This document shows, in pieces, positions 1-36,785 of a DNA stretch of 36,785 nt. Under the pieces are notes generated by a model. That model made no database searches, was not told where the DNA came from, and saw only the letters and a program-made list of their open reading frames with translations. The first letter of the stretch is position 1. Each line of letters opens with the position of its first letter. Origin of the DNA: Anaerolineae bacterium (lineage in GTDB: Bacteria; Chloroflexota; Anaerolineae; Aggregatilineales; Phototrophicaceae); NCBI GenBank assembly GCA_025454495.1, contig JALOOI010000013.1, positions 1 to 36,785 of the forward strand. The letters run 5' to 3'. The translations under genes were made by a program, and so were the position numbers.

Positions 1-261
1 CAGCCCCACCAGTTCGACCCGGAACGCTTTCGCCCGGAGCAGGAGAAGCAGCTCCCGCGCTACGCCTATATGCCCTTTGGCGGCGGGCCGCGGGTGTGCA
101 TCGGCAACAGTTTCGCCATGATGGAAGCGAAATTGATCCTGGCGACCATCGCGCAGCGCTACCGGCTGCGGCTGAACCAGCGCCACGCCGTGCGCCCGGA
201 GCCGCTGGTCACGCTGCGGCCCTATGGTGGCATGAAAATGCGGCTGGAAGCGCGGGGCTGA
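1..261 (+). CDS. Cytochrome P450, C-terminal fragment (gene starts before the window)
   Basis: The reading frame is open from the first base and ends at TGA 259-261, giving the last 86 residues of a P450 monooxygenase. The window opens with the FDPERF segment of the meander region. The haem-binding loop FGGGPRVCIG follows, with the proximal cysteine that ligates the haem iron, and then the L-helix (NSFAMMEAKLILATIAQRY). These features are diagnostic for P450s. They do not show the substrate or whether the redox partner is fused. A GC-rich hairpin overlaps the stop codon, and the next gene converges on it. Nothing upstream can be assessed. The family call is secure; the function is unknown. 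Confidence 0.95.
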   Translation, partial: QPHQFDPERFRPEQEKQLPRYAYMPFGGGPRVCIGNSFAMMEAKLILATIAQRYRLRLNQRHAVRPEPLVTLRPYGGMKMRLEARG

Positions 262-276
262 GGCCGTTACAGCCCC
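254..276. terminator. Hairpin between convergent P450 and lytic transglycosylase genes
   Basis: GGGGCTG (254-260) pairs perfectly with CAGCCCC (270-276) around a 9-nt loop. The stem covers the stop codons of both convergent genes. There is no T-run on either strand, so this is a possible 3' end structure rather than a proven intrinsic terminator. Confidence 0.35.
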
Positions 277-914
277 AGGGCACGGGCCGCCTGGTCACAC
301 AGCCGCGCACCGCCCGCCTGCAACCAGGCATCCAGCGTGCTGCTGCTGGCCGCCCCTTTCAGCGCGTCGCTGTAAATGCCCACCGCCCACAGGTAGTAAC
401 GCTGCGTTTCTTTGGCCCAGGTGTGAAAATTGCGTTTCACCACCGAGGGGCCGCCGTTGTAGCACGCCAGCGTTAAGCCCAGGTCATCCCCGGAATAATC
501 CAGGCAGAACTGCACGAAGCGGGCGCTGCGGAGGGCGTTGGTATTGGGGTCTAATGACGATTCGCCGGCTTCAAAATGGAACGGCATCACCTGGAATAAG
601 CCCTGGGCCCCGGCGCTGCTGATGACCGTGGGGTGCCCGCACGATTCGATCTGCATGATGGTGGCCAGCAAATTGGGGTCCAGGCTGTACTGGGCCGACC
701 AGCGCTCAATATCGGCGCTCCAGTAGTTGATGGTGGGGGTAAACAGGGGGGCCAGCGCCCCGCTGCGCCGGGGGAACAGCGTGTCCAGCCGCAGCCCGGT
801 GGCCTGCAACAGGCTGTTCAGCAGCACCGGCAGCAGCAGCAAAAAAACCATGCTGCCCGCCAGCAGCACCGCGCCCCGTCCGGGCCAGCGTCGTGTGTGG
901 GTTGTGGATGGCAT
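267..914 (-). CDS. Membrane-anchored lytic transglycosylase (SLT domain)
   Basis: This 215-residue protein has an Arg-rich N-terminus and one hydrophobic segment (about residues 17-38), with no obvious signal cleavage site, so it is probably anchored with the enzyme domain outside. From about residue 70 it matches the soluble lytic transglycosylase fold. The catalytic glutamate lies in ATIMQIESCG, followed by SSAGAQGLFQVMP and later LACYNGG, the conserved family signatures. The expected reaction is non-hydrolytic cleavage of the MurNAc-GlcNAc bond in peptidoglycan, forming 1,6-anhydroMurNAc. The ATG at 914 is preceded by GGAG at 5-nt spacing. A promoter carrying a LexA-type box lies about 75 nt upstream. 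Its role (remodelling, secretion or autolysis) is not shown. Confidence 0.9.
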   Translation of the reverse strand: MPSTTHTRRWPGRGAVLLAGSMVFLLLLPVLLNSLLQATGLRLDTLFPRRSGALAPLFTPTINYWSADIERWSAQYSLDPNLLATIMQIESCGHPTVISSAGAQGLFQVMPFHFEAGESSLDPNTNALRSARFVQFCLDYSGDDLGLTLACYNGGPSVVKRNFHTWAKETQRYYLWAVGIYSDALKGAASSSTLDAWLQAGGARLCDQAARALGL

Positions 915-986
915 ACCGGCTCCGCCTCATCACGGGTGTGTTTGCAGGGTATACGCAGCCGCCGGGTGTGGCGTTGCGCTGCCATC

Positions 987-1015
987 ATCATAGAACAAAA
1001 GTTCGTAAAAGGCAA
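987..1015 (-). promoter_or_regulatory. Promoter of the lytic transglycosylase with an embedded GAAC-N4-GTTC box
   Basis: Read on the minus strand, TTGCCT (1015-1010), a 17-nt spacer and TATGAT (992-987) form a sigma-70-like promoter. The spacer ends with GAACTTTTGTTC (1004-993), a perfect GAAC-N4-GTTC palindrome that directly abuts the -10 element. This is the consensus LexA/DinR box of Gram-positive-type SOS regulons. No lexA gene is in the window, so assignment to LexA is inference. Confidence 0.55.
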
Positions 1016-1041
1016 GCCCGCCGCCTGCGCCGGGGAATGCA

Positions 1042-1073
1042 AACGGGCTGCCCGCCGCGACAGACAGCCCGTT
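1042..1073 (-). terminator. Probable terminator of coaE
   Basis: A perfect 9-bp stem, AACGGGCTG (1042-1050) with CAGCCCGTT (1065-1073), lies 22 nt beyond the coaE stop. Only a short TTTGCATT tract follows in the minus sense, so termination may be weak. Confidence 0.5.
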
Positions 1074-1094
1074 GATGGGTGGGGTACGTGCTGG

Positions 1095-2408
1095 CTAAAT
1101 GGGCTGCAACACGCGATCTTTACGCAGCTGCTTCCAGTACACCTGGTAGGCATGTTCGCGCAGGGTTTCTTCCACCGCTTCGCGCCAGGCAGGAATTTTG
1201 ATGTCCTTCAGCGCAATCGGCGCGTAGCCATCGGCAGCATAGGCCTTCAGCGTGGCCGGGGGCGCATCCATGGGCAGGAAGAAGAAGGAGACTTCGCTCT
1301 GTAATTCTTTGGAAGCGGCTTCCACCGCCACAATCAGCGCGTGGATGATGCTTTCGGCCGGAATATTGCGCCCGACGTAAAATTCATCCATCCGCGTGAC
1401 CAGGTTTTCCACCGTCCAGCCCATCACCCCGATCACCGCCTGGCTCTTATCATGGGCCACCAGGTAGCTTTTCTGGCCGAAGTTCATCATGATGTCCATG
1501 CGCGAGACCTGGCGGCCCGAAGCCGCCGTGATGAAGGTGGCAATATCCTGGGCATTGGCCGGCGAACCGCGCTTAACCATGACACCGGAGACATCCACCG
1601 CCACTTCGGGCGCATCAATGCTGGCGGCCGGGGTTGGGGTCGGGGCCGGGCGGGGCGGGGCGGGCGGCGCGGGGGCCACGGGCCGTGATTGTGCCTGCGG
1701 CTGCGGCTGCGACTGGGCCGGCGCGGCGGTCGCGGCTTTCGGCGGGGCGGGCGGCGTGGGCGTGGGCGCGGTGGCCGGCTGCGCCTGGGCCGGCGCGGCG
1801 GACAGCAGTTTGCGAATTTCGTTCCACTGCTGCTGCACCTGTTTCCACGTTTCTTCCACGTTGCCATTGTTATCAATGACCACGGCGGCCCGCTTCAGTT
1901 TTTCGCCCTGCGGGCCCTGCGCCATGATGCGCTGTTTGGCTTCCGCTTCGCTCATTTTGCGCTTCGCCACCAGCCGCTGATACTGCGTTTGCGGCTTGGC
2001 ATCCACCACCCACACCGCATCCACCAGCGTATGTAAATCCGTCTCCAGCAGCTTAATCGCTTCGATCACCACCACGCGCTGCGTGGCCCGGCCGGCCAGC
2101 GCGTTAATGCCCTGGCGGATGATGGGATGGGTGATTTCTTCCAGTTTCTTCAGCAAATCCGGGTTGGCAAAGACGATTTGCCCCAGCATCCCCCGGTTGA
2201 TGCGGCCATCGGGGCCGATGATGGATTTGCCGAACATATCCACAATCGGTTTATACGCCGGTGCGCCGGGCATCATCACCTGATGCGCCAGGCTGTCTGC
2301 GTCGATGGTGTATGCGCCGGAGTGCTGGAGCATCTGCCGCACGACGCTCTTGCCCGTGGCAATATTTCCCGTAAGACCAATGACATATTTGTTGGGCCAC
2401 CGACTCAC
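1095..2408 (-). CDS. coaE: Dephospho-CoA kinase fused to a C-terminal GNAT-like domain
   Basis: The N-terminal ~200 residues are a dephospho-CoA kinase, which phosphorylates the ribose 3'-OH of dephospho-CoA in the last step of CoA synthesis. The P-loop is GLTGNIATGKS (residues 11-21), followed by the DADSLAH segment, the long helical lid and the AVVIDNNG motif near the end of the domain. A low-complexity Pro/Ala/Gln linker (about 205-272) leads to ~165 residues resembling an acetyltransferase-like fold (SYLVAHDKSQAVIGVMGW and later). An ordinary CoaE is about 200 residues, so this is a fusion. I choose GTG 2408 because GGAGGT lies 6 nt upstream and the protein then begins MSRWPNKYVIGLTGN. 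An upstream in-frame TTG at 2435 has no comparable site. Whether the C-terminal domain is catalytic is unknown. Confidence 0.92.
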   Translation of the reverse strand: MSRWPNKYVIGLTGNIATGKSVVRQMLQHSGAYTIDADSLAHQVMMPGAPAYKPIVDMFGKSIIGPDGRINRGMLGQIVFANPDLLKKLEEITHPIIRQGINALAGRATQRVVVIEAIKLLETDLHTLVDAVWVVDAKPQTQYQRLVAKRKMSEAEAKQRIMAQGPQGEKLKRAAVVIDNNGNVEETWKQVQQQWNEIRKLLSAAPAQAQPATAPTPTPPAPPKAATAAPAQSQPQPQAQSRPVAPAPPAPPRPAPTPTPAASIDAPEVAVDVSGVMVKRGSPANAQDIATFITAASGRQVSRMDIMMNFGQKSYLVAHDKSQAVIGVMGWTVENLVTRMDEFYVGRNIPAESIIHALIVAVEAASKELQSEVSFFFLPMDAPPATLKAYAADGYAPIALKDIKIPAWREAVEETLREHAYQVYWKQLRKDRVLQPI

Positions 2409-2453
2409 GGCTGCACCTCCACATTTTGCGATCAAGTCGAAAGAACAGGGCTG

Positions 2454-2459
2454 ATTATA
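2454..2459 (-). promoter_or_regulatory. Extended -10 element upstream of coaE
   Basis: Minus-strand TGTTATAAT is a perfect TATAAT with an extended -10 TG, placed 45 nt before the GTG start. No convincing -35 is visible at 16-18 nt. Confidence 0.5.
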
Positions 2460-2540
2460 ACATGCCCGCGCGAAGCCTGCCGGGGCATATGGTTACGGTA
2501 CAGCCACTTACATTGTAGTCCAGGTGGCACCGGGTTCGCA

Positions 2541-2570
2541 AATGCAAAACGCTCACCTCCGGGGTGAGCG
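2541..2570 (-). terminator. Intrinsic terminator after the YceI gene
   Basis: In the minus sense an 8-bp perfect stem, CGCTCACC/GGTGAGCG (2570-2550), with a 5-nt loop is followed by TTTTGCATTT. It lies 31 nt beyond the YceI stop. Confidence 0.8.
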
Positions 2571-2601
2571 CTGCCGATGCTCGTGCGGGCGGCGGGGCCG
2601 C

Positions 2602-3129
2602 TTACGCCGCCGGGTTGGCTTCCACGTTCAGCTCAATTTTGATCTCTTTGCCCACCAGCACGCCGCCGGCTTCCAGCACCTGGTTCCACGTCAGGCCAAA
2701 ATCTTCCCGGTTGATGGTGGTGCGCCCGGCGAACCCGGCCACCTGCTGCCCCCAGGGGTTTTTGCTGGTGCCCAGGAAGTCCACTTCCATGGTCACTTCA
2801 CGGGTCACACCGCGAATCGTCAGGTCGCCCAGCACCGTGGCGTGGCTGGCATCGGCCGCCTGCACGGCTTTGCTCTTAAAGGTGATGCTGGCATGGTTGG
2901 CCACATCCAGAAAGTCCGGGCTGCGCAGGTGATTATCGCGGTCGGCCATGCCGGTGCTGATGCTGGCGGCGGGGATGGTGGCTTCCACAGCCGCCGCGGC
3001 AGGGTTGGCCGGGTCAAAATGAATCACGCCGCTGATGCCGGAAAAGCTGCCGCGTACCGTGGCAAACATCATGTGCTTCACGGCGAAATCCGCCGAAGTG
3101 TGGGCTGTATCCAGGTTCCAGGTGGCCAT
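2602..3129 (-). CDS. YceI-family lipid-binding-like protein
   Basis: This 175-residue protein matches the YceI family, a lipocalin-like beta-barrel that binds isoprenoid or other amphiphilic molecules. It begins MATWNLDTAHTSADFAVKH, and the family's Asp-x-x-His-Ser/Thr start and the motif FDPANP are present. The VLGDLTIRGVTREVTMEVDF stretch is also typical. No signal peptide is visible, so it is probably cytoplasmic, unlike periplasmic E. coli YceI. ATG 3129 is chosen because AGGAGA lies 8 nt upstream. The in-frame region above it covers operator-like DNA and is not coding. It is transcribed alone, divergently from the VWA-FHA gene, and ends at a clear terminator. The physiological ligand is unknown. 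Confidence 0.9.
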   Translation of the reverse strand: MATWNLDTAHTSADFAVKHMMFATVRGSFSGISGVIHFDPANPAAAAVEATIPAASISTGMADRDNHLRSPDFLDVANHASITFKSKAVQAADASHATVLGDLTIRGVTREVTMEVDFLGTSKNPWGQQVAGFAGRTTINREDFGLTWNQVLEAGGVLVGKEIKIELNVEANPAA

Positions 3130-3157
3130 GTCTATTATCTCCTGTGATGAGTTCGTG

Positions 3158-3252
3158 ATTAAATGGACTGTAGTCCGCTTCACTGTTAGAAGCATACTCG
3201 CCTTTGGGCTGGATGTCTATTAGAAGGCTGTTAGAAAACGGACGATAGTCCG
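3158..3252. promoter_or_regulatory. Divergent control region with two GGAC-N4-GTCC palindromes and a repeated CTGTTAGAA
   Basis: Between the divergent YceI and VWA-FHA genes are GGACTGTAGTCC (3165-3176) and CGGACGATAGTCCG (3239-3252), both of the form GGAC-N4-GTCC. The direct repeat CTGTTAGAA occurs at 3183-3191 and 3228-3236. The first palindrome abuts ATTAAA (minus TTTAAT, 3158-3163), a possible -10 for YceI. A half-site, TGTAGTCC, recurs at 2514-2521. This resembles operator sites for a dimeric repressor, but the cognate regulator is not visible. Confidence 0.5.
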
Positions 3253-3295
3253 ATTTTGGCCCCGCGGCCGAAAATACCGGATTAAAAGCGGGTTG

Positions 3296-3304
3296 TGCTA
3301 AAAT
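3296..3304 (+). promoter_or_regulatory. Extended -10 element of the VWA-FHA gene
   Basis: TGCTAAAAT (TGn plus TAAAAT at 3299-3304) lies 34 nt before the ATG. The distal GGAC-N4-GTCC palindrome would be centred near -65 relative to the predicted start. Confidence 0.4.
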
Positions 3305-3338
3305 GAAAGGCCGGGTGGCATAACACGCGCAGGACAAA

Positions 3339-4997
3339 ATGATGCGGGCCGATTTTTCGCTGGATTATGATGTGCTGACGGTTGAGAGACCGCAGAAATT
3401 GTATCTGATGGCGCGTTTTGCGTCGGCGGGGGCTGCCGGTGAAAAGACCCGCCGCCCGCTGAACCTGAGCCTGGTGCTGGATCGCAGCGGGTCGATGGCG
3501 GGGGCCAAGATTGATTACACCCGCCAGGCGGCGCAGTTCCTGGTGCAGCACCTGGGGGCGCAGGATGTTTTTTCGGTGGTGCTGTATAACGACAAAGTGG
3601 AAACGCTGCTCCAGCCGGAGATCGTCACCCACAAAGACACGCTCATTCAGCGCCTGGAGCAAATTCGCGTGCATGGCACCACCAACCTCAGCGGGGGCTG
3701 GCTGGAAGGCTGCCGCCATGTGGCCGCCAGCCTGAAGGCGGCCGCCCTCAACCGCGTCATCATCATCAGCGATGGGCTGGCCAACCGGGGGGTGACGGAT
3801 ACCGGGCAGCTCGTGCGGATGGTGCAGCAAAAGCGCGAAGAAGGCGTGACCACCACCACCATGGGCCTGGGTGATGAATTTAACGAAGATTTGATGATGG
3901 CCATGGCCAACGCCGGCGGCGGGGCCTACTACTTCATCGAAAGCCCGGAAGTAACCCCGCACATCTTTCAGGAAGAGCTGAAAGGGCTGCTGAACGTGGT
4001 GGGGCAAAACCTGGCCATCAGCATCCTGCCGGGGGAGGATGTGCTGCGGGTGAACCAGTTGAACGCTTATGCCTTCCAGGCGGCGGGGCGCAATATCACC
4101 TATCACCTGGGCGATATTTTTAGTGATGAGATTAAGACGCTGGTGCTGGAACTGGACATTCCCGCCTTGCAGCGCCTGGGCGAATGCCACATCGCCCGGC
4201 TGCGCTTTGAATATGATGAGATCACCGGCGACCGCAGCACCCACCACCAGAGCGAGATGCCCGTCACCATCAATATTCGTCCTCCGGGGGCCCTGCCAAC
4301 CACGGCTCAGCCGGAGGTGGAACAATCGGTGCTGCTGCTGAAGGCGGCCCAGGCCCGCAAACGGGCCATCGCGGCGGCCGACCGGGGCGATTATCAGGCG
4401 GCATCGCAGGTGCTGGATGAGGTGGCCGGGGCCATCGCGGCGGCCAGCGTGCAAAATGCCCGCCTCAACGAAGAACGCGCCGCCCTGCGCGAACAGTCGC
4501 TCCGGCTGGCCCAGGGCAAAGAAGTTTATGATGAATACACCCGCAAAACCATGTCCACCCAGTCTTTTTACACCATGACCGGGCGGCATGAGGATACCAT
4601 GCTGCTGCGCCTGCGCGAACAGCAGCGCCGCCAGACGCTGGCGGATGAACCATCGCCGGTCATCACCCCGGCTGCGCCCGCGGCACCGGCCGCGCCGGTG
4701 GAACTGCGCCCCGGCGTTACGCCCACCCATATCGAATGGAAAGATCAGCTCATCGCCCTGCAACCCGTCCTGACCCGTATCGGCCGGGCCCCGCAGAATG
4801 AATTTGTGCTGAATGAACGCGGAGTCTCGCGCTTTCATTGCCAGATTCGGCGCGAAGGCGATAAACTTATTCTGGAAGACCTGGGCAGCACCAACGGTAC
4901 CACGCTGCGCGGCGACCGCCTGACGGGGCCGCATGTGCTCAGCGTGGGCGATGTCGTTTATGTGTGCGATGAAAAACTGGTCTTCCGCCTGCCATAA
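3339..4997 (+). CDS. VWA domain protein with C-terminal FHA domain
   Basis: This 552-residue protein has no signal peptide or membrane segment. A von Willebrand factor A domain (about 40-215) shows an intact MIDAS, DRSGSM at 48-53, with HGTTNLSGG and IISDG later, so it should bind a divalent metal and a protein partner. Predicted beta and helical segments follow (about 230-420), then a Pro/Ala linker. A C-terminal FHA domain (about 475-552) has IGRAPQNEF, SRFHCQI and GSTNGT, the phosphothreonine-reading signature. The architecture suggests a phosphorylation-dependent scaffold or sensor. Ser/Thr kinases are its usual partners, but none is in this window. AGGA lies 5 nt before ATG 3339, and a second ATG follows immediately. 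Confidence 0.93.
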   Translation: MMRADFSLDYDVLTVERPQKLYLMARFASAGAAGEKTRRPLNLSLVLDRSGSMAGAKIDYTRQAAQFLVQHLGAQDVFSVVLYNDKVETLLQPEIVTHKDTLIQRLEQIRVHGTTNLSGGWLEGCRHVAASLKAAALNRVIIISDGLANRGVTDTGQLVRMVQQKREEGVTTTTMGLGDEFNEDLMMAMANAGGGAYYFIESPEVTPHIFQEELKGLLNVVGQNLAISILPGEDVLRVNQLNAYAFQAAGRNITYHLGDIFSDEIKTLVLELDIPALQRLGECHIARLRFEYDEITGDRSTHHQSEMPVTINIRPPGALPTTAQPEVEQSVLLLKAAQARKRAIAAADRGDYQAASQVLDEVAGAIAAASVQNARLNEERAALREQSLRLAQGKEVYDEYTRKTMSTQSFYTMTGRHEDTMLLRLREQQRRQTLADEPSPVITPAAPAAPAAPVELRPGVTPTHIEWKDQLIALQPVLTRIGRAPQNEFVLNERGVSRFHCQIRREGDKLILEDLGSTNGTTLRGDRLTGPHVLSVGDVVYVCDEKLVFRLP

Positions 4998-4998
4998 C

Positions 4999-5028
4999 GG
5001 CGGGGCCCCCGCGGCTACCTTTTTTTGA
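4999..5028 (+). terminator. Possible weak terminator after the VWA-FHA gene
   Basis: A short GC hairpin (GCGGGG with CCCCGC, about 5001-5013) is followed 8 nt later by TTTTTTG at 5022-5028. The distance from stem to T-run is longer than usual. Confidence 0.3.
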
Positions 5029-5057
5029 TAATGCCAGTGCTGGAGTAGAGCCATACC

Positions 5058-5612
5058 ATGTCACAATCACAGGTGCACACGGTGCAGATCGCCGGAGTTA
5101 CCCGGCACCTGCCCTTATTTGAAATTAAGCCCGGTGTACGCATCGCCATTTTGAACATCCTGGGCGATGTGGAACTGGTGGCCGCGGCCGCCAGAGCGCT
5201 GGCCGCGCCGCTGGCCGCCCGCCAGCCCGAACTGCTGGTGACGGCCGAGGCCAAAGCCATTCCCATCGCCTATGCCCTGGCCGCCGAGCTAAAGCTGCCC
5301 TATGTGGTGCTGCGCAAATCCTACAAGCCGTATATGGGCGACGCGCTGCAATCCGAAACGCTGAGCATTACCACCGGCACGCCGCAAATGCTGTTTTTGG
5401 ACGAAAAAGATCGCGCCCTGGTGGGCGGGCGCAAAGTGGCCATCGTGGATGATGTGATCTCTACCGGCAGCACGTTACAGGGAATGCGGCTCATTCTGCA
5501 AAAAGCCGGCGCGGAGATCATCGCGGAGGCGGCCATTTTGACCGAAGGCGACCGGGCCCAGTGGCACAACATCATCGCCCTGGGGCATTTGCCCGTGTGG
5601 GTGGACAGCTAA
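5058..5612 (+). CDS. Phosphoribosyltransferase of the adenine phosphoribosyltransferase type
   Basis: This 184-residue protein carries the type I phosphoribosyltransferase PRPP loop, VAIVDDVISTGST (residues 127-139), with the two acidic residues followed by TGST. The adenine/xanthine PRT flexible loop region (VVLRKSYKPYMG) and an N-terminal LLVTAEAKAIPIAYALA segment place it with COG0503. The expected reaction is transfer of ribose-5-phosphate from PRPP to a purine base for salvage. The exact base, or a regulatory role as in PurR-like proteins, cannot be read. It lies 60 nt after the VWA-FHA gene and 2 nt before the Nudix gene (TAA-cc-ATG), so it is probably co-transcribed with a nucleotide-processing partner. 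Confidence 0.88.
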   Translation: MSQSQVHTVQIAGVTRHLPLFEIKPGVRIAILNILGDVELVAAAARALAAPLAARQPELLVTAEAKAIPIAYALAAELKLPYVVLRKSYKPYMGDALQSETLSITTGTPQMLFLDEKDRALVGGRKVAIVDDVISTGSTLQGMRLILQKAGAEIIAEAAILTEGDRAQWHNIIALGHLPVWVDS

Positions 5613-5614
5613 CC

Positions 5615-6182
5615 ATGCCGCGCCGGGTGCACATCCTCAGCCAGCGTGTGGTGTTCCAGCAGGCGTTTTTCCGCATTCAGGAAGCCCGGCTGACGCATGA
5701 ACTGGACGACGGCCGCATGAGCGCGGAACTGGTGCGCCTCAATTTTGAGCGCGGCGACAGCGTGGCGGCCCTCGTGCATGACGTGGCGGCCGGTACGCTG
5801 CTGTTCACCGAACAGTTCCGCTACCCGGCGTATACGAAAGGCAGCGGCTGGCTGCTGGAAGTGCCGGCCGGCACGGTGGAAGCCGGCGAAGCGCCGGAAG
5901 CCACCCTGCGCCGCGAGATCGAGGAGGAGATTGGCTACACGCTGCACAGCGTGCAGCACATCAGCACTTTTTTCCTCAGTCCGGGCGGCACATCGGAGCG
6001 CATTCACCTGTATTATGCCGGCGTAACCGCGCAGGATAAAACCGGGCCCGGAAGGCGAAGCGATTCGCCTGGTGGCGCTGCCGCTGGCGGAGGCGCTGGC
6101 CGCCATCGCCGATGGGCGTATTCAGGATGCCAAGACCATCATCGGCGTGCAGTGGCTGCACCGGCACCCGCCGGCGCGATAG
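5615..6182 (+). CDS. Nudix hydrolase (ADP-ribose pyrophosphatase-like), interrupted by a +1 frameshift
   Basis: The protein begins MPRRVHILSQ at ATG 5615. It carries a full Nudix box from about residue 88 (GTVEAGEAPEATLRREIEEE continuing to IGY), matching GX5EX7REUXEEXGU, which binds Mg2+ and hydrolyses nucleoside diphosphate-X compounds. FLSPGGTSERIHLYYA after the box is typical of the ADP-ribose pyrophosphatase branch. After AQDKTG the frame breaks. Removing one C from CCC at 6047-6049 restores GPEGEAIRLVALPL and a natural C-terminus, WLHRHPPAR, ending at TAG 6180-6182. Without the correction the frame runs into a nonsense Ala/Gly-rich tail ending at 6241. The intact product would be about 188 residues. 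A sequencing or assembly error is the simplest explanation. Confidence 0.85.
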
Positions 6183-6191
6183 GGACGGCCC

Positions 6192-7840
6192 TCACAGCAC
6201 CCGGCGCTCTTGCAGCAGCGCCAGCAACTGCCCGTAGCTGAGGCCATACTGCGCCGCCAGTTCGATGGCGTAGCTTTTGCCGGCCGGTGCGCCGGGCACA
6301 ATGCGGTACGTGCGCCGGACGGTGGTTTCGCCGGGGCGTTCTTCCTGGGGCTGGTGCCGGGCGTTTCCGCGTTCAGCCGGTCGCATTCCAGCGCCAGATC
6401 GTGCAGATGGGTGGCGAAAATGGCCCGCGCCCCCAGGACGCGCAGGATTTTGACCACCTCCCGCGCCAGGTACAGCCCTTCGCTGAGGCTGGTGCTGGCC
6501 AGCGATTCGTTCATCAGGATGAGGCTTTGCCCGGTGGCCTGCTGAAAGATGGCGTGCAGGCGCTGCGCTTCTTCGCCCAGGCGGCCGGTGTTGCCCTCGG
6601 GCCGTTCTTCGGTGGCGAAGTGGGTGTAAATGCCATCGGCGAGGCTCATGCGGGCGCTGACGGCCGGCACATGCAGCCCCGCCTGGAACAGCACCTGCGC
6701 CACGCCCACCGCGCCGGTGTAGGTGGTCTTGCCGCCCATGTTGGGCCCGGTGAGGATGAAGATGCGCCCGTCCGGGGTGAAGCGGGCATCGTTCATCACC
6801 ACCATCTCCCGCGCGGGCTGCCCGCGCCCCTGCACCAGCAGCGCCAGATGCAGGTTATACAGCCCCGCCAGTTCGGTCCGCCGTTCCTGCGCCGGGGCGA
6901 TCTGCGGTACGCACACCGGCAGCCCGGCCGCCTCCAGCCGGCGGATGAGGCGCACCGCCCCCAGGTAAAAGGTGATCTCCGTTTTGAGCGCCACAAAGAA
7001 CTGGCTGTGCAGCGCGGTGTATTTTTTGAGCGCCTGCACCACCGGCCGGCTGATGTCTTCCAGCATCAGCGTTAAATCGCGGAACAGCGGCGGCATAAAC
7101 GGGCTGTCGGTGCGGCGCAGTTCCACCGCAAACGACGCACCGCCCGTATTCACCTGGCGGCTGTCGTGCAGCGGCCGGTCGGTGGTGCCGGAATCGCCTT
7201 TTTTGGGGAACAGCCGGCTCATCATGGACGAAGCCTGAAAATGATAGGGGTTGGCCGTGAGCAGGGTGGCGGTGGTGGGACGCATGTCTTCATCCAGGTT
7301 AATGCCCACGGTGATGCTGCCAATGCTGCGAATGCGCGGCATCAGCTGCGGCAGTTCCTGCTGAAGCTGTTGAAACTGCGCCTCTTCGGTGATGGCCTGC
7401 ACCGCCTGGCGCAGCCGGATCATGCCTTCGGAGCGCAGGCCGTCGCCGGCTTCGCGCAGCAGCGCCGCGAACAGCAGCACGCAGGCCACGTAATTTTCCA
7501 GTTCGCTCAGCCGCCAGGCCACTTTTTGCAGCGCCGTTTCGTGCCAGTCCGGGTAGGTGAGGTAGCTCTCCAGCGTCTGGATGGCCGTCAGCGCTGCTTC
7601 AAAACGCGGCACCAGCGCCGGCAGCGCCAGCCAGTCGGACAGAATGTCCTGGCGATAACGGATGACCGTTTCATCCTGGCACAGGTTGAGCAGGATGGCC
7701 AGCAGGGCGCGATCATCCCCCGCGGCCGGGGCAAGCTGCCGGGCCAGCGCCGCCAGTTGCAAATCCAGCGCGGTCTCTGCGCCCAGGCGCGGGGCCAGGG
7801 AACGCTCTTCAGGGGTAGTCCATAACAGGCTCAGGGGCAT
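6192..7840 (-). CDS. MutS-family ATPase without mismatch-recognition domain; C-terminus frameshifted
   Basis: About 550 residues contain the MutS core/lever helices (about 20-330) and the ATPase domain, with Walker A GPNMGGKTT near residue 365. The mismatch-recognition domain and its Phe-x-Glu motif are absent, as are the Smr nuclease and KOW parts of MutS2. The Walker B region reads LILMNESLAST, so the usual Asp of LLDE is Asn. This may define a subfamily. HLHDLAL fits the expected ATPase His motif. Near 6347-6350 one base appears to be missing from a G-run. Restoring it joins the frame to a sensible C-terminus (TYRIVPGAPAGKSYAIELAAQYGLS, split around the lid) ending at TGA 6194-6192. The role may be mismatch-independent DNA structure binding, but this is unproven. 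Confidence 0.82.
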
Positions 7841-7903
7841 TGTGTTAACCTTCCCGGTGTGTGCCCTCTATTGAACCGCAAAGCCGCCCGCCACGCAAAG
7901 CGA

Positions 7904-7912
7904 TGTTATAAT
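7904..7912 (+). promoter_or_regulatory. Extended -10 element of the tandem acetyltransferase gene
   Basis: TGTTATAAT, a consensus TATAAT at 7907-7912 with the extended TG, lies 47 nt upstream of ATG 7960. No good -35 is seen. Confidence 0.5.
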
Positions 7913-7959
7913 ACCGCCGGATTAACCGGCACCACGGGGAAGCAGAAAGGCGGGGCCCT

Positions 7960-9078
7960 ATGTTTGCATTGCAGGTGGAAGACGGGCTGGCGCTGCATCT
8001 GGTGGATGAGACGCAGGCCGAAGCGCAGTTCGCGGCCGTCGCCGCCAGCCGCGCTTACATCGGGCAGCATCTGGGCTGGGCCCGCCATTACCACAGCGCC
8101 GACGATGCCCGCGCGTTCATTCAATCCATGCGCCAGGCCTTCGCGGAGGGCAGCGTGTACGCCACCATGATCTATCACCGGGGCGACCTGGTGGGGGGCA
8201 TCAGCCTGCATGTGCGGAATAAGGCCGCCGGCAAAGCCGAACTGGGCTACTGGCTGTCCGAAGCGGCGGCCGGCCGCGGCATCATGACGAAGGCCGTGCG
8301 GGCCCTGTGCGATTTTGCTTTCGGCACGCTTAAACTGAACCGCATCATCATTCGCGCCGCCACCGATAACCCGCGCAGCGCCGCCATTCCGCAGCGCCTG
8401 GGCTTTCAGCGGGAGGGCATTTTGCGCCAGGATGAATACCTGGTGGATCATTTTATTGACCTGGAACTCTATGCCATGCTGGCCGCCGACTGGCAGCCCG
8501 TGCTGCCACAGCCGGAATTCCGCTGGCCCCTGGGCGATGACCTCAGCCTGACGCTGCACGAACAGCGCCACGCCGACAAAGTGTTTGCCTGCACCGCTGC
8601 CAGCCGGGAACACCTGCGGCCCTGGCTGCCCTGGGTGGACAGCACGCTGACGGTGGCGGATACGGCGGCCTTTGTGCAAACGGCGCTGGCGCAGTATGCG
8701 GCCGGCAACGGCTTTCAGTGCATCGTGTGGCAGGGCGCAGAGGTCGCCGGCGGCATTGGCTATCACTATCTGGATTATGCCAGCCTGAAAACCGAACTGG
8801 GCTACTGGCTGGGGGCCCCCTTCACCGGCCGCGGCCTGATGACGCGGGCCGTGCGGGCCCTCACCGATTATGCGCTGCGGACGCTGCACCTGAACCGGGT
8901 AGAAATTGTCTGCGCCGCCGGCAACCAGGCCAGCCGCGCCGTGCCAGAGCGCCTGGGCTTTGTGCCAGAAGCCACCCTGCGCCAGTCCACCCGCGCCGGC
9001 CAGCTTCTGCATGATGCGGTGGTGTATGCCATGCTGGCCCGGGACTGGCCGGCCAGCACGGGAAGCGCCAGAGCGTGA
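7960..9078 (+). CDS. Tandem GNAT acetyltransferase (two RimJ/RimL-like domains)
   Basis: The 372-residue protein is an internal duplication. Domain 1 (about 1-180) has ELGYWLSEAAAGRGIMTKAV and the later IPQRLGFQREG. Domain 2 (about 188-366) has the matching ELGYWLGAPFTGRGLMTRAV and VPERLGFVPEA. These are the acetyl-CoA pyrophosphate loop and the RLGF signature of the RimJ/RimL/ribosomal-protein-serine acetyltransferase group. Both acetyl-CoA loops look intact, so both domains may be active. The substrate could be an N-terminal amine, an antibiotic or a small molecule. It lies alone between a divergent MutS-like gene and the protease gene, whose -10 element overlaps its stop codon. Confidence 0.92.
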   Translation: MFALQVEDGLALHLVDETQAEAQFAAVAASRAYIGQHLGWARHYHSADDARAFIQSMRQAFAEGSVYATMIYHRGDLVGGISLHVRNKAAGKAELGYWLSEAAAGRGIMTKAVRALCDFAFGTLKLNRIIIRAATDNPRSAAIPQRLGFQREGILRQDEYLVDHFIDLELYAMLAADWQPVLPQPEFRWPLGDDLSLTLHEQRHADKVFACTAASREHLRPWLPWVDSTLTVADTAAFVQTALAQYAAGNGFQCIVWQGAEVAGGIGYHYLDYASLKTELGYWLGAPFTGRGLMTRAVRALTDYALRTLHLNRVEIVCAAGNQASRAVPERLGFVPEATLRQSTRAGQLLHDAVVYAMLARDWPASTGSARA

Positions 9079-9084
9079 TACAAT
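9076..9084 (+). promoter_or_regulatory. Extended -10 element overlapping the acetyltransferase stop codon
   Basis: TGATACAAT (TGn plus TACAAT at 9079-9084) uses the TGA stop of the acetyltransferase gene as its extended -10 TG. It lies 88 nt before the protease start. Confidence 0.4.
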
Positions 9085-9171
9085 CGGTACATTCATGGAC
9101 GCTGTTCACCGGGCCGGGCACGGGCGCGGCCCCTCATGATCGACTGAAGCGCAATCAGGAAGGCGTTAGAC

Positions 9172-10380
9172 ATGTCCTCACTGCTGGGTCAACTGCTGGA
9201 AGCACAGCGCCGTTTTCAACTGATGCTGCTGGCGAAAGCCGGGGTTATCGGGGTGGGTCTGGGCTACCGCGATTTTAAGGGCGAGCGCACCGATGAGTTA
9301 TGTCTGGTGGCGCTGGTGGAGGAGAAGAAGCCGGTCGAAACGCTGCGCCGGGAGGATTTAGTCCCGCGTGATCTGGAAGGCATTAAGACCGATGTCCTTG
9401 AAACCGGCCCCATCCGGGCGCAGAATATCGGCCCGCGTGACCGCTGGCGGCCGCTCATCCCCGGCGGGGTGAGCATCGGCCATTACAAAGTGACGGCCGG
9501 CACGCTGGGCGTGCTGGTGCGCGATAAAGTGACCGGCGAGCCGCTGCTGCTCTCGAATAATCATGTGCTGGCCAACAGCAATGATGCCCTCATTGGCGAT
9601 CCCATTTTGCAGCCGGCCGCGCTGGATCGCGGGTTAAACCCGGCCGATGTGGTGGCCCGGCTGGAGCGCTTCCGCGAACTGCGTTACGTGGGCGACCCGG
9701 TGGTGCCGCCGCCGGTATCCCCGCCGCCGCCACCGCCGCCACCGCTGCCGCATGACCCGCTGCCCATCCCTGACCCCAACCCGAATCCCAACCCCAACCC
9801 CGGCACGGGCACGCCGCCGCGCTCCAGCGGCTGCGATATTGCCGACCTGGTGGCCACTTTCGGGAATGTGCTGGCGCGGCTGAACGGCTCCGAAAAGCGC
9901 CTTGCCGTGCAATCGGCCACGGCTGAGGCGGCCCCGCTGCTGAACACCACCGGCCCCACCACCGTCGAAGCGCAAATGGCCATCCCGGACAACAGCGTGG
10001 ATTGTGCCCTGGCCCGGCCCATCAACCCGGCCATGTTCAGCAGCGATATTCGCAATATTGGGCGCATCACCGGCACGCGCCTGCCGGCCCTGGGGATGCG
10101 CGTCCGCAAGACCGGCCGCACCACCGATACCACCGAAGGCGTGGTGAACCTGGTGAATGCCACGGTGGATGTGGGTTACAGCACGGCGCGGGGGCCGCGT
10201 ACCGCCCGCTTCGTCGGTCAGGTCATCGCCAGCGGCATGAGCCAGGGGGGCGATTCCGGCTCGCTCATCGTTATGTCTGGCTCGCAGATTGCCGTGGGGC
10301 TGCTCTTTGCCGGGTCGGGGGTGAGCACCATTTTTACACCCATTGATCGCGTGCTGGATGAGATGAACATCATGTTTTAG
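9172..10380 (+). CDS. Trypsin-fold serine protease-like protein (Nal1-like) with N-terminal alpha/beta domain
   Basis: This 402-residue protein has no signal peptide. Residues 1-80 form a small domain (VIGVGLGYRDF, EEKKPVET, LVPRDLEGIKTDV). The remainder looks like a chymotrypsin-fold peptidase. Candidate catalytic residues are His131 in SNNHVLA, Asp277 in SVDCALA and Ser362 in GGDSGSL, in the right order. Between His and Asp sits a low-complexity Pro-rich and NPNP-repeat insertion (about residues 182-217). This resembles the bacterial relatives of plant NAL1. Substrates are unknown, and a non-secreted location would imply an intracellular role. AGGAAGG lies 9 nt before the ATG. The next gene, 24 nt downstream, encodes a copy of the N-terminal domain alone. 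Confidence 0.8.
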   Translation: MSSLLGQLLEAQRRFQLMLLAKAGVIGVGLGYRDFKGERTDELCLVALVEEKKPVETLRREDLVPRDLEGIKTDVLETGPIRAQNIGPRDRWRPLIPGGVSIGHYKVTAGTLGVLVRDKVTGEPLLLSNNHVLANSNDALIGDPILQPAALDRGLNPADVVARLERFRELRYVGDPVVPPPVSPPPPPPPPLPHDPLPIPDPNPNPNPNPGTGTPPRSSGCDIADLVATFGNVLARLNGSEKRLAVQSATAEAAPLLNTTGPTTVEAQMAIPDNSVDCALARPINPAMFSSDIRNIGRITGTRLPALGMRVRKTGRTTDTTEGVVNLVNATVDVGYSTARGPRTARFVGQVIASGMSQGGDSGSLIVMSGSQIAVGLLFAGSGVSTIFTPIDRVLDEMNIMF

Positions 10381-10404
10381 GCTGTTGCCAGGTGAGGAGG
10401 GCGG

Positions 10405-10665
10405 ATGTTGAACGATGAACAGATGGCCAAATTGACCGAACTTCAGGCGAAATATGCGCCGGCGCTGATGCGCTACCCCCATGTGATCGGCGTGGGCATT
10501 GGCATCGCCATGCGCGACGGGCAGTATACCGATGAGCCGGCGCTGGTGGTGATGGTGGATCTCAAACTGCCGCAGGCGCAGCTCATCCTGGAGGACATTC
10601 TGCCGCGGGAGCTGGAAGGTGTGCGCGTGGATGTGCAGGCGACCGGTGTCTTTACGGCGTTTTAG
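10405..10665 (+). CDS. Small protein homologous to the N-terminal domain of the preceding protease
   Basis: This 86-residue protein starts at an ATG behind a strong GAGGAGG site. It aligns with residues ~7-80 of the upstream protease: YPHVIGVGIGI with AGVIGVGLGY, then TDEPALVVMVDLK with TDELCLVALVEEK, and ILPRELEGVRVDV with LVPRDLEGIKTDV. It is therefore a free-standing copy of that domain and is very probably co-transcribed with the protease. No catalytic residues or membrane segments are visible. By analogy with propeptides it could inhibit, chaperone or recruit the protease. That is inference. It could also be a non-functional partial duplication, although its good ribosome site and intact frame argue against decay. 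Confidence 0.8.
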   Translation: MLNDEQMAKLTELQAKYAPALMRYPHVIGVGIGIAMRDGQYTDEPALVVMVDLKLPQAQLILEDILPRELEGVRVDVQATGVFTAF

Positions 10666-10712
10666 CACCCTGCAATCGTCAGGCAGGCACAGGTTTATTT
10701 TCCGTAAGCCTG

Positions 10713-10721
10713 TGCTACACT
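10713..10721 (+). promoter_or_regulatory. Extended -10 element of the PBP gene
   Basis: TGCTACACT (TGn plus TACACT at 10716-10721) lies 82 nt before the PBP ATG. TTTATT at 10694-10699 is a possible -35 at 16-nt spacing. A 7-bp inverted repeat, GCACAGG/CCTGTGC, brackets the spacer. Confidence 0.4.
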
Positions 10722-10802
10722 GACGATGACCATCATCACGCCCGTACACAGCACACCATGCTGCTCACCTGCCCCGGCCGGTGAATTGTTGGAGAGAGAC
10801 TC

Positions 10803-13800
10803 ATGTCTGGCGAGCAGGATCACGACTGGCAGAAGGATAACACGGTGCCCAAACACCCCGGCGACCATGATTATGTCGAGCCGCCGCTGAGCGACGACGA
10901 TACCGCCGATATGGACATCCCGGATGAGGATGTGCCGTTTAAGCTGCCCCTGGCTCGCCCGCCTGGCACCGGCCCCACCGCCGGCCAGGAGATTGATGAT
11001 TATAACCGGGCCACGCTGCGCCATGCCGCGCCCCCGCGCCCGCCGTCCGAGGCGACGCTGCCGGGCAGCGGCGGGCTGGACCCGAACCCGGAGATGCAGC
11101 GCTTTGGCCAGGAGACCGTGGTGCGCCCGCCATCGCAGCCCACCCTGCCCAACCAGGCCTACGCCACCGTGCCGCACCCGGTGCCGCCCAGTGTGCCCGC
11201 GGCCCCGGTGCCCCGGCCCGCGCCGCCGGCCATCCCCGCGCCGGATGCCGGCTATACCATGCCCAACCCGGCCCTCACCGATGACCGGCGCTACCAGCGC
11301 ACGGCCCCGCCCGGCGCAGTCCCGGCGCAGGGGCCGTATGTGCCCGCGCCGCCGCCCGCCCCGGCCCAAAAACAGCTTCCGCGCCGCCGCCAGCGTTCCC
11401 GCGTCCTGGGGCTGAATGCCGGCTGCCTGTGGCTGGCCGTGGGCCTCATCGTCACTTTTTGCGGTGGCACCACCCTGGTCACGGCTGCCGCCGCGGCCAT
11501 CTTCATCCCCCGCATTGAGGCGGTGTGGGAAGAACAGATCGCCCGCGTGGACGATTACCGCAGCTTTGAAAGCACCTTCATCTATGATCGCTATGGCAAC
11601 GAATTGTTCGAGGCGTTTGGCGAAGGCCGCCGCGTGCGCGTGCCCTATGAACGCTTCCCCCGGGTGCTGATTGATGCCACCATCGCCATCGAAGATGATT
11701 CCTTCCGCGACAATATCGGCGTGGATGTGCCGGCGACCGTGGTCGCTTTCCTCAATTACCTGGGGGCCGAAGCCGGCGAGCGCACGGCCGGCGGCAGCAC
11801 CATCACGCAGCAGGTGGTGCGTAATGTGCTGTTCGACTTTGAGAAGCGCAGCGAAGTGAGTGTGCAGCGCAAAGCCGAAGAAATCATCCTGGCGGTGCTG
11901 CTCACCGGGCGCAAATCCAAAGACGAAATCCTGGCCATGTACCTGAACGAGATTTACTATGGCAATCTCGCTTACGGGGCCCAGACCGCCGCGCAAACGC
12001 TGTTCGGTAAGGATGTGCAGTTTTTAACCCTGGGCGAAGCCGCCCTGCTGGCCGGGCTGCCGCAGTCCCCGGCCGGGCTGGATCCGCTGAACCCCGACCC
12101 GGCAGTGCAGGCAGCGGTTTATGCCCGCCAGCGCCAGGTGTTGCAGGAAATGGTGGAGGAAGGTTACATCACGGAACGCCAGCGCGAAGCAGCGCTCGCC
12201 GAAGGGCTGAGCTTCGTCACGCCGGATGTGTCGTTGAATGCGCCGCATTTCACCGTGTATGCCCGCAGCGAATTTGAACGGCTGATGACCGACCTGGGCT
12301 ACCCGCCGGAGGAAGTGGCCCGCGGCGGCTTCCGGGTGTATACCACGGTTGACCAGCAAATTAACGCCATGGCGCAGAACACCGCCCGCACCCAGGTGTC
12401 CACCCTCACCGACCGCCAGGTGTCCAATGCCGCCGTGATTGCCCTTAAGCCGCTCACCGGCGAAATTCTGGCGATGGTGGGCAGCATTGATTATAACAGC
12501 ACGCTCATTGACGGCCGGGTGAACGTGACCATTGCCCTGCGGCAGCCGGGCAGCACCATGAAAGCCTTCACCTATGCCGCCGCCATGGAACGCGGCATGA
12601 CCGCCGGCGATGTCATCTGGGATACGCGCACGGATATTGGCATCGCCGGGCAGCCCACCTATTCGCCGCGCAATTATGACGGCCGCTTCCACGGCCCCGT
12701 CACCATCCGCAGCGCCCTGGCCAACAGTTACAACATCCCGGCCGTGCAAACGCTGCGCCTGGTGGGGGTGGATTATCTGCTGGAATTGATGCGCCGCTTC
12801 GGTGTGGATACCCTGAACCAGGATGCCACGCAGTACGGCTTATCGCTCACCCTGGGCGGCGGCGAAGTGAGCCTGGTGGAACTGACCGCCGGCTATGCCG
12901 TCTTCGCCAACCAGGGGGCCTATGTGCGCCCCACCGCCATCCTGTGCATCCTCAACAGTGCCGGCGATATCCTCTACCAGTACGAAAATGGCTGTCCGTC
13001 CGGCACGGGGCGCATGACCCCGGCCACCGTTGACCGTACCGGCTTCGGGCGGCAGGTGCTGGATCCGCGGATTGCCTACACCATCACCGATGTCCTGAGC
13101 GATAATGTCGCCCGCGCCCCGGCCATGGGCACCAGCAGCCCGCTGCGGACGGATGGCATCGCGTCTTCCGTCAAAACCGGCACCACCAACGATTACAAAG
13201 ACAACTGGACGGTGGGCTACACCCGTAATCTGGCGGTGGGGGTGTGGGTGGGCAACAACGACGGTACGCCCATGTCCAACGTGTCCGGGCTGTCCGGCGC
13301 GGCCCCCATCTGGAACGCCGTCATCACCGGCATTTATGCCAACCCCACCATGATGAACGCGCTGGCGGTGGGCGGGCAGCTTTTGCAGGATAAGCCGGAG
13401 CCGCCCGGCGGCATGTCCTTGCAGCGCATCTGCGATGTGCGCCGCCTGAACGATCCCGCGCCGGAGTGCCCGGCCACCATCAATGAATGGTTTCTGGATG
13501 GCCCGGTGGGCATCCCGGATGGCGCGGGCAACCTGCAATTTCTGCCCGAAACGCCCGTGCCCACGCTGCCCGGCGAGACCATTCAGCTCGTCAGCCCCGG
13601 CGTTTACCGGGCGCTGGTGTTCCCCATCCCGGAAAGTGTCGCGGCCGGCATTCAGTTCCAGGTGAACCCCGGCGATAAAACACCGCCGCCGCCGCGCTAC
13701 TGCCGCGTGCCCGCCAGCCTGGTGAGCAGCACCCCCGGCATTCAGGATTTGCTGTTCATCCAGCCGCCGCTGACCTCGCAGGGGGATATGGTGGAAGCGG

Positions 13801-14207
13801 AAAATTATGCCCGCAGCGCCGGGCTGGCCATCCTGCCCACCATCGACTGCTGGCCGGAACTGCTGGTGGCCGCGCCGCCGCCGGAGCCAGGGTGGGGGCC
13901 GGGCATCACCACCGCCGTCATCAATTCGCCGGCCAGCGGTGAAACCATCACCGGCAACGTGCCCATCGTGGGGACGGTGCAGTTCGATGCCAGCATCGCC
14001 GATTTTTATCACATTTACATTCAGGGCGGCCCCTTCACCACCTGGACCCCCCTGGGCAACCCCGGCTACAGTTCCGTCGTGGATGGCCAGCTTGAGATGC
14101 TGATGGCGGAAGGGCTGCCGCCGGGGACGTATATGCTGCGCCTGGCGCTGGTGCGTAATGGCGGCTTCGTGCAGCAGCCCTACGATACCACCTTCATCAA
14201 ACCGTGA
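10803..14207 (+). CDS. Class A penicillin-binding protein (bifunctional transglycosylase/transpeptidase)
   Basis: This 1134-residue protein polymerises lipid II into glycan strands and cross-links peptides outside the membrane. An acidic then Pro-rich cytoplasmic tail (1-200) precedes one transmembrane segment (about 205-238). The glycosyltransferase domain has the catalytic Glu in IAIEDDSF (about 296) and GGSTITQQ (about 330). The usual His of EDxxFxxHxG is Asn here. The transpeptidase domain has SxxK (GSTMK, about 583), SxN (SYN, about 641) and KTGT (about 790). Residues after about 860 are extra, Pro-rich with an Ig-like tail (SPASGETITGNVPIVGTV). It is much longer than typical 600-850-residue class A PBPs. 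ATG 10803 follows a GGAGAGAG ribosome site, and a long GC hairpin follows the stop. Confidence 0.95.
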   Translation: MSGEQDHDWQKDNTVPKHPGDHDYVEPPLSDDDTADMDIPDEDVPFKLPLARPPGTGPTAGQEIDDYNRATLRHAAPPRPPSEATLPGSGGLDPNPEMQRFGQETVVRPPSQPTLPNQAYATVPHPVPPSVPAAPVPRPAPPAIPAPDAGYTMPNPALTDDRRYQRTAPPGAVPAQGPYVPAPPPAPAQKQLPRRRQRSRVLGLNAGCLWLAVGLIVTFCGGTTLVTAAAAAIFIPRIEAVWEEQIARVDDYRSFESTFIYDRYGNELFEAFGEGRRVRVPYERFPRVLIDATIAIEDDSFRDNIGVDVPATVVAFLNYLGAEAGERTAGGSTITQQVVRNVLFDFEKRSEVSVQRKAEEIILAVLLTGRKSKDEILAMYLNEIYYGNLAYGAQTAAQTLFGKDVQFLTLGEAALLAGLPQSPAGLDPLNPDPAVQAAVYARQRQVLQEMVEEGYITERQREAALAEGLSFVTPDVSLNAPHFTVYARSEFERLMTDLGYPPEEVARGGFRVYTTVDQQINAMAQNTARTQVSTLTDRQVSNAAVIALKPLTGEILAMVGSIDYNSTLIDGRVNVTIALRQPGSTMKAFTYAAAMERGMTAGDVIWDTRTDIGIAGQPTYSPRNYDGRFHGPVTIRSALANSYNIPAVQTLRLVGVDYLLELMRRFGVDTLNQDATQYGLSLTLGGGEVSLVELTAGYAVFANQGAYVRPTAILCILNSAGDILYQYENGCPSGTGRMTPATVDRTGFGRQVLDPRIAYTITDVLSDNVARAPAMGTSSPLRTDGIASSVKTGTTNDYKDNWTVGYTRNLAVGVWVGNNDGTPMSNVSGLSGAAPIWNAVITGIYANPTMMNALAVGGQLLQDKPEPPGGMSLQRICDVRRLNDPAPECPATINEWFLDGPVGIPDGAGNLQFLPETPVPTLPGETIQLVSPGVYRALVFPIPESVAAGIQFQVNPGDKTPPPPRYCRVPASLVSSTPGIQDLLFIQPPLTSQGDMVEAENYARSAGLAILPTIDCWPELLVAAPPPEPGWGPGITTAVINSPASGETITGNVPIVGTVQFDASIADFYHIYIQGGPFTTWTPLGNPGYSSVVDGQLEMLMAEGLPPGTYMLRLALVRNGGFVQQPYDTTFIKP

Positions 14208-14211
14208 GTCA

Positions 14212-14261
14212 GCCGGCCGGGCCGGGGCGCGGGCCCCGGCCCGGGCCCGGGACTGGCCGGC
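14212..14261 (+). terminator. Very stable GC hairpin after the PBP gene
   Basis: A perfect 12-bp stem of only G and C (14217-14228 with 14233-14244, loop GCGG) is nested inside an outer GCCGGCC/GGCCGGC pairing (14212-14218 and 14255-14261). The inner and outer stems share two bases, so they compete at the base. Only GTTTG follows, so a classical U-tract is missing. Confidence 0.55.
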
Positions 14262-14263
14262 GT

Positions 14264-14303
14264 TTGCCCGTTCCCCCGCCCACGGTTATACTACAGGCGT
14301 AGT
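14264..14303 (+). promoter_or_regulatory. Promoter of the winged-helix/monooxygenase operon with a palindrome over the -10
   Basis: TTGCCC (14264-14269), a 17-nt spacer and TATACT (14287-14292) form a good sigma-70-type promoter. The perfect inverted repeat ACTAC-AGGC-GTAGT (14290-14303) begins inside the -10 element and would block RNA polymerase if bound. AGGGAAAAACC precedes the ATG. Confidence 0.6.
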
Positions 14304-14335
14304 GTTCGCCGGCGAAACTTCACCAGGGAAAAACC

Positions 14336-15013
14336 ATGTCTGTTGAAATGCCCATCTACCTCAAACAGCTTGAACCGCTGACCGGGGCGCTGGAGATGCT
14401 GCGCTACTTATCCAGGGGGGTCGCCAGCGCGGATGACCTGATCGACAGCCTGGGGCTGAGTGACCGCAGTTTTGACAAAGCCAAACGCCGCCTGGTGACG
14501 AACCAGTACATCGCCGCCCGCAGCGATGGCATCCTGGAATTGACGCAGAAGGGCAAAAACGCGGCCCACGAACTGCTGGAATATGACCGGCTGGCCGGCG
14601 ACAACCGCGATGCCGGCAGCCACAAAATCGCCCGGCGGGTGCTGGTGGCGGTGCCGCGGGTGCTGGTGGCTGGCCAGCCGGCCCCGGTGACGATTGGCTT
14701 TGAGCCGGACAGCAGCGGGGCCTGGCGGGCCAGCGCCGAGGTGGTGCTGCGCCTGAGCGCCCTGTACGCCAGCGTGAATGTGCGCGGCGACCAGACGGTG
14801 AGCCTGGGCCGCGGCGTGGCCCGCACCAGCCTGGAGCTGACACCGGAATTTTACGATCAGGCGCGGCTGCGGGTGCAAATTTTCCAGCTTTCGCCGGATG
14901 GCGAAGACATCACCGATTGCGGCGGCATTTTTCTGGATATTAACGTGCAGGCCGACGGTGAGCCGGGCAGCCTGGTGGCGCACAGTGCCACCATCCAGTT
15001 CAACAATCTTTAA
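14336..15013 (+). CDS. Winged-helix protein with C-terminal beta-sandwich-like domain, function unknown
   Basis: The 225-residue protein has an N-terminal winged-helix-like domain (about 12-85: LSRGVASADDLIDSLGLSDRSFDKAKRRL, then a beta hairpin with SDGILELTQKG). This is the kind of helix-turn-helix that discriminates DNA or a protein partner. Residues ~95-225 look all-beta, with no catalytic signature. No membrane segments are present. It is the first gene of a probable operon with the flavin monooxygenase, 15 nt downstream. A palindrome overlies its own -10 element, so self-regulation is possible. I do not recognise a named family. It may instead be a partner-binding adaptor, because the C-terminal domain is not a usual ligand-sensing fold. 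Confidence 0.7.
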   Translation: MSVEMPIYLKQLEPLTGALEMLRYLSRGVASADDLIDSLGLSDRSFDKAKRRLVTNQYIAARSDGILELTQKGKNAAHELLEYDRLAGDNRDAGSHKIARRVLVAVPRVLVAGQPAPVTIGFEPDSSGAWRASAEVVLRLSALYASVNVRGDQTVSLGRGVARTSLELTPEFYDQARLRVQIFQLSPDGEDITDCGGIFLDINVQADGEPGSLVAHSATIQFNNL

Positions 15014-15028
15014 GCAGCGGGGGCGGCC

Positions 15029-16324
15029 ATGAAGATCGGCAGGCAGGCGCGGGTGTGTGTCATTGGCGCGGGGCCTTCGGGCATCGCCGCCGCCAAAAAT
15101 TTGCTTCAGGCGGGCCTCACGCGGCTGGTGGTGTATGATCGTCAGGCGGCCGTGGGCGGTAACTGGCTGTACAGCGAAACCCCCGGCGGCCATTCCAGCG
15201 TTTACGAAACCGCGCACATCATCAGCTCCCGCACGCTGTCGCAGTACCACGATTACCCCATGCCCGCCCACTACCCGGATTACCCCAATCACCGCCAGCT
15301 CAAAGATTACTTCCAGGCTTATGCCCGCCACTTTGGGGTAGAGCCATACATCCAGTTCAATACCGAAGTGCGCCAGGTGGAGCCGCGGCCGGGGCACGCC
15401 TGGCGCATCACCCTGGGCGATGGCCGCGTGGAAGATTTCGATCATGTGCTGGTGGCCAGCGGGCACCTGTGGAACCCGCGCCGGCCAGAATATCCCGGCA
15501 CGTTCAGCGGCGATCTGTGCCACGCGCATGAGTATCGCACGCCGGGGCGCTACCGCGGGCAGCGGGTGCTGGTCATTGGCGGCGGCAATTCCGCCTGCGA
15601 TATTGCCTGCGATGTGGCCCGCCAGGCATCCTTCACCGGCCTTAGCTGGCGGCGCGGCTATTATGTGATCCCCAAAGTGATCTTTGGCAGCCCGCCGGAT
15701 GTGGTCAATGCCCGTTTTCACTGGCTGCCGCGGGCCGTGCGCCGGCGCGGGGTGTGGCTCATCTGGCGGCTGGTGACGGGCGGCGCTGCGCCCTACGGCC
15801 TGCCAGAACCGGATCATGGCATTCTGGAAGCGCACCCCATCGCCAATTCGCAGCTTTTATACTGGCTCAAACACGGGGCCATCCAGCCGCGCAAAGACAT
15901 CGCCCGGTTTGACGGCCCCACGGTGCATTTTGTGGATGGCACCGCCGAAGATTACGATGCCATCATCGCTGCCACCGGCTACCGCATCACCTTTCCGTTT
16001 CTTGACCCGGCGCTGATTGATTTTGAGGATAAAGACGTGCCGCTGTATTTGCGCGTCTTCCACCCGGATTTTCCCACGCTGTACTTCATCGGGCTGCTGC
16101 AACCGCAGGGCTGCATCTGGACGCTGGCGGACTGGCAGGCGCGGCTGGTGGCGCAGCGCATCACCGGCGGGTATGAACTGCCGGGGGACGTGCGCCGGCG
16201 CATTCAGCGCGACCTGGAACGCCAGCGCCGGATTTTTCATGCCTCGCCGCGCCACAGCACCGAAGTGGACAGTTACGAGTATGAGCGGGCGCTGCGCCGC
16301 GAACTGCCCCGCCTGGCCCGCTGA
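15029..16324 (+). CDS. Flavin-containing monooxygenase (FMO-like)
   Basis: The 431-residue enzyme has two Rossmann motifs. VIGAGPSGIAAAKNL (about 11-25) binds FAD and VIGGGNSACDIA (about 182-193) binds NADPH. Between them is FSGDLCHAHEY, matching the class B fingerprint FxGxxxHxxxY. AATGY near residue 314 is the second family motif. Such enzymes insert one oxygen atom into N- or S-containing or ketone substrates through a C4a-hydroperoxyflavin. The substrate is not readable. It follows the winged-helix gene by 15 nt with a GGGGGCGG stretch as a possible ribosome site. A terminator-like hairpin follows. Confidence 0.92.
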   Translation: MKIGRQARVCVIGAGPSGIAAAKNLLQAGLTRLVVYDRQAAVGGNWLYSETPGGHSSVYETAHIISSRTLSQYHDYPMPAHYPDYPNHRQLKDYFQAYARHFGVEPYIQFNTEVRQVEPRPGHAWRITLGDGRVEDFDHVLVASGHLWNPRRPEYPGTFSGDLCHAHEYRTPGRYRGQRVLVIGGGNSACDIACDVARQASFTGLSWRRGYYVIPKVIFGSPPDVVNARFHWLPRAVRRRGVWLIWRLVTGGAAPYGLPEPDHGILEAHPIANSQLLYWLKHGAIQPRKDIARFDGPTVHFVDGTAEDYDAIIAATGYRITFPFLDPALIDFEDKDVPLYLRVFHPDFPTLYFIGLLQPQGCIWTLADWQARLVAQRITGGYELPGDVRRRIQRDLERQRRIFHASPRHSTEVDSYEYERALRRELPRLAR

Positions 16325-16342
16325 GGCACCGGGGCGGTGAAT

Positions 16343-16369
16343 CAAAAAATCCGGCGTGGGCCGGATTTT
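16343..16369 (-). terminator. Terminator of the tRNA-Gly gene, usable in both directions
   Basis: A perfect 10-bp stem, AAAATCCGGC (16346-16355) with GCCGGATTTT (16360-16369), and a 4-nt loop. In the minus sense it ends in six T, directly behind the tRNA gene. In the plus sense TTTT follows the FMO gene. Confidence 0.85.
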
Positions 16370-16375
16370 GGGAGA

Positions 16376-16447
16376 AGCGGGAGATGAGATTCGAACTCAC
16401 GACATTTTCCTTGGCAAGGAAACATTCTACCACTGAATTACTCCCGC
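16376..16447 (-). tRNA. tRNA-Gly (anticodon GCC)
   Basis: The 72-nt gene folds fully on the minus strand. The acceptor stem is GCGGGAG/CTCCCGC, the D-arm contains AGTGGTA, and the anticodon stem is TTTCC/GGAAA with loop TTGCCAA (anticodon GCC). The T-arm is GTGAG-TTCGAAT-CTCAT and the discriminator base is U. CCA is not encoded. A consensus promoter precedes it and a terminator follows it, so it is a stand-alone transcription unit. Confidence 0.97.
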
Positions 16448-16459
16448 GTGTTGATAAAG

Positions 16460-16488
16460 AGTATAGCGCTTTTTGCCGGCCGTTTCAA
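16460..16488 (-). promoter_or_regulatory. Sigma-70-type promoter of tRNA-Gly
   Basis: On the minus strand TTGAAA (16488-16483), a 17-nt spacer and TATACT (16465-16460) lie 12 nt before the tRNA 5' end. Confidence 0.85.
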
Positions 16489-16512
16489 GGGTGAGTCTGG
16501 TTTTCTGCTGCC

Positions 16513-16540
16513 TTGCCCGGCCGCCATCCGGCCTTATAAT
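16513..16540 (+). promoter_or_regulatory. Promoter of the lipoprotein esterase
   Basis: TTGCCC (16513-16518), a 16-nt spacer and TATAAT (16535-16540). The initiation site would be close to 16547, which rules out translation from upstream ATG codons. Confidence 0.6.
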
Positions 16541-16582
16541 GACAGGCGATCCATTCATACCCGACGTGGAAGCGATGTGCCT

Positions 16583-17581
16583 GTGAGAAAATGCCTGCCT
16601 GTGCCGGCGCTGCTGCTGCTGGTAAGCCTGTTGATGGGCTGCGACCCGCTGGCCCCCTATGACCCGACCCCCGTGGCCATTGTCATCACCAGCCCGCCCA
16701 CGGCCACGGTGCCGCCCACCGCCACACCCACGCCCACCCTCACGCCCACGCTGCCGCCCACGGCCACGCCGGAACTGCTGCCCACGCCCACGCTGTTCCC
16801 CTGCGATGAGCAAACCGGCCAGGTGATTGAATTTGATGATAACCTGAGCGCCATCGCCGATGAAAATTTGCGTTTTCGGGTGTATGTGCCGCCCTGTTAC
16901 TTCAGCACGCAGCGGCGCTTTCCGCTGGTCATTTTGCTGCACGGCCTCAGCTATCGGGAGGAACAGTGGGAAGACCTGGGCATGTTAGACGCGCTGGATG
17001 CGGGCATCCTGGCCGGCGAACTGCCACCCATGCTGCTGGTGATGCCCTACCTGGGCAGCATCGGCCAGTTTAACCAGTTCCCGCCCGACCCGTCTTATGA
17101 ACGGGTGATTCTGGAAGAACTGCTGCCGCAGGTGGAGCGCAATTTTTGCGTGTGGTCGCGGCCGGCCTACCGGGCGATTGCCGGCATTTCGCGCGGGGGG
17201 TTCTGGGCCTACAGCATCGCCCTGCGCCACCCGGATATTTTTGGCGTGGCGGCGGCCCACAGCGGCTACTTCCCCAACGATACCGGCGAAATTCCGCCCC
17301 CCTTTAACCCGCTGGAACTGGCGCTTAATTCGCCGGCGCTCCAGGAAGCCGGGCTGCGCCTGTACCTGGACAACGGCGCAGGTGATTCGGCCGGGCCCAG
17401 CGTGCAGCTTTTATCCAGCCGGCTGACGCAGCGCAGCATCCAGCATACCTATGTCGTCAACCCCACCGGCGAGCACGATAATACCTACTGGGGCAGCCAG
17501 GTGCGCGAGTATCTGGCGTTTTACGGGCGCACCTGGTCCCGGGATTACAACGCGCTGCCTTCCTGCGCGGAGCCAGCTTAA
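16583..17581 (+). CDS. Lipoprotein alpha/beta-hydrolase (esterase D / PF00756-like)
   Basis: From GTG 16583 the product begins with basic residues (VRK), a hydrophobic stretch and the lipobox LLMGC, so it should be lipidated and anchored outside the membrane. A Thr/Pro linker (PTATPTPTLTPT and similar, about 30-70) follows, typical of surface proteins here. The hydrolase domain (about 80-330) contains LVILLHGLS (oxyanion region), the nucleophile elbow GISRGG, and a C-terminal GEHDNTYW whose His is probably the catalytic base. This pattern matches esterase D/acetyl-xylan and siderophore esterases. The substrate is unknown. GTG 16577 is an alternative start, with GGAAG 4 nt upstream compared with 10 nt for 16583. 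It is convergent with the TPR operon. Confidence 0.85.
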   Translation: MRKCLPVPALLLLVSLLMGCDPLAPYDPTPVAIVITSPPTATVPPTATPTPTLTPTLPPTATPELLPTPTLFPCDEQTGQVIEFDDNLSAIADENLRFRVYVPPCYFSTQRRFPLVILLHGLSYREEQWEDLGMLDALDAGILAGELPPMLLVMPYLGSIGQFNQFPPDPSYERVILEELLPQVERNFCVWSRPAYRAIAGISRGGFWAYSIALRHPDIFGVAAAHSGYFPNDTGEIPPPFNPLELALNSPALQEAGLRLYLDNGAGDSAGPSVQLLSSRLTQRSIQHTYVVNPTGEHDNTYWGSQVREYLAFYGRTWSRDYNALPSCAEPA

Positions 17582-17593
17582 CCCGCCGCGGCA

Positions 17594-18874
17594 TCAGGCA
17601 TCGGCGGCTTCTTCGGTGGGGATGGGCGTGGGTTCGGCCACGCCGCCCAGGCCGCACAGCGGGCGAATCGCTTCAAAATCGCTGATGAGCTGCGCGTCGC
17701 TGCCCTGGAGCGCCAGTTGATAGCCCGGCTCCAAAAAGTCGATGGCGCGGGCGCAGTTGCCCAGGTCGATCTGTGCCCGGGCCGCCCACCAGTAATGGCG
17801 GGGGAAGGTGGAACCCAGTTCCACCGCCCGCGTCAGCGATTCTGCCCCCGCGCCTATCTGATCAGTCTGAAGCTGGGTGCGCCCCAGCAGGTAATAACAG
17901 CCGATATTCTGCGGGTTAAAATCCACACAGCGCTGTAAAAAGCTGGCCGCCTGCGCGGGGTCGCCCTTGCCGCGGAAATAGGCCGATCCCATCCAGAACA
18001 GGGCGGTGGTGTTCTCCGGGTTCTTCTCCAGCACATCGTTCAGGATGCGGATGGCCTCATCGTAATTCTGGTTGCTGCCCATCTCTAACTGGGCAATATC
18101 CACCGCGATCAGCGCGGCCATCGCCGGGTTGGCGGTTTCTGCCAGGGCATAGGCCGCGCGAAAATCGCCGATGGCCGTCACCGGGTCGAACAGGCCATTC
18201 CAGATGATTAAGCCGCGGGCCCGCAGCGCTTCCACGCTGGTGGGGTCAAGCTCCAGCGCCTGCGCCACGGTGGACTGAGCGCGGGAAATTTGCCCGGCGG
18301 ATTTATAGGCCTCCGCCAGCCAGGCCAGCGCCCGCGGATTTTGCGGGTCGAACTCGCGGGCCTGCAAACCGCTGGCGATGGCCGCGCCGCTTTGCCCGGC
18401 CCAGTCCAGCGCCCACGATTGAATGGCCCAGGCATCCGACGAGAACGGGTTGGCGGTGACGGCCTGCCCGGCGTGCAGCACCGCGCCGTTCACATCGCCC
18501 TGAATAATCATCCCCAGGGTAACGCGGTAATGCGCTTCGACATCGTTGGGCAGCGACGGCAGCGCGGGCAGGTACAGCCGCAGCGCTTCGGTCACGGCAC
18601 CGCCCTGCCAGAAGTTCTGGGCGCTGATGATGTCGTTGCGCGGGTCACGGGTGGCGGTGGCCGTGGGCGCGACCAGCGTTTGCGCCCCGCTTTGCAGGCT
18701 CATGATGGCCGTCCCGGCCAGGCGATCCACCACCGGGCTGAGGGTGGCGCGATTTTCATACACGCCCACGCCGGCCACGATGACCACCACCGCCAGCAGC
18801 ATCAGCAGGATGCGCCGGAAGGGAATAATGTTGCGGCGGGGGCTGCGATAGCGGCGCGGGGTGCGAATATTCAC
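17594..18874 (-). CDS. Membrane-anchored TPR protein 1 (last gene of a three-paralogue operon)
   Basis: The 426-residue protein has an Arg-rich N-terminus (RTPRRYRSPRR), one transmembrane segment (about 19-40), and then tetratricopeptide repeats through most of the length, with repeating A-W-A-x-G-x-Y type helix pairs. Its C-terminal end, GGVAEPTPIPTEEAADA, is low complexity. It probably presents a protein-binding solenoid outside the membrane, but no enzymatic domain is present. GTG start at 18874; ATG is absent there. It starts 29 nt after the stop of TPR protein 2. The two upstream genes share the same architecture, so the three look like paralogues. The partners are unknown. Confidence 0.85.
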   Translation of the reverse strand: MNIRTPRRYRSPRRNIIPFRRILLMLLAVVVIVAGVGVYENRATLSPVVDRLAGTAIMSLQSGAQTLVAPTATATRDPRNDIISAQNFWQGGAVTEALRLYLPALPSLPNDVEAHYRVTLGMIIQGDVNGAVLHAGQAVTANPFSSDAWAIQSWALDWAGQSGAAIASGLQAREFDPQNPRALAWLAEAYKSAGQISRAQSTVAQALELDPTSVEALRARGLIIWNGLFDPVTAIGDFRAAYALAETANPAMAALIAVDIAQLEMGSNQNYDEAIRILNDVLEKNPENTTALFWMGSAYFRGKGDPAQAASFLQRCVDFNPQNIGCYYLLGRTQLQTDQIGAGAESLTRAVELGSTFPRHYWWAARAQIDLGNCARAIDFLEPGYQLALQGSDAQLISDFEAIRPLCGLGGVAEPTPIPTEEAADA

Positions 18875-18903
18875 AGGCGTTCACCAGTCTACTCAACGGC
18901 GGC

Positions 18904-20202
18904 TTACTGTGCGGCTTCGGCGGTGGGTTCCGGGGTGCTCTCCGGCCGGCGGGCGCTAAAACCGGGGCAGGCCGGATCGGCGCTGAGGGCCTGCAGGCCC
19001 TCCCGGATGATGGCGATGGTGTCTTCCAGCCCACCCTGAAGCTGCGCCCGCCCCAGGGATTCTTCCAGCAGGCGGGCGGCCACCTCACAATCCGGGCGCA
19101 CATCACAGGCGCGGCTGCCGGCGTTCACGCAGGTCTGGTAGCCGGTGCTGGCCACGTAATAATGCGCCAGCCCCAGGCGAAAGGTGCATTCCAGGCTGCC
19201 GGGGTCCTGGTCCACGCAGGCCTGAAAGGCCGTGCGAGCCGCGGCGAATTCGCGCCGGTTGTAGCGCAAAATGCCCAGGCGATACTGCGCCGCCGTAAAT
19301 GCCGGGTCGGTGGTGACGGCATCCTGGCACATGCCGATGGCGCGTTCAAATTCACCAATTTTGCGATAGGCCTCGCACAGGCGCAGCATGGCACGGGCGT
19401 TGCGCGGCTGCATCCCCAGGACGCGGTTATACAGGTCAATCGCTTCCTGGTCGCGGTCAGCCGAAAGATACATGAAGGCCAGTTCAAAATAGGGCGGGAT
19501 GAACATGGGTTGCAGGGTGAGGGTGTTCTCCAGTTCCAGCACGGCCCGTTCCCGTGCGCCCACGGCCATCAACGCGCCGGCGTAGGCCCAGCGGGCCCGC
19601 ACATCGTCGGGGGCCAGGTCAACCGCCCGCAGCCCGGCCTCCACCCCCTGCGCCCACTGCGACGCGCCAATGTACGCCCGCGACAATGCTTCGTACAGCG
19701 GGGCAAAATTGGAGTCAATTTGCAGCCCGGCCAGCGCCACCGGGATGGCCGCGCTGTAATCGCCCTGCCAGGCCAGCGCCCGCGCCCGCAGGGCCATGCC
19801 GCGCACATCCTCCGGGAACAGCCGGTTGATGGTTGCGCCGGCCGTCAGCGCGGCGGCGGGCTGGTTGCGGTCAATCTGGATTTGGCCGTAATCGTACAGG
19901 TATTCCGGGTTCTCCGGCCGCTGCGCCAGCGCCAGTTCATAATAGGCGGCGGCCTGGTCCAGGTCGCCCGCCAGATAATAATCCTGTGCCTGCATCACCA
20001 GCGTCCCCGGCAGCGGGGTGGGGGTGGTCTGCGCGAACAGCAGGGTATAGGTGGTGGCGGCGAAGGCCGCCGGCTGCGTGGCCACCTGGTAGCCAAAATA
20101 CACCAGCCCGGCGATGAGCAGCAGGAACACGGCCCGCCGCACATAGGGCGGCTTTTTGCGCCGGTGGAAGAACGACTGCGAATAATTGCGCCGGACGTAC
20201 AT
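18904..20202 (-). CDS. Membrane-anchored TPR protein 2 (middle gene)
   Basis: The 432-residue protein has a basic N-terminus (RRNYSQSFFHRRKKPPYVRR) and a single transmembrane segment (about 24-42). TPR-like helix pairs fill the rest, such as AQDYYLAGDLDQAAAYYELALAQ and later AQYRLGILRYNRREFAAARTAF. A Cys pair occurs near the C-terminus (CDVRPDCEVAARLL). The tail STPEPTAEAAQ is Thr/Pro/Ala-rich like those of its paralogues. ATG 20202 lies 11 nt beyond the TPR protein 3 stop, with AGGA in between, so it is co-transcribed. No catalytic domain is seen. Confidence 0.87.
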   Translation of the reverse strand: MYVRRNYSQSFFHRRKKPPYVRRAVFLLLIAGLVYFGYQVATQPAAFAATTYTLLFAQTTPTPLPGTLVMQAQDYYLAGDLDQAAAYYELALAQRPENPEYLYDYGQIQIDRNQPAAALTAGATINRLFPEDVRGMALRARALAWQGDYSAAIPVALAGLQIDSNFAPLYEALSRAYIGASQWAQGVEAGLRAVDLAPDDVRARWAYAGALMAVGARERAVLELENTLTLQPMFIPPYFELAFMYLSADRDQEAIDLYNRVLGMQPRNARAMLRLCEAYRKIGEFERAIGMCQDAVTTDPAFTAAQYRLGILRYNRREFAAARTAFQACVDQDPGSLECTFRLGLAHYYVASTGYQTCVNAGSRACDVRPDCEVAARLLEESLGRAQLQGGLEDTIAIIREGLQALSADPACPGFSARRPESTPEPTAEAAQ

Positions 20203-20213
20203 CAGCCGTGATC

Positions 20214-21464
20214 CTAGGTGCCGCCGATGGGCGTGGGCGGGATGGGCGTGGGCGGGATGGGCGTGGGCAGGGTGCGCCCCTGGTAGCCCGCGCAGCGAAT
20301 GGTGATGTTCTCCAGCCCGATATTGATGGCCTGCACCACCTGCGTCCGGTTGGGTTCCACCCGGGCCAGCGCTTCATTCAGCACTTCCCACGCCACATCA
20401 CAATCGCCCAGGGCATAATGCGCCAGCCCGCGCAGGTAGTAGCATTCAATTTCGTCCGACCCCAGGCGCAAACATTCCTGAAATTCTTCAATCGCACCTT
20501 CGTAATTGCGCCGGCTGTAACGAAGCTGGCCGCGCATCCGGTGTGCCGAGGCGTAATCCGGGTCAATGTCCAGCGCGGTATCGCAGTAGCCTTCGGCGAT
20601 CTGGAACTGGCCGACGGCGGCATAGGTTTCGCACAGGCGCAGGTAGGCGCGGGCATTGTTGGGTTCAATTTCCAGCACGCGGAAATAGATGGCCACCGCC
20701 ATTTCTTCGTTCTGGATGCTGCGGTACAGGCTGGCCAGCTCAAAATAGGGGGCGGCAAAATTGGCGTTGATGGCGATGGCCTGCTCAAGCTGCGCGATGG
20801 CCTCGTTGTAGCGCCCGGTGTAGATGAGCGGGTAGGAATAGGCGCGGCGGGCGCTGGCATCCAGCGGATCAATGCGGATGGCCAGGTCGGCCCGTTGCAG
20901 GGCTTCCTGGTAGCGCCCGATGTTGGTGTAGGCGACGGCCATGGCCGCCTGCAGGGGCGCAAACGGGATGCCCAGTTCTTCGCCGGCCTGGGCCGCCGGG
21001 ATGGCGTTGGCCGGGTCGCTCCACATCAACGCGCTGGCTTTCAGGGCGTAGCCGCGCGGGTCAGCCGGCGCAAGCTGAATGATCTGCTCGGCCAGCGGCA
21101 GCGCCTCGTCGGTGCGATCCAGTTCCAGCAGGGTACGCCCGTATTCATACAGGTAATTGACGTTCTCCGGCTGCTGGCGCACGGCCTGCTCATAAAAGAG
21201 GGCGGCGCTGCGAATATCGCCACTTTCAAACAGCAGTTGCCCGCGCTGCGCCCGTTCACTGGCGAAGGGCGTGGCCGTGGGGGCAAAGCCCACCACCTGC
21301 AACGCCGCCAGTTGCAGCGTGTTGAACTGCCACGATACCAGCAGCGGAATGGCCGCAATCAGCAGCGCCAGCAGCACCAGGAACACGTAATAGCCGCGCT
21401 GCCGCGGCTGCCGGAACAGGCGCTGGCTGGAATGACGTTTAATTTTGTGCGGGTCACGAAACAT
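20214..21464 (-). CDS. Membrane-anchored TPR protein 3 (first gene of the operon)
   Basis: The 416-residue protein has a basic cytoplasmic start (FRDPHKIKRHSSQRLFRQPRQR) and one transmembrane segment (about 26-44). Consecutive TPR motifs follow (for example GQLLFESGDIRSAALFYEQA and YFELASLYRSIQNEEMAVAIYF). The C-terminus is a PTPIPPTPI repeat, like those of cell-surface linkers. The promoter is TTGACA with a weak -10 at 21496-21524, downstream of an insulating terminator. Each of the three genes has this same layout, so the operon probably arose by duplication. Whether they form a heteromer is unknown. Confidence 0.87.
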   Translation of the reverse strand: MFRDPHKIKRHSSQRLFRQPRQRGYYVFLVLLALLIAAIPLLVSWQFNTLQLAALQVVGFAPTATPFASERAQRGQLLFESGDIRSAALFYEQAVRQQPENVNYLYEYGRTLLELDRTDEALPLAEQIIQLAPADPRGYALKASALMWSDPANAIPAAQAGEELGIPFAPLQAAMAVAYTNIGRYQEALQRADLAIRIDPLDASARRAYSYPLIYTGRYNEAIAQLEQAIAINANFAAPYFELASLYRSIQNEEMAVAIYFRVLEIEPNNARAYLRLCETYAAVGQFQIAEGYCDTALDIDPDYASAHRMRGQLRYSRRNYEGAIEEFQECLRLGSDEIECYYLRGLAHYALGDCDVAWEVLNEALARVEPNRTQVVQAINIGLENITIRCAGYQGRTLPTPIPPTPIPPTPIGGT

Positions 21465-21495
21465 GCCGCCGTCTCATCTGTGTTTTGCATCTGCA

Positions 21496-21524
21496 AGGGT
21501 AAAGTGCCAGGGGGAGGCTGTCAA
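21496..21524 (-). promoter_or_regulatory. Promoter of the TPR operon
   Basis: On the minus strand TTGACA (21524-21519), a 17-nt spacer and TACCCT (21501-21496). The -10 is poor, so an activator may be needed. Confidence 0.5.
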
Positions 21525-21552
21525 GAGAGAGCGAAAAAGGCACTGGCTCATT

Positions 21553-21622
21553 AAAACCAGAAACCGCCGAGGGGCAGGGCGGTTCTGGTATCAGAGAAGG
21601 GGAATGAGATTCACCTTAATTG
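21553..21622 (-). ncRNA. Candidate ~70-nt small RNA ending in an intrinsic terminator
   Basis: An extended -10, TGGCATAAT (minus; CATAAT at 21633-21628), would start a transcript near 21621. It ends at a clear terminator: CCAGAACCGCC (21588-21578) pairs with GGCGG-T-TTCTGG (21568-21557) and is followed by TTTTAAT. No ORF is present. The predicted 5' arm contains the C/U-rich stretch CCCCUUCUCU, which is complementary to Shine-Dalgarno sequences. The TPR promoter lies downstream of the terminator, so this is not a TPR leader. The CRP-like site at 21656-21671 would be centred near -42. Alternatively it is the remnant of a deleted tRNA gene and its terminator. Confidence 0.4.
21557..21588 (-). 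terminator. Intrinsic terminator upstream of the TPR operon
   Basis: CCAGAACCGCC and GGCGGTTTCTGG form an 11-bp stem with a single bulged base and a loop of about 9 nt, followed by TTTTAATG in the minus sense. It lies upstream of the TPR promoter and so ends a separate transcript. Confidence 0.7.
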
Positions 21623-21655
21623 ACGTTATTATGCCACACACCGCGGCCGGGCACA

Positions 21656-21671
21656 TGTGATATTTATCACA
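21656..21671. promoter_or_regulatory. CRP/FNR-family binding site TGTGA-N6-TCACA
   Basis: TGTGATATTTATCACA is a perfect match to the TGTGA-N6-TCACA consensus, extended by A and T on its flanks. Its centre (21663.5) is about 58-61 nt upstream of the predicted MaoC start of transcription (class I spacing). It is about 42 nt upstream of the predicted minus-strand small RNA (class II spacing). The regulator is not in the window. Confidence 0.65.
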
Positions 21672-21709
21672 TTGTCGGCGTAACATTCGTCACGGGCACC
21701 CCGGCGGGG

Positions 21710-21715
21710 TACAAT
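21710..21715 (+). promoter_or_regulatory. -10 element of the MaoC gene
   Basis: TACAAT lies 49 nt before the ATG. The -35 position (TCGTCA at 17 nt) is poor, which would suit activation by the upstream CRP-like site. Confidence 0.5.
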
Positions 21716-21763
21716 AGCCGGCACGAAAAAGGCTTATTTTGGATCGTCACAGGAGGCGGCATC

Positions 21764-22231
21764 ATGCGTTATACCCCGCAGGGGCCCATGGGCTATTATT
21801 TTGAAGATTGCGCGGTGGGCGATGTGCACATCACCGCCGGGCGCACCATCACCGAGGCCGATATTGTGAATTTTGGCGGCATCATCGGTGATTATAACCC
21901 CATTCATTTTGATGCCGAGTATGTGAAAGGTACGTTCTTCGGCCAGCGCATCGCCCATGGAATGCTGACGCTGAGCTTTGCCACCGGCCTGGTCAACCAG
22001 CTTGGCGCAAATATGAAGACCATCCTGGCGTTTAAGGGGCTGGAGTTTGAATTTCGCGCCCCGGTCTTCATCGGCGATACCATCCATGTGGAGATGACCA
22101 CCACCGAAACGCGCCGGTCGGGCAAATTGCCCGGCGGCTGGGTGACGCAGCAGGTGCAAATCATCAAGCAGGATGGCACAGTGGTACAGCAGGGCCAGTG
22201 GTCAGCCCTCATTGCGCTGCGGCCGGAATAA
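21764..22231 (+). CDS. MaoC-family (R)-specific enoyl-CoA hydratase-like protein
   Basis: The 155-residue protein is a single hot-dog domain. The MaoC/PhaJ active-site signature is GDYNPIHFDAEYVKGTFFG followed by IAHGML, with the catalytic Asp and His in the right places. Such enzymes hydrate trans-2-enoyl-CoA to (R)-3-hydroxyacyl-CoA, linking beta-oxidation to other pathways. Several relatives act on other thioesters, so the substrate is open. ATG 21764 is chosen because AGGAGG precedes it by 7 nt. The longer upstream frame runs through the promoter and CRP-like site and cannot be coding. It stands 78 nt before sufE, which seems to have its own -10 element. Confidence 0.9.
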   Translation: MRYTPQGPMGYYFEDCAVGDVHITAGRTITEADIVNFGGIIGDYNPIHFDAEYVKGTFFGQRIAHGMLTLSFATGLVNQLGANMKTILAFKGLEFEFRAPVFIGDTIHVEMTTTETRRSGKLPGGWVTQQVQIIKQDGTVVQQGQWSALIALRPE

Positions 22232-22259
22232 GCCCCTGCCACGATTGCCCGCGCCGGGT

Positions 22260-22265
22260 TACAAT
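22260..22265 (+). promoter_or_regulatory. -10 element of the SufE gene
   Basis: TACAAT lies 44 nt upstream of the chosen ATG. CTGCCA at 22236-22241 is a possible -35 at 18-nt spacing. Confidence 0.35.
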
Positions 22266-22309
22266 GCGGGTCATCATCATTCGGCTGACACGCACAGGAT
22301 GTGCCCATT

Positions 22310-22753
22310 ATGACTGACTACCCGCCCCGGTTGCAGACCGCGCTCGAAGATTTTTCCTTCATCACCACCCGCGCCGAGCGCCAGGAATATCTCATCCAGC
22401 TTGCGGATCGCTTCGCGGAAGTGCGCGTGCCGGCGCACATTGCCACGCGCCCCTATGATGAGCAGCACCGGGTGCCCGCCTGCGAATCCGAGGCGTTTGT
22501 GTGGGCCGTGCCCAACCCGGATGGCACGCTGCATTACTATTTTGATGTTCTGAATCCGCAGGGGCTGTCCGCGATGGCCATGAGCGTGATCCTGGGCGAG
22601 GCCTGCAATGGCGCACCGCTGGCCCAGGTGGCCGCGCTCAACGCGGACCTGGTGTTCGGCTTCTTCGGCAAAGATATTTCCATGGGCAAGGGGCAGGGCC
22701 TGATGAGCATCGTGACCCTGGTGGCCTATGAGGCCCGCCAGCGCCTGAAGTAA
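22310..22753 (+). CDS. sufE: SufE-family sulfur acceptor
   Basis: The 147-residue protein matches SufE/CsdE. It has the N-terminal helical start (TALEDFSFITTRAERQEYLIQLADRF), the acceptor cysteine in RVPACESEAFVW, and the C-terminal family end (ISMGKGQGLMSIV). SufE accepts the persulfide from the cysteine desulfurase SufS and passes it to the SufBCD scaffold in Fe-S cluster assembly. No sufS or sufBCD lies next to it here, so it is an orphan in this window. ATG 22310 is chosen over the in-frame GTG 22301 because AGGA lies about 10 nt upstream of the ATG but only 1 nt from the GTG. A strong terminator follows. Confidence 0.9.
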   Translation: MTDYPPRLQTALEDFSFITTRAERQEYLIQLADRFAEVRVPAHIATRPYDEQHRVPACESEAFVWAVPNPDGTLHYYFDVLNPQGLSAMAMSVILGEACNGAPLAQVAALNADLVFGFFGKDISMGKGQGLMSIVTLVAYEARQRLK

Positions 22754-22793
22754 TTGCCCTTCCCAATTGGGGCAAATGCCGCATAATGAAGCG

Positions 22794-22819
22794 CAGGGCG
22801 AAGCATTCGCCCTGTTTTT
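22794..22819 (+). terminator. Intrinsic terminator after sufE
   Basis: A perfect 9-bp stem, CAGGGCGAA/TTCGCCCTG (22794-22802, 22806-22814), has a 3-nt loop and a TTTTT tail. The permease start lies 20 nt beyond it, so the permease would need a promoter downstream or readthrough. Confidence 0.85.
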
Positions 22820-22839
22820 GCCATTGTGTGCGCGTGAGA

Positions 22840-23889
22840 ATGACCATGCAGGCTGAAGCCCGCCCGACTGCCACCCCCGCCCTGCCCGATACGCGCCTGC
22901 CGCTGCGACCGCTGGTCTATGTGCTGGTGGGGGTGTTCATGGTGGCGGCGGTGCTGTATGGCACGCTGAACACCGGCCAGCCGCCGGATGTGGTGCTGAC
23001 GATTTTTTCCACCCGCTTCCTGGGCATTTTCATCGAAGCGGTGCCCTTTTTGCTGCTCGGCACGCTCACCTCCGGCCTCATTGAGGCTTTCATCCGCCCG
23101 GATGATATTGTGCGCCTGCTGCCGCGCAACCGGGTACTGGCGACGGTGGTGGGGGCCTTCCTGGGCATCATCTTCCCGGTGTGCGAATGCGGCGTGGTGC
23201 CGGTGGTGCGCCGCCTGTTCATGAAAGGCCTGCCCGTTTCGGTGGGCATCACTTTCCTGCTGGCCGCCCCCTTCATGAACCCCATTGTGTTCGCCAGCAC
23301 CTACATCGCCTTTGGCTTCAGCACCATCTTCATCGGCCGCTTCATCCTCACCGCCACCATCGCCATCAGCATCGGGCTGATCTTTGCGCTGACGGCCCGC
23401 ACGGAAGAAGTGCTGCAACCGTCGTCCATGATGGCCGGCGATGGCTTCGACCTGCTCCAGCCGCGCCGGTCGCTGCGCCAGGGCCTGGCCATGACCATCA
23501 CGGTGGCAGTGGGCGAATTTTTCGAGATGGGGCGTTACCTGGTCATCGGCTGTTTGCTGGCCGCCTGTATGCAAACCTTCATTCCGCAGGATGCGCTGCT
23601 GGAAGTGGGCAAAAATCCGGTGGCTTCGGTGCCGGTGATGCTGGCCATCGCCTTCATCCTCAGCGTGTGTTCCACGGTGGATTCGTTCCTGGCGCTGGCC
23701 TTCACCGTGACCTTCACCACCGGGTCGATCCTGGCGTTTTTGTCCTTCGGGCCGATGGTGGATATTAAAAGCACGCTGATGTTCACCGGCGTGTTCCGGC
23801 GTAAGACGGTGCTGTATCTGTTCCTGCTGGCGCTGCTGATGAATTTGTTCGCCGGCGTGCTGATTAATTTGAGTATGGGCTATTTTTAG
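22840..23889 (+). CDS. YraQ/COG0701-type permease (UPF0718, PF03773 family)
   Basis: The ~349-residue integral membrane protein has about eight or nine hydrophobic segments. The family signature is EAVPFLLLGTL followed by PVCECGVVPVVRRL and AAPFMNPIV. The Pro-Cys-Glu-Cys motif in a membrane loop suggests metal or thiol chemistry. Relatives include the ArsP-type organoarsenical permease and YcgR. The substrate is not shown here. A soluble-tailed partner (YcgQ type) follows 12 nt downstream, which supports a two-part transporter. The start is uncertain: ATG 22840 and ATG 22846 are both possible and neither has a strong ribosome site. It begins just after the sufE terminator. Confidence 0.85.
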   Translation: MTMQAEARPTATPALPDTRLPLRPLVYVLVGVFMVAAVLYGTLNTGQPPDVVLTIFSTRFLGIFIEAVPFLLLGTLTSGLIEAFIRPDDIVRLLPRNRVLATVVGAFLGIIFPVCECGVVPVVRRLFMKGLPVSVGITFLLAAPFMNPIVFASTYIAFGFSTIFIGRFILTATIAISIGLIFALTARTEEVLQPSSMMAGDGFDLLQPRRSLRQGLAMTITVAVGEFFEMGRYLVIGCLLAACMQTFIPQDALLEVGKNPVASVPVMLAIAFILSVCSTVDSFLALAFTVTFTTGSILAFLSFGPMVDIKSTLMFTGVFRRKTVLYLFLLALLMNLFAGVLINLSMGYF

Positions 23890-23901
23890 GCAGGTGCTGC
23901 G

Positions 23902-24639
23902 ATGGAGATGAACGCGAAACCGGTGCCGTACTGGCAGGACTGGCTGAAAACGCTGCTGCTGCTGGCCATGGGGCTGTACCTGGGCATTTTGATCGTGACC
24001 GGCAATTTGTCCAATTACATCAATGAGCGCTTTCAGTGGCTGTCTTACGTGGCGGTGCTGCTGTTCCTGCTGCTGGGCGGCTGGAGTGCGCTGTCGCTGC
24101 TGCGGCAGCAGACCACGCTCAATTATGCCCATGCCCGCATCACCCCGGCGGCCCTGCTGCTGGCGGCCATCCCGCTGCTGTTCGGGCTGCTGGTGCCATC
24201 GCGCCCGCTGGGGGTGGAGGCCGTCACCGGCGGCGTAAGCCTGAACCCGGTCGGCCGGGCGGCGGCCGCCGCGGCCTACACCAAACCGCCGCTGGAGCGG
24301 AATGTGCTGGACTGGCTGCGCGAATTTGCCGCTGTGCCGGCCCCGGCCGCCCTGGACAATGAGCCGGTGGACGTGATCGGCTTTGTGTACCGCGAGCCGG
24401 ATATGACCGGCACGCAGTTCATGCTGGCCCGCTTCACCATGAGCTGCTGCGTGGCGGATGCCTTCGCCATCGGGATGCCGGTGGAGTATGCTGCCGCGGG
24501 GGAACTGGCCGAGGGGGCGTGGGTGCGTATCCGTGGGACGCTGCGGGCGGGCCTGTTTGAGGGCCAGATGGTGCCCATCATCCAGCCGCAGCAGGTGGAG
24601 CCGGTGGACATGCCCGCCAACCCGTATCTGTATTCCTGA
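23902..24639 (+). CDS. YcgQ-type partner of the YraQ/YcgR permease (TIGR03943-like)
   Basis: The 245-residue protein has two or three N-terminal transmembrane segments (about 14-36, 46-66, 83-103). A ~140-residue domain follows (DVIGFVYREPDMTGTQFMLARFTMSCCVADA...), with the paired Cys motif CC and GMPVEY that mark TIGR03943. These proteins almost always accompany the COG0701 permease, as seen here. A weak AGGTG precedes the ATG. The transport substrate is unproven; metals are a common suggestion. It is probably co-transcribed with the permease. Confidence 0.85.
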   Translation: MEMNAKPVPYWQDWLKTLLLLAMGLYLGILIVTGNLSNYINERFQWLSYVAVLLFLLLGGWSALSLLRQQTTLNYAHARITPAALLLAAIPLLFGLLVPSRPLGVEAVTGGVSLNPVGRAAAAAAYTKPPLERNVLDWLREFAAVPAPAALDNEPVDVIGFVYREPDMTGTQFMLARFTMSCCVADAFAIGMPVEYAAAGELAEGAWVRIRGTLRAGLFEGQMVPIIQPQQVEPVDMPANPYLYS

Positions 24640-24657
24640 GCAGGGCAGGCGCTAACC

Positions 24658-25863
24658 ATGACCGTGACCGTGACCATGACCGTGACAACTCGTAAAAGCA
24701 GGGCCGGGGCCGGTTTGTCGCGGCTGGATGTGACGGTGCTGCTGGTGGCGGCGCTGCTGCTGGTGGGCACCGCGGCCGTCACTTACCTGGGCAGCCCGCA
24801 GCTTAAAGGGACGCGGGTGGCCTACCTGTACCCGGCCTATGGCGGCATCCAGAACATCTGGCTGACCTCTTACGATCACCCGGCCGATGCCATCCAGGTC
24901 ACGGATACGCCCGGCGGCGTGTACAATTTCAGCGTGAGCCAGGATGGCCGCTATCTGGCCTATGCCGCCCGCGATGTCGCCAGCAGCCTGAATGAGCTGT
25001 TCCTGCTGGATTTACGCACCCGCCAGGTGCAGCAGTTGACCAACTGCGTGGCCGAAGGCGCAGACTGCCGCACGCCGCAATTTCGCCCGGATGGCAACGT
25101 CATCGCCTATGAACGGGCCAATGTGAACAATGCCGGTGATCCCAATTTACGCCTGGGGCCGGGCGCAATTCGCATCTGGCTGCTGGATATTAGCCGCCAG
25201 CCTTATACCACCCGCCCGCTGACCGATAATTCGCAGTTCATCGGCCATTCGCCGCAGTGGTCGCAGGATGGCCAGACCATCGCTTTTTTCAATGCCGATG
25301 TCACCAATCCGGGGATTATGGTGTATAACTTCGCCCCCACCGCCGAAGAGCGCTCGCTGAAGTTCATCCCGGCGAACAATGGCGTGGTGGGGTCGCTCTC
25401 GCCCAATGGTGAGCAACTGGTGTTCCCGGATATTGAGCAGCGCGGGGACGGCATCGCCACGCTGCTGAAAATTGCCGATCTCACCGCGCTGGAATTTGTA
25501 CCCCTGACCCCGGCCGACGTAACGGCCGAAGACAGCGGCGCGATCTGGCATCCTGACGGGCAGCGGCTGGCCATTGAACGCCGCTACAACGATGAGCGTT
25601 ACACCCGCGGCTTCCAGATTTATCTGCTCACCCGCGCCACCGGGGCCCTTGAACCGCTGTCGGTGGATGAGCGTTACAGCCACGGCTATTTTGAGTGGAA
25701 CGCGCCGGGGGATAAGCTGCTGTTCCAGCGTTTTGCCCTGGTGGATGTGGACGGCGTGCCGGCCGGCGAAGCCCGCCCGGAAATCTGGGTGCGGGATATG
25801 CTCACCGGCGACCTGCGCGAACTGGCGGAGAACGCTTTTCACCCGCGGTTTGTGCTGCCCTGA
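24658..25863 (+). CDS. Membrane-anchored TolB-like beta-propeller protein
   Basis: The 401-residue protein has one N-terminal transmembrane segment (about 27-45). Repeated PD40/TolB-type blades follow, each with a pattern such as VSQDGRYLAYAAR, FRPDGNVIAYER, WSQDGQTIAFFN, LSPNGEQLVFPD and WHPDGQRLAIER. Beta-propellers of this kind bind proteins or small ligands and have no catalytic residues here. It is probably exposed outside the membrane. The coding start is made of repeated ACC-GTG/ATG codons, so the exact start is uncertain. It lies 18 nt downstream of the YcgQ-type gene and may share its operon. Confidence 0.87.
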   Translation: MTVTVTMTVTTRKSRAGAGLSRLDVTVLLVAALLLVGTAAVTYLGSPQLKGTRVAYLYPAYGGIQNIWLTSYDHPADAIQVTDTPGGVYNFSVSQDGRYLAYAARDVASSLNELFLLDLRTRQVQQLTNCVAEGADCRTPQFRPDGNVIAYERANVNNAGDPNLRLGPGAIRIWLLDISRQPYTTRPLTDNSQFIGHSPQWSQDGQTIAFFNADVTNPGIMVYNFAPTAEERSLKFIPANNGVVGSLSPNGEQLVFPDIEQRGDGIATLLKIADLTALEFVPLTPADVTAEDSGAIWHPDGQRLAIERRYNDERYTRGFQIYLLTRATGALEPLSVDERYSHGYFEWNAPGDKLLFQRFALVDVDGVPAGEARPEIWVRDMLTGDLRELAENAFHPRFVLP

Positions 25864-25873
25864 GCGGCACCCG

Positions 25874-27280
25874 TTACGGCAGCGCCCGCCCCTGCATATC
25901 CGCCGGCACGGGCACGCCCAGGCGCTGGAGCAGCGTGGGGGCGATGTCCATCAACCCGCGGTCAGCGCTGGCCCCCGCGCCGCTGCGCCCCGGTTCCACC
26001 AGCAGGAACAACCCTTCTTCGGCGTGGTTGGCATCGTCCGGGCCGGTGTCGTTCTCCAGGGTAAAATGCTGCCCGTAGCCCAGGCTGCCCACCGTGCGCC
26101 AGTGTAAATCGCCAAAATAGACGATCAAATCCGGGGCGCAGCCATTCACCTGGCGGTAGATGGCCTGCGGCGTGAACACCTGCGTGGCCAGCGCTTCGCC
26201 CTGTGCGCCGGGGATAGCCTGCAACTGCGCGGCCAGCGTCTCGCGCACGGCGGCATAGTCTGCCGCCGGGATGATGCCCTGCGGCTCGCGCCCCTGCACA
26301 TTCAGGAAGATGCGCCCGTAGTAGCCGCCGGTAGACCAGGCCCGCGTGCGTGACCAGTCCACCTGCTGCGCGTCCCACTTTTGCACCCGGCCCGGGGTCG
26401 GCGGGGTGTGCAGCGCCAGCCAGCCGTTGCGCCACAGCCATTCATTGATGGCAATCGCGCCATCCATGCGCTTCACCCCGTGATCGCTGACCACCAGCAC
26501 CGCCACGTTATCGCCGGCGCGTTCCAGCAGCCGCCCGATCCAGGCATCCACCAGGCGGTAATAATCGCGGATGGCGTGTTGATAGCGGCTGCCGGGTTCG
26601 TGCAGGCGGTGCTTTGGATCGTGGTAGCGCCAGAAGCCGTGATGAATGCGATCCACGCCCATATTGACGTGCATGGCAAAATCCCACGGTTTCGTCGTCA
26701 GCGCGTGTTCCAGCAGGCGATACTGCACCTCCGTCAGGTCGATGATGCGCTGGAGCAGCGCGTCTTTGTCCTCAGTGCGAAAATCGTGCACATCAAAATG
26801 GTAATTCGGCGCGACTTTAAGCACTTCCTGGCGAAAGAGGGCGGGGTAGGCAAAGGCGCTGTCGGTGCCGGGGGTTAAAAAGCAGCCCACCGCATGGCCT
26901 TTCAGCGGCTGCACCGGGTAGGTCTGCGGCACATTCAGCAGCAGGCACTCTTTGCCCGCCTGGCTGAGGATGTCCCACAGGCGCGGCACGGTCATGGCGC
27001 GGCTGTCGGCGGTGGTCAGGCTGGCGTAATCCCACGCGGCGCGGTTGCGAAAGCCATACACGCCCAGCACACCGGGGTCGCGGCTGCTCATCATGCTGGC
27101 CCACGCCGGCACGGTGATGCAGGGGATGCTGGAACGCAGCACGCCCCAGGTGCCGGCCTGCATCAGCCGGCTTAACACCGGCAGATCGTCGCGGAACTGG
27201 CTGAAGACCAGCTCCGGGCTGGCGCAATCCAGCCCGATCACCAGCACCCGCGGCGGCGGGCGGCGGAACAGGCGCATCAT
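25874..27280 (-). CDS. Alkaline-phosphatase-superfamily phosphodiesterase/nucleotide pyrophosphatase-like hydrolase
   Basis: The 468-residue protein belongs to the type I phosphodiesterase/nucleotide pyrophosphatase branch. Metal site residues are visible: the first Asp in VIGLDCASPEL, the nucleophile Thr in SIPCITVPAWASMMS, Asp-His in VVSDHGV, and the His region GYGQHFT near the end. It should hydrolyse phosphodiester or phosphoryl bonds of small molecules. No signal peptide or membrane segment is visible. It overlaps the NusB gene by 4 nt (ATGA at 27280-27277) and so is translationally coupled to it, an unusual partner. Substrate unknown. Confidence 0.9.
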   Translation of the reverse strand: MMRLFRRPPPRVLVIGLDCASPELVFSQFRDDLPVLSRLMQAGTWGVLRSSIPCITVPAWASMMSSRDPGVLGVYGFRNRAAWDYASLTTADSRAMTVPRLWDILSQAGKECLLLNVPQTYPVQPLKGHAVGCFLTPGTDSAFAYPALFRQEVLKVAPNYHFDVHDFRTEDKDALLQRIIDLTEVQYRLLEHALTTKPWDFAMHVNMGVDRIHHGFWRYHDPKHRLHEPGSRYQHAIRDYYRLVDAWIGRLLERAGDNVAVLVVSDHGVKRMDGAIAINEWLWRNGWLALHTPPTPGRVQKWDAQQVDWSRTRAWSTGGYYGRIFLNVQGREPQGIIPAADYAAVRETLAAQLQAIPGAQGEALATQVFTPQAIYRQVNGCAPDLIVYFGDLHWRTVGSLGYGQHFTLENDTGPDDANHAEEGLFLLVEPGRSGAGASADRGLMDIAPTLLQRLGVPVPADMQGRALP

Positions 27281-27999
27281 GGGGCGGGGGTATTGCTCTG
27301 GCGGGCGGCTGCCAGCGCATCCTGCACCTGCGGCAGGTTGGTCGAAACTGCGCCCAGAACACCATTCACAAAGCGCGGCGAGCCTTCTGCCCCGAATAAC
27401 CGCGCCAGGTTCACCGCTTCGTCAATGGCCACGCTCACCGGGGTACCGCCCGTATCAATGGCGATTTCGTACAGCGCCAGCCGCAAAATGTTACGGTCGA
27501 TGATGGCCACCTGGTCGATGGGCCATTCCGGCGCAAACTTTTGAATTTCCAGGTCCAGTTCTCGATGAAATTTCACCACCCCGTTGGCCAGCCGCAGCAT
27601 ATCCTGCTCCGCCTCCAGGTACTTAATGACGCTGCTGATGCGCTGCGCCAGTTCACTGGCCGGGTCGCGCAGGGTGCCGCTGGCATCATACGCCTGAATG
27701 TAATGATGCAGCCGCAGCGCGATGGGCCCATCCGCCGCCAGGTAGGGCACCGGGCCGCTGACCAGCGAGGAAATTTCGTGGTCAATTTCGACGATCTTGC
27801 CCGATTTTTCGTCCAGCAGCAAATGATGCCGCACCACCTCCGGCACGCGGTGATGCTGATGATTGCTATCCACCTGGTACAACACCTGCAGGGCCACACG
27901 GCGGGCCAGACTGCGTACATCCGGGGTGATGTCGTGGGCCACTTCTTCACGGCTGATCACATTTGCGCCGTTGGGGTCAAATTCCGGGTAATCCGTCAT
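27277..27999 (-). CDS. nusB: NusB-like antitermination factor with an internal insertion
   Basis: The 240-residue protein has the NusB fold in two parts. The first helix with RRVALQVLYQVDSN lies near residues 32-45. The remainder (about 135-238) has RNILRLALYEI, PVSVAIDEAVNLARLFG and PRFVNGVLG, the family signatures. NusB with NusE binds boxA RNA to prevent premature termination in rRNA operons. An ordinary NusB is about 140 residues. Here about 80 residues (DEKSGKIVEIDHEISSLV... to ...SSVIKYLEA) are inserted between the first helix and the rest, and the N-terminus is extended. I use ATG 27999. A TTG at 28008 with AGGT 5 nt upstream is an alternative. It overlaps the hydrolase start by 4 nt. 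Confidence 0.85.
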   Translation of the reverse strand: MTDYPEFDPNGANVISREEVAHDITPDVRSLARRVALQVLYQVDSNHQHHRVPEVVRHHLLLDEKSGKIVEIDHEISSLVSGPVPYLAADGPIALRLHHYIQAYDASGTLRDPASELAQRISSVIKYLEAEQDMLRLANGVVKFHRELDLEIQKFAPEWPIDQVAIIDRNILRLALYEIAIDTGGTPVSVAIDEAVNLARLFGAEGSPRFVNGVLGAVSTNLPQVQDALAAARQSNTPAP

Positions 28000-28110
28000 A
28001 CGGGCCAATTAAACCTGTGGCATGTGAACCATAAGGCATTAAGTCTACCTGATGTTGCCCGTTTTAGCCACGCTGCATCCCGCGCCCCGGGCGTGCCGGC
28101 GCTGCCCGTT

Positions 28111-28136
28111 TGTGAACAACTGTGAACCCCTGTGAC
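28111..28136. repeat. Three direct repeats TGTGA(A/C)C at exact 10-bp spacing
   Basis: TGTGAACAAC (28111), TGTGAACCCC (28121) and TGTGACCTGT (28131) begin exactly 10 bp apart. On the other strand each reads GTTCACA or GGTCACA. One-turn-spaced direct repeats are typical of response-regulator sites of the PhoB/PhoP type. They lie in the space between divergent NusB and the small-protein unit, so they could serve either. Confidence 0.55.
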
Positions 28137-28140
28137 CTGT

Positions 28141-28189
28141 TGTTATTTTTAAGAAAATTTTAAAAGTTGAAAAAACCTGCAAAATGGTC
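28141..28189. promoter_or_regulatory. A/T-tract region upstream of a strong promoter
   Basis: This is a rare AT-rich stretch in a GC-rich region, with TTTTT, AAAATTTTAAAA, AAAAAA and AAAA tracts near helical spacing, immediately before TTGACA. It could be an UP element, a curved DNA segment or a nucleoid-protein site. Confidence 0.5.
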
Positions 28190-28219
28190 TTGACAGTCCC
28201 GGCCGGGCTATGATATAGT
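28190..28219 (+). promoter_or_regulatory. Promoter of the small-protein unit
   Basis: TTGACA (28190-28195), an 18-nt spacer and TATAGT (28214-28219). This is among the strongest sigma-70-type promoters in the window. It precedes the 24-residue ORF by about 49 nt from the predicted start of transcription. Confidence 0.75.
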
Positions 28220-28274
28220 TTCCACAGTGAAATGACTTATTCGCTCGTTGAGTTTACACAAACAGGAGGCGCAA

Positions 28275-28349
28275 ATGGTGTACAGCATGAACTTCCTTAT
28301 CGTGGGATGCGATGCCATTGCTCTGCGCCCGCTGTCTGTCAGGTCATAG
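28275..28349 (+). CDS. 24-residue leader ORF behind a strong ribosome site
   Basis: ATG 28275 follows AGGAGG at 5-nt spacing. The ORF encodes 24 residues (starting MVYSMNFLIVGC) and ends at TAG 28347-28349. It has no run of a single regulatory codon. It is followed within 25 nt by a terminator whose 5' arm can instead pair with CTGTCAG at the end of the ORF. This suggests a leader peptide coupled to attenuation, but it could simply be a small protein. Coding status is inferred from the ribosome site and position. Confidence 0.5.
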   Translation: MVYSMNFLIVGCDAIALRPLSVRS

Positions 28350-28401
28350 CCTCTGCTGCTTTCGACTTCTGACAGCCGCGGGACACCTCGCGGCTGTTTT
28401 C
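28336..28401 (+). promoter_or_regulatory. Candidate attenuator: terminator with competing stem
   Basis: The terminator ACAGCCGCG/CGCGGCTGT (28372-28380, 28389-28397, loop 8 nt) is followed by TTTTC. CTGTCAG (28336-28342), within the end of the leader ORF, is complementary to CTGACAG (28369-28375), which overlaps the terminator's 5' arm. The alternative stem would prevent termination. GCTGTC/GACAGC offers a second register. The terminator itself is clear; the switching is inferred. Confidence 0.45.
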
Positions 28402-28608
28402 ATGTGCCCCTGCGCCATGCTGCACCGTGAGAACAACACGGCACCAGGTCAGGACGAAAGCAGTGTTTACCTGCCTCTTGAACCCCTGACTTGCCAGTGG
28501 CTGGCTTCCGTCGATGGAAGGGAACGCACGCACCGGGCGGCACCGAACACGATGCCGCGAGACACGCACGCCCGCACCGCAACGGATAACCTGGCAGGAC
28601 AAGAAACC
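28402..28608 (+). other. Non-coding spacer between terminator and first small gene
   Basis: No gene with a ribosome site is visible. The frame is open into the first small gene, but no initiation signal supports starting earlier than ATG 28609. Short hairpins such as CTTCC-N6-GGAAG (about 28505-28520) are present. It may be a structured 5' leader. Confidence 0.4.
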
Positions 28609-28788
28609 ATGCACAACTGGAAGCAAGAACGCCTGCGGCATGACCGTACCCGGTCGCTGCTGCCCCACTTTGTGAAGGGGGAGAGCACCCCGCACGCGCT
28701 GGCCCATGAACGTAACACGCCCGCCCGCCCCATCCTGGCCGATTCTCTGCGCCGGATGTACGAGCCGGGCAGCACGCCGGACAGCTAA
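28609..28788 (+). CDS. Small protein 1 of the cluster (59 residues), function unknown
   Basis: The ORF of 59 residues starts MHNWKQERLRHDRTRSLLPH and ends at TAA. AGGA lies 9 nt upstream of the ATG. The N-terminal helix is basic and amphipathic. Its first 20 residues align with small protein 2 (shared His, Trp, Glu, Leu, Arg and Leu-Leu pattern), so the two look like paralogues. The C-terminal half (RPILADSLRRMYEPGSTPDS) is shorter and polar. No transmembrane segment, signal peptide or enzyme motif is seen. It is probably cytoplasmic and co-transcribed with small proteins 2 and 3. Confidence 0.55.
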   Translation: MHNWKQERLRHDRTRSLLPHFVKGESTPHALAHERNTPARPILADSLRRMYEPGSTPDS

Positions 28789-28850
28789 CGCCGTCCCTCA
28801 TGCCAATGACTTTTAGCGGCCATCGTGCCGATTATGACTGAGGTAACAGC

Positions 28851-28994
28851 ATGAAACACCACTGGCTGGAAGAACAACTGAACGAACAGCGCCGGCGCGA
28901 ACTGCTCGAACAGGCCGAAAAAGCCCGCGAAATGCAGGAAACGCAGCCGCCGAAACCCGCCCGCCGGACGTTTTTTCAGCGTCTGGCACGCTAA
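28851..28994 (+). CDS. Small protein 2 of the cluster (47 residues), function unknown
   Basis: The ORF of 47 residues starts MKHHWLEEQLNEQRRRELLE and ends ARRTFFQRLAR. GAGGT lies 6 nt upstream of ATG 28851. A charged, Glu/Arg-rich helix of about 30 residues is followed by a Pro-rich kink (PPKPARR) and a short amphipathic tail. The N-terminus aligns with small protein 1 and the C-terminal layout (PxKP plus amphipathic helix) resembles small protein 3. No known domain can be assigned. Such helix-kink-helix small proteins occur elsewhere in Chloroflexota (recollection, not searched). Confidence 0.6.
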   Translation: MKHHWLEEQLNEQRRRELLEQAEKAREMQETQPPKPARRTFFQRLAR

Positions 28995-29051
28995 ACCTGA
29001 CATCCCTGAGACTGAACCCGGCGCAATGCCGCACCCATGAGGACGAACACC

Positions 29052-29210
29052 ATGAACAACAAACAATCGCTGTCCGACTATAACGACCTGCACCTGCTGC
29101 ACCTGCGCGAAGAAGCCGAGCACGAACGCCTGGTGAACCAGCTCCCCCGCAAACCGGGCCTGCTGGAAACCGCGCTGGCCCTGCTGACGGGCAGCCGCAA
29201 AACTGAATAA
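29052..29210 (+). CDS. Small protein 3 of the cluster (52 residues), function unknown
   Basis: The ORF of 52 residues starts MNNKQSLSDYNDLHLLHLRE. TGAGGA lies about 9 nt upstream of the ATG. A charged helix (HLREEAEHERLVNQL) is followed by PRKPG and an amphipathic or hydrophobic helix (LLETALALLTG). The C-terminus is basic. The layout mirrors small protein 2. It is the last gene of the unit, with a perfect terminator hairpin 12 nt downstream. No membrane-spanning segment of sufficient length is seen. Function unknown. Confidence 0.6.
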   Translation: MNNKQSLSDYNDLHLLHLREEAEHERLVNQLPRKPGLLETALALLTGSRKTE

Positions 29211-29221
29211 CGCACGTCCGG

Positions 29222-29250
29222 CCGGGGTGAAGCATCACCCCGGTTCTGTT
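29222..29250 (+). terminator. Terminator of the small-protein unit, shared with the YihY stop
   Basis: A perfect 9-bp stem, CCGGGGTGA/TCACCCCGG (29222-29230, 29235-29243), with loop AGCA is followed by TTCTGTTT. The stop codon of the convergent YihY gene (29235-29237) lies inside the stem. Confidence 0.75.
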
Positions 29251-30191
29251 TCGGCCGGCGGGGCCGCCGGCTCCGGCGTGTGCACGTAGCGCTCAATCTG
29301 CTGTAGCGTGCGGGCGGCGCTGCTCACCTGCTCCTGCTCGCTCAACCACTCATTCAGCCGGGCGCACAGCTCCGCACTGAACAGAAAGATCGACGCGATT
29401 AAATAGGCCCAGAACAGCAGCACGATGCCGGTGGCAATGCCGCCATAAATCACCGAATACGTCGCCAGATTGGTGAGATACCACTCAAACGCCGCTTTGG
29501 CCAGTTCCCAGCCCACCGCCCCGAACAGCGCCCCCGCCCACACCGCATCCCACTGCACATGCCGCGCCGGAATATAGCGGAACAGCAGCGCGAAGATGAC
29601 CACGTTCAGCCCCATGGGCAGGAACAGCGTGCCAATGCTGATCCAGATGTTCAATTCCAGCGACAGCGCCAGCAGCAGCCGCAGCACGCCGGAGGTCAAA
29701 AACGAGGCCATGACCAGCACCACCAGCGCCAGCCCCATGCCCAGCGCCACCAGGCGCACGCGCCACATGCTGCGCTGCGCCGGCACCCGGAAAATATCAT
29801 CCAGCGCCGCCGTGATGCTGGAGAAAAGGCCGGTGGCCGCCCACAGCAGCCCCGCCAGCGCCACCAGCCCCAGGGACTGGCTCTGGCTGACGGCCGCGCG
29901 CAGCGTCACCTGAAGATCGGTGACGGTGGCCGGCGGCAGGAACAGCGCCAGCCCGCGGATAATTTGCTCCTGGGCATCTTCCGGGCCCAGCACATTGCCG
30001 ATGGCCACCGCCAGCAGCAGCGCCAGCGGAAACACCGAGAAAATGGCATAATACGCCAGCGCCGCCGCCTGCCCGGAGCCGGTCGCGTAAAAATTGCTGG
30101 CCGCCCGGCCCAGGTGGCGGGGCAGGGCGCGGGTCGCCGGCGAATGGGTGGCCCACCACGCCAGCGCCGCCTGATAGCGTTGTTGCAGCAT
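29235..30191 (-). CDS. YihY/BrkB-family inner membrane protein
   Basis: The 318-residue protein has about six transmembrane segments. The family signatures are YAIFSVFPLALLLAV near residue 50, the FRVPAQRSMW loop and VIYGGIATGIVLLFWAYL near residue 250. The family was once called ribonuclease BN, but that activity belongs to another protein; the present role of YihY is not known. The N-terminus is cytoplasmic and basic. It stands alone, convergent to the small-protein unit. A spacer of 143 bp separates it from the divergent membrane protein gene. Confidence 0.9.
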   Translation of the reverse strand: MLQQRYQAALAWWATHSPATRALPRHLGRAASNFYATGSGQAAALAYYAIFSVFPLALLLAVAIGNVLGPEDAQEQIIRGLALFLPPATVTDLQVTLRAAVSQSQSLGLVALAGLLWAATGLFSSITAALDDIFRVPAQRSMWRVRLVALGMGLALVVLVMASFLTSGVLRLLLALSLELNIWISIGTLFLPMGLNVVIFALLFRYIPARHVQWDAVWAGALFGAVGWELAKAAFEWYLTNLATYSVIYGGIATGIVLLFWAYLIASIFLFSAELCARLNEWLSEQEQVSSAARTLQQIERYVHTPEPAAPPAETEPG

Positions 30192-30286
30192 CCTTGCCCC
30201 TCCTTACCTCCCGCGGCCGGGTCGGGCCCGGCCGGCGGTACCCCGCACCAGGACTTTTCGCCCGGCACGCCGGCCAGACAATACGC

Positions 30287-30292
30287 TATAAT
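30287..30292 (+). promoter_or_regulatory. -10 element of the small membrane protein gene
   Basis: A consensus TATAAT lies 42 nt before the ATG. No -35 stands out. Confidence 0.45.
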
Positions 30293-30334
30293 GAGTATGT
30301 CATGCTATTGGTGAGCGCACAGGAGAAATCGTCT

Positions 30335-30736
30335 ATGGAAGCTGTCCTCAATTTGCTGCGGCCGGAATCGCTGGCGCATATCTTTTTGTATGTGCTGTTC
30401 TTTCTGGGGCTGGTGCTGCTGTTCGTCATCCCGGAGAAAAACGAAACACCGCAGTACCTGGTGTTTGCCATGCTGTTCATGGTCATCGTGGCATTCCTGC
30501 GTACCCGCGCCGCGCCGGGGTCTTTCCCGGTGCCTGGCTCAGAAAATAATGGCTTTTTCACCTTTTTATTGCACATCGCCATCGCCATCGCACCGCTGCT
30601 GGCCGGCACCATGGCGCGCAAACAGGGGCGCAAAGGTGGCGCGGCCATCCCGGTGGGCATCCTGACGGCCTTTGTGGGTGGCGTGTTCGCGCTGCTGTCT
30701 TTCACCTTTATTCCGATGATGTACGGCCGAATGTAA
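30335..30736 (+). CDS. Small four-segment membrane protein, function unknown
   Basis: The 133-residue protein has hydrophobic segments at about residues 13-32, 41-57, 72-92 and 106-126 and no recognised domain. ATG 30335 is chosen because AGGAG precedes it by about 9 nt. The ATG at 30302 has no such site, and the upstream extension covers the promoter. It is flanked by its own -10 element and a strong bidirectional hairpin, so it appears to be a single-gene unit. I recognise no catalytic or ligand motif. Confidence 0.75.
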   Translation: MEAVLNLLRPESLAHIFLYVLFFLGLVLLFVIPEKNETPQYLVFAMLFMVIVAFLRTRAAPGSFPVPGSENNGFFTFLLHIAIAIAPLLAGTMARKQGRKGGAAIPVGILTAFVGGVFALLSFTFIPMMYGRM

Positions 30737-30752
30737 GCGCAACCCCGCGGCA

Positions 30753-30794
30753 GCGGGCGGCTACCCTTTGCCGCCCGCCGCCCCCGCTTTATTT
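30753..30794. terminator. Bidirectional terminator between convergent genes
   Basis: GCGGGCGGC (30753-30761) and GCCGCCCGC (30770-30778) form a perfect 9-bp stem with an 8-nt loop. TTTATTT follows in the plus sense from 30788. It serves the small membrane protein gene and may also end the aminotransferase transcript. Confidence 0.6.
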
Positions 30795-32105
30795 GACCAG
30801 GGCCTGTAGCCCGGCGAAGAACTGCGCGGCCGCTTTTTCGGTCTTCTCCGGCGGCAGCGCATACGAGAAGCGCACCCACATCTCCCCGGCGCTGGAGAAA
30901 TGCACCCCCGGCACCACCGCGATCCCGAATTCCTCCGCCAGATAACTGCCCATGCCTTCGGAATTGTCGTAGCCGCCGGCCTGAATGTAGCGCGTCAGGT
31001 CCAGGAAAGCGTAGTAACCGTGCCCCATGATGAAAGGCACATCGGATTGTTCCAGCAGCCCGCGCAGCAGTTTGCGGCTGGCGGCAATGGGCTGCACCAG
31101 GCTGGCCGCGGCTTCGGTGAAGCCCTGTTCGCAGGCAGCGATGGCGATGGCCTGGGCATAATACGACGGCGTGACCCCGTGCGAAGCCTGGGTATTCACA
31201 TAATCCACCACTTTTTTGCTGGCCACCAGGTGCGCGCTGCGGATGTTGGACGCGCCCAGGCTCTTGGTGATGCCATCCAGCACCATCAGGCGCTCACGCT
31301 CCGCCGGGGTGAAGGCCAGCAGCACCCGGTTGATGTCGGTGGGCGTGCCGTCATCGGTGATGCGGTGGTACATCCAGTCGAACAGGACGAAGGGATAGCC
31401 CGCTTCCAGCGCCGTCTTCGCCAGCAAAATTTGCTCTTCCACGCTCAGCGTTAGCCCGGTGGGGTTATCCGGCGAGGTGATGACGATGCCGGCAATGCGG
31501 CGGCCATGTTCGGCGGCAAAGTCGGCGGTGGCTTTAATGCTCTCCGGCGTGTATTTCCAGCCCTGGGCCGGGTCGCCGGGGGCCCGCAGCACATTGAGGC
31601 CCATGCTGTAGGGGCCCCAGTTGTAGCTCACCCACGGCACGCGCGACACCACCAGCGCATCGCCCACGCGGCCGTTCCCCAGGGCGATCATGGCGGCATA
31701 GGCCTTGTTCAGCCCGTCGCGCCCGCCCTGGGTAAAGATGATGTTGCCGGGGCCAAAGCCGGTTTCGGCCGTAAAGCCCCAGTATTTTTCCGCCATCGTC
31801 ACCCGGTATTCCTGCGTCCCGAAGGGGTTATCGTAGCCGGTGCCGTGCGCCACCTGCATGTCGGCCGCCCGCAGCAGCAGCGCTTTCGGCACGCCCGGCA
31901 GGCTGGCCCCGCCGTCCCCCTGCGACGCATCGTACACCGGCGCATCTTGGCCATATTTCTCTTTGTATTTGGCCAGCGCGTTGCGGATGGTGAACATGCG
32001 CGACGGCTGGATGGGGGTCATGTGCGCCGGATAATCGTGCACCGGGATGAGGTGCGACGTTTCGACGGCAAATTCGGGGATGCTGAGATTGCCCTGCGTA
32101 TTCAA
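30789..32105 (-). CDS. PLP-dependent aminotransferase, fold type I (class I/II), controlled by an attenuator
   Basis: The 438-residue enzyme shows the class I/II aminotransferase signatures. ITSPDNPTG binds the PLP ring and substrate, VLFDWMYH carries the cofactor Asp and Tyr, and ITKSLG contains the lysine that forms the PLP Schiff base. VRFSY near the C-terminus holds the carboxylate-binding Arg. It should exchange an amino group between an amino acid and a 2-oxo acid; the exact substrate is not readable. The start is TTG 32105, with AGGAGAG six nt upstream. A leader with five Thr codons of 16 precedes it, so threonine supply or a related product is a plausible signal. Confidence 0.9.
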   Translation of the reverse strand: MNTQGNLSIPEFAVETSHLIPVHDYPAHMTPIQPSRMFTIRNALAKYKEKYGQDAPVYDASQGDGGASLPGVPKALLLRAADMQVAHGTGYDNPFGTQEYRVTMAEKYWGFTAETGFGPGNIIFTQGGRDGLNKAYAAMIALGNGRVGDALVVSRVPWVSYNWGPYSMGLNVLRAPGDPAQGWKYTPESIKATADFAAEHGRRIAGIVITSPDNPTGLTLSVEEQILLAKTALEAGYPFVLFDWMYHRITDDGTPTDINRVLLAFTPAERERLMVLDGITKSLGASNIRSAHLVASKKVVDYVNTQASHGVTPSYYAQAIAIAACEQGFTEAAASLVQPIAASRKLLRGLLEQSDVPFIMGHGYYAFLDLTRYIQAGGYDNSEGMGSYLAEEFGIAVVPGVHFSSAGEMWVRFSYALPPEKTEKAAAQFFAGLQALVK

Positions 32106-32130
32106 CGGAAGCTCTCCTGTCTATAAAACG

Positions 32131-32149
32131 AAAAAACCCCTGGCGGGGT
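32131..32149 (-). terminator. Terminator hairpin of the attenuator
   Basis: ACCCC-GCCA-GGGGT with six T directly after. The stem is short (5 bp) but the U-run is good. Confidence 0.65.
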
Positions 32150-32188
32150 GGCTGAAAAGTCGCAGACAAGACCACAGATACCCCGGTG

Positions 32189-32239
32189 TTAGCCTCGCCG
32201 GCGATTGGTATCGGTGGTGGTGATGGTCAGCATGAGCAT
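32189..32239 (-). CDS. Thr-rich 16-residue leader peptide
   Basis: ATG 32239 with GGCAGG 7 nt upstream encodes MLMLTITTTDTNRRRG and stops at TAA 32191-32189. Five of the 16 residues are Thr, all ACC, and three Arg follow. This composition recalls the threonine operon leader of enteric bacteria. Segment 1 of the attenuator overlaps codons 10-11. Confidence 0.65.
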   Translation of the reverse strand: MLMLTITTTDTNRRRG

Positions 32240-32273
32240 CGCATTGCCTGCCAGAAAGATGCAACAGGAGCTG

Positions 32274-32302
32274 ATTGTGACACGTCCGCGCCGGCCTGTC
32301 AA
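32274..32302 (-). promoter_or_regulatory. Promoter of the aminotransferase leader
   Basis: TTGACA (32302-32297), a 17-nt spacer and CACAAT (32279-32274) on the minus strand. The RNA should start about 28 nt before the leader ATG. Confidence 0.7.
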
Positions 32303-32368
32303 CCAGGATAACGCCTGGAATTCGCTGAGGAGTGTTTGTGCAACCTGCTAAATTCCGGCCGGTGGGGG

Positions 32369-32374
32369 TATACT
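32369..32374 (+). promoter_or_regulatory. -10 element of the enoyl-CoA hydratase gene
   Basis: TATACT lies 42 nt before ATG 32417, inside the upstream in-frame extension. It therefore argues against a start at 32336. The region is shared with the divergent attenuator promoter. Confidence 0.5.
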
Positions 32375-32416
32375 GAAGCGGCCTATGACCTGATCGGTGA
32401 ACAGGATGCCGCCCGC

Positions 32417-33223
32417 ATGACCTATGAGACGATTATCACCCAGCAGCGTGACTATATTTTTGAGATCATCTTCAACCGCGAGGAAAAACGCAACGCCATC
32501 AACTGGCAAATGATGGCCGAGATTGGCCAGGCGGTGGATGACGCGGAAAAAGCCTTCAACGATGGCACGGCGCGGGTGCTGTTCTTCCGGGCCAATGGCC
32601 TGGCCTTTTCCAGCGGTATTGACCTGAACAGTTTTCTGGAAGCCACGCCGCGCTATGGCGAGCGCTGGAAAGAGAATCTGTTTGCCACCACCGCGGATAT
32701 GCAGCATGTGATGAACAAGATTGAAAACTGCTCGCTGCCCACCTTCTGCCTGATGCACGGCTACGCCCTGGGCCTGTCCATGGAGCTGTCGCTGGCGTGC
32801 GATTTTCGCATCATCGCGGAACGCACGAAGTATGCGCTGCCCGAAACGCGCCTGGGCATGATCCCGGATGTGGGCGGCACGACGCGCCTGCTGAAGCTGG
32901 TGGGGCCGGCGCGGGCCAAAGAGATCATCATGACGGCCCGCAATATTGACCTGGCGACGGCCGAGCGCTGGGGGCTGGTGAATTATGTGGTGCCCCGGGA
33001 TGACCTGCTGAAGAAGGCCGAAGAACTGGCGGCGGAGATCGCCCAGGCGGCCCCGCTGGCCGTCAGCTATACCAAGCGCAGCATCAACACCATGCTGGAT
33101 AACGCCCGCGATTTGCAGATCGAAGCGTGGGCCCAGGCGCAGCTTTTCCGCACCGAAGACCTGCAGGCCGGGGTGATGGCGGTGGTGACGAAGCAGTACC
33201 CGGTCGCGTGGAAGGGGAAATAA
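32417..33223 (+). CDS. Enoyl-CoA hydratase/isomerase-family protein
   Basis: The 268-residue crotonase-fold protein has the oxyanion region (ANGLAFSSGIDLNSF) and both acidic catalytic positions: Glu in GYALGLSMELSLACDFR and Glu in ALPETRLGMIPDVGG. That is consistent with hydration of 2-trans-enoyl-CoA to (S)-3-hydroxyacyl-CoA, although isomerase activity is possible. I choose ATG 32417 because a -10 element lies upstream of it within the longer frame. The ribosome site is AGGA about 10 nt upstream. It is followed after 21 nt by the MFS gene and may be co-transcribed with it. Confidence 0.9.
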   Translation: MTYETIITQQRDYIFEIIFNREEKRNAINWQMMAEIGQAVDDAEKAFNDGTARVLFFRANGLAFSSGIDLNSFLEATPRYGERWKENLFATTADMQHVMNKIENCSLPTFCLMHGYALGLSMELSLACDFRIIAERTKYALPETRLGMIPDVGGTTRLLKLVGPARAKEIIMTARNIDLATAERWGLVNYVVPRDDLLKKAEELAAEIAQAAPLAVSYTKRSINTMLDNARDLQIEAWAQAQLFRTEDLQAGVMAVVTKQYPVAWKGK

Positions 33224-33244
33224 GCCCCTGGCGGCCGTGACCCT

Positions 33245-34615
33245 ATGAGCCTTCCTGCGTCCCCTGCGCCGGCGGCCCCCGGCCTTGATGTGGCCCGTGT
33301 GCTGCCGGTCTTCGTGCTGGTGTTCGTCGATGTCCTGGGGCTGACGGTGATTTTGCCGCTGCTGCACCTGTACGCGGCGGCCTATGGCGCGTCCCCGGCG
33401 GAAATTGGCCTGGTGGCGGCGGCTTTCCCGCTGGCGCAGCTCATTGGCGTGCCGGTGATGGGGGCGCTGTCAGATCGCTTCGGGCGTAAACCGCTGCTGC
33501 TGCTCAGCCAGGTATCCACCTGCATCGGCTTTCTGCTGCTGGCGCTGGCCGGCTCGCTGGAGATGATCCTGCTGGCGCGGCTGATTGATGGCCTGTTCGG
33601 CGCGAACCTGGCCACCGCCCAGGCGGCCCTCAGCGACATCACCGATGAGCAGAATCGCACCCGCGCCCTGGGGCTGACGGGCGCGGCCTTCGGCCTGGGC
33701 TTCATCTTCGGCCCCATGATCGCCATTCTGACGCTGGAAATGACCGCTAACCTGATGGCCCCGGCGCTGTCGGCGGCGGGGTATTCGTTTTTGTCCATCC
33801 TGCTGACGCTGTTCATCTTTAAAGAGACGCTGCCGCCGGAACGCCGCCGAACCGTGGCGGCGGGGCGGGGGGCGGTGCCGCTGCGCCTGCTGCAAAACCC
33901 GCTGCTGCTCCTGCTGCTGCTGCTCATGTTCGCGCAGCAGCTCATCTTCTTCGGCTTTGAGAGCCTGATGGGCCTGTTCACGCTCAGCCGCCTGGGGCTG
34001 CTGGGCCAGGCTAACGCGCTGCTGTTCCTGTTCATTGGGCTGCTGCTGGTGCTGGTGCAGGTACGCTACATCGGCCGCTGGTCGCAGCGCTACGGCGAGC
34101 GCCGCCTGGTGCTGCTGGCGCTGGCGCTCATCGGCGGCGGGCTGCTGCTGTTCGCCACCACGCCGGCGCAGCCACACCCGTTTTACCTGCAACGCAATGC
34201 CGCTTTCGACCTGCGCGACCAGGCCCAGAGCGCCACCGAAGCCATGATCGGCGATCTGGAGGTGCCGCTGCCGGCGGATGGCAACAATGGCGTGGGCGGC
34301 ATTCTGTGGCTGCTGGCGGCGCTGGTGCCCCTCTCTATCGGGGCCGGCCTCATTCGCCCGTGCCTGAACAGCCTGATGACGCAGCGCGTTAGCCCGCAGC
34401 AGTACGGGGCCGTGCTGGGCCTCAGCGCGGGGGCCGTCAGCGCGGCCAATGCGGCCGCCCCGCTGCTCGGCGGGGTCATCTTCCAGGCGCAGGGCGTGGC
34501 CGCGCCCTTCCTGCTCGGCGGGGTGCTGATGCTGGCGCTGCTGGCGCTGAGCGGGCCGGCCCTGCGCCACCTGCCGCCCGGCCCCGCCCGGCCGCCGGCC
34601 CCGCTGCCCGATTGA
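33245..34615 (+). CDS. Major facilitator superfamily transporter
   Basis: The 456-residue transporter has about 12 transmembrane segments. Motif A (GALSDRFGRKP) lies between segments 2 and 3, and the N-terminal half has the TGAAFGLGFIFGPMI drug:H+ antiporter type motif C-like stretch. A loop of about 45 residues (QPHPFYLQRNAAFDLRDQAQS...) is inserted in the second half and is predicted to be outside the membrane. The C-terminus is Pro-rich. It may export small molecules or drugs, but no substrate is defined. It lies 21 nt after the hydratase gene, with no strong ribosome site. Confidence 0.88.
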   Translation: MSLPASPAPAAPGLDVARVLPVFVLVFVDVLGLTVILPLLHLYAAAYGASPAEIGLVAAAFPLAQLIGVPVMGALSDRFGRKPLLLLSQVSTCIGFLLLALAGSLEMILLARLIDGLFGANLATAQAALSDITDEQNRTRALGLTGAAFGLGFIFGPMIAILTLEMTANLMAPALSAAGYSFLSILLTLFIFKETLPPERRRTVAAGRGAVPLRLLQNPLLLLLLLLMFAQQLIFFGFESLMGLFTLSRLGLLGQANALLFLFIGLLLVLVQVRYIGRWSQRYGERRLVLLALALIGGGLLLFATTPAQPHPFYLQRNAAFDLRDQAQSATEAMIGDLEVPLPADGNNGVGGILWLLAALVPLSIGAGLIRPCLNSLMTQRVSPQQYGAVLGLSAGAVSAANAAAPLLGGVIFQAQGVAAPFLLGGVLMLALLALSGPALRHLPPGPARPPAPLPD

Positions 34616-34696
34616 AACCAGGTGTGCGCCATCTGCGTACATGCCGCCGTAAGCAATCACTTCCACTCTGTCACCACAGGTCCGGGATCGCTGCTG
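34616..34696 (+). other. Short spacer without a recognisable gene
   Basis: 81 nt between the MFS and ABC permease genes. I see no clear promoter or terminator here. Confidence 0.4.
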
Positions 34697-36785
34697 ATGA
34701 AACGTGTGTTGTTTTACCTGAACTATGCCTACCAGAACATTCGCCGCGGCGGGCGCTGGTCGGCCCTCGCCATTTTTTGCATCGCTGCCGGGGTAGCGAC
34801 CGTGGTCGCCCTCCGCAGTTTGGGCCTGGGCATCGGCGATTCGCTGATTGGCAGTGTCCGCACGGATAACAAGGGCGATATTCGCCTCTTTAAGCCCAAC
34901 CGCGGCGAGTCTTTCGGCCAGTTTTTCGCCTTTGGCGAGGAAGCGCCGGCCTTCAGCGCGGCAGAACTGGACAATGTGGCCGCCTGGGTGGCGGAGCGCG
35001 GCGGCCGTACCACCGCCTTCACCCGCGGCGGCAGCCTGCAGGTGGCCAAACTGGGCGCGGACGGCGTGGAAAGCCCGCAGTCGGTGACGATCCTCATCAT
35101 TGACCCGGCCACGTACCCGGTGACGGGCAGCATCCGCACGCAGCAGCCGGCCGATGCGCCGCTGGCGGCGGTGTTCACGGAGGGCAACGATATTGTCATC
35201 AGCGCCAACCTGGCGCAGCAGCAAAATATCGCCGTGGGCGATGTGGTGCGCGTGGGCGGCACCACGGCCGAATTCACCGTGCGGGCCATTGTGGATGCCG
35301 CCTATGAAGCCGGCGTGCAGAATATCTTCAGCTCCTTCTTCGGCTTTGCCTACATTGACCTGGCGGATGCCCGCCAAACCCTGGGCGAAGGCATCGACCC
35401 GAATACCATTGGCATCGTCTTTGATGCGCCGCCGACCGGGCAGGCGCTGGTGGACGCGGCCGAAGTGCTGGACGACATCGCCAGCCGCGACAGTGGGGCC
35501 ACCCGCTACAGCACGGTGGAGCAATCGCTGCGTAACCGCGAAGCCGTGGCGCAGATCATCGGTGATTTTATCGTCGTGCTGGGCCTGGGGGCGCTGCTCA
35601 TCGGCGGGGTGGGCATTTTGAACACCATGCTGGTGATGGTGCGCCGCCGCACGATTGAAATTGCCGCCCTCAAAACCTTCGGGCTGAAGGGCCGCCAGGT
35701 GGCCTGGCTGTTCCTGGCGGAAGGGCTGCTGCTGGGGCTGGTGGGCAGCATCATCGGCAGCCTGCTGGGCCTGCTGCTCAGCGGCATCGTTAACCGCTAC
35801 GGCGAAACCTTTTTGCAGCAGCAAATTGTGTGGCGGCTGTACCCGGAAGCGCTGCTGTATGGCTTCGCTCTGGGCATGGTGACGACGGTCATTTTTGGGC
35901 TGGCACCCATCATGACGGCGCTCACAGTGCGCCCCGGCATCATCCTGCGCCCCAACGATAACCACATTCCCACCACCGGCCTGCTGCAAACGCTGCTGCT
36001 GCTGGTCATCGTCACGCTGCTGATCGGGCTGGTGGTGGGGCAGATCATCAGTCCGTCTTTCGGGCTGTCGTCGCGCTTTGATGCCAGCGCACCGTACCTG
36101 ACGGGCATCGTGGGCGTGGCGGCCACGCTGCTGCTGCTGGGGGTGCTGGTGCTGCTGCTGTGGGTCATCGTGTGGCTGGTGGGCAAACTGCCGTCTTTCG
36201 GCAGTGTCACGCTGCGGCTGGCGCTGCGGAACCTCTCCACCAATCGCATTCGCACGGCCACCACGCTGCTGGCGCTGTGTGCCGGCATGTTCGCCCTCAG
36301 CAGCATTACCTTTGTGGGCGAGGGCACGCGCCAGCTTTTGAACCTGCAACTGAGCCAGCAGTTTGGCGGGAATGTGCTGGTCTTCCCGCTGGCCCCCGGC
36401 AGCCTGGGCACGTCGGTAGGCGAATTTGCCATCAACAATGCGCTGATGGGCCTGCCGGGCATCAGCGGGCGCACCACCATCGCCAGTTATGAGGTGCGCC
36501 TGGTGGCCGTGGATGGCGTGCGCCTGGCGGAAAGCCCGCCGCCCCCCCCGCCGCAGACGGGCACCGCCGGCCGCCCGCGCCGCCCGGCCATGACGCTGGA
36601 TGAAGCCACCCTGGCCCGTACCGCCTGGGAGAATCTGCTCATCTGGGACAGCACCCGCACTGATTTTGAGCCGGCCGCCGTCATCGCCGGGCGCACCTTC
36701 ACCCCGGCCGACCGCGGCCAGCGCTATGTGATCGGCTCAGAGGGTTCGGCGGCCACCCTGGGGATTGGCGTGGGGTCGGTGGTGA
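34697..36785 (+). CDS. ABC transporter permease with FtsX-like domains (partial, runs off the window)
   Basis: From ATG 34697 the frame stays open to the window end, giving at least 696 residues. A first membrane segment (about 18-40) is followed by a large external MacB-like domain with EAPAFSAAELD and VGDVVRVGGTT. A typical FtsX permease block (about 288-410) has GVGILNTMLVMVRRRTIEIAALK and LAEGLLLGLVGSIIG. More membrane segments follow, with a second external domain beginning near 550. It is probably a permease of a lipoprotein or macrolide-export-type ABC system, where the ATPase would be encoded nearby outside the window. A poly-Pro tract coded by an eight-C run occurs near 36541-36549. 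No clear ribosome site is seen. Confidence 0.88.
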   Translation, partial: MKRVLFYLNYAYQNIRRGGRWSALAIFCIAAGVATVVALRSLGLGIGDSLIGSVRTDNKGDIRLFKPNRGESFGQFFAFGEEAPAFSAAELDNVAAWVAERGGRTTAFTRGGSLQVAKLGADGVESPQSVTILIIDPATYPVTGSIRTQQPADAPLAAVFTEGNDIVISANLAQQQNIAVGDVVRVGGTTAEFTVRAIVDAAYEAGVQNIFSSFFGFAYIDLADARQTLGEGIDPNTIGIVFDAPPTGQALVDAAEVLDDIASRDSGATRYSTVEQSLRNREAVAQIIGDFIVVLGLGALLIGGVGILNTMLVMVRRRTIEIAALKTFGLKGRQVAWLFLAEGLLLGLVGSIIGSLLGLLLSGIVNRYGETFLQQQIVWRLYPEALLYGFALGMVTTVIFGLAPIMTALTVRPGIILRPNDNHIPTTGLLQTLLLLVIVTLLIGLVVGQIISPSFGLSSRFDASAPYLTGIVGVAATLLLLGVLVLLLWVIVWLVGKLPSFGSVTLRLALRNLSTNRIRTATTLLALCAGMFALSSITFVGEGTRQLLNLQLSQQFGGNVLVFPLAPGSLGTSVGEFAINNALMGLPGISGRTTIASYEVRLVAVDGVRLAESPPPPPPQTGTAGRPRRPAMTLDEATLARTAWENLLIWDSTRTDFEPAAVIAGRTFTPADRGQRYVIGSEGSAATLGIGVGSVV

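Follow-up and report, generated by a model that had tools for sequence, protein, structure and literature searches.

The window, a 36,785-nt stretch of DNA from an Anaerolineae bacterium, carries on its minus strand a gene for a class I/II aminotransferase of the aspartate-aminotransferase-like type (positions 30789..32105, TTG start, Pfam PF00155). The DNA in front of this gene raises the question of whether a translated leader decides if the gene is transcribed, and which amino acids such a leader would report.

Layout of the leader region in the window

All parts of the candidate leader lie on the minus strand. A sigma-70-type promoter, TTGACA-17-CACAAT, was predicted from the sequence at 32274..32302 (-35 TTGACA at 32302-32297, a 17-nt spacer, -10 CACAAT at 32279-32274), and it is near-universal among the homologous leaders. 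The SD-like word GGCAGG (32247..32252), a candidate ribosome binding site, ends 7 nt 5' of the ATG of a 16-codon leader ORF at 32189..32239, which was assigned from the sequence together with 44 homologous leaders. The ORF encodes MLMLTITTTDTNRRRG followed by a stop codon, and has five ACC codons, at positions 5, 7, 8, 9 and 11. Folding and a self-versus-cross scan placed segment 1 at 32198..32219 (Thr codons 8-9, GATACC and CCGG), with segment 2 as its partner. Segment 2, CCGGGGTATCTGTG, was located by sequence and fold at 32173..32186. Segment 3, ACCCCG (32144..32149, fold and self-versus-cross), can pair either with segment 2, giving an antiterminator, or with segment 4. An intrinsic terminator, ACCCC-GCCA-GGGGT with a U run, was predicted at 32131..32149 by the fold, the self-versus-cross comparison and RNAalifold; the T run extends to 32131, and one of its six T's is the final stem base. 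The pairings in the window are GATACC/GGTATC for 1:2, CGGGGT/ACCCCG for 2:3 and ACCCC/GGGGT for 3:4. The promoter, ribosome site, ORF with five ACC codons, three pairings and U run had all been described in a sequence-only reading of this DNA, and each was found at exactly the bases given there.

The predicted energies in the window were -8.9 kcal/mol for the terminator, -17.1 kcal/mol for the antiterminator, and -12.0 kcal/mol for 1:2, or -16.0 kcal/mol when the entire ORF was included. The complete leader folded slightly better than its shuffles (z -1.57), which is not compelling for a single sequence, so relatives were needed to decide and conservation carries the case.

Upstream of the promoter, a conserved motif TTGCACAA (32336..32343, minus strand) starts 41 nt 5' of the -35 element, and the spacing pattern is exact in the window. 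The motif was found 40-42 nt 5' of the -35 element in 27 homologous leaders, and is a possible activator site. It is present too in some relatives that have no attenuator. In many homologous leaders TTGCACA stands immediately 5' of the -35 element. An inverted repeat TTGACA...TGTCACAA spans the -35 and -10 regions (32274-32302, minus strand) and is kept in most relatives; it could be a putative operator overlapping the promoter.

From this layout, the following mechanism can be proposed. RNA polymerase would start at the TTGACA promoter, and a ribosome would translate the 16-codon leader. When charged tRNA-Thr, and probably also tRNA-Asn, tRNA-Asp and tRNA-Met, is plentiful, the ribosome would reach the stop codon and cover segment 2, the 3:4 terminator would form, and transcription would end before the gene. 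When those tRNAs are uncharged, the ribosome would stall on the Thr-rich codons; as segment 1 consists of these same codons, segment 2 would be left free to pair with segment 3, and the gene would be transcribed. If there is no translation, 1:2 and 3:4 would both form and transcription would stop.

Conservation of the leader and its pairings in relatives

Among the 98 genomes searched in the same family, 56 had a homologue of the aminotransferase; in the order, 92 of 154 genomes had one. We examined the upstream DNA of all 56 family genes and of 26 homologues from other families. The results showed that a leader lies upstream of the aminotransferase in 44 of the 81 homologous genes with a readable upstream region: 42 of the 55 testable family genomes carry it and 13 do not, and two further leaders (L066 and L068) are from outside the family. 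Most leader-bearing genes encode proteins 58-73% identical to the aminotransferase of the window, and the leader DNA has mostly diverged beyond the GGGG/CCCC/GGGG cores. Examples of the leader peptides in relatives are MNSMNTTTDTMNRRSG, MRRTMNMTTDTDTLPPR, MLATNTTTNMDTIVIT and MRNNRMTDTTTNFLTSR. SD-like words were present in 32 of the 44 leaders, compared with 14.5 expected after shuffling. The Thr leader of L068, which belongs to another bacterial family, begins MLNTNTTTRRRR and has the hairpin CCTGGAG/CTCCAGG, with different letters in the same layout.

To evaluate the pairings without depending on a single alignment, we computed duplex energies for segments taken from one genome and for segments combined across genomes, and compared the two. 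The 2:3 duplex reached -19.4 kcal/mol within genomes versus -17.0 kcal/mol across them (z -5.2, 0 of 5000 permutations), and 3:4 gave z -3.9 (0 of 5000 permutations); in a diverse set of 34 sequences the values were z -4.1 and z -3.7, respectively. When segment 1 was taken as the entire stretch before segment 2, the 1:2 pairing was unsupported (z -1.4). In a 14-window scan, which involves multiple testing, 1:2 had a clear optimum with segment 1 lying 28-42 nt 5' of segment 2 (z -4.5, and -3.5 in the diverse set), an interval that coincides with the Thr codons. Windows nearer segment 2 paired with it worse than chance (z +3.4), which indicates avoidance. Shared base composition may lie behind the weaker signals that were seen farther 5' (p about 0.004-0.02). 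The support for 1:2 is weaker than that for 2:3 and 3:4, since it depends on the choice of the segment 1 window. The RNAalifold consensus was the terminator hairpin, in which two pairs are changed on both sides in some sequences. The sequence-only reading had placed the Thr triplet just before segment 1. The pairing scan ruled this out as a family-wide rule, because across the family segment 1 lies on the Thr codons, and in the window, too, the 1:2 stem enters the ACC codons.

The distance between the leader stop codon and segment 2 was also conserved. In 34 of 42 leaders the gap from the stop codon to segment 2 is 0-7 nt, so that a ribosome at the stop codon would cover segment 2, as the sequence-only reading had argued for the window; in one leader, segment 2 begins 1 nt before the stop codon ends. 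In the remaining seven (L006, L011, L017, L018, L034, L038 and L040), the ORF reads on across segment 2 to a stop codon 27-30 nt further on, close to the terminator, and five of them have Pro-Pro right at segment 2. These seven leaders fall outside the simple model; possibly, the passing ribosome masks segment 2.

These results bear on two readings in which the leader ORF would not govern termination. A simple leaky terminator upstream of the gene, accompanied by a chance ORF and free of ribosome control, would agree with a window fold that by itself stands only slightly above its shuffles, but many genera share the ORF, the Thr codons, the distance from stop codon to segment 2 and the rival pairings 2:3 and 1:2, which makes this reading very improbable. 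It is also quite unlikely that the leader affects how the aminotransferase is translated, through reinitiation or masking of its ribosome binding site, more than it affects termination: the TTG start of the gene is only 26 nt 3' of the U run, as such a reading would have it, but the GC-rich hairpin and U run are conserved and the leader stop codon is about 84 nt 5' of the gene start. The sequence-only reading had wished to be judged by whether the ORF, its Thr codons and the pairings, kept or changed by compensation, recur in relatives, and they do. By sequence comparison among genomes, the ORF, its codons, its geometry and the three pairings are well supported, whereas we infer that the ribosome stalls, that transcription terminates and that the enzyme supplies aspartate. 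A ribosome-mediated transcription attenuator that induces the aspartate-aminotransferase-like gene on starvation is highly likely on this evidence, and that the element is a real, conserved attenuator of the classical kind seems very probable.

The distribution of the leader fits a module that may have been gained or lost within the 5' UTR. In L052 and L060 the promoter is retained near the gene and the whole attenuator is absent, and several homologues from other families have similar promoters 60-80 nt 5' of the gene, in agreement with this idea. One genome of another family (G140) has two aminotransferase copies, L066 (G140:C193) with the attenuator and L067 (G140:C58) without it. The L066 protein is 68% identical to that of the window and nearer to it than the L067 copy is, and for this reason L066 was possibly transferred or mis-binned. 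We built a covariance model from 26 leaders and used it to search for further targets of the same leader; strong matches were found solely at the aminotransferase gene, at one place per genome. Of the weak extra matches that were read, all were chance or generic terminators except a leader of the Ile/Leu/Val type described below. No consistent pathway context emerged from the genes around the aminotransferase.

The aminotransferase and the amino acids that the leader would sense

The solved proteins nearest to the aminotransferase, both by sequence and by the fold of its AlphaFold model (pLDDT 84), are the aspartate aminotransferases of Thermus and Phormidium, at 20-25% identity. No NCBIfam equivalog reached its cut-off for the aminotransferase (best 97.9 bits). 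The PLP-binding Lys281 and the carboxylate-binding Arg412, both assigned by alignment, are invariant in its homologues, and an invariant Arg129 occupies the place of the substrate-binding Lys109 of the Thermus enzyme, which suggests an acidic substrate. Its predicted activity, from sequence and fold, is probably that of an aspartate aminotransferase. Further class I aminotransferases are encoded in the same genome, so it need not be the sole source of aspartate. Asn, Thr, Met and Ile are all made from aspartate. An enzyme of this type gives a metabolic reason for a Thr signal, and Thr, Asn, Asp and Met would suit it as control signals.

We then considered the composition of the leaders. Thr made up 24.5% of leader residues (start codon excluded, 44 leaders), versus 4.8% in the background and 5.7% in the other two frames, a figure that is somewhat inflated because the ORFs were picked partly by Thr content among few candidates per locus. 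The figures for Asn, Asp and Met, which were not used in that choice, are unaffected: Asn made up 10.3% of leader residues versus 2.9% in the background and Met 6.0% versus 1.8% (start codon excluded). The Thr maximum lies 8-13 codons 5' of segment 2. At codons 7-13 before segment 2, Thr accounted for 43%, Asn for 17%, Asp for 13% and Met for 9% (81% together), and Glu (0.3%), Ala (0.3%), Ser (0.7%) and Val (1.4%) were nearly absent. The enrichment in these control codons was 5.8-fold for Asn, 2.3-fold for Asp and 4.9-fold for Met; the corresponding binomial P values ignore relatedness and are usable as ranks only. Ile was not enriched. ACC or ACT made up 82% of the leader Thr codons versus 52% in the aminotransferase genes, a bias that would fit reading by one tRNA. 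These results indicate that Thr is in all likelihood the main signal, as the sequence-only reading had it from the window. The signal is probably wider than had been supposed there, taking in the over-represented Asn, Asp and Met as aspartate-family sensing. As the enzyme is nearest to the class I aspartate aminotransferases, we read the attenuator as sensing Thr first and probably other aspartate-family amino acids.

A second leader in the genome of the window gave a standard of comparison. L149 (G000:C345:5505-5637, minus strand), which had first surfaced as a weak covariance-model match, proved to be a different leader, encoding MHRQIIVNLLSLVLVLIIMSAS up to its stop codon, before a branched-chain-type aminotransferase that was named by sequence inspection, without a family search. 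Leaders rich in Ile, Leu and Val were found before the branched-chain aminotransferase homologue in about half of 26 relatives (loci L165-L167, L171, L173, L174, L177, L178 and L182-L185). They share with the Thr leader a short ORF, control codons, competing hairpins and a terminator directly before an aminotransferase gene, but both the codons and the hairpin sequence are different, and the Ile/Leu/Val leader appears to be a separate element. Leader composition and the products of the controlled enzyme thus correspond in these bacteria, and the case for the Thr leader gains strength from this. Among other genes, a crude filter applied to 21 relatives gave no convincing Thr-rich leader before homoserine dehydrogenase, and no conserved Trp leader was found before trpE in 11 genomes.

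Such comparisons bear on whether the Asn, Asp and Met codons are themselves read. Every one of the 44 leaders contains Thr, which is true of no other residue, and Thr is also by far the commonest, so an attenuator that senses threonine alone, with the Asn, Asp and Met codons as filler that keeps the leader A-rich and unstructured, is conceivable but rather doubtful: no enrichment, and in some cases depletion, was seen for the other residues with A-rich codons (Lys, Gln, Glu, His and Ser), in contrast to the increase in Asn, Asp and Met. The Ile/Leu/Val leaders fill 7-8 of their best 8 codons with sensed residues, and filler is therefore unnecessary. In the Thr leaders, the best 8 codons hold 3.6 sensed residues if only Thr is counted and 6.9 if Thr, Asn, Asp, Met and Ile are counted. 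The codons for Thr, Asn and Met all start with A, which would also be expected if the leader sensed the t6A modification of the tRNAs that read ANN codons, a modification made from threonine, and not their charging. This is extremely improbable, since enrichment is absent for Ile, Lys and Ser, which also have ANN codons, and present for Asp (GAY). We put the chances at about even that the leader peptide jointly reads Thr, Asn, Asp and Met and adjusts an aminotransferase supplying this family with aspartate. It would then be the first such system on an aspartate-type aminotransferase and, counted together with the Ile/Leu/Val leader, the first described from Chloroflexota.

Relation to known attenuators and meaning for the lineage

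In E. coli thrL (Rfam Thr_leader), a Thr-rich leader peptide is translated and ribosome stalling selects an antiterminator over the terminator. The leader described here resembles it in both its Thr-rich peptide and the proposed choice between antiterminator and terminator. However, thrL controls thrABC and contains Thr and Ile codons, whereas here the target is a lone aminotransferase and Ile is not enriched. A search of Rfam gave no match at the gathering score, and no leader family, Thr_leader included, among matches up to E 10. The leader-peptide attenuators of Actinobacteria and Firmicutes (PMC1262725, PMC2965389, PMC9413887) likewise combine a leader ORF with alternative hairpins outside Proteobacteria, but their targets are trp, cys, branched-chain and his genes. 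One of these studies found the threonine operons of Actinobacteria to be preceded by no conserved RNA regulatory structure (PMC1262725), and before its own case in Firmicutes, a report of 2010 knew of no leader-peptide system outside Proteobacteria and Actinobacteria (PMC2965389). In the literature searched, with subscription papers outside its scope, we found no leader-peptide system in Chloroflexi/Anaerolineae and none for an aspartate aminotransferase. The mechanism is classical; what appears to lack an earlier description in that literature is its phylum, its target and its mixed set of residues. The sequence-only reading had the impression that leader control of a single aminotransferase is unusual in such a bacterium, but the case is not isolated, given the Ile/Leu/Val leader in the same lineage.

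Classical attenuation is documented mainly in Proteobacteria, Actinobacteria and Firmicutes, and two targets in Chloroflexota suggest that it originated repeatedly. The related genomes, some with the promoter but without the attenuator, form a natural series on the gain and loss of such switches. If the mixed reading of Thr, Asn, Asp and Met is true, the leader would be a direct readout of the aspartate family, and it would give a likely role to a conserved, uncharacterised family of aminotransferases.
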